Of a stretch of DNA of 40,387 nucleotides, positions 1-40,387 are shown piece after piece. The stretch comes from Akkermansiaceae bacterium (GTDB lineage Bacteria > Verrucomicrobiota > Verrucomicrobiia > Verrucomicrobiales > Akkermansiaceae). The stretch is taken from positions 1 to 40,387 of the forward strand of contig CAIRGO010000180.1 of the NCBI GenBank assembly GCA_903878115.1, read 5' to 3'. The first letter of the stretch is position 1; each line of letters begins with the position of its first letter. The notes below the pieces were generated by a model. That model was not told where the DNA came from and searched no databases. It was given only the letters and a program-made list of their open reading frames with translations. The position numbers and the translations under genes are program-made.

Positions 1-335
1 AATCTCTGGCAATCACACTTTCCGGCGGTGAAAAACGCCGTCTCTCGATCGCCCGCTCACTCTGCACTGATCCAAAAATCATTATGCTCGATGAACCATT
101 CGCTGGCGTTGATCCACTAGCAGTGGAAGACATTCAGCGCATCGTTAGAGAACTGCGGGAGCAAGATAATCTTGCCATTCTCATCACCGATCACTCGGTG
201 AGAGAAACGTTATCCATCGTCGATCGCGCATTTTTGATTCACGATGGCCGTGTGATTTTACAAGGAACATCCGAAGAAATCGTCAATAATCCCATCGCTC
301 GCCAAAACTATCTAGGCGAAAATTTCCGCTTCTAA
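1..335 (+). CDS. lptB: LPS export ABC transporter ATP-binding protein LptB (3' part)
   Basis: The frame is open from the window edge, so the N-terminal half with the Walker A motif is missing. The visible part begins just before the ABC signature LSGGE, followed by RRLSIAR, the Walker B run IIMLDEPFAGVDP and the switch histidine in LITDHSV with VRETL after it, and ends YLGENFRF. These details are those of LptB rather than of a general importer ATPase. LptB is the cytoplasmic ATPase dimer of LptBFG, which extracts LPS from the inner membrane and feeds the Lpt bridge to the outer membrane, so the host should have an LPS-bearing outer membrane. The TAA stop lies 10 bases before hrpB on the same strand. 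Confidence 0.93.
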   Translation, partial: SLAITLSGGEKRRLSIARSLCTDPKIIMLDEPFAGVDPLAVEDIQRIVRELREQDNLAILITDHSVRETLSIVDRAFLIHDGRVILQGTSEEIVNNPIARQNYLGENFRF

Positions 336-345
336 CAGTTTCGCC

Positions 346-2904
346 GTGCCTTTACCCATCGACGACATTCGACAAGAATTGATCAAAGCAGCCACCCTTG
401 GCTGTCGCATTCTCCTCAAAGCTCCCACAGGCTCGGGAAAATCCACCAGCGTTCCGTCATTTCTCACGGGAAAAAATGGCGAACACACTACTCTCGTGAT
501 CGAACCGCGGCGCATGGCCGCAAGACTTCTCGCCACTTGGGTTGCTAAACAACGTGGTGGTGAAGTTGGTCAAGACGTTGGCTATGCGGTGCGTTTCGAC
601 ACCAAATATGGCAAAAACACTCGTATCATTTATCTCACCGATGGTGTCTTTCAACGGTGGATTCAAGACGACCAGAATCTAACGGGAATTAGCACTGTGA
701 TTTTTGATGAGTTTCATGAACGCAGACTAGCGGTGGACGTGGCACTGGCGCGTTGCCTGAATTTGCAAGAATCCACTCGTAAAGATTTACGTGTCATTGT
801 CATGAGCGCCACGCTTGAAACAGCAGGACTCGCCGACTATCTTGGACCATCTACTATATCATTAGTAACGGGAGGACGCACGCATCCGGTAGAGATTCAC
901 TACCGACCTGATCGACCTGCCCCAGTCCGTAGCGGACTACCGCCGCGCGAAACTCCGGTATGGGAACGCATTGCCGGGGTGGTAAAGGAGATCATCACCC
1001 AACCCGATGCGGGGCACATCTTAATTTTTCTACCTGGCACTTATGAAATCCGCAAGACCGTAGAGTTGTTAGAAAATGCCGCCTACACCCGTGGATGGAA
1101 TGTATATCCTCTATACAGCAGTCTTCATCCGCGCGCTCAGGAAATGGCGATCGAACCATCTAACACGCCAAAAATCATCGTCTCTACTAACGTAGCAGAA
1201 ACTTCGCTTACGATCGATGGCGTGCGCTCAGTGATCGATTCAGGTTTGGCTCGAATTTCTGCCTTCGATCCGCGGCGAGGTATCGATACCCTGCACATTC
1301 ATAAGATTTCTCGCGCTTCTGCCGAGCAACGCGCGGGACGCGCTGGACGCACAGCACCAGGAAAATGCTATCGACTCTGGAGTGAAACTGGTCACGCACA
1401 TCGCGCCGCATTTGATGCGCCGGAAATTCATCGCGTCGATCTAGCAGAAACCATGCTGTTACTCAAAGCGGCAGGCGTGGATGACCTTCAACACTTTCGT
1501 TGGCTCGATGCGCCGCTAGATTCTTCGCTGCAACGCGCACTTGTTTTATTAGATCAACTCGACGCCATTGATGCAAATTCTCAACTCACTGAGCATGGTC
1601 GAGCGATGGCTAAAATCCCTGTCCCACCCCGATTTTCTCGACTTATGCTCGCAGGATTAGAACAAGGCAGCGTTGCCGAAGCATGCTTTATCGCTGCCGC
1701 CGTTCAGGGAGAGATTATATTTACAGGCAAGGGCAACGTCTCGCGTAAAGATTTTCATTACCCTGGGGTGGGTAGTGATTTTGCTGCGGAATACCATGCG
1801 ATGCAATCGGCGCAAAATTTGAATTTCGATCCGAAGTCCTGTGGCTCGGCAGGGATTTCTGGTCGTGCGGCGCGTGAATTAACGCAGGGATTTGAGCGTT
1901 TACTCAACCTTGCCAAAAAACAAAATTGGCCATTGTCGCGTCTTGATTTCGCCAGCAACGCCACCGCCATCGGCCATGCGATACTCGCCGCTTTCAGCGA
2001 TCAACTCGCGGTACGACTCAGTGCTGGAACCATGGCGTGCCGCGTAAGCGGAAATCGTCGTGGCAAGCTCGATGATGAATCGATCGCAAAAAATGCCACC
2101 GTATTCATCGCGACTGAAATGACCGAAGTCGAAGGCCGGGATGTAACAGTTCATCTACGCCGCGCCACAGCGATCGAGCTGGACTGGCTAAAAGAACTTT
2201 TCCCGCAAGAGCTCATCACTAGTGATGGAGTATGTTACGATGACATACGAAAAAGAGTTGTCTCGCGCAAAGAAACGAAATTCCGTGATTTAGTGTTAGA
2301 GAGTAAAGAATCTGATACAGGTGTGAATCTATCGCTCGCAGCCGAGATGCTAGCCGAGCGAGTGATTGCGGGTGAGCTAACATTGAAGAACTGGGATGAC
2401 AGCGTAGAGCAATGGACCGCACGGCTAAATTTGTTATCGCGTGTCATGCCAGAACTAGGATTACCGAGCTGGAACGCAGATGATCGCATCGCCGCAGTCG
2501 CACAAATTTGCCATGGAAGCGTGGCGTATAAAGATATCAAAGAAGCCAAGGTCTGGCCCGTCTTGCGTGATTGGTTAAACTACGAGCAACATCAATTATT
2601 AGAGAAGCACGCACCAGAATGGGTAAATCTTTCGGCAGACCGCAGAGCAAAAATCACCTACCCCGCCGAAGGTGATCCCTATATCGCTGTGCGCGTGCAA
2701 CACCTATTTGGCATCTGGGAAACCCCACGCATTTGCGGAGGCAAACAAAACCTACTAGTCCACATCTGCGCCCCTAACCAACGTCCATGGCAAATGACCA
2801 AAGACCTAAAAAGTTTTTGGTCCACGGGTTACACGCAAATGAAAAAAGACTTAGCCGGCCGCTACCCGAAACACAACTGGCCAGATGATCCCCGTGCCAG
2901 CTGA
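346..2904 (+). CDS. hrpB: ATP-dependent helicase HrpB (DEAH/RHA family)
   Basis: An 852-residue protein starting at GTG. It has the DEAH-type helicase motifs in order: P-loop GSGKST (29-34), PRR motif Ia, DEFHER motif II (121-126), SAT motif III (154-156), NVAETSLTI and QRAGRAGR in the second RecA-like domain, then an HA2-type region. The C-terminus (SFWSTGY...GRYPKHNWPDDP) matches the HrpB_C domain that separates HrpB from HrpA. Length is close to the usual 800-850 residues. HrpB proteins are putative RNA helicases of uncertain substrate. The start is placed so that LPIDDIRQ, the normal HrpB N-terminus, follows directly; an upstream start would run into lptB. It is convergent with the DUF1501 gene. 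Confidence 0.93.
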   Translation: MPLPIDDIRQELIKAATLGCRILLKAPTGSGKSTSVPSFLTGKNGEHTTLVIEPRRMAARLLATWVAKQRGGEVGQDVGYAVRFDTKYGKNTRIIYLTDGVFQRWIQDDQNLTGISTVIFDEFHERRLAVDVALARCLNLQESTRKDLRVIVMSATLETAGLADYLGPSTISLVTGGRTHPVEIHYRPDRPAPVRSGLPPRETPVWERIAGVVKEIITQPDAGHILIFLPGTYEIRKTVELLENAAYTRGWNVYPLYSSLHPRAQEMAIEPSNTPKIIVSTNVAETSLTIDGVRSVIDSGLARISAFDPRRGIDTLHIHKISRASAEQRAGRAGRTAPGKCYRLWSETGHAHRAAFDAPEIHRVDLAETMLLLKAAGVDDLQHFRWLDAPLDSSLQRALVLLDQLDAIDANSQLTEHGRAMAKIPVPPRFSRLMLAGLEQGSVAEACFIAAAVQGEIIFTGKGNVSRKDFHYPGVGSDFAAEYHAMQSAQNLNFDPKSCGSAGISGRAARELTQGFERLLNLAKKQNWPLSRLDFASNATAIGHAILAAFSDQLAVRLSAGTMACRVSGNRRGKLDDESIAKNATVFIATEMTEVEGRDVTVHLRRATAIELDWLKELFPQELITSDGVCYDDIRKRVVSRKETKFRDLVLESKESDTGVNLSLAAEMLAERVIAGELTLKNWDDSVEQWTARLNLLSRVMPELGLPSWNADDRIAAVAQICHGSVAYKDIKEAKVWPVLRDWLNYEQHQLLEKHAPEWVNLSADRRAKITYPAEGDPYIAVRVQHLFGIWETPRICGGKQNLLVHICAPNQRPWQMTKDLKSFWSTGYTQMKKDLAGRYPKHNWPDDPRAS

Positions 2905-2941
2905 ATATAGTGTGCAAAAAATTCACATCACTAAGTGATAC

Positions 2942-4402
2942 TCAGGCAATGATGTCTTTGATCGGTTCGATTTCTTCTACGCCTACGAGTTTTTGATTTA
3001 GGCCGTTATAAAAGTAGCTGAGCTTGTTAGGATCGATTCCCATCTGTTGGAGAATGGTGGCGTGGAGATGTTTTACTTGGCAGCGATTCACAACTGCTTG
3101 AGATCCGAGTTCATCGGTTTCACCGTAGCTAACGCCACCCTTGATGCCACCGCCTGCCATCCACATGGTAAAACCATAGGAGTTATGATCGCGTCCAGTA
3201 CCAGCAGCGTATTCAGCCGTTGGTTGACGTCCAAACTCACCGCCCCAGACAACGAGTGTTTCATCTAACAAACCTCGTTGTTTCAAATCTTTGAGCAATC
3301 CGGCGATGGCTTTGTCGGTATTACCAGCGTGATAATTATGATTTTTTTCTAAATCACCGTGCGCATCCCAGTTGTCGTCATTATGAGCACCGCCCGAGTA
3401 GATTTGAATGAAACGCACACCGCGTTCTACTAAACGACGTGCCAACAAACATTTTCTGCCAAAATCTTCGGTGCGTGGTTGATCCATGCCGTAGAGATTT
3501 TTGATGTGCTCTGGTTCAGAATCAATATCGATCGCTTCAGGGGCCGTCGCCTGCATGCGATAAGCGAGTTCATAACTGGCAATGCGTGCCGCGAGATCAC
3601 TATGATCTTCGCGGCCAGCGAGATGACCGTGATTCACATCACCCAGGTAGTCTAACAACGACCGTTGCTGCACACGGTTCATTCCATTTTTATCATCGAG
3701 ATTAAGAATCGGATCACCTTGCGAGCGAAATACCACGCCTTGGTAGGAAGCCGGCATGTAACCTGCAGACCAATTTTTCGCACCAGAAATCGGACCTCCA
3801 GTTTTATCTAACATCACGACATAACCTGGCAAATTTTCATTCACACTGCCCAGTCCATAATTCAGCCATGAGCCGAGCGATGGCCTACCACTAAGCAATG
3901 ATCCGCTGTTCATCATCAACATCGCAGAACCATGTATCGGCGAATCTGCGGTCATTGAATGCACGAAGGCAATGTCATCCACACATTGAGCGGTGTGGGG
4001 AAAAAGATCAGAGACATATTTTCCGCATTGTCCGTATTGTTTGAATTTCCATTTGGGACCGACAACTCTTCCTTCATTTTTTTTGCCCCCGCGCCCGAAT
4101 GTTTTGATCGGGATTGTTTTACCATCAAGCGGATACAATTTTGGTTTGTAATCGAAAGTATCCATGTGGCTAGGACCGCCATACATAAACAAAAAGATTA
4201 CTGATTTTGCTTTCGCAGGAAGCTGTGGCATACGCGGGGCGAGCGGATTAGCGCTGATTTCAGCGGCGCCAGCAGAAGAGAAAAATCCGCTTTGACCTAA
4301 CAATCCCGTGAGTGCTAACGAAGTAAATCCGCCACCGAGTTGGTGGATGAATTCACGACGGCGAACTTGACCGCAGAAGTTTTGTGTCGGTTTGATGATC
4401 AT
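2942..4402 (-). CDS. DUF1501 family protein, Tat-exported
   Basis: 486 residues. The N-terminus has a twin-arginine motif (RRREF, R14-R16) followed by a hydrophobic stretch to about residue 45, so Tat export is likely; tatA is present at 16.5 kb. The body is DUF1501 (PF07394), a member of the alkaline phosphatase/sulfatase superfamily abundant in Planctomycetes and Verrucomicrobia: FLFMYGGPSHMDTFD near residues 70-85, GSWLNYGLGS, YSGGAHNDDNWDAH and WGGEFGRQPT. The biochemical role is not established. I see no C/S-x-P/A-x-R formylglycine motif. It lies 18 bases downstream of the DUF1549/DUF1553 gene, the partner it nearly always has, and is probably cotranscribed with it. No Shine-Dalgarno sequence precedes the ATG. 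Confidence 0.9.
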   Translation of the reverse strand: MIIKPTQNFCGQVRRREFIHQLGGGFTSLALTGLLGQSGFFSSAGAAEISANPLAPRMPQLPAKAKSVIFLFMYGGPSHMDTFDYKPKLYPLDGKTIPIKTFGRGGKKNEGRVVGPKWKFKQYGQCGKYVSDLFPHTAQCVDDIAFVHSMTADSPIHGSAMLMMNSGSLLSGRPSLGSWLNYGLGSVNENLPGYVVMLDKTGGPISGAKNWSAGYMPASYQGVVFRSQGDPILNLDDKNGMNRVQQRSLLDYLGDVNHGHLAGREDHSDLAARIASYELAYRMQATAPEAIDIDSEPEHIKNLYGMDQPRTEDFGRKCLLARRLVERGVRFIQIYSGGAHNDDNWDAHGDLEKNHNYHAGNTDKAIAGLLKDLKQRGLLDETLVVWGGEFGRQPTAEYAAGTGRDHNSYGFTMWMAGGGIKGGVSYGETDELGSQAVVNRCQVKHLHATILQQMGIDPNKLSYFYNGLNQKLVGVEEIEPIKDIIA

Positions 4403-4420
4403 GATTTTATTGCGTTGAAA

Positions 4421-7390
4421 TTAGTCGATAAAAATGAATTCGTTAAAGCTAAACACAGCAATGCAGAAACGCTGCAATGCATCATCGGGAGTGAGTTGTT
4501 GCTCCTTTTGCATCAACTCGATAAAATCGACGGCGCGCAGCGCTTCCTTGTCGCTGGCATTGCGTTGAAGTGCAAGTTGGTAGGCGAGACGCACCTGCGC
4601 TGCGTGATCGGTTCCGGCTTCGCGAAGTAATCGTACTGAAAAGGCCCGCGCTTTTTCATGAATAAAATCACTATTGATCATCCCGAGCGCTTGCGTAGGA
4701 ACGATGGTCGAAAAACGAACAGGGCAAGGGCCATCCGTGTCTGCTTGATCGTGCTCCGTAAACAGCGGCACTTGCAATGATCGTTTGCTCACAGCATAAA
4801 CACTGCGGCGGTTCGCTTGATCGATAGGACTCTTGCCCCATTTGCTACCTTTCGTAGAAGATGTTGCCAAAACTTCCTCGGGGATAGGCACAAAAATACT
4901 GGGCCCGCCTCGTTGCAAATTCAACTCACCTGTGGCTAACAAAATATTATCGCGCAACTCCTCCGACGTCATGCGGCGCGGCAGAAAACGCCACCAATGA
5001 TCGTTGCCAGCATCTTTTGCCAAATTTTGAATATTGCGGCGGTTTGACATTTGATAAGCAGCTGAGGTCATAATCAAACGATGCATCTCCTTGATGCTCC
5101 ATTTTTTCGCAACAAATTCCATCGCCAACCAATCCAGCAATTCTGGATTAGTCGGAGCAATTCCAAAGTAGCCAAAGTCGTTAGGCGAATGACAGAGACC
5201 ACGACCGAAATGATGCTGCCACAGCCGATTTACCATCACGCGAGCAGTGCGTGGGTTATCGTCACGGGTAATCCACTTCGCAAGGGCAAGGCGACGACCT
5301 GAGCTATGATTGGATTCGTTAGGAGTGATTTGCGGGACTTCTCCACCAAAAATCAGTGGAAACGCAGGGTGCACTTCTTCGCCCTCGGCGTGAGCACTAC
5401 CGCGCATGTGAATAAATGTCGGCGGTGATTGGGTACTTTGTTCCGCAACAGCCAAAGCTTTTTCTTCACGTTCTTCTAACAATTTCCCAAGTTCTGTAGC
5501 ACGCGCCACATCTCTGCGATAACTTTCTTTTTGTTCCTTACTCAGTTGTGGATTATCGGCGGCCAGCATTTCACCGCGCAGCGATCGGCCTTTGGTGGTG
5601 ATGCCCATGTCAAAATACTGCCCGCCACCAGTCTGAGTGATTTTTACAGAAATTACATTTCTACCCGTTTGTAAGGCAGCGAGAAATTTATCTGATGCTA
5701 CTAGACTAGCATAATCGATTAGGAAATTTTCCTGTTGATAGACCAATTGTCCGTTACAGTAAATTTGTATACCTTCATCTTGATGAAGTTCTATTGCCAA
5801 TGATTGAGGAATTTTTTCTAACAAAAACGTTGTTTGCAGCCAGATATTTTTTTTGTTCCAAGGAGTATTAACATGAGAATTTGGCACTTTTGTGCCGAAC
5901 CCTGCGAGACCTTCTTGCCAACCTTGATTTTCTGCACGATAGCCCACAGTGTTCCAATCATCAGCCGGTTTCTTGGTGGTATAATGCCATTTCCATGGTT
6001 TCACACGTGCGTCAGTAATCAGGGCTACATCCACCATTTTCGCATTGTCATTTGGTAGTATCGGCAATGCCGCATAAGCTTGCTCTGCTTGCTTGATCTT
6101 TTCAGCAATCTGGATTTTTTCCTGCTGCCACTGCGCGATCTGCGCTGGCGAAGCATTGCTACCAGTCTTGATGCTGCGTTCATTATCCTTGCCATTACCC
6201 ATGGGACTTATATTGCGGAAAAACGAAGCCAATTGATAATAGTCTTTTTGCGGAATGGGATCACCCTTGTGGTCATGGCAACGCGCGCAGCCTATTGTCA
6301 TTCCTAACATTGTCTCTGTAGTCACACGAAGGTTATCATCGATCACATCGTACATGTGCTGCAATTTATCTGCTGGTTCATCATCCCACTGCATCAAGCG
6401 ATGGTAACCGGTAGCGATGATTGATTCGGCGGTTGGCTGAGGAATTTCATCACCTGCCAATTGCTCGGTGAGGAATTGGTCATAGGGTTTATCTTGGTTA
6501 AACGCATCAATCACATAGTCGCGATAGCGCCAAACAAATGTCTTCGCGCTATCGCGCTCGAACCCTTGCGATTCGGCATAACGCACTAGATCTAACCAAT
6601 GACGCCCCCATTTTTCACCATACTGTGGCAACGCGAGCAAACGATCAATCTGCCTATTCCAAGCATCGGGCGATTGATCCATTTCGAAATCTTTGATTTG
6701 CTGCAATGTCGGTGCCAAGCCCGTAAGATCAAAAGTAGCCCGTCGTAGCAACTCCGCTTTGCTGGCGGGGCCATTTGCTTGCAGACCTTCTGCGGCACGT
6801 TTCACCTCTAACAATCGATCAATCGGATGGGTGAAATTTTTCATTTCCGGAACTGGCGGACGCGCCATGGGTCGATAAGACCAATACGACTTGGTTTTCA
6901 CATTTACGGTGGTTGTTTCCGAGTGTGCATCATGAACCTCACGCAGCAAATCGGCATCCTCTGGAGTCCAGACAGCGCCACGATTAACCCACTCGGTTAT
7001 CAGCGCAATTTTTTCCGCTGACAACATATTTTTTGGTGGCATTTGCAAATCGTCATTGCTGTAGGAAATCACTTCTAACAACAAACTTTTCGACGGGTTT
7101 TTTTCGTCAATAGCAGCACCATGTTGGCCACCTTTCATGAGTCCCTTACGACTGATGAGCTGCAGTCCGCTTTTTATTTTATAACTACCTTTGCCATCGC
7201 TAGCGCCGTGGCATTCAAAACAGTTCTCCTCAAGAATCGGCTTCACCTTCTCGCGAAAAAACGCCACGTCATCGGGCGATTGCGCATAGCTTAGAAAACT
7301 CGACGCAACGAGAAACAATCCACTCAACGCGAAAACTTGTCTCATGTAGCCAAATAGGGAAATGCTCATTGGTGTCATAGATACGCTCAA
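4421..7390 (-). CDS. PSCyt1/DUF1549/DUF1553 (PSD1-type) cytochrome protein
   Basis: 989 residues with an N-terminal signal peptide (hydrophobic stretch about 17-36; an internal ATG at codon 16 is an alternative start). A planctomycete-type cytochrome C domain carries a CxxCH haem site (CFECH, 57-61). DUF1549 follows, with a second CxxCH (CARCH, 368-372). Then comes an insertion of about 200 residues that looks like a beta-sandwich carbohydrate-binding or glycosidase accessory module (WLQTTFLLEKIP..., IQIYCNGQLVY), and finally DUF1553 (NRLWQHHFGRGL, RRMTSEELRD, GMINSDFI). Such proteins are exported and are presumed to do redox chemistry on polysaccharides or other polymers; the reaction is unknown. 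The order formylglycine-generating enzyme, this gene, DUF1501 on one strand suggests an operon. Confidence 0.9.
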   Translation of the reverse strand: MSVSMTPMSISLFGYMRQVFALSGLFLVASSFLSYAQSPDDVAFFREKVKPILEENCFECHGASDGKGSYKIKSGLQLISRKGLMKGGQHGAAIDEKNPSKSLLLEVISYSNDDLQMPPKNMLSAEKIALITEWVNRGAVWTPEDADLLREVHDAHSETTTVNVKTKSYWSYRPMARPPVPEMKNFTHPIDRLLEVKRAAEGLQANGPASKAELLRRATFDLTGLAPTLQQIKDFEMDQSPDAWNRQIDRLLALPQYGEKWGRHWLDLVRYAESQGFERDSAKTFVWRYRDYVIDAFNQDKPYDQFLTEQLAGDEIPQPTAESIIATGYHRLMQWDDEPADKLQHMYDVIDDNLRVTTETMLGMTIGCARCHDHKGDPIPQKDYYQLASFFRNISPMGNGKDNERSIKTGSNASPAQIAQWQQEKIQIAEKIKQAEQAYAALPILPNDNAKMVDVALITDARVKPWKWHYTTKKPADDWNTVGYRAENQGWQEGLAGFGTKVPNSHVNTPWNKKNIWLQTTFLLEKIPQSLAIELHQDEGIQIYCNGQLVYQQENFLIDYASLVASDKFLAALQTGRNVISVKITQTGGGQYFDMGITTKGRSLRGEMLAADNPQLSKEQKESYRRDVARATELGKLLEEREEKALAVAEQSTQSPPTFIHMRGSAHAEGEEVHPAFPLIFGGEVPQITPNESNHSSGRRLALAKWITRDDNPRTARVMVNRLWQHHFGRGLCHSPNDFGYFGIAPTNPELLDWLAMEFVAKKWSIKEMHRLIMTSAAYQMSNRRNIQNLAKDAGNDHWWRFLPRRMTSEELRDNILLATGELNLQRGGPSIFVPIPEEVLATSSTKGSKWGKSPIDQANRRSVYAVSKRSLQVPLFTEHDQADTDGPCPVRFSTIVPTQALGMINSDFIHEKARAFSVRLLREAGTDHAAQVRLAYQLALQRNASDKEALRAVDFIELMQKEQQLTPDDALQRFCIAVFSFNEFIFID

Positions 7391-7483
7391 GATTTCAATA
7401 ATTTAACATAAATTCGCCGAATTGCACGGTGTCACACGGACAATTTTCAGCACTATTCAGTCATTTCAGCTGCGTTCTGTAAC

Positions 7484-8557
7484 TCACAGATCCTTCACGC
7501 AGCGAAAACCAGTATGATTCGTCGGCGATTGTGTATCCTGAGAATGCCGTGCTCCCGCGCGATAGCGCATGCAGTATGACGCGTGACACAAGAACGAACC
7601 GCCTTTTGTTACGTGGTGCGGAGCTCCCTGAGCAGACTCTCCCGTATCACGATTCACCCATGTTTTGGGACCTTGCGGGTTATCTGAGGGACTATCGCGA
7701 TAATAATGGGGATCGTAATAATCTGAACATATTTCCCAAACATTTCCCGCCATATCATATAGCTGAAAATCGTTAGTCGGAAAACTTTTCACCGGCGAGG
7801 CAAACAAAAATCCATCGTCCATGGTATTTTTGTTAGGAAAATTTCCCTGCCAATGATTGCACATTGGTTTGCCCGGTTCTTCTACTTTATCGCCCCATGT
7901 ATAAATCGTTTGCACATGATTTCCGCGAGCCGCGTATTCCCATTCTGCTTCCGTTGGCAATCGTTTTTTTGCCCATGTTGCATAGGCTTGTGCATCTTCA
8001 AAAACAACACATACCACTGGCTCATTTTCTTTCCCCTCGATCGAACTGCCCTTCCCTGCGGGACTTTTCCAATTCGCTGTAGGTTCCCATTTCCACCAGT
8101 TCATGTACTCCCCTTCGGTGTTAGGGTCTCCCACTGGTTCTTTCGGTTGAACGAAAATAATCGACCCTTGGGAAAACGGAAACGGTGGTAATGATTCCAA
8201 TGCTTCTGCGGGAAAATCCTCTTTTTTCGCATCGCGCTCGGCGAATGTCACATATTTAGTAGCTTTGACAAACGCAGCGAATTGAGCATTCGTAACTTCA
8301 GTTTGATCGATCCAAAACCCTTTCACAGTCACATTATGCTGAGGCTTTTCATCGTCAAATTGCTTGGGTCCATAAGGAGTTTGGAACAATCCTGTGGTGC
8401 CCATGATAAAGCTAGCACCAGGAAGCTTTACCATGCAATCGCTGATCTCGTAGGCGGATTCCGTGGGTGTGGTTGCGGCGGTCTTTTGCTCTTTCTGGCA
8501 AGCAGCCAATAGGCAAAAACCGAAAAGTAAAATAGCAGTGTGAAAAAATTCTTTCAT
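7484..8557 (-). CDS. Formylglycine-generating enzyme (SUMF1/FGE) lipoprotein
   Basis: 357 residues. A short signal peptide ends in the lipobox LAAC (Cys20), so this is predicted to be an exported lipoprotein. The rest is an FGE-sulfatase domain: VKGFWIDQTEVTN, RLPTEAEWEYAARG, DMAGNVWEICSDYY and the C-terminal motif GGSFLCHASYCMRYRAGAR. The latter carries both copper-binding catalytic cysteines (Cys324, Cys329), which are absent from the many non-catalytic SUMF-like proteins of PVC bacteria. FGE oxidises a cysteine in C-x-P-x-R of type I sulfatases to formylglycine. No sulfatase gene is present in this window, so its substrate is elsewhere or unknown. It is divergent from hisA with only 46 bases between the two likely start codons, and lies 93 bases upstream of the cytochrome gene. 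Confidence 0.9.
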   Translation of the reverse strand: MKEFFHTAILLFGFCLLAACQKEQKTAATTPTESAYEISDCMVKLPGASFIMGTTGLFQTPYGPKQFDDEKPQHNVTVKGFWIDQTEVTNAQFAAFVKATKYVTFAERDAKKEDFPAEALESLPPFPFSQGSIIFVQPKEPVGDPNTEGEYMNWWKWEPTANWKSPAGKGSSIEGKENEPVVCVVFEDAQAYATWAKKRLPTEAEWEYAARGNHVQTIYTWGDKVEEPGKPMCNHWQGNFPNKNTMDDGFLFASPVKSFPTNDFQLYDMAGNVWEICSDYYDPHYYRDSPSDNPQGPKTWVNRDTGESAQGAPHHVTKGGSFLCHASYCMRYRAGARHSQDTQSPTNHTGFRCVKDL

Positions 8558-8603
8558 TTGGTCTGGAATGCTGTCGATGGTAATGATTATCTGCTGCTTG
8601 ACG

Positions 8604-9374
8604 ATGACAAAATTTCGACCATGTATTGATCTTCACGCTGGCAAAGTAAAACAAATTGTCGGCGGCACCCTGCGTGATAGCGGAGAAGGACCGCGCGAGA
8701 ATTTTGTTTCTGAGAATAGCGCTGCTTGGTTCGCAGCGAAATACCGCGATGATCAACTAAGCGGCGGACACGTCATTTGCCTTGGCCCAGGAAATCTACA
8801 AGCAGCAAGGGAGGCTCTGCAAGCCTGGCCTATTGGACTTCAAATCGGCGGCGGCGTGACAGTTACGAATGCCACAGAATGGCTCACAGCGGGAGCAAGC
8901 CATGTGATTGTCACCTCATCATTGTTTGATACTTCAGGGAATTTTTTGCCTGCGCAACTGGATGCTTTTGTAAACGAAGTGGGGCGTGAAAAATTAGTCA
9001 TCGATCTGAGTTGCCGACGCACATCGGATGGGTGGCAAGTAGCGATGAATCGCTGGCAAACATTGACGGAACTCTCGATCAATGCAGCGACACTCGATCA
9101 TCTCGCGGAGCATTGTGCGGAATTTTTGATTCATGCTGCGGATGTCGAAGGGCTCTGCGGTGGCATTGATGAGGAACTAGTGAAATTATTAGGTGAATGG
9201 GGCGGAATTCCCATGACCTATGCTGGTGGGGTAGCGGACTTTTCCGATTGCGAAAAAGTCCAACACTTGAGCCATGGAAAATTGGATGTCACGGTGGGCA
9301 GCGCTTTGGATTTATTTGGCGGAAAAGGTGTGACATATGCTGAACTCGTAGCTTGGAATCATAGAGTTAACTAA
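8604..9374 (+). CDS. hisA: HisA, eukaryotic (HIS6) type ProFAR isomerase
   Basis: 256 residues from the ATG that gives MTKFRPCIDLHAGKVKQIVG, the usual N-terminus; an upstream in-frame ATG at 8568 would add 12 residues unlike the family. It is a (beta/alpha)8 barrel with the first catalytic Asp in CIDLHAGKVKQIVGG, then LQIGGGVT, VIVTSSLF, VIDLSCRR, MNRWQTLTELSI, LIHAADVEGLCGGID and YAGGVADF. These wordings are those of yeast and plant HIS6 and of the eukaryotic-type HisA seen in some bacteria, not of the common bacterial HisA. It isomerises ProFAR to PRFAR in histidine synthesis. No other his gene is nearby; tatD follows after four bases. Confidence 0.88.
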   Translation: MTKFRPCIDLHAGKVKQIVGGTLRDSGEGPRENFVSENSAAWFAAKYRDDQLSGGHVICLGPGNLQAAREALQAWPIGLQIGGGVTVTNATEWLTAGASHVIVTSSLFDTSGNFLPAQLDAFVNEVGREKLVIDLSCRRTSDGWQVAMNRWQTLTELSINAATLDHLAEHCAEFLIHAADVEGLCGGIDEELVKLLGEWGGIPMTYAGGVADFSDCEKVQHLSHGKLDVTVGSALDLFGGKGVTYAELVAWNHRVN

Positions 9375-9378
9375 CGCC

Positions 9379-10188
9379 ATGCTCATTGATTCCCATTGCC
9401 ATTTGGCATCGCATAAATTTCCCGCTGCTGAAGTGCCGGAATTGCTAGAACACGCAGCGACCGCTGGTGTGACTCAAATGATTAGTCTGGCGACCTGCCT
9501 CGAAGACATTCCAAAAAACCTCGCGATCGCAAAAGAAAATCCACAAGTGAAAGTCTGCCTAGGGATTCACCCTTGCGATGTACATCACGCTCCCGATCAA
9601 GCCACCGACTTGATCGCAACATATCTTGATGATACGAACGTGGTCGGCATCGGCGAAACTGGCTTGGACTACTTTCATCCTGCGCCTGATGGATGGAGCG
9701 ACGAAACATTTCGTCAGCGGCAACGTAATTTTTTGGAAAGTCATTTTGTTATAGCCAAACGATTTTCCTTACCAGTAGTTATACACACACGAGACCAGAT
9801 TGGCAGTCAATCATTTGAAGATGCATTGGCAATCTATCAACGCCACGCGGATCATGTGAGAGCAATTTTTCATTGCTTCATTAGCACACGAGAAAATGCA
9901 GAGCGAGTCATCACACTGGGTGGTATGGTTTCCTTTGGCGGCGTAGCCACCTTCAAAAGCGCTACCGATGTGCTAACAGTCGCGAGTGCTTTGCCACAAG
10001 GGACATTTTTGTTAGAAACCGACTCGCCTTATCTCGCACCAATGCCCCATCGCGGGAAGCGCAATGAACCAGCGTTCGTAAAACACACCGCAGAGCATAT
10101 CGCTGCGGCGCGAGGTGAATCTCTAACGGAAATATCTGAATACACCAGCAAGGCCGCGCAGTATTTTTTTCCTCGGCTCACTCAATGA
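9379..10188 (+). CDS. tatD: TatD family metal-dependent hydrolase
   Basis: 269 residues, a TIM-barrel amidohydrolase of the TatD type: metal-binding H-x-H in DSHCHLA (H6, H8), GIHPCDV, the metal glutamate in GIGETGLDYFH, LPVVIHTRD, FHCF and the closing LLETDSPYLAP with the metal aspartate. TatD proteins are cytoplasmic 3'-5' DNases or exonucleases with roles in DNA repair and, in some species, D-aminoacyl-tRNA deacylation. The start ATG follows hisA by four bases with no Shine-Dalgarno sequence, so translation may be coupled. The 3' end overlaps the stop of the convergent POT gene by seven bases. Confidence 0.92.
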   Translation: MLIDSHCHLASHKFPAAEVPELLEHAATAGVTQMISLATCLEDIPKNLAIAKENPQVKVCLGIHPCDVHHAPDQATDLIATYLDDTNVVGIGETGLDYFHPAPDGWSDETFRQRQRNFLESHFVIAKRFSLPVVIHTRDQIGSQSFEDALAIYQRHADHVRAIFHCFISTRENAERVITLGGMVSFGGVATFKSATDVLTVASALPQGTFLLETDSPYLAPMPHRGKRNEPAFVKHTAEHIAAARGESLTEISEYTSKAAQYFFPRLTQ

Positions 10189-12068
10189 TGCAAATGTGAC
10201 TTGGGACGACAGATTATCGCAAAAGGAATATAGATTACTGCCGCCACAAGCATCAGTATGGTAAAGAATCGAAAATACGCGGTGCCTTCCAGTTGCGTCT
10301 GGCCGCCAGAAAAATATTCCTTCTCGTAGGAGGTGTTCTTGTTCTCTGCTTTCTTCACACCCAATGTGGCGGAGCGGTTGTCCAACCAAGTATCTTTAGG
10401 ACGAAAACGATCAAACCACGAAGCCACTTTTTCTGAAGATGATTGGCTTAGCTTGATCGTCACTCCCATGTCCCACTGTGTATCTGATATGCGATCAGGT
10501 CCTGCTGAGGTGAGTCGGCAAGAACTCTGACTGGTAATTTTATATTGAATGGGATTACCCCAAGGATCTTTGCCGAGCATGACAGGAGTCATCGAAGTTA
10601 CGGAAGAAAACGTATTGCTATTTTTTAGAGCAGCATCGATTACTTGTTTCGCTGCGCGTTCTAAAGAATCCTGCGCAGGATCAGCAAATTCGATCGATTT
10701 TAGCGAGCCCTTGTCGAGTCGAGCGATCAAGTCATCCTCCGTCCCCGTCACTTGGTCATAACCTGGAAGTATTGCATTTTTCGCATCATTGACCCACTGC
10801 GGATCTTGTGATTTTTTAAGCTGCGTAAATTGCTCAATGCTCGAAGATGGGATCTGAATGAAATGATTGATTTTAGCCGTGAAAATATTCCCGACAAATA
10901 CGGCTAACAAATACAGCGCCATGATCATCGACTTCATATTTTTAGGTGCTTGCGTGTAGGAAAATTCCAAGCCCACAATCGAAATCATGATTTCCGCCGC
11001 AGTGATAATGGCATAGGCTAACAATTGCCAAACAATCGAAGGTCGATCGCCCGCATCGATCCATGATTGAATCAGTGTGATCAAACCAAATGCTAGAGCT
11101 ACCAGAAATAACCCAATGCCAATTTTGCGCAACGGAGTCAGCGGAAAAAAACGATGAATCAGCGGATACACGAGAAAAGTAAACAGCGGAATGTACAGCA
11201 AAATCAAAATCGGATTGACTGCCTGCACCTGTGACTCTAGCCAATCGATGCCCATAAAATGCAAGTTCATCTTCTCTGCTTGCATGATCCACGAAGAACC
11301 CGTTTGATCATACAAGGCCCAGAACAATGCGATAAAAAGATAGAGCGGAATGAGTTTTATCAAAGCCATCAGACCATCTTTGGAAAATAGCTCTTTGAAA
11401 AACTTTAGACCTCCCGCAGGGACATGGATGAACTTTTTTCGCCCCAGCCAAAACATAAAGGTAGCAATCGCCATCAATACACCTGGCACACCAAAGGCGA
11501 CATGCGGACCATACCACTCTAACAACCAAGGCGTCAGCAACGTCGAAAAAAACGATCCGAAGTTGATCGAGAAATAAAACCAATTGTAAATTTTAGTAAG
11601 CAGATGAAAATTCCCAGCACCGAATTGATCACCCACGTGAGCTGACACACATGGCTTGATGCCACCTGAGCCGATGCAAATCATCAACAGACCAGCAAAC
11701 AGAAAGTAAGGAGAATTTCCAGCAACACCCATGCATGCTAGAGCGGCGTGGCCAAGGCAGTAAACAATGCTGAGTAAAATAATCGTTCGATATTTCCCTA
11801 AAAACACATCACTCAACAACGCGCCAAATAGCGGAGTAAAATAAACCCAAGCGACAAACGAATGGTAATGTTCTGTCGCCGCTGCATCCGTCATGGCTGT
11901 TCCGGCCCTTTGGTCCATGAGCCATAGATACTTGGTCATGAACACAAATAAGATCGTGCGCATGCCGTAAAACGAAAACCGCTCCGCCGCTTCGTTGCCG
12001 ATGATGTAAGGAATCCCCGGTGGCATCAAAGGAGAATCCAAGGGCACATCGCGATATGTTTTACTCAT
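10182..12068 (-). CDS. POT/PTR2 family peptide:H+ symporter with a GspG-like inserted domain
   Basis: 628 residues from the ATG giving MSKTYRDVPL; a TTG 36 bases upstream is less likely. The first helix carries the POT signature ExxERFSFYG (26-35), which binds the proton and peptide, and later helices have GSGGIKPCVSAHVGDQF and NWFYFSINFGS. POT proteins are inner-membrane importers of di- and tripeptides. Unusually, about 190 hydrophilic residues (about 405-595) separate the last two helices; the family normally has a short loop here. This insert holds DPWGNPIQY and SAGPD, the hallmark of the C-terminal domain of type II secretion pseudopilin GspG. The 14-helix topology would put it in the periplasm. 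The gene lies downstream of the ThuA and DapA-family genes on the same strand. Confidence 0.88.
   Translation of the reverse strand: MSKTYRDVPLDSPLMPPGIPYIIGNEAAERFSFYGMRTILFVFMTKYLWLMDQRAGTAMTDAAATEHYHSFVAWVYFTPLFGALLSDVFLGKYRTIILLSIVYCLGHAALACMGVAGNSPYFLFAGLLMICIGSGGIKPCVSAHVGDQFGAGNFHLLTKIYNWFYFSINFGSFFSTLLTPWLLEWYGPHVAFGVPGVLMAIATFMFWLGRKKFIHVPAGGLKFFKELFSKDGLMALIKLIPLYLFIALFWALYDQTGSSWIMQAEKMNLHFMGIDWLESQVQAVNPILILLYIPLFTFLVYPLIHRFFPLTPLRKIGIGLFLVALAFGLITLIQSWIDAGDRPSIVWQLLAYAIITAAEIMISIVGLEFSYTQAPKNMKSMIMALYLLAVFVGNIFTAKINHFIQIPSSSIEQFTQLKKSQDPQWVNDAKNAILPGYDQVTGTEDDLIARLDKGSLKSIEFADPAQDSLERAAKQVIDAALKNSNTFSSVTSMTPVMLGKDPWGNPIQYKITSQSSCRLTSAGPDRISDTQWDMGVTIKLSQSSSEKVASWFDRFRPKDTWLDNRSATLGVKKAENKNTSYEKEYFSGGQTQLEGTAYFRFFTILMLVAAVIYIPFAIICRPKSHLHH
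10284..10856 (-). other. GspG-like periplasmic insert of the POT transporter
   Basis: This marks the codons of the hydrophilic insert between membrane helices 13 and 14. It starts with a charged helical part and a stretch PGYDQVTGTEDDLI, continues with a helix rich in Ala/Lys, then MLGKDPWGNPIQY and LTSAGPDRISDTQWDMGVTI. The D-P-W-G-N-P then S-x-G-P/A-D order is the calcium-binding beta-domain signature of major pseudopilins (GspG). No pilin-type prepilin peptidase site or pilin helix is present, so only the globular part is used. I infer an extracytoplasmic binding or interaction domain. Confidence 0.6.
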
Positions 12069-12166
12069 CGGCAGCAGTGTGAAAAAAATGACAGCCCTGG
12101 GCAATGGAAAAATTTACGATTGAAACCAAACGTGGCTCATCAATCGCATTGTCTAACAAGGTTACG

Positions 12167-13144
12167 TTAATTACTAAACTTCCGCGCTGACGATTTGTCC
12201 GCCGATGGGAAATCTTTAGGGATCTCACGTGTGACTTTTCCCGTGGCAGCCCACTCGGTGCCACGCAAGAAGGTCTCGATGAAACCAACGCCTTCAAACG
12301 CCTCAGTATCATGACCCAGTGTGGTGTGAAAAACGCGACCTTTGCCGTATTGAATCACCATCAGCATTGGTTCATGGCGACCCGCTTTTTTCAGATCGGG
12401 AGAATCACACGCCGTGGCTAGCACCATCATATTTTCCGCTGGCCCACGAAGATGCGAGTAGCACTCATCTTTTGCATGCAACCAGAAATCTGGCAAGCCC
12501 TTGGTGATCGGATGCTCCTTGTCGCGGATGGTCACCACAAACTCATTCTGTGCACCGTGCTGTCCACAATTGCCTTTGGAAGGATCGCGCACCAATTCTC
12601 CCTTGTCATTGTAATAGACGTATGGTCCATCTTTTTCACTACGCCCGCCCCAACCGCCGAGTCCGATCATCTTATTAAATTCTGGCCAATCTGGCCAACT
12701 ATTATCCGCAGCATGCACTACAACCAGCGCACCACCTTCAGCCATGTATTTTTCAAAATTCTTCTTCGTCGCCGCAGGCCAGCCCGCAGCATTCCAGCCG
12801 AAATTACTGACCACCACTTTGTATTTTGAAAAATCAGGATTGAATTCCGGATCCTCCATCGCCTTTGGTTTCTCTTCCCCCTCCCGTGCCCCTGCTTTTG
12901 CTAGCCATTCCTTCTCGCGGGTTGAGTTCCATAGAAAACGCACACGCTCCACACTCACTTCATACATCCCCGTTTCTTCGAGATATTTTTTCATCATCAC
13001 TGTGGACTTCGGCCAGACTTGGTGATTGTTCTGTCCATCAACGATCAGTGCTTTCATTTTTTCCGCGGCATGCAAATGGCTAGCGCAAAAAAACGTCACA
13101 ACTACAGGAATACAGCGGGTCAATCGGGAAATCATGGATGTCAT
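12167..13144 (-). CDS. ThuA-like domain protein, exported
   Basis: 325 residues with a signal peptide (hydrophobic about 8-24, cleavage near HLHAAEK). The mature part is a ThuA domain (PF06283, class I glutamine amidotransferase-like fold): MKALIVDGQNNHQVWP, YKVVVSNFGWNAAGWP, GGALVVVHAADNSWPDW, GHDTEAFEG and FLRGTEWAATGKV. ThuA domains occur in many exported PVC proteins, often fused to DUF1080 or cytochrome modules, and are linked with sugar metabolism, but no reaction is proven. It sits between the DapA-family gene (90 bases upstream) and the POT transporter (98 bases downstream) on the same strand. A promoter-like pair of hexamers lies just upstream of the ATG. Confidence 0.87.
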   Translation of the reverse strand: MTSMISRLTRCIPVVVTFFCASHLHAAEKMKALIVDGQNNHQVWPKSTVMMKKYLEETGMYEVSVERVRFLWNSTREKEWLAKAGAREGEEKPKAMEDPEFNPDFSKYKVVVSNFGWNAAGWPAATKKNFEKYMAEGGALVVVHAADNSWPDWPEFNKMIGLGGWGGRSEKDGPYVYYNDKGELVRDPSKGNCGQHGAQNEFVVTIRDKEHPITKGLPDFWLHAKDECYSHLRGPAENMMVLATACDSPDLKKAGRHEPMLMVIQYGKGRVFHTTLGHDTEAFEGVGFIETFLRGTEWAATGKVTREIPKDFPSADKSSARKFSN

Positions 13145-13152
13145 ATCACCCT

Positions 13153-13180
13153 TGTATACGAAAAGAGGGAACGAAGTCTA
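13153..13180 (-). promoter_or_regulatory. Putative sigma-70-like promoter of the ThuA gene
   Basis: On the minus strand a -35-like TAGACT is followed, after 16 bases, by a -10-like TATACA. The -10 box ends eight bases before the ATG, so a transcript would have a leader of only one or two bases. Each hexamer matches consensus at four of six positions. Weak on its own; it gains support from the same geometry at tatA, the esterase and the cysteine desulfurase. Confidence 0.3.
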
Positions 13181-13234
13181 TCGGTATTGTCGCGAATAAT
13201 CGAATGATCGTCACCTAACAGAAGTATGATGAAA

Positions 13235-14179
13235 TTATTTCCCATCCCAATTGGCCCACCAGTTACGGAATAAAGCGTGTTGGTGATGAAGGAACTGGCG
13301 CTGGCTAGGGCTGAGTTGATCGTAGGAATTGATGTGGTAGCGATAGGCGTCGTTACCCTCGAGCACCATGAGTTCTTTGTAGAATAGAACGAGATCAGTA
13401 CCTTCATCGAATTTGGAAAGAACGGTAAGCGCTTCGGAAAGTTCTAGTGCAAAACGGCGATCGGCGAGATTGCCAGTGGCTGCTGACTTGCAAAGTTCGA
13501 TATAGCGGAGAATTTCGGTTGGCAGAGCGGTGCCCACTCCAGTGATGGCGCCCGTGGCACCGCAATTGACGAAGCCGTGGTAAACTTGGGTATCAACGCC
13601 GGCCATGAGGATCACGGAAGGGTCTTCGCTGGTGATGTGCTCTGCTGCGTAGCTCAGGGCAGCGGCACCGCCAAATTCTTTAAAGCCGACGAGTGAGGGA
13701 AATTCGGCACGCAGTGAGAAAAATAGATCCGCTTTGGTTTCAAAGCCGTAATGCGGGGAGTTGTAAATCACAGCAGGAAGCTCGCCACCAGCTTTAAGAA
13801 TTTCACTGAAATGATGGCGTTGCGCCGTGGGCGAACTACCGCGTGAGAGAACACGTGGAATGACCATTAGACCAGATGCACCAACCTTGCGAGCATGAGC
13901 AGCATGAGCGACAGCGAGACGACCATTTTGCGCACCAGTGCCCACCACAGTGGGAATGCCTGCTTTTACGAGAAGCTCGACACCTTTCATTCGTTGCTCT
14001 TCAGAAAGCAGTGGCCAATCCCCCATCGATCCGCAGTAAACAACGCCACGCATTCCTTTGTTCATCAAATGCTGCGCCGTAGCGACTAGAGCATCATAGT
14101 TAATATCGCCATTTTGATAACAAGGCGTCATGAGAGCTGGAATACAGCCTTGAAAAATTGATTGATTGGTATCGGACAT
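13235..14179 (-). CDS. DapA/NanA-family aldolase or deaminase (pyrroline-hydroxycarboxylate deaminase-like)
   Basis: 314 residues, a TIM-barrel lyase of the dihydrodipicolinate synthase family with the Schiff-base lysine in LVGFKEFGG (K167) and the catalytic tyrosine in VIYNSPHYGF (Y139). The usual substrate motif G-T-T-G-E of DapA is replaced by GSMGDWP (50-56). That wording, with LMVIPRVLSRG, GVDTQVYHGFVNCGATGAI and LSKFDEGTDLVL, is what I recall from the family members that act as delta1-pyrroline-4-hydroxy-2-carboxylate deaminase in hydroxyproline breakdown, so true lysine-pathway DapA is unlikely. No epimerase or dehydrogenase of that pathway lies here. Downstream on the same strand come the ThuA and peptide-transporter genes, which would fit catabolism of imported peptides. 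Confidence 0.82.
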   Translation of the reverse strand: MSDTNQSIFQGCIPALMTPCYQNGDINYDALVATAQHLMNKGMRGVVYCGSMGDWPLLSEEQRMKGVELLVKAGIPTVVGTGAQNGRLAVAHAAHARKVGASGLMVIPRVLSRGSSPTAQRHHFSEILKAGGELPAVIYNSPHYGFETKADLFFSLRAEFPSLVGFKEFGGAAALSYAAEHITSEDPSVILMAGVDTQVYHGFVNCGATGAITGVGTALPTEILRYIELCKSAATGNLADRRFALELSEALTVLSKFDEGTDLVLFYKELMVLEGNDAYRYHINSYDQLSPSQRQFLHHQHALFRNWWANWDGK

Positions 14180-14249
14180 GGAGAAATGATGCGGAATCCA
14201 GCGTAAAAAAGAAATAACTAATTCAAGAAATTTCCCTTACTTTAGAGCT

Positions 14250-15407
14250 CTAGTAAAGCACCCGCGCCCAGATTACTTTCAGGTAGCGCGATTCTGGGTA
14301 GTTCGAGATCGTTGGATGATCTGGACCAGCTCCCGTGCGGTCAAAAATTTGCAAGCGCATCTGTTGGCGTTGCGCTGCAGAAATGACAATACGCTCAAAA
14401 TCATCCGCGCTGAGCATTCCAGAACAAGAACAAGTAACGAAAATTCCGCCTGGCTTGACTAGCTTTAAAACTAACGCATTTAAGTCACAGTATTTATTCC
14501 AACCAAGTCGATCTTCATCTTTGCCATGAATAAATTTTGGTGGGTCGGCGAGCACAACATCCCATTTACGCTCATTCTCGACCATCGTGCGCACCCACGT
14601 AAAAGCATCCGCGTGGGTGAATTTCACCTTCGCTTGATTGATATTCGCATTGCGTTTTGCCATTTCGATCGAACGCTCATCGAGATCAACTGCAATCACT
14701 TCTTTCGCACCTGCTAACGCTGCTTGTACGGAAAATCCGCCAGTATAACAGCATAAATCTAACACTTCTTTATCAGCACACAACGAAGCAAATTTCTTGC
14801 GATTCTCACGTTGATCGCAGAAAAAACCTGTCTTATGCGATTCTGCGAAGTTGATTTCGAATGGCACGCCGTGTTCGCGGATTTTCATCGGTCGGATCGT
14901 TTCCGATAGACTATGCCCAAGCGAAGGAATTGATTCAATGCGTGCAATTTCAGGGTCTATTTGCACCCTTACTCTGGTGGTACCAAAGGCGGCATGCAAC
15001 GCAGGAATCCAAGTCGATAATCTTTGCCAAACGGCGAGCGATGAAACTTCCATCGACATTACATCGCCAAACTTATCTGCTACTAGCCCAGGCAATTGGT
15101 CCGCGTCGCCATGAACCGCGCGATACGCTTCAGTGGTTTCATCCAGTTTCAAAATTCCTCTGCGCAGTTCAGCAGCACGTTGAATCGCATTTAGAAAGAA
15201 TTCTTCCGTCGGTTCGATGTCACCGTGGGCGGCGATCCTCAAGGGGATTTTGGCACGAGGATTCCAAAATCCGATGCCAAAAGGCTCACCTGCCTTATCG
15301 AGAACTTTTACCAATTGCCCCGGAGAGCAATCGCGAGAGACTTCTCCGATCATTCGCCCCCAGATATTAGGATGATAGGATAGATATTTGAGTTGAACAG
15401 AATGCAC
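14250..15407 (-). CDS. rlmI: Class I SAM-dependent rRNA methyltransferase, RlmI-like
   Basis: About 385 residues. A PUA-like N-terminal domain (NIWGRMIGEV, GIGFWNPRAKIPLRI) is followed by a Rossmann methyltransferase: VLDLCCYTGGFSVQAA (SAM loop), VIAVDLDERSIEMA, VVLADPPKFIHG and FVTCSCSGML, with the cysteine expected for m5C chemistry, then DHP and YPESRYLKV. The order and wording match E. coli RlmI, which makes m5C1962 of 23S rRNA. I place the start at a GTG because the frame's first ATG, at 15476, would overlap the upstream gene by 49 bases and add residues unlike the family; the PUA domain begins right after this GTG. The exact start is uncertain. Confidence 0.85.
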   Translation of the reverse strand: MHSVQLKYLSYHPNIWGRMIGEVSRDCSPGQLVKVLDKAGEPFGIGFWNPRAKIPLRIAAHGDIEPTEEFFLNAIQRAAELRRGILKLDETTEAYRAVHGDADQLPGLVADKFGDVMSMEVSSLAVWQRLSTWIPALHAAFGTTRVRVQIDPEIARIESIPSLGHSLSETIRPMKIREHGVPFEINFAESHKTGFFCDQRENRKKFASLCADKEVLDLCCYTGGFSVQAALAGAKEVIAVDLDERSIEMAKRNANINQAKVKFTHADAFTWVRTMVENERKWDVVLADPPKFIHGKDEDRLGWNKYCDLNALVLKLVKPGGIFVTCSCSGMLSADDFERIVISAAQRQQMRLQIFDRTGAGPDHPTISNYPESRYLKVIWARVLY

Positions 15408-15427
15408 GTTGCTAAGAATCAATTGAT

Positions 15428-16522
15428 TTAACGAAAAACACCTAACACGGCACGATGATCCGAGGCGTCGTTCCAATTTTCAGGGTCAAGAATTTTGCAG
15501 TCCTGAAAGCTCACGTCATTTTTCAAATCTTGACTAACGAAAATATAGTCAAAGCGAGAATACACGTCTTCTTTTGCCCAAAAATGGGTCCAGTATAGAC
15601 CACGTGAATCTTTCACTCCGATAGGCATCATATTGCGCGGACTATTGTTAGGACCTGTGACAATGCGAATCGTGCTTGTGCCGCGAGTATCATTAAAATC
15701 ACCATAGCAGAGCAAGCGGGCTTTCGGATCAGCAGCGATGATCGAATCAATATGCTTGCGGAGTAGTTGCGCTTCGTTGATGCGCATTTGCTCTTGATCG
15801 CCGTCTTCGACATCACGCTTCGATTTCAAATGAACTCCCAAAAATCTCCAAGAACGACCATCGGGCGTTTTTATCGTGGCATCCAATATCCCGCGTTGAA
15901 TTTGGTAATCCTTGCCATTGAGCTTATAAACTTTTTCCGCAGGCTCAGCAGTGGTAATGATCGGGTAGCGAGATAAAATTCCAAGATGGCGAGTAGTGTC
16001 CTGTCCACCCGTGAAGTGCATGTGCGGCAAATCCAATCCAGCAGCTTTCAGACTAGCTTGAATTTCTAACAAATCTGTCTTGGCTCCAATTTCGCAGACA
16101 CCGAAAACATCAGGTTTTTCGGAAGCCACAATCGAGATCACTGAGGCGCGCTCTTTTTCAGGCTTCGGGGCATTTTTGGAACTCTTCCGTGTATCAAAAT
16201 CGTAACGATCTTCCATGATCAACCAGTTTTCAACATTATAAGCGAGGAAGCGCAGGCCAGAGGCAGCAGTAGAGGAAACTGGCGGAGCGGCAGAGGGTTG
16301 AGGAGCCATATCAGCTACCGTAGTCTGGGCTATCGTGCGATTCTCCACCGCAGAAGCAGCAACCGTTGCTGAATTTTCCGAGATGGATTCTTCAATGGTT
16401 GGTAAAACATTTTCGGCCGACTGAGATCCCTTCTTGTCACATGAAGTGAGAAAAGATCCGCCTAACAAAAAAATCGCCCCGTAGAAAAACGGAGCGAGTT
16501 GGTCACGGAAAAAGGACTTCAT
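15428..16522 (-). CDS. Endonuclease/exonuclease/phosphatase family lipoprotein
   Basis: 364 residues from an ATG four bases after the tatA stop. A signal peptide (about 11-27) ends in the lipobox LTSC (Cys28), followed by a Ser/Ala/Thr/Pro-rich linker to about residue 95. The rest is an EEP (DNase I-like) domain: FLAYNVENW, the catalytic glutamate in VFGVCEIGAKTD, GILSRYPI, GVHLKSKR, CYGDFNDTRGT, RFDYIFVS and the final SDHRAVLG with the catalytic Asp-His pair. It should therefore hydrolyse phosphodiesters, such as extracellular nucleic acids or phospholipid headgroups, outside the cytoplasm. Longer starts would lie inside tatA. Linkage with tatA suggests cotranscription, although the lipobox points to Sec export of this protein. 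Confidence 0.87.
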   Translation of the reverse strand: MKSFFRDQLAPFFYGAIFLLGGSFLTSCDKKGSQSAENVLPTIEESISENSATVAASAVENRTIAQTTVADMAPQPSAAPPVSSTAASGLRFLAYNVENWLIMEDRYDFDTRKSSKNAPKPEKERASVISIVASEKPDVFGVCEIGAKTDLLEIQASLKAAGLDLPHMHFTGGQDTTRHLGILSRYPIITTAEPAEKVYKLNGKDYQIQRGILDATIKTPDGRSWRFLGVHLKSKRDVEDGDQEQMRINEAQLLRKHIDSIIAADPKARLLCYGDFNDTRGTSTIRIVTGPNNSPRNMMPIGVKDSRGLYWTHFWAKEDVYSRFDYIFVSQDLKNDVSFQDCKILDPENWNDASDHRAVLGVFR

Positions 16523-16526
16523 GGAA

Positions 16527-16757
16527 TCAGCTATCCTGCGGTTCTTTACCTGATGCTTCACGAATTTTGACATCGTCGGCAGCTTTGGTGATTTCTGTTT
16601 CAAACTCTTCACGAGCTTTTTTGAATTCACCCATGCTCTTGCCCAGACCGCGTGCTAGTTCTGGGATTTTTTTGGCTCCGAAAAGCAAAAGAACAACAAT
16701 GAAAATCAGGATCATTTCCTGTCCTCCCAAATTAAAGATTCCTAGTACTGGTTGCAT
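16527..16757 (-). CDS. tatA: Sec-independent translocase subunit TatA
   Basis: 76 residues: one short membrane helix ([17 protein letters not shown]), the hinge [23 protein letters not shown], which is the TatA signature, and an acidic amphipathic tail. TatA oligomerises to form the twin-arginine translocation path for folded proteins. I choose the ATG that gives [12 protein letters not shown] because a consensus TATAAT box ends six bases before it; the ATG 24 bases upstream would put the -10 box inside the coding region. TatBC are not in the window. Two neighbours, the DUF1501 protein and the phosphoesterase at 20.5 kb, have twin-arginine signals. Confidence 0.92.
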
Positions 16758-16763
16758 GGCGTT

Positions 16764-16792
16764 ATTATAGACGATATTCATACGACTAGCAA
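16764..16792 (-). promoter_or_regulatory. Promoter of tatA, predicted leaderless transcript
   Basis: On the minus strand TTGCTA (4/6 to the -35 consensus) and a perfect TATAAT are separated by 17 bases. The -10 box is followed by six bases and then the ATG of tatA, so normal start-site selection would place the first transcribed base at the A of the start codon. This is the best promoter match in the window after gapA. No other use for the TATAAT at this position is evident. Confidence 0.65.
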
Positions 16793-16876
16793 CACCTGTT
16801 TTCTTACAGCAAATAAAATCATTTTTCTGCAAGGCAATACTTGAAAGTTCCCGCACACCCCGCCATGCTCCGCGGC

Positions 16877-17845
16877 ATGCGCATTCTCACAGGCTTACAA
16901 CCTTCCGGCAAACTCCACATAGGTAACTACTTCGGCGCCATGGAACCAGCCATCCGCCTACAATCGCAGGGGGAAGCATTCTATTTTATTGCCAATTACC
17001 ACGCGATGACTTCACTGCATGATGGACCGGCGTTATTAGCGAATACGCGAGAACTGGCTGTCGATTTTCTTGCCTGTGGGCTGGATCCGCAAAAAGCAGT
17101 ATTTTTTCGACAAAGTGACGTGCCAGAAGTCAACGAGCTAGCCTGGATTCTCTCAACTGTTTGCCCAATGGGTCTTTTGGAACGGTGTCATTCCTACAAG
17201 GATAAAGTATCCAAAGGTATCGCCGCCAATCATGCGTTGTTCGCCTACCCGATTTTGATGGCAGCGGATATTTTGTTGTACGACTCCACGCTGGTTCCAG
17301 TCGGCAAGGATCAAAAGCAGCATTTAGAAGTCACTCGTGATCTGGCTGTCAAAGTCAACGAAGCCTTAGGCGAGGGCACGCTCACTGTGCCAGATGCTTT
17401 AATCCGCGATGACGCTGCCGTAGTTCCGGGCATTGATGGGCAAAAAATGAGCAAGTCTTATGGCAATACATTGCCGATCTTTGGCGAGGAAAAACCGTTG
17501 CGGAAATTATTTATGAAAATTATTTCTGATTCTACAGCAGTGGAAGATTCCAAGCCTACCGAAAACTCAACGATTCTTGCACTATACAAACTTTTCGCCT
17601 CGCCAAGCGATTATCAAGCGATGGTCAAGAGCTTCCAACTTGGCGGCACGGGTTATGGCACTTACAAATCTCAGCTTTGGGAGGCTTATTGGAGCTACTT
17701 TGCGCCGATGCGTCAACGCCGCGACGAAATCCTTGCGGATCAAGGGTATGTCGATCAAGTCTTGCGCCAAGGTGCCGAGCGCGCCCGCACAGCCGCTAGC
17801 AATGTGTTGACGCGCATTCGGAAAGCTACGGGGCTATCGGTCTAA
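16877..17845 (+). CDS. trpS: Tryptophanyl-tRNA synthetase
   Basis: 322 residues from the ATG giving [20 protein letters not shown], the normal TrpRS start; the frame extends upstream from a TTG and another ATG that would add unrelated residues. Class I signature motifs are HIGN (14-17, the HIGH motif) and KMSKS (190-194), with the CP1-type segment and [19 protein letters not shown], which binds tryptophan and shapes the dimer interface. It charges tRNA-Trp in the cytoplasm. It is transcribed away from tatA. No Shine-Dalgarno sequence precedes the ATG. I see no T-box-type leader in the short upstream gap and no terminator hairpin after the stop. Confidence 0.95.
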
Positions 17846-17891
17846 TTGATGCCTGATTCAACGTTGTAAAAAATGCGGGCGTGCTGAGCCA

Positions 17892-18068
17892 ATGAAAAAT
17901 GACACCGCCACTGGGTCCATCGCTTTCACGATCGGTGATCTGGAGAAAACAGCAACGAGATTGACGCTCATACGCAATTCCAGCAATACGGCTCTCGTGT
18001 CGATCAATAATTGCGTTTTGGGTGGTAGCGGATCACGTTACATACGCTGGAAAATCACAAAGCAGTAA
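17892..18068 (+). pseudogene. Fragment of an adhesin-type tandem repeat domain (58 codons)
   Basis: A 58-codon open frame in the gap between the convergent trpS and cysteine desulfurase genes. Its translation contains DTATGSIAFTIGD, then LTLIRNSSNTALVSINN and VLGGSGS. From memory this is the repeating unit of very large surface proteins of cyanobacteria, Planctomycetes and Verrucomicrobia (DTATGAIAFTVGD ... SSNTTLVPN ... GGSGANRTVTVTP). Only one unit is left, without signal peptide, neighbours of its kind or a conserved end: the last ten residues no longer fit. The simplest reading is a decayed relic of a larger adhesin gene or of a recombined repeat. A short functional gene is possible but there is no good ribosome binding site or promoter. 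Confidence 0.5.
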
Positions 18069-18084
18069 TTTGCTAAACTAACAG

Positions 18085-19242
18085 CTAAGGAGTATAAACT
18101 ACCACAGGCCCAACGCCGTGACCTTGGACACTGCGCAATTTTTCTACTGCTTGCACCACCAAAGTAGCTGCTTTACTTACCTCTTCTAGCGTATTGAAGC
18201 GTGAAAAACTAAAGCGTAAACTACTCTTTGCTTGTGCCTCACTGATGCCCATCGCTAACTGCACATGAGATGGCTTTTGCTTACCCGCCATGCATGCGGA
18301 ACCAGTGCTGCAGTTCACGTTTTTATCATCTAACAGAATAATTAAACCAGCGCCCTCGCACCCATCAAAAGACAAATGACTTGTGTTCGGCAAACGTTCA
18401 CCTGCTGCACCATTACGTATCACGCCTTGCAACTGATTCATCACCCGTTGCTCAAATGCATCACGCAGCGAAGCAAGAAGATAATTTCCTTCTGCAGCCA
18501 TGGTTGCTTGCGCTAGTTCCGCTGCGACTCCCATGCCAACAATTCCCGCCACATTTTCCGTGCCACTGCGCAGACCATTTTCCTGCCCACCACCAAACAG
18601 CAGTGGCTGAAAACGACAACCACGACGAGCAAACAATGCGCCAATGCCTTTGGGCCCGTGAAATTTATGCGCAGAAATCGCCATAAAATCGACCGCACTG
18701 TTTGCCAGAGAAATAGGAATTTTCCCGATTGCTTGCACCGCGTCACAAAGAAACGGCAACCCTCGTTGATGAGCGAGCGTTGCCGCACGGGCCCAATCCA
18801 TGACCACGCCCGTTTCATTGTTCGCCGCCATGATCGAGACGAAGGCCGCGCGTTCACAAGCCGCCTCGTAGGCATCCCACTGGACTTCGCCTGCTTGATT
18901 TACGCCGCAGCGAACCATCGCTCGCGAAAGCTGCTCGCCACTGCGCAACACCGCACTATGCTCAACCGCCGAAGTGAGAAAATCCCCCTCTCCACAAAGT
19001 TTGTCCAATGATCGGATCGCCGTATTGAGAGCCTCGGTTCCGCCACTGGTGAATATAATTTCTTCCTCGCGCGCCCCGAGCAAGGAGGCGACTTGCGACC
19101 GTGCATGTTCCATTGCTTGACGGGCCTTTTTCCCGCCACCAGAACTGCTTGATGGATTGTGAAAATTTTCCTTCAACCACGGCATCATCGCTTGCCAAAC
19201 TTCTTCGGCAATGGGCGTGGTTGCGTTCGCATCGAGATACAT
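18085..19242 (-). CDS. Cysteine desulfurase (NifS/IscS family)
   Basis: 385 residues from the ATG giving MYLDANATTP, the standard NifS start; upstream codons are not family-like. It is a PLP fold-type I enzyme: HNPSSSSGGGKKAR, TSGGTEALNTAI, EHSAV (His95), NNETG, the PLP lysine in SAHKFHGPKG (K193), RSGTEN and the sulfur-accepting cysteine in STGSACMAG (C317). It removes sulfur from cysteine as a persulfide for Fe-S clusters or thiolated tRNA. The loop around C317 is of the longer class I (NifS/IscS) type. No iscU, iscA or mnmA is adjacent, so which acceptor it serves cannot be told. It is divergent from gapA, with a promoter-like element just before its ATG. Confidence 0.93.
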   Translation of the reverse strand: MYLDANATTPIAEEVWQAMMPWLKENFHNPSSSSGGGKKARQAMEHARSQVASLLGAREEEIIFTSGGTEALNTAIRSLDKLCGEGDFLTSAVEHSAVLRSGEQLSRAMVRCGVNQAGEVQWDAYEAACERAAFVSIMAANNETGVVMDWARAATLAHQRGLPFLCDAVQAIGKIPISLANSAVDFMAISAHKFHGPKGIGALFARRGCRFQPLLFGGGQENGLRSGTENVAGIVGMGVAAELAQATMAAEGNYLLASLRDAFEQRVMNQLQGVIRNGAAGERLPNTSHLSFDGCEGAGLIILLDDKNVNCSTGSACMAGKQKPSHVQLAMGISEAQAKSSLRFSFSRFNTLEEVSKAATLVVQAVEKLRSVQGHGVGPVVVYTP

Positions 19243-19249
19243 GGGCGTT

Positions 19250-19277
19250 ATGGTAAATAGAAATCGCCAAAATTCAA
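19250..19277 (-). promoter_or_regulatory. Putative promoter of the cysteine desulfurase gene, near-leaderless
   Basis: On the minus strand TTGAAT and TACCAT are separated by 16 bases, each matching the sigma-70 consensus at four of six positions. The -10 box ends seven bases before the ATG, so transcription would begin at or next to the start codon. No Shine-Dalgarno sequence could fit in this space. Confidence 0.42.
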
Positions 19278-19327
19278 CAAAGACCATGAAATTCACGCAT
19301 TTTGACGCACTTTTTTTACATCGCCTA

Positions 19328-19355
19328 TTGACGTTCATGCTTTTGCCCGTATTAT
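19328..19355 (+). promoter_or_regulatory. Sigma-70-type promoter of gapA
   Basis: TTGACG (5/6) and TATTAT (5/6) are separated by 16 bases. Transcription would start near 19362, giving a leader of about 56 bases before the gapA ATG. This is the strongest two-box promoter in the window, in keeping with high expression of a glycolytic gene. The leader contains no clear Shine-Dalgarno sequence. Confidence 0.7.
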
Positions 19356-19381
19356 CCGCGCGCACAACAGGTTGCAAGTAG

Positions 19382-20425
<1,044 letters not shown>

Positions 20426-20450
20426 TCGCTGAGTTGTAACAATTACCTCA

Positions 20451-20480
20451 ACCGACCAGTGCAAGCTGGTCGGTTTTTTT
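20451..20480 (+). terminator. Intrinsic terminator of gapA
   Basis: An 8-bp perfect stem (CCGACCAG / CTGGTCGG) with a six-base loop is followed at once by seven T. It begins 26 bases after the gapA stop codon and ends before the ATG chosen for the phosphoesterase gene, so it should separate the two transcripts. Confidence 0.92.
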
Positions 20481-20546
20481 GTGCCTCCATCAGGGAATGA
20501 ACGACTTCTGAATGAAAAAATAAAATCATTCGTATCTGTAGGCATC

Positions 20547-21443
20547 ATGAATTCACCAACACCAAGACGCACTGTTATCAAAAACGGTATTCTCTGCCTT
20601 GCTGGGTTTAGCACACGATCACTTTTCGCGTCGGAAGAATCTTCTAAACCACTTTTTCGTATCGGTATGGTCACGGATTTGCACTACGCGGATAAAGACC
20701 CTGTTGGCACTCGCTTCTATAAAGAAGCTCTCGAAAAACTGGATGCTGCCGTCGCTTTTTTCAATCAAGAAAAAGCAACATTTGTTGTAGAACTTGGTGA
20801 TTTTATCGATTTAGCGCCGACAGTAGAAATCGAAATCGAGTGGCTGAAAACAATGGAAAAGCATTTTTCACCACTGACCATGCCACGTCACTATGTGTTA
20901 GGAAATCATTGCTGCCATGCACTGACGAAAGAAGAATTTGTGGCGCACACGGGCGCGAATAAAGATCATCACTATTCATTCGAGCAACAAGGAATTCGCT
21001 TCATTATTCTCGATGCATGCTTCCGCAGTGATGGAGTCGATTACCAACGCAAGAACTTTGAGTGGTCGGATGCAAACATTCCTACAAATCAATTGCAGTG
21101 GCTGCAAAAACAGCTCGAAGAAAGTAACGGGCCAGTAATCATTCTCGCTCACCAACGTCTCGACGGAGCAAATAATTTTAGCGTGAAAAACTCAGCAGAA
21201 GTGAGAAAAATTCTTGAGAAATCAGGAAAAGTTCTCGCCGTGTTCCAAGGTCATTCGCACAAAAATGATTACCTACAAATCGCAGGAATCCATTATTGCA
21301 CCTTGGTCGCAATGATCGAAGGATCAGGAAAACAAAACAGCGGCTACACACTGCTAGACATCATGCCCGATCACTCACTGCGCCTGCATGGATTCCTGAA
21401 TCAGACAAATCGAGAATTCACCAACAAAGTTCCAACAAAATAA
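20547..21443 (+). CDS. Tat-exported calcineurin-like metallophosphoesterase
   Basis: 298 residues from the ATG giving MNSPTPRRTVIKNGILCLAG, a twin-arginine signal peptide; the frame is open further upstream, but that part overlaps the gapA terminator. The mature domain has the five metallophosphoesterase motifs: MVTDLHYAD (D-x-H), ELGDFID (GD), VLGNHCC (GNH), ILAHQRLD (H) and FQGHSHKND (GHxH). The spacing and the wording GTRFYKEALEKLDAAV with LGDFID resemble the Mn-dependent ADP-ribose/CDP-alcohol diphosphatase branch, so a nucleotide diphosphate-type substrate in the periplasm is possible but not proven. It is convergent with plsC. Confidence 0.87.
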   Translation: MNSPTPRRTVIKNGILCLAGFSTRSLFASEESSKPLFRIGMVTDLHYADKDPVGTRFYKEALEKLDAAVAFFNQEKATFVVELGDFIDLAPTVEIEIEWLKTMEKHFSPLTMPRHYVLGNHCCHALTKEEFVAHTGANKDHHYSFEQQGIRFIILDACFRSDGVDYQRKNFEWSDANIPTNQLQWLQKQLEESNGPVIILAHQRLDGANNFSVKNSAEVRKILEKSGKVLAVFQGHSHKNDYLQIAGIHYCTLVAMIEGSGKQNSGYTLLDIMPDHSLRLHGFLNQTNREFTNKVPTK

Positions 21444-21459
21444 AACTATCCCTAGTTTT
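21442..21459. terminator. Small symmetric hairpin between convergent genes
   Basis: AAAACTA, a four-base loop and TAGTTTT form a perfect 7-bp stem in the 18-base gap between the phosphoesterase and plsC stop codons. Its arms are A/T-rich, so each strand reads stem followed by T residues, which would suit a bidirectional terminator. The stem is GC-poor and therefore weak. Confidence 0.4.
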
Positions 21460-21461
21460 CC

Positions 21462-22064
21462 TTAGAGCGCTGCGATTTCTTTCATGATTCGGTCAGCGAT
21501 GACTTGATAGTCTTCCTTACTTTTCGTTAGACCTTCTTTGGAAAAATCAATCGCTGGGCCAATCGTTACCGTAATGCGTGAAAAACGAATCCGGCCACTG
21601 CCGATAGGCAATGCTTCGAAGGCTCCACGAATGCGCACTGGCTGCACCAGCACTCCTGCTTTAGCGACCATCAGACCAATTCCTGGTTGGGCTTTGCCAA
21701 TATCTCCGGTAGGACTGCGTACGCCTTCCGGAAATACCAACACCCGTTCACCACGCTGTAATAACTTAATGATGGTTTTTAAACTCGCCATGTCAGGGCG
21801 TTCTTGATCGACGGGAATAGCTTTCCATTTTGTATAAACCCATTTTCCGAGCCCCACAAATAGTGTTTTGCGCGCTAGGAAATACATTTCATCCCGGTAG
21901 AGATTACCAATCAATGGTGGATCAAGAAAGCTCTGATGATTGGACGCTACCATCACGGCTCCTTCTTTGATTAAATTTTCTTCACCAATGATACGCAAGC
22001 CGAACAGCGTGCGATAAGCGGCACCGAAGCTCATCCATCCTAACCAATATATCCATCTCATCAT
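21462..22064 (-). CDS. plsC: 1-acyl-sn-glycerol-3-phosphate acyltransferase
   Basis: 200 residues. Acyltransferase motif I is NHQSFLD (H43 and D48, the H-x4-D catalytic pair), followed by the glycerol-phosphate binding part FPEGVRSPTG and the later hydrophobic motif GVLVQPVRI. An N-terminal hydrophobic stretch would anchor it in the inner membrane. It acylates lysophosphatidic acid at the sn-2 position to phosphatidic acid. It is the last gene of a tyrA-aroA-cmk-plsC run, 34 bases after cmk. The pairing of cmk and plsC occurs in many bacteria. Confidence 0.9.
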   Translation of the reverse strand: MMRWIYWLGWMSFGAAYRTLFGLRIIGEENLIKEGAVMVASNHQSFLDPPLIGNLYRDEMYFLARKTLFVGLGKWVYTKWKAIPVDQERPDMASLKTIIKLLQRGERVLVFPEGVRSPTGDIGKAQPGIGLMVAKAGVLVQPVRIRGAFEALPIGSGRIRFSRITVTIGPAIDFSKEGLTKSKEDYQVIADRIMKEIAAL

Positions 22065-22098
22065 AATCGTTAGCCTAACAAACTTTTATTTATTCTTC

Positions 22099-22761
22099 TT
22101 ACCACTGCAAGCCTTGGCTTCGCAAAATATCCAGAGACGCCTCTACGGCACTGGCCACAGTATGATCTGAGTTATCAAGAACCACAGCGCCCTTTGCCAC
22201 GACTAACGGAGCCGTGGCGCGTGCGCTATCAGCATGATCTCGTGCTGCCACGCTATCAGTTACCCCTTCAGCAGAGCGTCGCGCCGCACGGACTTCTGCT
22301 GAGGCATCGACATAAATTTTATAGGGCGTATCTGGAAAAACAACCGAGCCAATATCACGACCTTCCATGACAACGCTGGTGCGTTGCAAATAATCACGTT
22401 GCAGGGCGACCAAGCGTTCACGCACTAGCGGAATGGCAGAAACGATCGACACCGCTTGATTGACTTGCAGGCTACGTAATTCATCGTGCAAGACAACACC
22501 ATCAATTGCGATGGTCGAAAAACAACCATCCACGCCACAACCGATGGCCATATTTTCTAATGCCTGCTCGACAGCATCTTGATCGAATGGATCAATTCCC
22601 AACGATAATATTTTCCATGTCACCGCGCGATACATTGCACCAGAGTTGACCATCACGAGACCTAAATGGCGCGCCAGATTCCGCGCGATCGTGCTTTTAC
22701 CAGAAGCTGCAGGACCATCAATGGCAATGGCTACGTGATGCTGATTTTTGATCAATGCCAT
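22099..22761 (-). CDS. cmk: Cytidylate kinase
   Basis: 220 residues. The N-terminal P-loop is GPAASGKST (16-24) followed by NSGAMYRAVTWK, which is the CMP-kinase signature; VVMEGRDIGSVVFPDT and KIYVDASAEVRAARR carry the CMP-binding and lid residues. It phosphorylates CMP and dCMP to the diphosphates. The start overlaps the end of aroA by ten bases, so translation is likely coupled. The usual downstream partner rpsA is absent; plsC follows instead. Confidence 0.95.
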   Translation of the reverse strand: MALIKNQHHVAIAIDGPAASGKSTIARNLARHLGLVMVNSGAMYRAVTWKILSLGIDPFDQDAVEQALENMAIGCGVDGCFSTIAIDGVVLHDELRSLQVNQAVSIVSAIPLVRERLVALQRDYLQRTSVVMEGRDIGSVVFPDTPYKIYVDASAEVRAARRSAEGVTDSVAARDHADSARATAPLVVAKGAVVLDNSDHTVASAVEASLDILRSQGLQW

Positions 22762-24119
22762 GAGCTTTGGTGGATAATTGTCTTCATTTCAAATGCCGCA
22801 TGATCGGATTTTTCCTTCATAATCGCCTGCAAATGCTTGGAAAATCCTGGATATGAAGTATTAACGCAGTCGGTATTTTCAATAATCGTTTCTCCCTCAG
22901 CGAATAATCCAGCGATCGCGAATGCCATAGCGATACGATGATCTCCGAAACTTTGCAGCACCGCACCGTGGAGTTTTTTTCCACCAGTGATTTCCATTCC
23001 GTCATCAAATTCAGTCACATCTGCCCCCATGAGGCGTAGATTGTCGACCACTGTTTTGATGCGATCTGTTTCTTTCACTCGAAGTTCATGCGCATTTCGA
23101 ATGACTGTAGTTCCCTCGGCCAGCGCCGCAGCCACCGCGATCACAGGAATCTCATCAATTAGGTTAGGAACTTCCTCAGGACGAATCACCGTGCCTACAA
23201 GACCCCGGCCACAAACTTCAATGTTGCCGATTGGCTCACCATCTTCTTGTGAGCGCACTATGTCACTAATTTTTGCGCCCATTCTTACTAACACCGTGAT
23301 GATCGCATTACGCGTTTCATTGAGTCCCACATTTTGAATCAACAAACGTGATCCATTTAGCGCAGCGGCAGCAACAAGCCAAAAAGCAGCGCTAGAAATA
23401 TCACCTGGCACATGGAAATCACGAGCCTCAGGCACCTGTCCGCCGCGAATGGTAATGGTATTCCCCTCACGTTGCGTTCTCACGCGAAAAGCCGCCAGCA
23501 TACGTTCGGTATGATCGCGCGTTTCTGCTGGCTGAATCACGGTCGTTTTGCCTTCACAAAAAAGACCTGCGAGTAAAATGGCACTTTTTACCTGAGCACT
23601 CGCGACAGGCATTTCATAAGTAATCGGCTGCAAAGTTCCGCCATGAATCAATAACGGCGCACAACCTGGCTTCGCTCCTTTAGATTCAATGTTTGCTCCC
23701 ATCTGTGACAGAGGATTGATGATTCGCCCCATCGGACGCGATGAAAGTGAATCATCTCCATACAATTCCGTGTCAAATGGTTGCGCCGCAAGCAAGCCAG
23801 CGAGCAAGCGCATGCCAGTGCCAGAGTTTCCACAATCAATCGGAAATGGTGCTTTTTGCAATTTCATGTTGCGCCCCTTGATGCGAATCACCGTAGGACC
23901 ATAGCCTTCCATTTCTTCGATGATATCGTAATTCACCCCAAGTGATCCCATCGCTTTGAGAGTATTTAGACAATCTTCACTGGGCAGAAAATTGCGTATT
24001 TCACACTCCCCGCTTGATAGACCCGCGATGATGGCGGCGCGATGCGACATACTTTTATCACCCGGCACACTGAACTCCGCGTTGAGATGACTGATGGCTT
24101 TAACTTTGAATTCACTCAT
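22752..24119 (-). CDS. aroA: 3-phosphoshikimate 1-carboxyvinyltransferase (EPSP synthase)
   Basis: 455 residues with the EPSP synthase signatures PGDKSMSHRAAI, GNSGTGMRLLAGLLA and RVKETDRI, and SFGDHRIAMAFAIAGLFAEG near the end. It transfers the enolpyruvyl group of PEP to shikimate 3-phosphate, the sixth step of the shikimate pathway. The sequence variant around GNSGTGMR is that of class II-like enzymes of many PVC and Gram-positive bacteria. It lies 13 bases after tyrA and overlaps cmk by ten bases. The C-terminal tail after KHLQAIMKEK is longer than usual by roughly 20 residues and seems to arise from the overlap. Confidence 0.95.
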   Translation of the reverse strand: MSEFKVKAISHLNAEFSVPGDKSMSHRAAIIAGLSSGECEIRNFLPSEDCLNTLKAMGSLGVNYDIIEEMEGYGPTVIRIKGRNMKLQKAPFPIDCGNSGTGMRLLAGLLAAQPFDTELYGDDSLSSRPMGRIINPLSQMGANIESKGAKPGCAPLLIHGGTLQPITYEMPVASAQVKSAILLAGLFCEGKTTVIQPAETRDHTERMLAAFRVRTQREGNTITIRGGQVPEARDFHVPGDISSAAFWLVAAAALNGSRLLIQNVGLNETRNAIITVLVRMGAKISDIVRSQEDGEPIGNIEVCGRGLVGTVIRPEEVPNLIDEIPVIAVAAALAEGTTVIRNAHELRVKETDRIKTVVDNLRLMGADVTEFDDGMEITGGKKLHGAVLQSFGDHRIAMAFAIAGLFAEGETIIENTDCVNTSYPGFSKHLQAIMKEKSDHAAFEMKTIIHQSSWH

Positions 24120-24132
24120 GCTTAAAAATTTA

Positions 24133-24987
24133 CTAACGAGAAATAGGCGACGGAATCAGATCACGTCGGCGTTTGGCTTCGGAAAGCCATTCGCACGCAC
24201 GTTCATGGTCTGCTGATTCAAGAATTTCAAGCATTTCACGCATTTCTTTGATCGATTCGCGCAATGGTGGCAAAATAGCATCGCGATTTTCACACAAAAT
24301 TTCCGCCCACATATCTGGATTCCCCGAAGCCACACGCGTGGTATCTCGCAGTCCACCCCCTCCAAATACTGCGCTATCAGGATTTTTTAGCGCCACCATC
24401 GCACCCACAGCGGCAAGCAAATGCGGGAAATGGCTCACTCTAGCGACCAATTCATCGTGCTCTTGCGCAGTCATCCATGAAGTATTACACCCGAGGCGAT
24501 TCCAAAAATTCTCTAATATAATTGCTTGATCGCTCACCACATCATCATCGTTCGTCAATAGACAAGCCGCATGATGAAAAAGATTAGCGCGCGCTTGCTC
24601 GATACCGCCTTTTTCTCCACCTGCCATTGGATGGCTCCCAATGAAATTCATTCCTGCACCGCGCACTACCTCGCGCAGAGCTTCGTGTGGCATACGTTTG
24701 ACACTGCCAACATCAGTGATCAAGCAATCAGCTGGTAACCCAGCATCGATGGCATCATTGAGGATCTTAGCCATCGCGCCGACAGGCACACAAAGGATCA
24801 GCAAATCAGCATCTGCGACAGCATCAGATAGCTCAATAGTAGCACTAAGCCCCATGGCTTCTGCGCAGAAAACTGTTTCTGTGCGTCGCGCCCAGATTCT
24901 CACATTCGCATGATGCGCCACAGCAAGTGCGATGGAACCACCCAACAATCCGCCGCCGATGATGGCAATATTTTTTATCTCTCGCAT
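24133..24987 (-). CDS. tyrA: Prephenate dehydrogenase
   Basis: 284 residues. The Rossmann motif IAIIGGGLLGGSIALAV is at the N-terminus, followed by DLLILCVPVGA, ITDVGSVK, FIGSHPMAGGEKGG with the catalytic histidine region, and VARVSHFPHLLAAVGA. It oxidises prephenate to 4-hydroxyphenylpyruvate for tyrosine. The start is fixed by the Rossmann motif and by the lack of another start codon nearby. Oddly, the ATG follows the T-tract of a terminator hairpin directly, with no room for a Shine-Dalgarno sequence; see the terminator entry. It heads the tyrA-aroA-cmk-plsC unit, as in several phyla. Confidence 0.93.
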   Translation of the reverse strand: MREIKNIAIIGGGLLGGSIALAVAHHANVRIWARRTETVFCAEAMGLSATIELSDAVADADLLILCVPVGAMAKILNDAIDAGLPADCLITDVGSVKRMPHEALREVVRGAGMNFIGSHPMAGGEKGGIEQARANLFHHAACLLTNDDDVVSDQAIILENFWNRLGCNTSWMTAQEHDELVARVSHFPHLLAAVGAMVALKNPDSAVFGGGGLRDTTRVASGNPDMWAEILCENRDAILPPLRESIKEMREMLEILESADHERACEWLSEAKRRRDLIPSPISR

Positions 24988-25018
24988 GAAAAAACTCGCC
25001 GGGCAGGTAGCCCGGCGA
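24988..25018 (-). terminator. Intrinsic terminator directly before tyrA
   Basis: A perfect 9-bp GC-rich stem (TCGCCGGGC / GCCCGGCGA on the minus strand) with a five-base loop is followed by G and six T. It lies 30 bases after the stop of the lipoprotein gene and would end that transcript. The T-tract is separated from the tyrA ATG by a single C, so the hairpin could also attenuate or control tyrA. Confidence 0.85.
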
Positions 25019-25048
25019 TATAGAATAAAAGTGCAGAATCCTTATCGA

Positions 25049-25519
25049 TCACGGAACCCTGAAGTGCTTCTTCTCCGAAGCTGGATACTGCGGATCAGCA
25101 ACTAAAGTGCCGCTAGGAATTCCCTTCACATCGACCACTTTATTGTTAAATGGGCTAAATACGAAACCTGGTTTGCCAGGGACGGCTGCCGCCGTTGGGT
25201 GATTCTTAGGTGCTGGCTTATCGATCGGTTTATCTGTAGAATCAATGATGGGTTTTTCCGCTCCATCTCCATTCGGATCTGTAACGCCTGCATTGTCAAG
25301 ACCATTGCGCTTTTCCGCTTCTTTAAGCGCTTCATCTTTCTTGCGCATTTCTTCACGTTTCGCATCAATCTCTTGCTGCTTCGGATCCATTAACGTACCC
25401 CCATTTGGTCTTCTTTGACCCTGACGAATGGGGCGCCCATTCTCATCATAGGGGACACAAGAGGTGAAAAAAACGCCACAGAGAAGTGTTACTGCTGTAT
25501 ATACAAATTTACCGTTCAT
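25049..25519 (-). CDS. Small lipoprotein with conserved C-terminal motif, function unknown
   Basis: 156 residues from the ATG giving MNGKFVYTAVTLLCGVFFTS; the signal peptide ends in the lipobox FTSC (Cys21). The mature protein has a highly charged Lys/Glu-rich helix (about 50-80), an Asp/Pro/Lys-rich low-complexity linker, then a compact C-terminal block PGFVFSPFNNKVVDV, KGIPSGTLVADPQYP and KKHFRVP. I recall this end block from unannotated verrucomicrobial lipoproteins but know no function. An upstream in-frame ATG would add 27 residues that spoil the signal peptide. The ECF sigma operon lies upstream, and a strong terminator follows. Confidence 0.75.
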   Translation of the reverse strand: MNGKFVYTAVTLLCGVFFTSCVPYDENGRPIRQGQRRPNGGTLMDPKQQEIDAKREEMRKKDEALKEAEKRNGLDNAGVTDPNGDGAEKPIIDSTDKPIDKPAPKNHPTAAAVPGKPGFVFSPFNNKVVDVKGIPSGTLVADPQYPASEKKHFRVP

Positions 25520-25633
25520 GATTTTTAAAGTGTTGGGTCGAACGCGTCTGGCAGTGCGTTGCGGTGGGGAGAAACTTAATAAATATTGACAGCTAGTCAA
25601 GCACGCATTGCAAAAAAGCAGTAAAAGAAAAAA
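25520..25633. other. Short intergenic stretch with an inverted repeat
   Basis: This gap precedes the lipoprotein gene on the minus strand. It contains TTGAC-AGCTA-GTCAA (25586-25600), a 5-bp inverted repeat whose minus-strand half gives TTGACT, a possible -35 box, although no good -10 lies 16-18 bases further on. A run of A residues precedes it. No coding sequence is seen. Confidence 0.3.
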
Positions 25634-25774
25634 TCAAAATGGTTCTACCACCGGTGCTTTCTCTGGCTGATCTTTTTTCAGCTCGTTTGAGTAACTAGGC
25701 ATTACCGGAGCCGCTGGAGTAGGAGCAGGATAATGCACTGGCACGGGTGAATTTTCGCGAATTGTTCGATCATG
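25634..25774 (-). other. Open, coding-like tail after the in-frame TGA of the small membrane protein
   Basis: Directly after the TGA that ends the small membrane protein gene, the same frame stays open for 46 codons to a TGA at 25634-25636. It reads HDRTIRENS, then PVPVHYPAPTPAAPVMPSY and SNELKKDQPEKAPVVEPF. The proline/alanine-rich linker with a charged end looks like a real periplasmic or cytoplasmic tail rather than random sequence, and it has no start codon or leader of its own except one internal ATG. It may be the lost C-terminus of the membrane protein or be reached by readthrough. Confidence 0.45.
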
Positions 25775-26017
25775 TCACGGAGATAGCAAAAGCCACATCA
25801 TTACTAACGCATAGCTGATGCCTAGCGGATAGGTCCATTTCGCAGCGTTGAACTCATCAAACCAGTGACCCAAACCTTCGAAAAAACGGCCCGATTTTTT
25901 GCTCTCACGCTGAGCCAAACGCTGGCGTTGATGAAACTCTTTCACAAAGTCGTCCATGTAACCTTCGCGTGGCGTTTCATGGCGCTTGAGTTTCAAAAGA
26001 TCGTTGATCGAGTCCAT
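25775..26017 (-). CDS. Small single-pass membrane protein of the ECF sigma locus
   Basis: 80 residues: a charged N-terminal cytoplasmic part (DDFVKEFHQRQRLAQRESKK, about 22-41), a short amphipathic stretch, and one membrane helix (61-79, WTYPLGISYALVMMWLLLS), after which it stops at once with TGA. It follows the ECF sigma gene by 71 bases on the same strand. The place after a sigma factor and the layout of a cytoplasmic head with one helix would suit an anti-sigma or accessory protein, but there is no zinc-binding H-x3-C-x2-C motif and I recognise no family. The frame continues open past the stop; see the adjoining entry. Confidence 0.7.
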   Translation of the reverse strand: MDSINDLLKLKRHETPREGYMDDFVKEFHQRQRLAQRESKKSGRFFEGLGHWFDEFNAAKWTYPLGISYALVMMWLLLSP

Positions 26018-26088
26018 TTTTATAATTAATTACGTGAAAACGTTAAGAATTGTGTATATTTTAGCAAAAAATGCAAGAAATTTTAAAA

Positions 26089-26640
26089 TTATTTACGCAA
26101 ATCTTGGAGTCGCCCCTGCAAATATTGATGCGCATAGTGCAATCGAGAGCGCACCGTGCCTTCACTTACTTTCAAAATCTCGCAAATAGTAGAGTGAGGT
26201 ATACCCTGGATATCAAACATGGTAACCACCGCTCTATGTTCTTCAGACAACTCTTGCATCGCTTCGTTCAATCTTTTTTGCAAATATTTCAATTCGCTAA
26301 TGGCCACTGGATTGGCACCGATGCTCGAGTCGATCAAAGCCGGATCAGTCAGCGCCGTATGGTCGAGTTCATTAAGGCTTAGACCAGCTATGCGATTTTT
26401 CTTTTTGAGAAAATTCAGCGTCATGTTCACCGCGATCGTATAAATCCAGGTATAAAAACTCGATTGACCGCGGAATTTTTCGATGGATTGGAAGGCTTTT
26501 GCAAAAATATCCTGCAATAAATCGTTCGTATCTTCGTGATGTGACGTCATGTTATAGACCATCGCATAAAGTTTTTTTCCATAACGATAAATCAGCGCAT
26601 CGAAGGCACGTAAGTCTCCCGACTGGGCACTATGTACCAA
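26089..26640 (-). CDS. ECF-type RNA polymerase sigma factor
   Basis: 183 residues from a TTG codon. Sigma region 2 (SGDLRAFDALIYRYGKKLYAMVYNM, about 7-31, and DLLQDIFAKAF with SSFYTWIYTIAVNMTLNFLKKK) and region 4.2 (LSEEHRAVVTMFDIQGIPHS, then VSEGTVRSRLHYA) are clear. ECF factors redirect RNA polymerase to a small regulon, often for envelope stress. The TTG gives a very short N-terminus. In-frame codons upstream read SDDADDESDID before LVHSAQSGD, which looks like a normal acidic ECF N-terminus, yet that stretch contains no ATG, GTG or TTG; translation may begin at a rare codon. A small membrane protein follows downstream, and lplA lies upstream. Confidence 0.92.
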   Translation of the reverse strand: MVHSAQSGDLRAFDALIYRYGKKLYAMVYNMTSHHEDTNDLLQDIFAKAFQSIEKFRGQSSFYTWIYTIAVNMTLNFLKKKNRIAGLSLNELDHTALTDPALIDSSIGANPVAISELKYLQKRLNEAMQELSEEHRAVVTMFDIQGIPHSTICEILKVSEGTVRSRLHYAHQYLQGRLQDLRK

Positions 26641-26748
26641 GTCGATGTCACTTTCGTCATCGGCATCATCAGAAGGTATGGGGTGAGGGTGTAGAGCGAT
26701 TCTACATAGGGAATGTATGCTGTAAATAATCTTCCCTTGCTGAAATAG

Positions 26749-27417
26749 CTAGCGTTTTTCGGTCCATGCCGGCGATCCATAACGAACCATGATGCGATGA
26801 GAAATCTCTGAAAAATCAGGCAGAATCGGTTCAAAGCATACCTGATCTGCCAACATAGTCGCCAATTGATGAGCACGTTGCAAAGAGTCCTGCGGACAAA
26901 CGCTTACAGATCCTTGATGTAAGAATCCCGCGCGACCGCGGCGCTGGCCTGCGCCTGCGATTTTCCCCCCTGCTCTAGTAACAACATCGTGCTGCACGGG
27001 TTTTTGAAAGCAGTAAGCGGACTTATGCACTGCGTCGGACTCACTTAACGTGGCATCGATCCCCTCTGCTCGCATTACTTCTGCCAGCGCAGCATGAACC
27101 ACGGAATAACTCTGCGCCGCCGGCATTTCCGCGAGCGCGTAGCCACGAGGTATGATTAGTGAATAAGTCCAGTCGTGGCGATGATCAACGATTCCCCCGC
27201 CCGTCCAGCGACGAACGATTTGCCCTGAGTAATCAGGTTCCCAAGCAGCCACCGACGCAAAGTGACTAAAATAGCCGAGGCTTACCCAATCGCCCAGCCA
27301 ACGGTAGATGCGCAGCGTGGGGACTTGGATATTCTCCCACAACAATTCGTCCACAGCCATATTCGCAGGACCGTTGCGTGGTTCTTGATCGTCCCAAATG
27401 AACAGTTGTGGCAGCAC
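26749..27417 (-). CDS. Lipoate-protein ligase A family protein
   Basis: 222 residues from a GTG start. It has the biotin/lipoate ligase fold signatures LRIYRWLGDWVSLGYF, the RRWTGGGIVDH motif (69-79), where lipoyl-AMP binds, and the catalytic lysine in GGKIAGAGQRRGRAG (K152), then HQGSV. It lacks the C-terminal accessory domain of E. coli LplA, so it resembles LipM/LipL-type transferases or short LplA proteins that attach octanoate or lipoate to dehydrogenase E2 subunits and GcvH. No lipA or gcv gene is close. The stop codon is in frame with the ECF sigma gene that follows on the same strand. Confidence 0.87.
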   Translation of the reverse strand: MLPQLFIWDDQEPRNGPANMAVDELLWENIQVPTLRIYRWLGDWVSLGYFSHFASVAAWEPDYSGQIVRRWTGGGIVDHRHDWTYSLIIPRGYALAEMPAAQSYSVVHAALAEVMRAEGIDATLSESDAVHKSAYCFQKPVQHDVVTRAGGKIAGAGQRRGRAGFLHQGSVSVCPQDSLQRAHQLATMLADQVCFEPILPDFSEISHRIMVRYGSPAWTEKR

Positions 27418-27561
27418 AGCGGCAATCTGTCATTTTTCATCGATCCAGCGCAATCGTAAAACTTATCACCTTCCGAACAAACCAATAAAATTTCACGTTT
27501 TGATGATGATTTCTTGCTACTCGATGAAAAACAGCACAGTTTCTGCCTGTAATTTACACAC

Positions 27562-28236
27562 ATGAAAAAACTCATCTCATTATTATCTGCTATTAGCCTA
27601 TTGGCACCACTACATGGCGAAGAAGGATTTGTCTCGCTCTACAATGGCAAGGATCTTACTGGTTGGAAAAAGGTCAATGGTGATGGCGACTTTCATGTTG
27701 ATGGTGAATGCATCGTTGGGGCTGGGAAAAACGTGAAATCTAACACATTTCTTCGCACCGAAAAAACCTACAAAAATTTCGATTTCCGCTTTGAGATGAA
27801 GTTTGATGATCTTAGTGGCAACTCAGGAATGATGTTCCGTGCGTTGCAAAAACCCGGCGAAGATGGACGCGTCAATGGTTATCAATGTGAGCACGATAAC
27901 GGCAAAGATCGCGCATGGACCGCTGGCTTGTATGATGAAGCGCGTCGCGGTTGGTTGCAACCACAGAAGGCTAACAAAAATGGCACAGAAGCTGAAAAAG
28001 CCGCGCAAAAAGCATTTACCGAGCAAGGGAAAAAAATCATGAAATGGGATGACTGGAATCAAATCCGCATTCTCTGTGAAGACAAACATATTCAAATCTG
28101 GATCAATGGCGAAAAACGGGTGGATTACACCGATGAGGGTGCTGAATACACCCCAGAAGGTTTTTTTGCACTGCAAGTCCATGCCGGAAAATCCTGCAAT
28201 GTTCGTTGGCGCAAGCTTGAGATCAAAACTCTCTAA
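27562..28236 (+). CDS. Exported DUF1080 (3-keto-disaccharide hydrolase-type) protein
   Basis: 224 residues. An N-terminal signal peptide (KKLISLLSAISLLAPLHG) precedes a single DUF1080 domain (PF06439), a concanavalin-like beta-sandwich: FVSLYNGKDLTGWKKV, ECIVGAGKN, FDFRFEMKFDDLSGNSGMMF, NGYQCEHDNGKD, TAGLYDEARRGW, WNQIRILCEDKHIQIWING and GFFALQVHAGKSCNVRWRKL. The family is very common in Planctomycetes and Verrucomicrobia and is linked to sugar-polymer processing; some members act on 3-keto-glycosides. No catalytic assignment can be made from this sequence alone. ftsY follows after 26 bases on the same strand, probably by chance. Confidence 0.9.
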   Translation: MKKLISLLSAISLLAPLHGEEGFVSLYNGKDLTGWKKVNGDGDFHVDGECIVGAGKNVKSNTFLRTEKTYKNFDFRFEMKFDDLSGNSGMMFRALQKPGEDGRVNGYQCEHDNGKDRAWTAGLYDEARRGWLQPQKANKNGTEAEKAAQKAFTEQGKKIMKWDDWNQIRILCEDKHIQIWINGEKRVDYTDEGAEYTPEGFFALQVHAGKSCNVRWRKLEIKTL

Positions 28237-28262
28237 CATTTTTTATCGTTCCACTCGTTGCT

Positions 28263-29111
28263 ATGGGCTTTTTTAAATCGTTGTTTCATAAAATCACCAA
28301 TCGTGCTGAGATCGAGTGGGATGAAGTAGAAGCAGAGCTTATCGCTGCGGATCTAGGAGTGAAGGGCAGCATGCTCATCATTGACGAATTGCGCGGACTA
28401 GGGCGCAAAATCACCGCGAATGACGTCGTCGAAGCCGCACGTCGTCACATCTCCAAACGCCTTCCTGATGCCAGCCCACAGCTCGTGCGTCGCACTGACG
28501 GACTACCCTGCGTGGTGCTCGTTGTCGGTGTCAATGGTGTGGGAAAAACCACTTCTGCCGCGAAATTAGCTCATTGGTTACAAAAGCAGCATCACAGCGT
28601 GATTCTCGCTGCCGCCGATACGTTTCGTGCCGCTGCCGTGGAGCAATTGGAACGCTGGGGTGAACGACTCGCAATTCCTGTTGTAAAGGGAAATGCAAAT
28701 GCTGATCCATCATCGGTGTGTTTTCATGCGCACCAAAAAGCCATTGCTAGCAAGGCAGATTTTTTGATCTGTGATACGGCGGGCCGATTGCATACACGGC
28801 ACAATCTGATGGAGGAGCTGACAAAAATTCGTCGCGTTATTGCCAAAAATGACCCCACAGCACCGCACATGACATTGCTCGCAGTCGATGCCACCACGGG
28901 ATCGAACGCGTTGCAACAAGCCAAAGAATTTCACAAAGCTTGCCCGCTAGATGGGCTGATTCTCACGAAAATGGATGGCTCAGGGAAAGGTGGCATTGCC
29001 GTCACCATTCACGAGCAATTGCAGATTCCGCCGTGTTTTGTTGGCACGGGCGAAGAACCCGATGCGTTTGCATTATTCAACAAAGAAAAATTCCTCAACG
29101 AAGTGATCTAA
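28263..29111 (+). CDS. ftsY: Signal recognition particle receptor FtsY
   Basis: 282 residues forming the NG domain. A helical N domain is followed by the SRP-GTPase motifs: G1 GVNGVGKTT (89-97), DTFRAAA (119-125), G3 DTAGR (171-175), G4 TKMDG (235-239) and the closing GTGEEPDAF. The acidic A domain seen in E. coli FtsY is absent, as in many bacteria; the N-terminal residues FFKSLFHK may form the membrane-targeting helix. It docks ribosome-SRP complexes at the membrane for cotranslational insertion. There is no Shine-Dalgarno sequence before the ATG, and the gene is convergent with the FAD oxidoreductase. Confidence 0.96.
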
Positions 29112-29135
29112 CAATCCTGATCCCAGGAACAAAAA

Positions 29136-30821
29136 TTATTTTTTCTCCTTACTCGTAGCTGGCTTCTTGTATTCTAGCACTTGTCCATCAGCGCGTAGAC
29201 GTTTTTGTAGAGTCGGATAATCGAGCGCGGACAAAGCAACCCCCGCATCGATCGCGAGGCATGCTGCCGTCGCCGAGGATTGACCTAACACCATAAACAC
29301 CGGCTCCATACGAATGGAACCGAAGGCCATGTGCGAGGCGCTGAGGCAAATCGGCACTAACAGATTTTCACATTCTTCTTTTCGCGGAATAATCGCGCGA
29401 TAGCTAATCGGATAGGGAGGAACGCGGAGTTGAATATCACCTTCATTACGCACACCGCCTTTTTCATCAACATAACGTTGCACATGGTGTGAATCCATAT
29501 TGTAGGCTCCCATTCCCACGGAGTCGGCTACTACGTCGCGACCTTCACAATGTTTTTGAGTCATCACAACCGCACCAACCATGCGCCGAGCCTCGCGAAT
29601 ATACAGTTGCGGCGTCCAGTGATCCGTTTTTTGAAATTCATCCTTCGGCAAGCCCCACTGACGATAGAATTGCTTGAGACGATCAGGCAAACGCGGATGA
29701 TTCTGTAAGGTCCACAGATACCCTAACTGATAGACGCGATGCCGCTCGATGATGGCTGCTCGCTCTTGATAACTGCCATCGGGATAGGCGTAATTTTGCC
29801 CAATAAAATCCGTCGATACCGCGCCGCTGTTATTCGTGTCAGTTTTAGCGTTTGGCATCGGATCATATTTCGCTGCGGGAGCGGTATAGAAATCAGACTC
29901 CGCATAGCGCAACAACATTTCATAATCACGCTCGTTGTATCCAGCAGGTTTTTCGATAGGCAGTCGATTCTCAGGCGCATTTGTTAGACACATCCGAAAA
30001 CAGTAAGCTTGCACACGCTGATCACCTGCACCTTCGATCCCTGGACCATTGGCATCAATACCAGGAAGCAAACCGCTAGTGGCATCACCTTTTTTGACAT
30101 AAGGATCGATAAATCCACCAAACTGATGCGAATGTGCACCCTTCGCCTGTACCCCGTTGACGGTCTCGCCATACTGCGCATTTGCCTCGCGACCGACAGT
30201 ATATTTCACACCAGCCATCGCCAATAAATCACCCTCATAACTAGCATCGATGAACATTTTTCCAGCGAATACGTCGCCTGATTCCATCACAATCTGTTGG
30301 ATGCGTCCGCCTTGCATCTTCACTCCCTGATTTTTTGTTAGAACAAGTCGTTGCCCAGTAAAAACCTGCATTTTATTTTGAGTGATCCATCCAGCATACA
30401 CTTCTGAAGCCACATGTGGTTCGAAGGTCCATTGCGCATCGTCCTTAGGCGACAATGACCCATGCCGATAGTCACTGCGTTTTTGAAATTTCCAGCGCGC
30501 ATCATCGGCGTAGATTTTTTTGATCTCTTGATAAAATTCACGCGCAATGCCACCGATGACCACTTTATTGCCAATATCTGTTTGTCCCAAGCCACCAGTG
30601 GTGAGACCGCCTAAGTGGTGACTCGGCTCTGCTACGATCACAGTTTTCCCCATGCGCGTAACTTGCACAGCAGCAGCAATACCAGAAGAAGTGCCGCCAT
30701 AAATGATCACATCTGCTTGACGTAATTCGGCTCTTACAGCAGAGATCGAAAATGCCATCATCAAGACATGAATCCATGCCGATCGAGAAGTGAAACGTAA
30801 CATGCTAAGTGGGCGATTCAT
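29136..30821 (-). CDS. Exported FAD-dependent oxidoreductase
   Basis: About 561 residues from the ATG giving MNRPLSMLRF (a second ATG lies six codons on); the longer frame would run into the divergent esterase gene. A signal peptide (about 12-31) is followed by the FAD-binding fold of PF12831: ADVIIYGGTSSGIAAAVQVTRMG, VIVAEPSHHLGGLTTGGLGQ, KMFIDASYEGDLLAMAGV, and near the C-terminus ENLLVPICLSASHMAFGSIRMEPVFMVLGQSSATAA. Such proteins are abundant in PVC bacteria and are thought to oxidise sugars or related compounds in the periplasm; substrate unknown. The divergent partner is an exported esterase, so both may serve polysaccharide use. Confidence 0.88.
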   Translation of the reverse strand: MNRPLSMLRFTSRSAWIHVLMMAFSISAVRAELRQADVIIYGGTSSGIAAAVQVTRMGKTVIVAEPSHHLGGLTTGGLGQTDIGNKVVIGGIAREFYQEIKKIYADDARWKFQKRSDYRHGSLSPKDDAQWTFEPHVASEVYAGWITQNKMQVFTGQRLVLTKNQGVKMQGGRIQQIVMESGDVFAGKMFIDASYEGDLLAMAGVKYTVGREANAQYGETVNGVQAKGAHSHQFGGFIDPYVKKGDATSGLLPGIDANGPGIEGAGDQRVQAYCFRMCLTNAPENRLPIEKPAGYNERDYEMLLRYAESDFYTAPAAKYDPMPNAKTDTNNSGAVSTDFIGQNYAYPDGSYQERAAIIERHRVYQLGYLWTLQNHPRLPDRLKQFYRQWGLPKDEFQKTDHWTPQLYIREARRMVGAVVMTQKHCEGRDVVADSVGMGAYNMDSHHVQRYVDEKGGVRNEGDIQLRVPPYPISYRAIIPRKEECENLLVPICLSASHMAFGSIRMEPVFMVLGQSSATAACLAIDAGVALSALDYPTLQKRLRADGQVLEYKKPATSKEKK

Positions 30822-30828
30822 CGCAAGC

Positions 30829-30857
30829 ACTCTGTAATTCAGCAGGAAAATGGTCAA
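30829..30857 (-). promoter_or_regulatory. Possible promoter of the FAD oxidoreductase gene
   Basis: On the minus strand TTGACC (5/6) lies 17 bases before CAGAGT (3/6), which ends seven bases before the ATG. The -35 box is good and the -10 box poor. It is back to back with the esterase promoter, the two -35 boxes being about 25 bases apart. Confidence 0.28.
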
Positions 30858-30882
30858 GCGTTTTCGCAGCCATGAACACAAC

Positions 30883-30910
30883 TTGACTAAACATCTCAAC
30901 AATCTATGAT
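30883..30910 (+). promoter_or_regulatory. Promoter of the esterase gene, predicted leaderless transcript
   Basis: TTGACT (5/6) and TATGAT (5/6) are separated by 16 bases. Six bases then separate the -10 box from the ATG, the same distance as at tatA, so the predicted transcript starts at or within a base of the start codon. Confidence 0.6.
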
Positions 30911-30916
30911 TTCGCC

Positions 30917-31798
30917 ATGCGCACATTACCCTATCTTCTCTCTCTATCAGCCACACTTATGATTCATGCCGCACCTTTGCCTGCACTTCCGCTTTATGAA
31001 AACGGTGCCCCTGATGCCTTGGGGACTGCCGAAAAAGATATTCCTACGCTCACAGCATATCTTCCCCAAGGGAGCACATCACCGACCACTGCGATCCTCA
31101 TTTGCCCTGGCGGTGGCTACGGTGGACTAGCAGAACACGAAGGTGCTGGCTATGCCACTTGGCTAGCGGAACAAGGCATCGCTGGTGTTGTGTTGAAATA
31201 TCGCTTGGGCCCCTCAGGCTACAAGCATCCAACGATGCTGAACGATGCGGCTCGCGGCATGCGGCTGATGCGTTCACAGGCCAAAGCATGGAACATCGAC
31301 CCGAAACGTTGTGGAGTCATGGGTTCTAGCGCGGGTGGTCATTTGGCAACAACGTTACTTACACATTTCGATGAGGGAAAAACTGGCAATAAAAATGTCA
31401 TCGAGCAACAAAGTTCGCGCCCCGATTTTGGCATCTTATGTTATGCCGTTATCACGATGTCAGACAATACCCACGCTGGGTCGCGGAAAAATTTGTTAGG
31501 CGATAATCCTTCGCCTGAGTTAATCGAAAATTTATCTAACGAAAAACAAGTTACCAAAGATACCCCACCGTGTTTCATCTGGCACACATGGGAGGATCAA
31601 GCCGTGAAAGTGGAAAACTCGTTAGAATTTGCCAGTGCCTTACGCAAAGCAGGAGTGAAATTTGATTTGCATATCTATCAAAAAGGACCACATGGCATCG
31701 GACTCAGCGTCGGCAAAAATGGCGCGAAAGCAGGCGAAGTCCACCCGTGGGCCAGTGATCTGTTAGTGTGGCTACGCCAAAATCAATGGGCAAAATAA
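30917..31798 (+). CDS. Exported alpha/beta hydrolase (acetyl esterase/xylanase-type)
   Basis: 293 residues with a signal peptide (PYLLSLSATLMIHA, cleavage near residue 20). The alpha/beta-hydrolase fold shows the oxyanion segment CPGGGYGGLAEHEG (63-76), the nucleophile in GSSAGGH (Ser138), an aspartate in HTWEDQAVKVEN and the catalytic histidine in GPHGIGLS. The wording agrees with the BD-FAE/Axe-type esterases that remove acetyl or feruloyl groups from xylan and pectin. It should act in the periplasm or outside. It is divergent from an exported FAD oxidoreductase. A 98-codon half of the sequence from about residue 60 is the most conserved part. Confidence 0.87.
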   Translation: MRTLPYLLSLSATLMIHAAPLPALPLYENGAPDALGTAEKDIPTLTAYLPQGSTSPTTAILICPGGGYGGLAEHEGAGYATWLAEQGIAGVVLKYRLGPSGYKHPTMLNDAARGMRLMRSQAKAWNIDPKRCGVMGSSAGGHLATTLLTHFDEGKTGNKNVIEQQSSRPDFGILCYAVITMSDNTHAGSRKNLLGDNPSPELIENLSNEKQVTKDTPPCFIWHTWEDQAVKVENSLEFASALRKAGVKFDLHIYQKGPHGIGLSVGKNGAKAGEVHPWASDLLVWLRQNQWAK

Positions 31799-31814
31799 CA
31801 AGGCCCACGCTTGA

Positions 31815-31834
31815 CATGCAACAAACGTTGCATG
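31815..31834. repeat. Inverted repeat CATGCAAC-4-GTTGCATG upstream of the YHYH gene
   Basis: A perfect 8-bp inverted repeat with a four-base centre lies 85 bases before the ATG of the YHYH protein and 17 bases after the esterase stop codon. Its left edge overlaps a consensus TTGACA (31811-31816). No T-tract follows, so it is not a classical terminator. It could be an operator for a dimeric regulator, or a weak hairpin after the esterase gene. Confidence 0.45.
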
Positions 31835-31918
31835 GTGAAACGCCATGAAAAATTGTAAAGATTCGGTAAAGCTGCGCGACAATTCAAAATGACTGTGGTT
31901 AGTGATCTTGAACAGATT

Positions 31919-33163
31919 ATGAAACATCACTTATCAAGCCTACTTTCAGCCACTCTTATCACTGGTGGCCTCCTAACAAATACGGTGCTAGCTCATCCTG
32001 ATCACGATGAAACCACCAGCCCAGCCGAACACGAATTGTTACTCATACAAACCGCAACGGCACCCGCGAGTAATTCATCTGTAAGCATCGCCACTGAAGG
32101 TGAATTCCGCGTCATCAAATCAAACGGCATTCCTGATCATACTCCTGGTGATTTCCCCCGTCGTGGCAACCCGAATGTAATCAAACCGCAAAGTTACAGC
32201 TTCCGCATGCCTCTCAAACCAAAAGCAGCAGCGGAACCCATTCATCGCGGCGGTTTCTGGTGGGGTGTCGCGATCAACGGTGTGCCATTTGAACCCGGCA
32301 CTGGCGAATCATGGAATAACGATATGCGCTCTGGCTGGCGTTATGAAGCAGCCACGGGATTTCTCAATCTAGGTCTCGATGAACACAATGCTCACGTGCA
32401 ACCCAATGGAGCTTATCACTATCATGCTCTGCCAACGGGTATCGTCAAAGAGCACGGCGGCGATGAAAAAAATATGCTGTTAGTTGCCTGGTCCGCTGAT
32501 GGTTTTCCGGTCTATACCGCACAGGCCTACAGCGATCCAAAGGACGCGAAAAGTCCACTGAAAAAAATGAAGTCGAGCTACCAACTCAAAAAAGGAGCGC
32601 GTCCCTCAGTACAGGGTGGACCATCAGGAAACTACGATGGCCGCTTTACCCAAGATTTTGAATTCATCAAAGGCAGCGGCGATCTCGATGACTGCAATGG
32701 ACGCTTCGGAGTAACTCCCGAATTTCCCGAGGGTACATACTATTACTGCATCAGTGCCGATTTCCCCTTCGTCGCCAGAATGTGGAGGGCCGAACCTGAT
32801 GCCAGTTTCAACAAAGGCGACCGCCCACCAGGAGCTGGTGGTGGGCTTCAACAAGCACCACTCGGCGGAGCACCGCGCGGCATCATGGAAGGCGGACCTT
32901 CCCCTGCCCCAAACCCTGGCGGAGTCATTCCAGCAGTTCCTTCGCCCGGCGGTGGCGCAGGTATGCCGCGTATGCCTGTCATTGGCGCGATCGATAAAAA
33001 TTCCGATGGCACACTCGATCAAGACGAATTAAAAAACGCCGCAGCAGCACTGCTCTCGCTTGATAAAAATGGCGACGGAAAATTAACCACCGATGAATAC
33101 CGCGGCACCCTACCAGGCGGTGCCAGACCCGGCGCAGCAGGAGTTCCTAGACAAGGGCAATAA
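31919..33163 (+). CDS. Exported YHYH-domain protein with C-terminal EF-hands
   Basis: 414 residues from the ATG giving MKHHLSSLLSATLITG, a signal peptide that ends near VLAHPDHDE; an upstream ATG at 31889 is less likely. The central part is a YHYH domain (PF14240): GFWWGVAINGVPFEPG, NAHVQPNGAYHYHALP, GFPVYTAQ and later GTYYYCISADFPFVAR. YHYH proteins are extracellular and of unknown function. A Gly/Pro-rich linker follows, and then two EF-hand loops, DKNSDGTLDQDE and DKNGDGKLTTDE, about 23 codons apart, which should bind calcium. The histidine-rich start (HPDHDE) may bind metal. It stands alone between the esterase and the convergent peroxiredoxin gene. Confidence 0.87.
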   Translation: MKHHLSSLLSATLITGGLLTNTVLAHPDHDETTSPAEHELLLIQTATAPASNSSVSIATEGEFRVIKSNGIPDHTPGDFPRRGNPNVIKPQSYSFRMPLKPKAAAEPIHRGGFWWGVAINGVPFEPGTGESWNNDMRSGWRYEAATGFLNLGLDEHNAHVQPNGAYHYHALPTGIVKEHGGDEKNMLLVAWSADGFPVYTAQAYSDPKDAKSPLKKMKSSYQLKKGARPSVQGGPSGNYDGRFTQDFEFIKGSGDLDDCNGRFGVTPEFPEGTYYYCISADFPFVARMWRAEPDASFNKGDRPPGAGGGLQQAPLGGAPRGIMEGGPSPAPNPGGVIPAVPSPGGGAGMPRMPVIGAIDKNSDGTLDQDELKNAAAALLSLDKNGDGKLTTDEYRGTLPGGARPGAAGVPRQGQ

Positions 33164-33193
33164 GAAAAAATGTTTCGATGATTTTCCCATCGC

Positions 33194-33230
33194 AAAAAAA
33201 AGCCAGCCCTGCAATTTCTGCGGGGCTGGC
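33194..33230 (-). terminator. Intrinsic terminator of the peroxiredoxin gene
   Basis: A stem of up to 12 bp with one mismatched pair (A opposite C on the minus strand) and a five-base loop lies 17 bases after the peroxiredoxin stop. On the minus strand it is followed directly by eight T. On the plus strand it could also stall transcripts from the YHYH gene, but no T-tract follows there. Confidence 0.88.
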
Positions 33231-33247
33231 CATTGAGAAAATATGGA

Positions 33248-33739
33248 TTACAGTGATTGCAATGTTGCTTTTACCGCAGTGAAATCGGGCAAATCTTTGG
33301 GATGATCTTGCACTTCGGCGTATTGCACGATGCCGGCTTTATCGATCACAAATGCGGAACGTTTCGCCACACCGCCCATGATCAAATTCGCTTCAGGAAG
33401 GAATTGATCGTATGCCACGCCGTATGCCTTGGCGACATTGTGCTCATAATCACTGAGCAATGGCAGGGTGATGCCTTCTTTTTCTGCCCATGCGGCTTGC
33501 GCAAATGGATTATCACCACTGATGCCGATCACCTTGGCATTGAGCGCTTCATACTCAGAAATGCCTGCGGAAATATCGCAGAATTCGGTGGTGCAAACGC
33601 CAGTAAAAGCCATCGGCACGAATAGTAACACGATGTTGCTCTGACCGATGTGCTCAGAAAGGGTGAACAATTTGGGGCCCTCGGCGGTTTTGGTGACAAG
33701 GGTGAAATCTGGTGCTTTATCTCCTACTTTGATTGACAT
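33248..33739 (-). CDS. Peroxiredoxin (AhpC/TSA family, AhpE-like)
   Basis: 163 residues with a thioredoxin fold. GDKAPDFTL opens the domain and the active site is PMAFTGVCTTEFC: P42, T46 and the peroxidatic C49 in P-x3-T-x2-C, with a second cysteine at 54 five residues on. The spacing resembles AhpE/PrxQ-like one-Cys or atypical two-Cys enzymes. It reduces hydrogen peroxide and organic hydroperoxides in the cytoplasm. RSAFVIDKAGIVQYAEV is the usual late strand-turn-strand. It is a single-gene unit with its own terminator, divergent from avtA. No Shine-Dalgarno sequence precedes the ATG. Confidence 0.93.
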   Translation of the reverse strand: MSIKVGDKAPDFTLVTKTAEGPKLFTLSEHIGQSNIVLLFVPMAFTGVCTTEFCDISAGISEYEALNAKVIGISGDNPFAQAAWAEKEGITLPLLSDYEHNVAKAYGVAYDQFLPEANLIMGGVAKRSAFVIDKAGIVQYAEVQDHPKDLPDFTAVKATLQSL

Positions 33740-33816
33740 ATATGTGTTTTGGTTGTTGAACGGTGGGCGCAGACCTTAGCGCAAAATGCTCCTAGGTCAA
33801 TCACGAGTCACGCAAT

Positions 33817-35100
33817 ATGTTTGAATTTTCAAAAATGGGTCTGCGTTTGGGCGGCAAAAGTGGGATCTCCGAGTTGATGGACGATCTGGGCCACGCTCTG
33901 GCTGCGGGTGGTGAGAATATTAAAATGCTCGGTGGCGGGCAACCAGCGCATATCCCTGAAGTTGATGCCCGCTGGCGCCAGCGTTTGCAAGAAATGACCG
34001 AGCAAGAGGGTGAGTGGGAGCGAGTTTTGGGCAATTACGATCCCCCACGCGGCAATCCTGCCTTCATCAAATCATTGGCGGGACTGCTACAACGCGAATT
34101 TTCATGGCCCATCACGCCAGAACACTGCGCGATTACTTCGGGCGGACAGACAGCATTTTTCTTTCTCTTTCACTTGCTCGCAGGAGAGATGCCTGATGGA
34201 CGAAAAAAGAAAATCCTCTTGCCTCTAGTTCCTGAATACATCGGCTACGCAAACCAATCTGTACGTGAAGATCTTTTTCATGCTCACCCGCCGCGCATCG
34301 AGTTCACCGGTGAACACGAGTTCAAATACCGCGTGGATTTTGATACCTTAGTCGTCGGTGATGACATCGCTGCCATCTGTGTATCACGCCCTACAAATCC
34401 TACGGGAAATGTGCTAACCGATGAGGAAATTGCCCGATTGGCAGCGTTGGCAAAAGAGAAAAATATCCCTTTGATCATCGATAATGCCTATGGAGCACCA
34501 TTCCCTAACATAATTTTCACCGAGGTAACTCCCGTTTGGAACGAACACATTATTTTGACCTTGAGCTTATCAAAACTTGGACTCCCCGGCACACGCACTG
34601 GAATAGTGGTCGCGCATCCGCAAGTGGCCGCAGCCATTGCGAAAATGTCCGCAGTAGTAGGTCTTGCGAACCCAAACATTGGTCAAGCTATCGTGAGACC
34701 CATGCTCGAATCAGGCGAAATTTTATCGATGTCGCGCGAAGTATTACGACCATTCTATATCGAAAAATCCCGACTCGCTCAGCAATGGGTCAAAGAATTA
34801 TTTGCCGATGATTTCTCCTACTATATTCATCGTAGTGAAGGCGCATTATTCCTATGGCTATGGTTTCCTGAATTGCCGATCAGTTCGCGCGAGCTCTATG
34901 AGCGTTTGAAAAAACGTGGCGTATTGATCATTTCTGGGCATTACTTTTTCTTTGGATTAGAAGATAGCGTAGAATGGAAACACCGTCATGAATGCCTGCG
35001 CATGACTTTTACCATGGCCGAGAACATCGTGCACGATGGCATTCGCATCATCGGCGAAGAAGTAAAACGCGCATGGCAGGAATCGACTAACAAAAAATAA
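33817..35100 (+). CDS. avtA: Valine-pyruvate aminotransferase
   Basis: 427 residues. It follows the E. coli AvtA sequence throughout: SGISELMDDLGHAL, IKMLGGGQPAHIPE, LGNYDPPRG, ITSGGQTAFFFLFHLLAG, PEYIGYA, CVSRPTNPTGNVLTDEE, DNAYGAPFPNIIF and the PLP lysine in LSLSKLGLPGTR (K253). A closing R-M-T-F-type segment binds the substrate carboxylate. It transfers amino groups between valine or 2-aminobutyrate and pyruvate, making alanine. The TAA stop overlaps the ATG of the next gene in TAATG, which couples translation to menC. This location with menaquinone genes is not the usual context for avtA. Confidence 0.93.
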   Translation: MFEFSKMGLRLGGKSGISELMDDLGHALAAGGENIKMLGGGQPAHIPEVDARWRQRLQEMTEQEGEWERVLGNYDPPRGNPAFIKSLAGLLQREFSWPITPEHCAITSGGQTAFFFLFHLLAGEMPDGRKKKILLPLVPEYIGYANQSVREDLFHAHPPRIEFTGEHEFKYRVDFDTLVVGDDIAAICVSRPTNPTGNVLTDEEIARLAALAKEKNIPLIIDNAYGAPFPNIIFTEVTPVWNEHIILTLSLSKLGLPGTRTGIVVAHPQVAAAIAKMSAVVGLANPNIGQAIVRPMLESGEILSMSREVLRPFYIEKSRLAQQWVKELFADDFSYYIHRSEGALFLWLWFPELPISSRELYERLKKRGVLIISGHYFFFGLEDSVEWKHRHECLRMTFTMAENIVHDGIRIIGEEVKRAWQESTNKK

Positions 35101-36017
35101 TGCACAACGCAGTATATGGATGGAGATACCGATTGATCGCCGCAGAGGCCCTCAACCGAAAGTCCGCGCGTAGGGCAATCGATGGCTTTCTCATTCATCA
35201 CGCTGGCGGCTATGCCTGTGTGCAACCTTGGAGCGAATTTGGCCATGGCTCTGTGGACGAACTATGGCAGGCTATCGCGTTAGAGCAGCAAACGCCACTT
35301 ATCGAGCAAGCCCTTCATTGTGCCCGCATCGACGGAAAAGCAAGAAATGAGGGCGTATCACTATGGCAAGATATTTCCGTGCCAGACAGTCATGCGACCT
35401 TTACCTCTCTCACAACATCTTGGCAAAACGCCCGCGATGCCGGATTTACCATCGCGAAAATAAAAGCCAGTGCAGAACATTCCGCTGATCTCGCCGCATG
35501 GGCGAATGGCGATGACCAACTTCGATTGCGCTTGGATTTTAATGAAATGCCATCGCGCGAAGAAACACAAAAATGGTTAGATCAATGCCCCACTTGGTTA
35601 CGCCAAAAAATTGATTTTCTCGAAGATCCGTTTCCCTATGAAGCAGATTCGTGGAAAGAATTTGCCGACACGAACAATATTACTCTCGCCCTAGATCGTG
35701 GTCTCGCAGAACAATCGCAGGAAAGCTCATTGATCAGCGTGTGGAAACCAGCATGGGCACCGCTGCCGAGCGTGGAGACAAGTCATTTGCTCGTCACTTC
35801 CGCGATGGATCATGTCATAGGACAAGCATGGGCCGCCTACCAAGCGGGACTGCACCGTGTGAAAGAAATTTGCGGCCTGCGTACCGAGCATTTATTTGAA
35901 ATGAATGAGTTCTCCGAACGCATGGGAATGTGGTCACCCACATGGCCTAGGATCAATGGCGCGGGATTAGGATTTGATGATTTGTTAGAAAAACTACCAT
36001 GGACCCGCATACGATAA
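35100..36017 (+). CDS. menC: o-Succinylbenzoate synthase-like enolase-superfamily enzyme
   Basis: 305 residues. The muconate-lactonising/OSBS branch of the enolase superfamily is recognised by the catalytic lysine pair K-x-K in IAKIKAS (K120, K122), the three metal ligands D146 (RLDFNEM), E175 (FLEDPFP) and D199 (LALDRG), and the second lysine K216 (VWKPAWA). Position and spacing match MenC, which dehydrates SHCHC to o-succinylbenzoate in menaquinone synthesis. Sequence is otherwise divergent, so a dipeptide epimerase would be the alternative, but the next gene is a MenE-like ligase, which favours MenC. The start codon shares one base with the avtA stop. Confidence 0.85.
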   Translation: MHNAVYGWRYRLIAAEALNRKSARRAIDGFLIHHAGGYACVQPWSEFGHGSVDELWQAIALEQQTPLIEQALHCARIDGKARNEGVSLWQDISVPDSHATFTSLTTSWQNARDAGFTIAKIKASAEHSADLAAWANGDDQLRLRLDFNEMPSREETQKWLDQCPTWLRQKIDFLEDPFPYEADSWKEFADTNNITLALDRGLAEQSQESSLISVWKPAWAPLPSVETSHLLVTSAMDHVIGQAWAAYQAGLHRVKEICGLRTEHLFEMNEFSERMGMWSPTWPRINGAGLGFDDLLEKLPWTRIR

Positions 36018-37108
36018 CACAATCGGAATTTTGGCAAAGTGCCGCATCATTTTTGTTAGAAAATGCTAGTTGTCACCCGCTCGTTGATATTCCTATCCCA
36101 TCGATCGCTTTTGCCACTTCTGGTTCTAGTAGCACCCCGAAACGCATTGTGCTTGCGAAAAAAAGCCTGCTTTTATCTGCTGCGGCGGTAAATCAACATT
36201 TACGAGTCACTCAGAAAAGCGCATGGGGGCTCGTTCTGCCATGGTGGCATGTCGGTGGATTTGCCGTGCCAACTCGGGCGTATGCAGCACAATGCCGCTT
36301 TCACCAAGGACCAATACGCTGGGATGCGGACGCATGTTATGATTGGTTGAGCGCAGCAAACATCACTCACCTCTCGGTGGTGCCGACCCAAGTCTTTGAT
36401 CTGGTTCAGTTAGGCAAACCATGTCCCTCACCCTTGCAAGCGATGGTAGTGGGCGGCGGACGTTTGGAAACATCGCTCGGCCAACGAGCACGTGATCTCG
36501 GCTGGCCCGTGCTGGCCAGTTATGGCATGACCGAAGCTGGATCGCAGATTGCTACGCAAGACATCGACGAACTAACAAATCCCTACTCTCCCGATTCATT
36601 GAGTATTTTACCCATTTGGCAAGTAGCATTAAATGATCAAGGAATCATCAAAATCAGCGGCGATGCCCTATTTCACGGTTATTTGCACACAACAAATAAC
36701 GGACTAAACTACCAGAAAAGAGACGAAATCAGCTATACTACCAAAGATCGTGGAGTCATCATCGCTGGCAAGCTAAGCATGGAATGTCGAGCAGATGAAA
36801 TCGTAAAAATTCTCGGTGAATTGGTCAACCCACAAGAAATCGAAAGAGAACTCAGCGAATCAGGGCTGCCACAGCAACGATTTGCCGTTATTGCGATAGC
36901 CGATGAACGAAAAGGACATCGACTCATATTCGTCCATGAAAACCTCCCACTCACTGAGATCACCGCAGCGATTGCGAGCTATCATCAACTCGCCGCTGGC
37001 TACGCGCGCATCGAAGAAATGATGGCGATTGAGGTATTCCCACGCAGTGATTTGGGGAAAATTCGTCGAGCAGAACTCATCGCGCACTACCTGCAAGCTA
37101 TGTCTTAA
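35999..37108 (+). CDS. menE: o-Succinylbenzoate-CoA ligase-like adenylate-forming enzyme
   Basis: 369 residues, somewhat shorter than E. coli MenE (451). The ANL-superfamily motifs are the P-loop TSGSSSTPK (40-48), YGMTEAGSQ (175-183) for ATP and acyl binding, and the catalytic lysine of the C-terminal lid in PRSDLGKIRR (K354). The usual T-G-D motif is replaced by TTKDRGV. It would activate o-succinylbenzoate to its CoA ester, the step after MenC. The ATG lies 19 bases inside menC. The acyl-binding region is compressed, which accounts for the reduced length. The reaction is inferred mainly from the menC overlap. Confidence 0.86.
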   Translation: MDPHTITQSEFWQSAASFLLENASCHPLVDIPIPSIAFATSGSSSTPKRIVLAKKSLLLSAAAVNQHLRVTQKSAWGLVLPWWHVGGFAVPTRAYAAQCRFHQGPIRWDADACYDWLSAANITHLSVVPTQVFDLVQLGKPCPSPLQAMVVGGGRLETSLGQRARDLGWPVLASYGMTEAGSQIATQDIDELTNPYSPDSLSILPIWQVALNDQGIIKISGDALFHGYLHTTNNGLNYQKRDEISYTTKDRGVIIAGKLSMECRADEIVKILGELVNPQEIERELSESGLPQQRFAVIAIADERKGHRLIFVHENLPLTEITAAIASYHQLAAGYARIEEMMAIEVFPRSDLGKIRRAELIAHYLQAMS

Positions 37109-37175
37109 CGAAAATCGCCTCTTGCGTCGTTCGTCAATTCCTGCTTTTCTCCGCGTCTCAATCACCGATACGAAT

Positions 37176-38564
37176 ATGGCAGACAAAACGAATACCGACC
37201 CTCAGCGCATGGAAAAAATTGTTTCCTTATGCAAACGCCGTGGCTTCATTTATCAAGCAGGCGAGCTTTACGGTGGATTAAACGGATGCTGGGACTACGG
37301 CCCACTAGGCACGGAATTGAAGCGTAATTTAAAAGATTTTTGGTGGCGCAGAACCGTGCAGGAACGTGATGATATCCTCGGCATGGATGGTGCCATTCTG
37401 ACCATGCAACAAGTGCTGACCTCTTCCGGTCACATCGGTGGATTTTCCGACCCGATGGTAGATTGCAAAACCTGCAAAGGCCGCTTCCGTGCTGATAATA
37501 TCGCAAGCATGCAGTGCCCTGAAAAACCAAGTTGCACCGTGGGTGGCTCGCCAAAATGTGAACTCACTGAGCCACGCGAGTTCAATCTGATGTTCAAAAC
37601 AAAAATGGGCGCCTCCGCAGATGAAAGTGATCCTAATTCTACCGCATACCTTCGCCCGGAAACGGCTCAGTCGATTTTTGTGCAATACAAAAATGTGTTA
37701 GATTCATCGCGCATCAAACTGCCTTTCGGCATTGCGCAAATCGGCAAATCATTCCGCAATGAAATCAACCCACGCAACTATACTTTTCGTTCGCGGGAAT
37801 TTGAACAAATGGAGATTGAATATTTTTGCCATCCTGATGACGGCATGCGCTTGACCGATGAATGGTTAGAGAAACGCCTGTGCTTCTACGAAGAGATTGG
37901 CATCCCCCGCACCAAGCTGCATATCCTTGATGTGCCCGATGGCGAACGCGCATTTTACTCGAAAAAAACCTACGATATTGAATATGAATTCCCCTTCGGA
38001 ATCCAAGAACTAGAAGGTGTGGCGTATCGCACCGATTACGATCTCGGCGTTCATCAAAAAGGCGCAGGACGTTCTTTGGAATACTTTGATGAAGAGACAA
38101 AGGAAAAATTCCTCCCTCACGTGGTCGAGCCATCTGCCGGATGTGACCGCACGATTTTAGCGTTGATCTGCGAAGCTTTCGATGAAGAAGTCCTCACTGA
38201 TGACAAAGGCAAAGAAGACATCCGCACCGTGATGCATTTCACACCACGCATGGCTCCGATCAAAGTCGGCATTTTTCCACTGCTCAAAAAAAATGAAGAA
38301 CAAGTCCGCATCGCCAGAGAAATCCAGCGCAGCTTGCAGCCGTGGATGAATGTTTCTTACGACGACGGCGGCGCTGTGGGACGTCGTTATCGTCGTCAAG
38401 ACGAAGTCGGCACGCCGTATTGCATTACTGTCGATTTCGAGACCTTAGGCGAAAGCGGCGATGAATTGAAAAACACCGTCACGCTGCGTCATCGCGACTC
38501 GATGGAACAAGAGCGCATGCCCATTTCTGGACTGCTCACGTGGTTGTTAGAACGCGTTCGTTAA
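37176..38564 (+). CDS. glyS: Glycyl-tRNA synthetase, homodimeric (alpha2) type
   Basis: 462 residues from the ATG giving MADKTNTDPQRMEKIVSLCK; the frame is open upstream but that part overlaps menE. Class II motifs are clear: GFIYQAGELYGGLNGCWDYGPLG at the start, motif 2 in FRNEINPRNYTFRSREFEQME, motif 3 in VEPSAGCDRTILAL, and an anticodon-binding domain from about residue 360 (PIKVGIFPLLKKNEE). It is the single-chain type shared with eukaryotes, archaea and some bacteria, not the alpha2beta2 type. The insertion with CKTCKGRF and CPEKPSC may bind zinc. It is followed by rlmH after seven bases. Confidence 0.94.
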   Translation: MADKTNTDPQRMEKIVSLCKRRGFIYQAGELYGGLNGCWDYGPLGTELKRNLKDFWWRRTVQERDDILGMDGAILTMQQVLTSSGHIGGFSDPMVDCKTCKGRFRADNIASMQCPEKPSCTVGGSPKCELTEPREFNLMFKTKMGASADESDPNSTAYLRPETAQSIFVQYKNVLDSSRIKLPFGIAQIGKSFRNEINPRNYTFRSREFEQMEIEYFCHPDDGMRLTDEWLEKRLCFYEEIGIPRTKLHILDVPDGERAFYSKKTYDIEYEFPFGIQELEGVAYRTDYDLGVHQKGAGRSLEYFDEETKEKFLPHVVEPSAGCDRTILALICEAFDEEVLTDDKGKEDIRTVMHFTPRMAPIKVGIFPLLKKNEEQVRIAREIQRSLQPWMNVSYDDGGAVGRRYRRQDEVGTPYCITVDFETLGESGDELKNTVTLRHRDSMEQERMPISGLLTWLLERVR

Positions 38565-38571
38565 TCCACCG

Positions 38572-39015
38572 ATGCGCTGGCAAATTCTCGTTGCTGGAAA
38601 ACCCGCTCTGGCATACGCCAAGACTGGTGTTGACGAGTATTTGCTGCGCCTGCGTCGTTATCTTGATTGCGAATTGATCATCGTCAAAGCTGGTAGCTCC
38701 GAAGATGTTTCTCACCGATTGTTAGAAAAGTCAACGGGCAGCTATCGCATCGCACTGGATGAAAGAGGCGAACGACCCACCACCCGTCAACTCAGTGAAA
38801 CCATCGCCGCATGGGAAATGCGCGGTGAAATTAAGAGCATCAGTTTCCTCATCGGAGCCTCTGATGGTCACACCTCAGAACTGAGAAAATCCTGCGACAT
38901 GGTGCTTTCCCTCTCCTCACTCACCATGCAACACGAACTGGCATTGGTCGTTTTGTTAGAACAAATCTATCGCATTGCCACCCTAAGACGTGGCGAACCG
39001 TACCACCGCGACTAA
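38572..39015 (+). CDS. rlmH: 23S rRNA pseudouridine-1915 N3-methyltransferase RlmH
   Basis: 147 residues, a SPOUT methyltransferase with a trefoil knot at the C-terminus: ISFLIGASDGHTSEL forms the SAM-binding loop, followed by LSLSSLTMQHELALVVLLEQIYRIATLRRGEPYHRD, and the final YHR is diagnostic. It methylates pseudouridine 1915 in helix 69 of 23S rRNA at the 70S ribosome. The first residues MRWQILVAGKPALAYAK depart slightly from the usual basic start but the fold is intact. The ATG follows glyS by seven bases; it is convergent with recR and only five bases separate the stop codons. Confidence 0.93.
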   Translation: MRWQILVAGKPALAYAKTGVDEYLLRLRRYLDCELIIVKAGSSEDVSHRLLEKSTGSYRIALDERGERPTTRQLSETIAAWEMRGEIKSISFLIGASDGHTSELRKSCDMVLSLSSLTMQHELALVVLLEQIYRIATLRRGEPYHRD

Positions 39016-39020
39016 TAACA

Positions 39021-39629
39021 TTAATAAAATGAAATATCGCGACGCCCCTGCATCGCCCGTAGCAAGGTAAGCTCGTCGGCGTGTTCCAGCCCACCACCAG
39101 CAGGCAAGCCCTGCGCAATGCGGGTCACGCGACAATCCAGATGTTTCAACTCTCCGGCAAGATAATTCGCCGTCGCCTCCCCTTCCACATCGGAGCCAAG
39201 CGCTAGAATCACTTCCATCCCTGGTTTCGCACGTCTAATCAGCGAGGCGATACGCAGATCATCTGGTGATACTTGGTCCAAGGGTGAAAGCTTCCCACCT
39301 AAGCAATGATAAAATCCACGGAATGATCCAGAACGTTCGATCGGCAGCACATCCGTCGCTTGCTCAACAACGCACAGTAAACTACTATCGCGCGAAGAAT
39401 CGTCACACGATGCGCACTGATCCGTTGTCGCAAAAAATCCACAGCATTCGCACAAAACAATCTCCGCCTCCATGCGTTGTAACGCGCTCGCCATGGCGAG
39501 AGGGTCAGCACGTTTGCTTTGCAATAACCATACTGCCATCCGTTCCGCACTACGCGGTCCGACTCCTGGCAGACGTTTTAATTCAGCCACCAATTCTCGC
39601 ACCGCTTCAGGATACTCAATTCTAGCCAT
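39021..39629 (-). CDS. recR: Recombination mediator protein RecR
   Basis: 202 residues. An N-terminal helix-hairpin-helix (LPGVGPRSAERMA, 20-32), the zinc finger with four cysteines (C60, C63, C72 and C75), a Toprim domain (LCVVEQATDV, ILALGSDVEGEATANYL) and the C-terminal Walker-like RIAQGLPAGGGLEHADELTL. RecR forms a ring clamp with RecO and RecF that loads RecA on SSB-coated gaps. Full length for the family. Its start codon overlaps the upstream membrane-protein gene by eight bases, so the two are probably cotranscribed. No dnaX or ybaB neighbour is in the window. Confidence 0.96.
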   Translation of the reverse strand: MARIEYPEAVRELVAELKRLPGVGPRSAERMAVWLLQSKRADPLAMASALQRMEAEIVLCECCGFFATTDQCASCDDSSRDSSLLCVVEQATDVLPIERSGSFRGFYHCLGGKLSPLDQVSPDDLRIASLIRRAKPGMEVILALGSDVEGEATANYLAGELKHLDCRVTRIAQGLPAGGGLEHADELTLLRAMQGRRDISFY

Positions 39630-40140
39630 TATGCCCCCCTTTCGTCTGATTTACTTCATCGGGATTCGCAACAGCTACTTCCCTCACTACGATTCGTTTT
39701 TGCACTGATGGTTCTGAAATAATTTCACAGGGTAGCGAATGACGATGCGCGAAAATCATCGCACACATCCCACTCCACACACCAGCGATGAGAGGAATCA
39801 TCGGAGAAAATTTCCATGCCGCCAACGCCAGCACCGGCATCCAAGCGAGCATAAGTAGCAACGAGCTTAGCCACACAATCAAACGTCGCCACGCACCCGG
39901 GCTTGAGAGCATCACCGATACCGGGAAAAACGCCGTAAATCCGGCAAATAATAACATCAACGATGCCGGGATTTCACGTGCTTCGCCACCTAACAATGAT
40001 ATCCACTCGGTCATCATCGCATTAGGCGCATCCAAGAATCCTAACAAACTCATGCCCACCGCAAGTCCAAGGGACATGGTGCCTATCAAGATCTTCGTAA
40101 CACTCAACGATCCGTGAGCATGTTGTTTGATGGTGGTCAT
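39622..40140 (-). CDS. Four-helix membrane protein, family unknown
   Basis: 172 residues from the ATG giving MTTIKQHAHGSLS; a further ATG 33 bases upstream would add eleven residues. It has four hydrophobic helices (about 15-35, 55-80, 83-105, 110-130) and a charged C-terminal tail of about 45 residues ending in KGGHNG, likely cytoplasmic. I recognise no family. It precedes recR with an eight-base overlap. A possible promoter (TTGGAG, 17 bases, TATGTT) stands on the minus strand near 40155, 11 bases before the ATG; this is a weak match. Confidence 0.72.
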   Translation of the reverse strand: MTTIKQHAHGSLSVTKILIGTMSLGLAVGMSLLGFLDAPNAMMTEWISLLGGEAREIPASLMLLFAGFTAFFPVSVMLSSPGAWRRLIVWLSSLLLMLAWMPVLALAAWKFSPMIPLIAGVWSGMCAMIFAHRHSLPCEIISEPSVQKRIVVREVAVANPDEVNQTKGGHNG

Positions 40141-40173
40141 GTGGTGACGCAAACATAACACAGCATCGATCAT

Positions 40174-40387
40174 ACTCCAAGGCTAAATCGCAGATCCCCG
40201 CTGCGCAATCATACCAAACTCTCATAGTATGTGGGGAAAAATGACAAGATTTGCCAAGCATCACCCATTCACCGCCCCTTCCCATAAAGATGACTATTTG
40301 TGACAATACTGGACATTCCCTCATTTATCGAAATTTTCCGCTTGATCAAACCACTGTATTTCTGTAGACATGGCTCGAAGTGCGATG
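40174..40387. other. Stretch without recognised gene at the window end
   Basis: No coding sequence with family features is seen on either strand. The last 18 bases of the plus strand start with ATG (40370) and may begin a gene that lies outside. An A/T-rich run near 40220-40240 and a stretch TTGTGACAATACT occur, but neither forms a clear promoter. Confidence 0.3.

Follow-up and report, generated by a model that had tools for sequence, protein, structure and literature searches.

A peptide symporter of Verrucomicrobiales with a GspG-related domain between its last two membrane helices

What is a domain of some 190 residues doing between the last two membrane helices of a bacterial peptide transporter? 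The question is raised by a POT/PTR2 family gene (Table 1) in the window, by which we mean the whole stretch of 40,387 nucleotides analysed here, from an Akkermansiaceae bacterium. The open reading frame opens with TTG. Comparison with relatives places the likely start at a Met at residue 13 (position 12068), which gives a 628-aa form.

The transporter itself could be classified. The ORF matches Pfam PTR2 (PF00854) at 2.7e-80, with 270.6 bits against a curated cut-off of 27, and its closest solved structures in phmmer are PepTSo (2.2e-98), the POT of PDB 6ei3, which we take to be PepTXc (6.1e-86), and mammalian PepT2 (1.4e-71). Modelled by AlphaFold2 from 33 aligned sequences (mean pLDDT 79, pTM 0.79), the 628-aa form has 12 membrane helices, with a gap of 21 residues between helices 6 and 7 and of 190 between helices 11 and 12. 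The model matches the major facilitator fold, with VIA Z scores of 35.5 to PepT2 (397 residues, 38% identity), 34.6 to 6ei3 and 34.2 to PepTSo. Helix 1 carries what we take to be the ExxER motif (Table 1). A helix-10 glutamate, E368, is invariant in 33 of 33 aligned rows, and an acidic residue in helix 10 is presumably a feature of the POT family. By identity and fold, the protein is a proton-coupled peptide symporter of the PepTSo/PepT kind, transport itself being predicted. At two related loci (L032 and L077, one genome each) the POT gene is divided over two reading frames, through either broken genes or sequencing errors.

Table 1. Features of the insert-bearing POT gene in the window.
Feature	Position	Strand	Basis or remark
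Insert-bearing POT/PTR2 peptide symporter gene	10182..12104	minus	640 aa from TTG
Helix-1 ExxER motif (E-A-A-E-R)	11979..11993	minus	E26, E29, R30 invariant, 33 rows
Membrane helix 11	10857..10943	minus	AlphaFold2 model mc86402244101, residues 376-404
Inserted domain, 190 residues, predicted periplasmic	10287..10856	minus	between helices 11 and 12 (model)
Front acidic loop GYDQVTGTEDD, GspG-type	10731..10763	minus	G37, D39, D46 invariant, D47 nearly so
Inserted-domain helix ahead of DPWG strand	10623..10676	minus	insert-model residues 66-83
DPWGNPIQY motif	10542..10568	minus	sequence, insert alignment, hhalign against GspG
Rear loop SAGPDRISDTQWDMG, GspG loop equivalent, Trp for first Asp of DD	10464..10508	minus	alignments
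Membrane helix 12	10212..10286	minus	AlphaFold2 model mc86402244101, residues 595-619

The insert corresponds to residues 405-594 of the 628-aa form (ORF residues 417-606). The initial annotation had placed about 190 codons between the last two membrane helices, at 10284-10856, and had read DPWGNPIQY followed by SAGPD within them. The model agrees on the length and nearly on the bounds, and both motifs are present in that order. We aligned the inserts of 32 of the 35 loci of a named-genome scan with that of the window (33 rows), leaving out L077, which is divided over two frames, L079, which lacks the insert, and L080, which is truncated. D102 and G124 never vary in this alignment and W104, P125 and D126 hardly do, which argues that the insert motifs are not chance; L006 and L050 have DPWE instead of DPWG. 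A separate model of the insert (pLDDT 80, pTM 0.70) shows a strand pair at the front, then a helix leading into further strands, and predicts an alpha/beta domain. Because the POT fold has its N and C termini inside, the helix 11-12 loop should lie outside, and the periplasmic location suggested earlier for the insert is supported as a consequence of that fold (twelve-helix model, VIA match). A charge count over the short model loops agrees weakly with an outer insert (inside, 9 K+R against 4 D+E; outside, 3 against 3, insert excluded).

Other POT structures carry their extra residues elsewhere. PepTSo (PDB 4uvm, 2xut) and the POT of 6ei3 share the fold and the sequence core with the window protein, but the arrangement is reversed: they have about 80 more residues between helices 6 and 7, presumably the helices HA/HB, and their helix 11-12 loop leaves no space for a domain. 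Mammalian PepT1 and PepT2 (SLC15A1/2), whose twelve-helix core is shared, also have an outer domain of about 190 residues (391-580 in mouse PepT1, as given in PMC4597091). That ectodomain is described in the same paper as lying between helices 9 and 10 and as comprising two immunoglobulin-like folds, whereas the window insert lies between helices 11 and 12 and appears pseudopilin-like. The gap left by the PepT2 ectodomain in the phmmer alignment falls near query residues 334-340, away from the insert; with the published position, this bears out the earlier statement that the two sites differ. The mammalian ectodomain is also described there as dispensable and as binding trypsin (PMC4597091).

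The insert could be part of the transport machinery, capping or steadying the outer ends of helices 11 and 12 and shaping gating or substrate entry, as do elements of the MFS proteins QacA and Rv1410, which occupy the same loop (PMC10576003). Such elements of DHA2-type transporters matter for transport as described in that paper, where lipid transport is lost in MHAS2168 truncations and partly or fully in those of Rv1410, and a loss is cited for QacA. The membrane-side flanks of our insert are among its best conserved columns (I5 and Q6 at the front; G189, G190, L194, G196, Y199 and F202 behind), as a gating role would predict. Yet relatives without the insert exist (L036, L038-L041, L079), and mammalian PepT2 is reported to be functional without its ectodomain (PMC4597091). 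Moreover, the Rv1410 group has a helical extension of 31-38 residues, as described in PMC10576003, whereas the window protein has a predicted alpha/beta domain of 190 residues in a different MFS family. As some relatives do without the insert and the domain is predicted to form a fold of its own, we favour an accessory platform on the outer side of the transporter; gating is the main rival, possible but somewhat unlikely.

From which protein might such a platform domain derive? The initial annotation had recognised in the insert the C-terminal domain of GspG, the type II secretion pseudopilin. The part of this claim that stands is the relationship of the core; assignment to the GspG family does not. 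On the window's insert, Pfam T2SSG (PF08334) scores 15.8 bits, below its cut-off of 21, and the prepilin leader pattern G[FMLI]T[LM][LIVM]E occurs in 0 of 33 inserts, the insert starting after transporter helix 11. Membership is rejected on both counts. T2SSG is, all the same, the family matched by most inserts when these are scanned singly (23/33 at E <= 1, best 3.5e-4). We built a Verrucomicrobiales GspG profile from 29 proteins that Pfam, rather than the insert, had retrieved (28 out of 29 new loci from a T2SSG search, plus one own-genome locus); 29 of 30 loci had the pattern used, a pilin leader plus D-x-W, and L123 failed. In hhalign, the insert profile matches this profile at 96.3% over 51 columns (E 1.5e-9, from a one-profile comparison). 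With gappy columns removed, the real score is 59.4 against a maximum of 21.2 in 100 column-shuffled profiles. The core DPWGNP ... S-x-G-x-D ... D-[IL]-G is thus present in the insert in GspG order, and these profile comparisons support homology of the insert core to GspG. Like GspG/PulG, the insert has the DPWGNP strand, the S-x-G-P-D loop and a helix ahead; unlike them, it has an additional acidic loop at the front and, in most rows, a rear loop with WD in place of DD; no prepilin site could be found in it, and it is embedded in a transporter.

The fold comparison proposed with the initial annotation gave a divided answer. A Foldseek search of the PDB with the insert model returned nothing significant (best E 0.29) and no pilin among the best 50 rows. 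In contrast, VIA run on the Foldseek candidates ranked pilins or pseudopilins as the top five of 997 chains (4d40 at 6.7, 1qve at 6.6, 3soj at 6.5, 4noa at 5.9 and GspG 3g20 at 5.5, with a kinase next at 4.2), although Z values below 8 fall in a range that the tool itself calls common. This ranking agrees with the profile comparison; since the Z values are modest, a pilin-type fold is consistent rather than proven. GspG 3G20, PilE 4NOA and PilBac1 4D40 are given in PMC5131608 as structures similar to one and the same pilin. A single-sequence search of the PDB with the insert gave no match. In a profile search, five GspG entries appeared at non-significant E values (0.29-1.4); two PsaE chains, which align with a different part of the insert, ranked above them (0.078 and 0.2). 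No immunoglobulin-like or peptidase-like fold stands out among the matches listed by Foldseek and VIA, which excludes neither.

The GspG likeness might instead be convergent, an unrelated domain having come to share a short DPWG / GxD loop motif. Profile matches do span only about 40-50 columns, and both the Foldseek null and the sub-threshold Pfam score fit such convergence. However, the DPWGNP strand and the GPD loop occur in the same order and with the same spacing as in GspG, none of the 100 shuffles came near the real score, and the leading VIA chains are pilins or pseudopilins. Run over 288 genomes of the phylum, the insert profile also produced 77 rows of weaker matches, and for 71 of these the open frame is shorter than 300 aa. 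Twenty loci were read: 15 drawn from the weaker rows, six of them for their long frames, and five from T2SSG hits in the window's own genome. An ORF was marked by the profile in 19 of the 20, and 10 have a protein with a pilin-type leader; the remaining loci held lipoprotein-like, membrane-anchored or other short proteins. We consider convergence quite unlikely and retain a GspG-related core for the inserted domain.

T2SSG-like sequences occur in other settings as well. In the window's own genome, L117 and L118 (contigs C213 and C227) encode near-identical GspG-like proteins with a lipoprotein-like start (CGC) and no pilin leader, that is, a T2SSG-type domain without the pilin helix; each lies near a contig end, and the two are possibly variants of one gene. 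At L110 (G208:C1), three T2SSG-like ORFs follow one another; the first opens with a pilin leader, whereas the second and third have lipoprotein-like starts. L099, L101 and L111, from other families of the phylum, appear by eye to have a membrane anchor followed by a T2SSG-like part, with a zinc-ribbon-like start in two of the three. These last three may be further uses of a T2SSG-like domain outside pili.

The calcium ligands of GspG are aspartates of its C-terminal loop, and Korotkov 2009 is reportedly the primary paper on this calcium. The GspG loop ending in T-x-D-D-I-G is connected with calcium in PMC10574481 and PMC6692295. In hhalign, this loop aligns with the rear loop of the insert (consensus S-x-G-P-D-x4-T-x-W-D-x-G), which partly keeps the acidic residues and in most rows has WD for DD. 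A second GspG-like loop, PGYDQVTGTEDDL, absent from the initial annotation, lies at the front of the insert (consensus P-G-Y-D-x3-G-T-x-D-D-L). It compares with the GspG loop at 75% and a score of 27.5, against <=17.55 in 100 shuffles, and only marginally with the rear loop (score 18.5, 34%; best shuffle 16.8).

The two loops appear to vary together. In an alignment tally of 55 unique rows, the front loop is intact in 48, and all 48 of these have the rear Trp; L024, L032, L153 and L154, read by eye, likewise combine the two. The front loop is missing from L021 and L031, which keep the Trp, and from L033, L034, L035 and L074, which have the canonical DD. Canonical rear DD is thus found in 4/6 rows without the front loop against 0/52 rows with it; L077, whose front is unreadable, stands outside this count. 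As the DD rows represent two of four lineages in the tree, partly on unstarred branches, we take the trend as no more than suggestive. The rear loop is degraded in some rows that have the front loop, reading GPE...WN in L012, L014 and L067 and GPG...WS in L153. We suggest from these alignments that a putative metal site would lie in the front loop in the long form and in the rear loop in the reduced form.

How widespread is the insert? A whole-protein search of 57 genomes, the window's own included, found a match in 44. By query coverage, the insert or its rear part is present in 35 of these (28 in f1, the window's family, and, in other families of its order, five in f2 and two in f6), and nine have none. 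The named-genome scan, which recovers close relatives only, gave 35 loci, of which 34 are labelled Verrucomicrobiota at various ranks and one is a contig labelled Phycisphaerae without the insert. The insert-bearing POT is present in the named strains Luteolibacter marinus NBU1238 and Roseibacillus persicicus KCTC 12988, and a Haloferula locus was also returned. This POT is also present, at 72-75% identity, on four MAG contigs with the label Akkermansia muciniphila (L047, L050, L052 and L081); the labels look doubtful, as L047 sits in the window's genus g1 and not in g3.

Across 288 genomes of the phylum, 69 have a POT, and a strong insert-profile match (E 2.9e-36 or better, full or near full length) was found in 10, all in f1. 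The insert is thus not a usual part of the POT family in this phylum, which was one doubt attached to the initial annotation. A long POT in G197 was rejected as a further case, since its extra part consists of membrane helices between helices 6 and 7, another region. We constructed a tree of the transporter core without the insert, by a quick method and from 46 hand-chosen rows (those labelled full include L021 and L074, both without the front loop). One starred branch (98) parts the 32 insert-bearing from the 14 insertless rows, and short insert forms fall inside the insert-bearing set. A single gain followed by reductions is the simplest reading of this tree. The earlier proposal of an independent addition to a bacterial peptide symporter gains support from this single branch and from the absence of the insert from the other POTs examined, which points to a separate acquisition. 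We compared 43 pairs whose core dS stays under 1.2. For the insert, dN/dS has a defined value in 41 of them, always below 1 (0.05-0.55), and the insert is under purifying selection. In all but one of these 41 pairs, which are not independent, its dN/dS exceeds that of the core; the insert evolves faster, so parts of it may be loosely constrained.

Given its relationship to GspG, the domain might dock on the type II secretion pseudopilus or compete for its subunits, coupling exoprotease secretion to peptide uptake. Of 57 genomes sampled from the order, counting the window's own, 42 have a T2SSG match (E <= 1e-12), and none of the 13 genomes of genus g3 in that sample does. In parallel, the 70 genomes with an insert match include none from g3, though a POT is present in 22 g3 genomes. 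Against this stand the insert's lack of a prepilin site or a hydrophobic helix for packing with pseudopilins, and family f4, which has GspG-type genes yet insertless POTs. Nor was any type II secretion gene recognised among the families that recur near the POT gene. Any direct link to type II secretion is conceivable but tenuous, and we think this coupling very unlikely.

The neighbourhoods were sampled at 35 loci, up to 4 kb per side and often ended by contig ends. A relative of the window's TatD occurs in 16 of them, an upstream family in 20 and a gene that looks like PlsX in 15. The 14 clusters that recur most often, some of them frames that overlap the POT itself, were viewed by eye, and no secretion or peptidase gene was recognised among them. 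Neither the five window neighbours, compared with a family library, nor the commonest neighbour clusters, viewed by eye, indicate a partner for the insert. In the window, the POT and TatD genes are convergent with a 7-base overlap at 10182-10188, while at L053 and other loci TatD lies downstream of the POT on the same strand. The ORF at 8568-9374 encodes a HisA of the eukaryotic type (TIGR02129 hisA_euk, 2.3e-106, over its cut-off); the usual bacterial HisA models score far under their cut-offs.

Although the assembly behind the window is a draft in 331 contigs, a chimeric gene or other assembly or annotation artefact has a negligible chance of being the explanation and is refuted by independent genomes, the same arrangement being found in 35 genomes and in both named strains.

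Our preferred reading remains a symporter with a once-gained, pseudopilin-derived platform domain. In an ancestor within Verrucomicrobiales, a POT would have gained a periplasmic domain once, in the helix 11-12 loop, derived from the globular domain of a GspG-type pseudopilin with the pilin membrane helix left out. The twelve-helix core would transport di- and tripeptides by itself, and the inserted domain would form its own fold on the outside, where a metal ion held by one or other of its two GspG-type acidic loops would probably lend it rigidity. There it may serve as an accessory platform above the pore, holding a protein or envelope partner near the entry site; a peptidase or an exported enzyme are candidates. 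This role is modelled on the proposal for the mammalian PepT ectodomain, to which such a docking platform would be analogous but of independent origin. We advance the explanation as a whole tentatively, as close to an even call. In a bolder version, which we find unlikely, the domain is a bacterial counterpart of the PepT ectodomain, drawn independently from a secretion pseudopilin, that tethers exported or periplasmic peptidases over the symporter and whose metal site has shifted out of the rear GspG loop into a front loop that arose by duplication; the GspG-form rear loop (DD) is present in two of the four lineages lacking the front loop.

Our literature search found no binding or transport data for these insert-bearing POTs and, judged partly from search results alone, no paper on this insert. 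To our knowledge, no such domain is on record at the helix 11-12 position in bacterial POTs. New here are a POT symporter carrying a novel inserted domain and a second GspG-type acidic loop. The clade is a bacterial exception of another kind, with a different domain at another outer loop, and it suggests that a pseudopilin-type domain is used outside a filament. Its relatives with and without the domain form a natural comparison, by which the role of POT ectodomains would become testable in bacteria.
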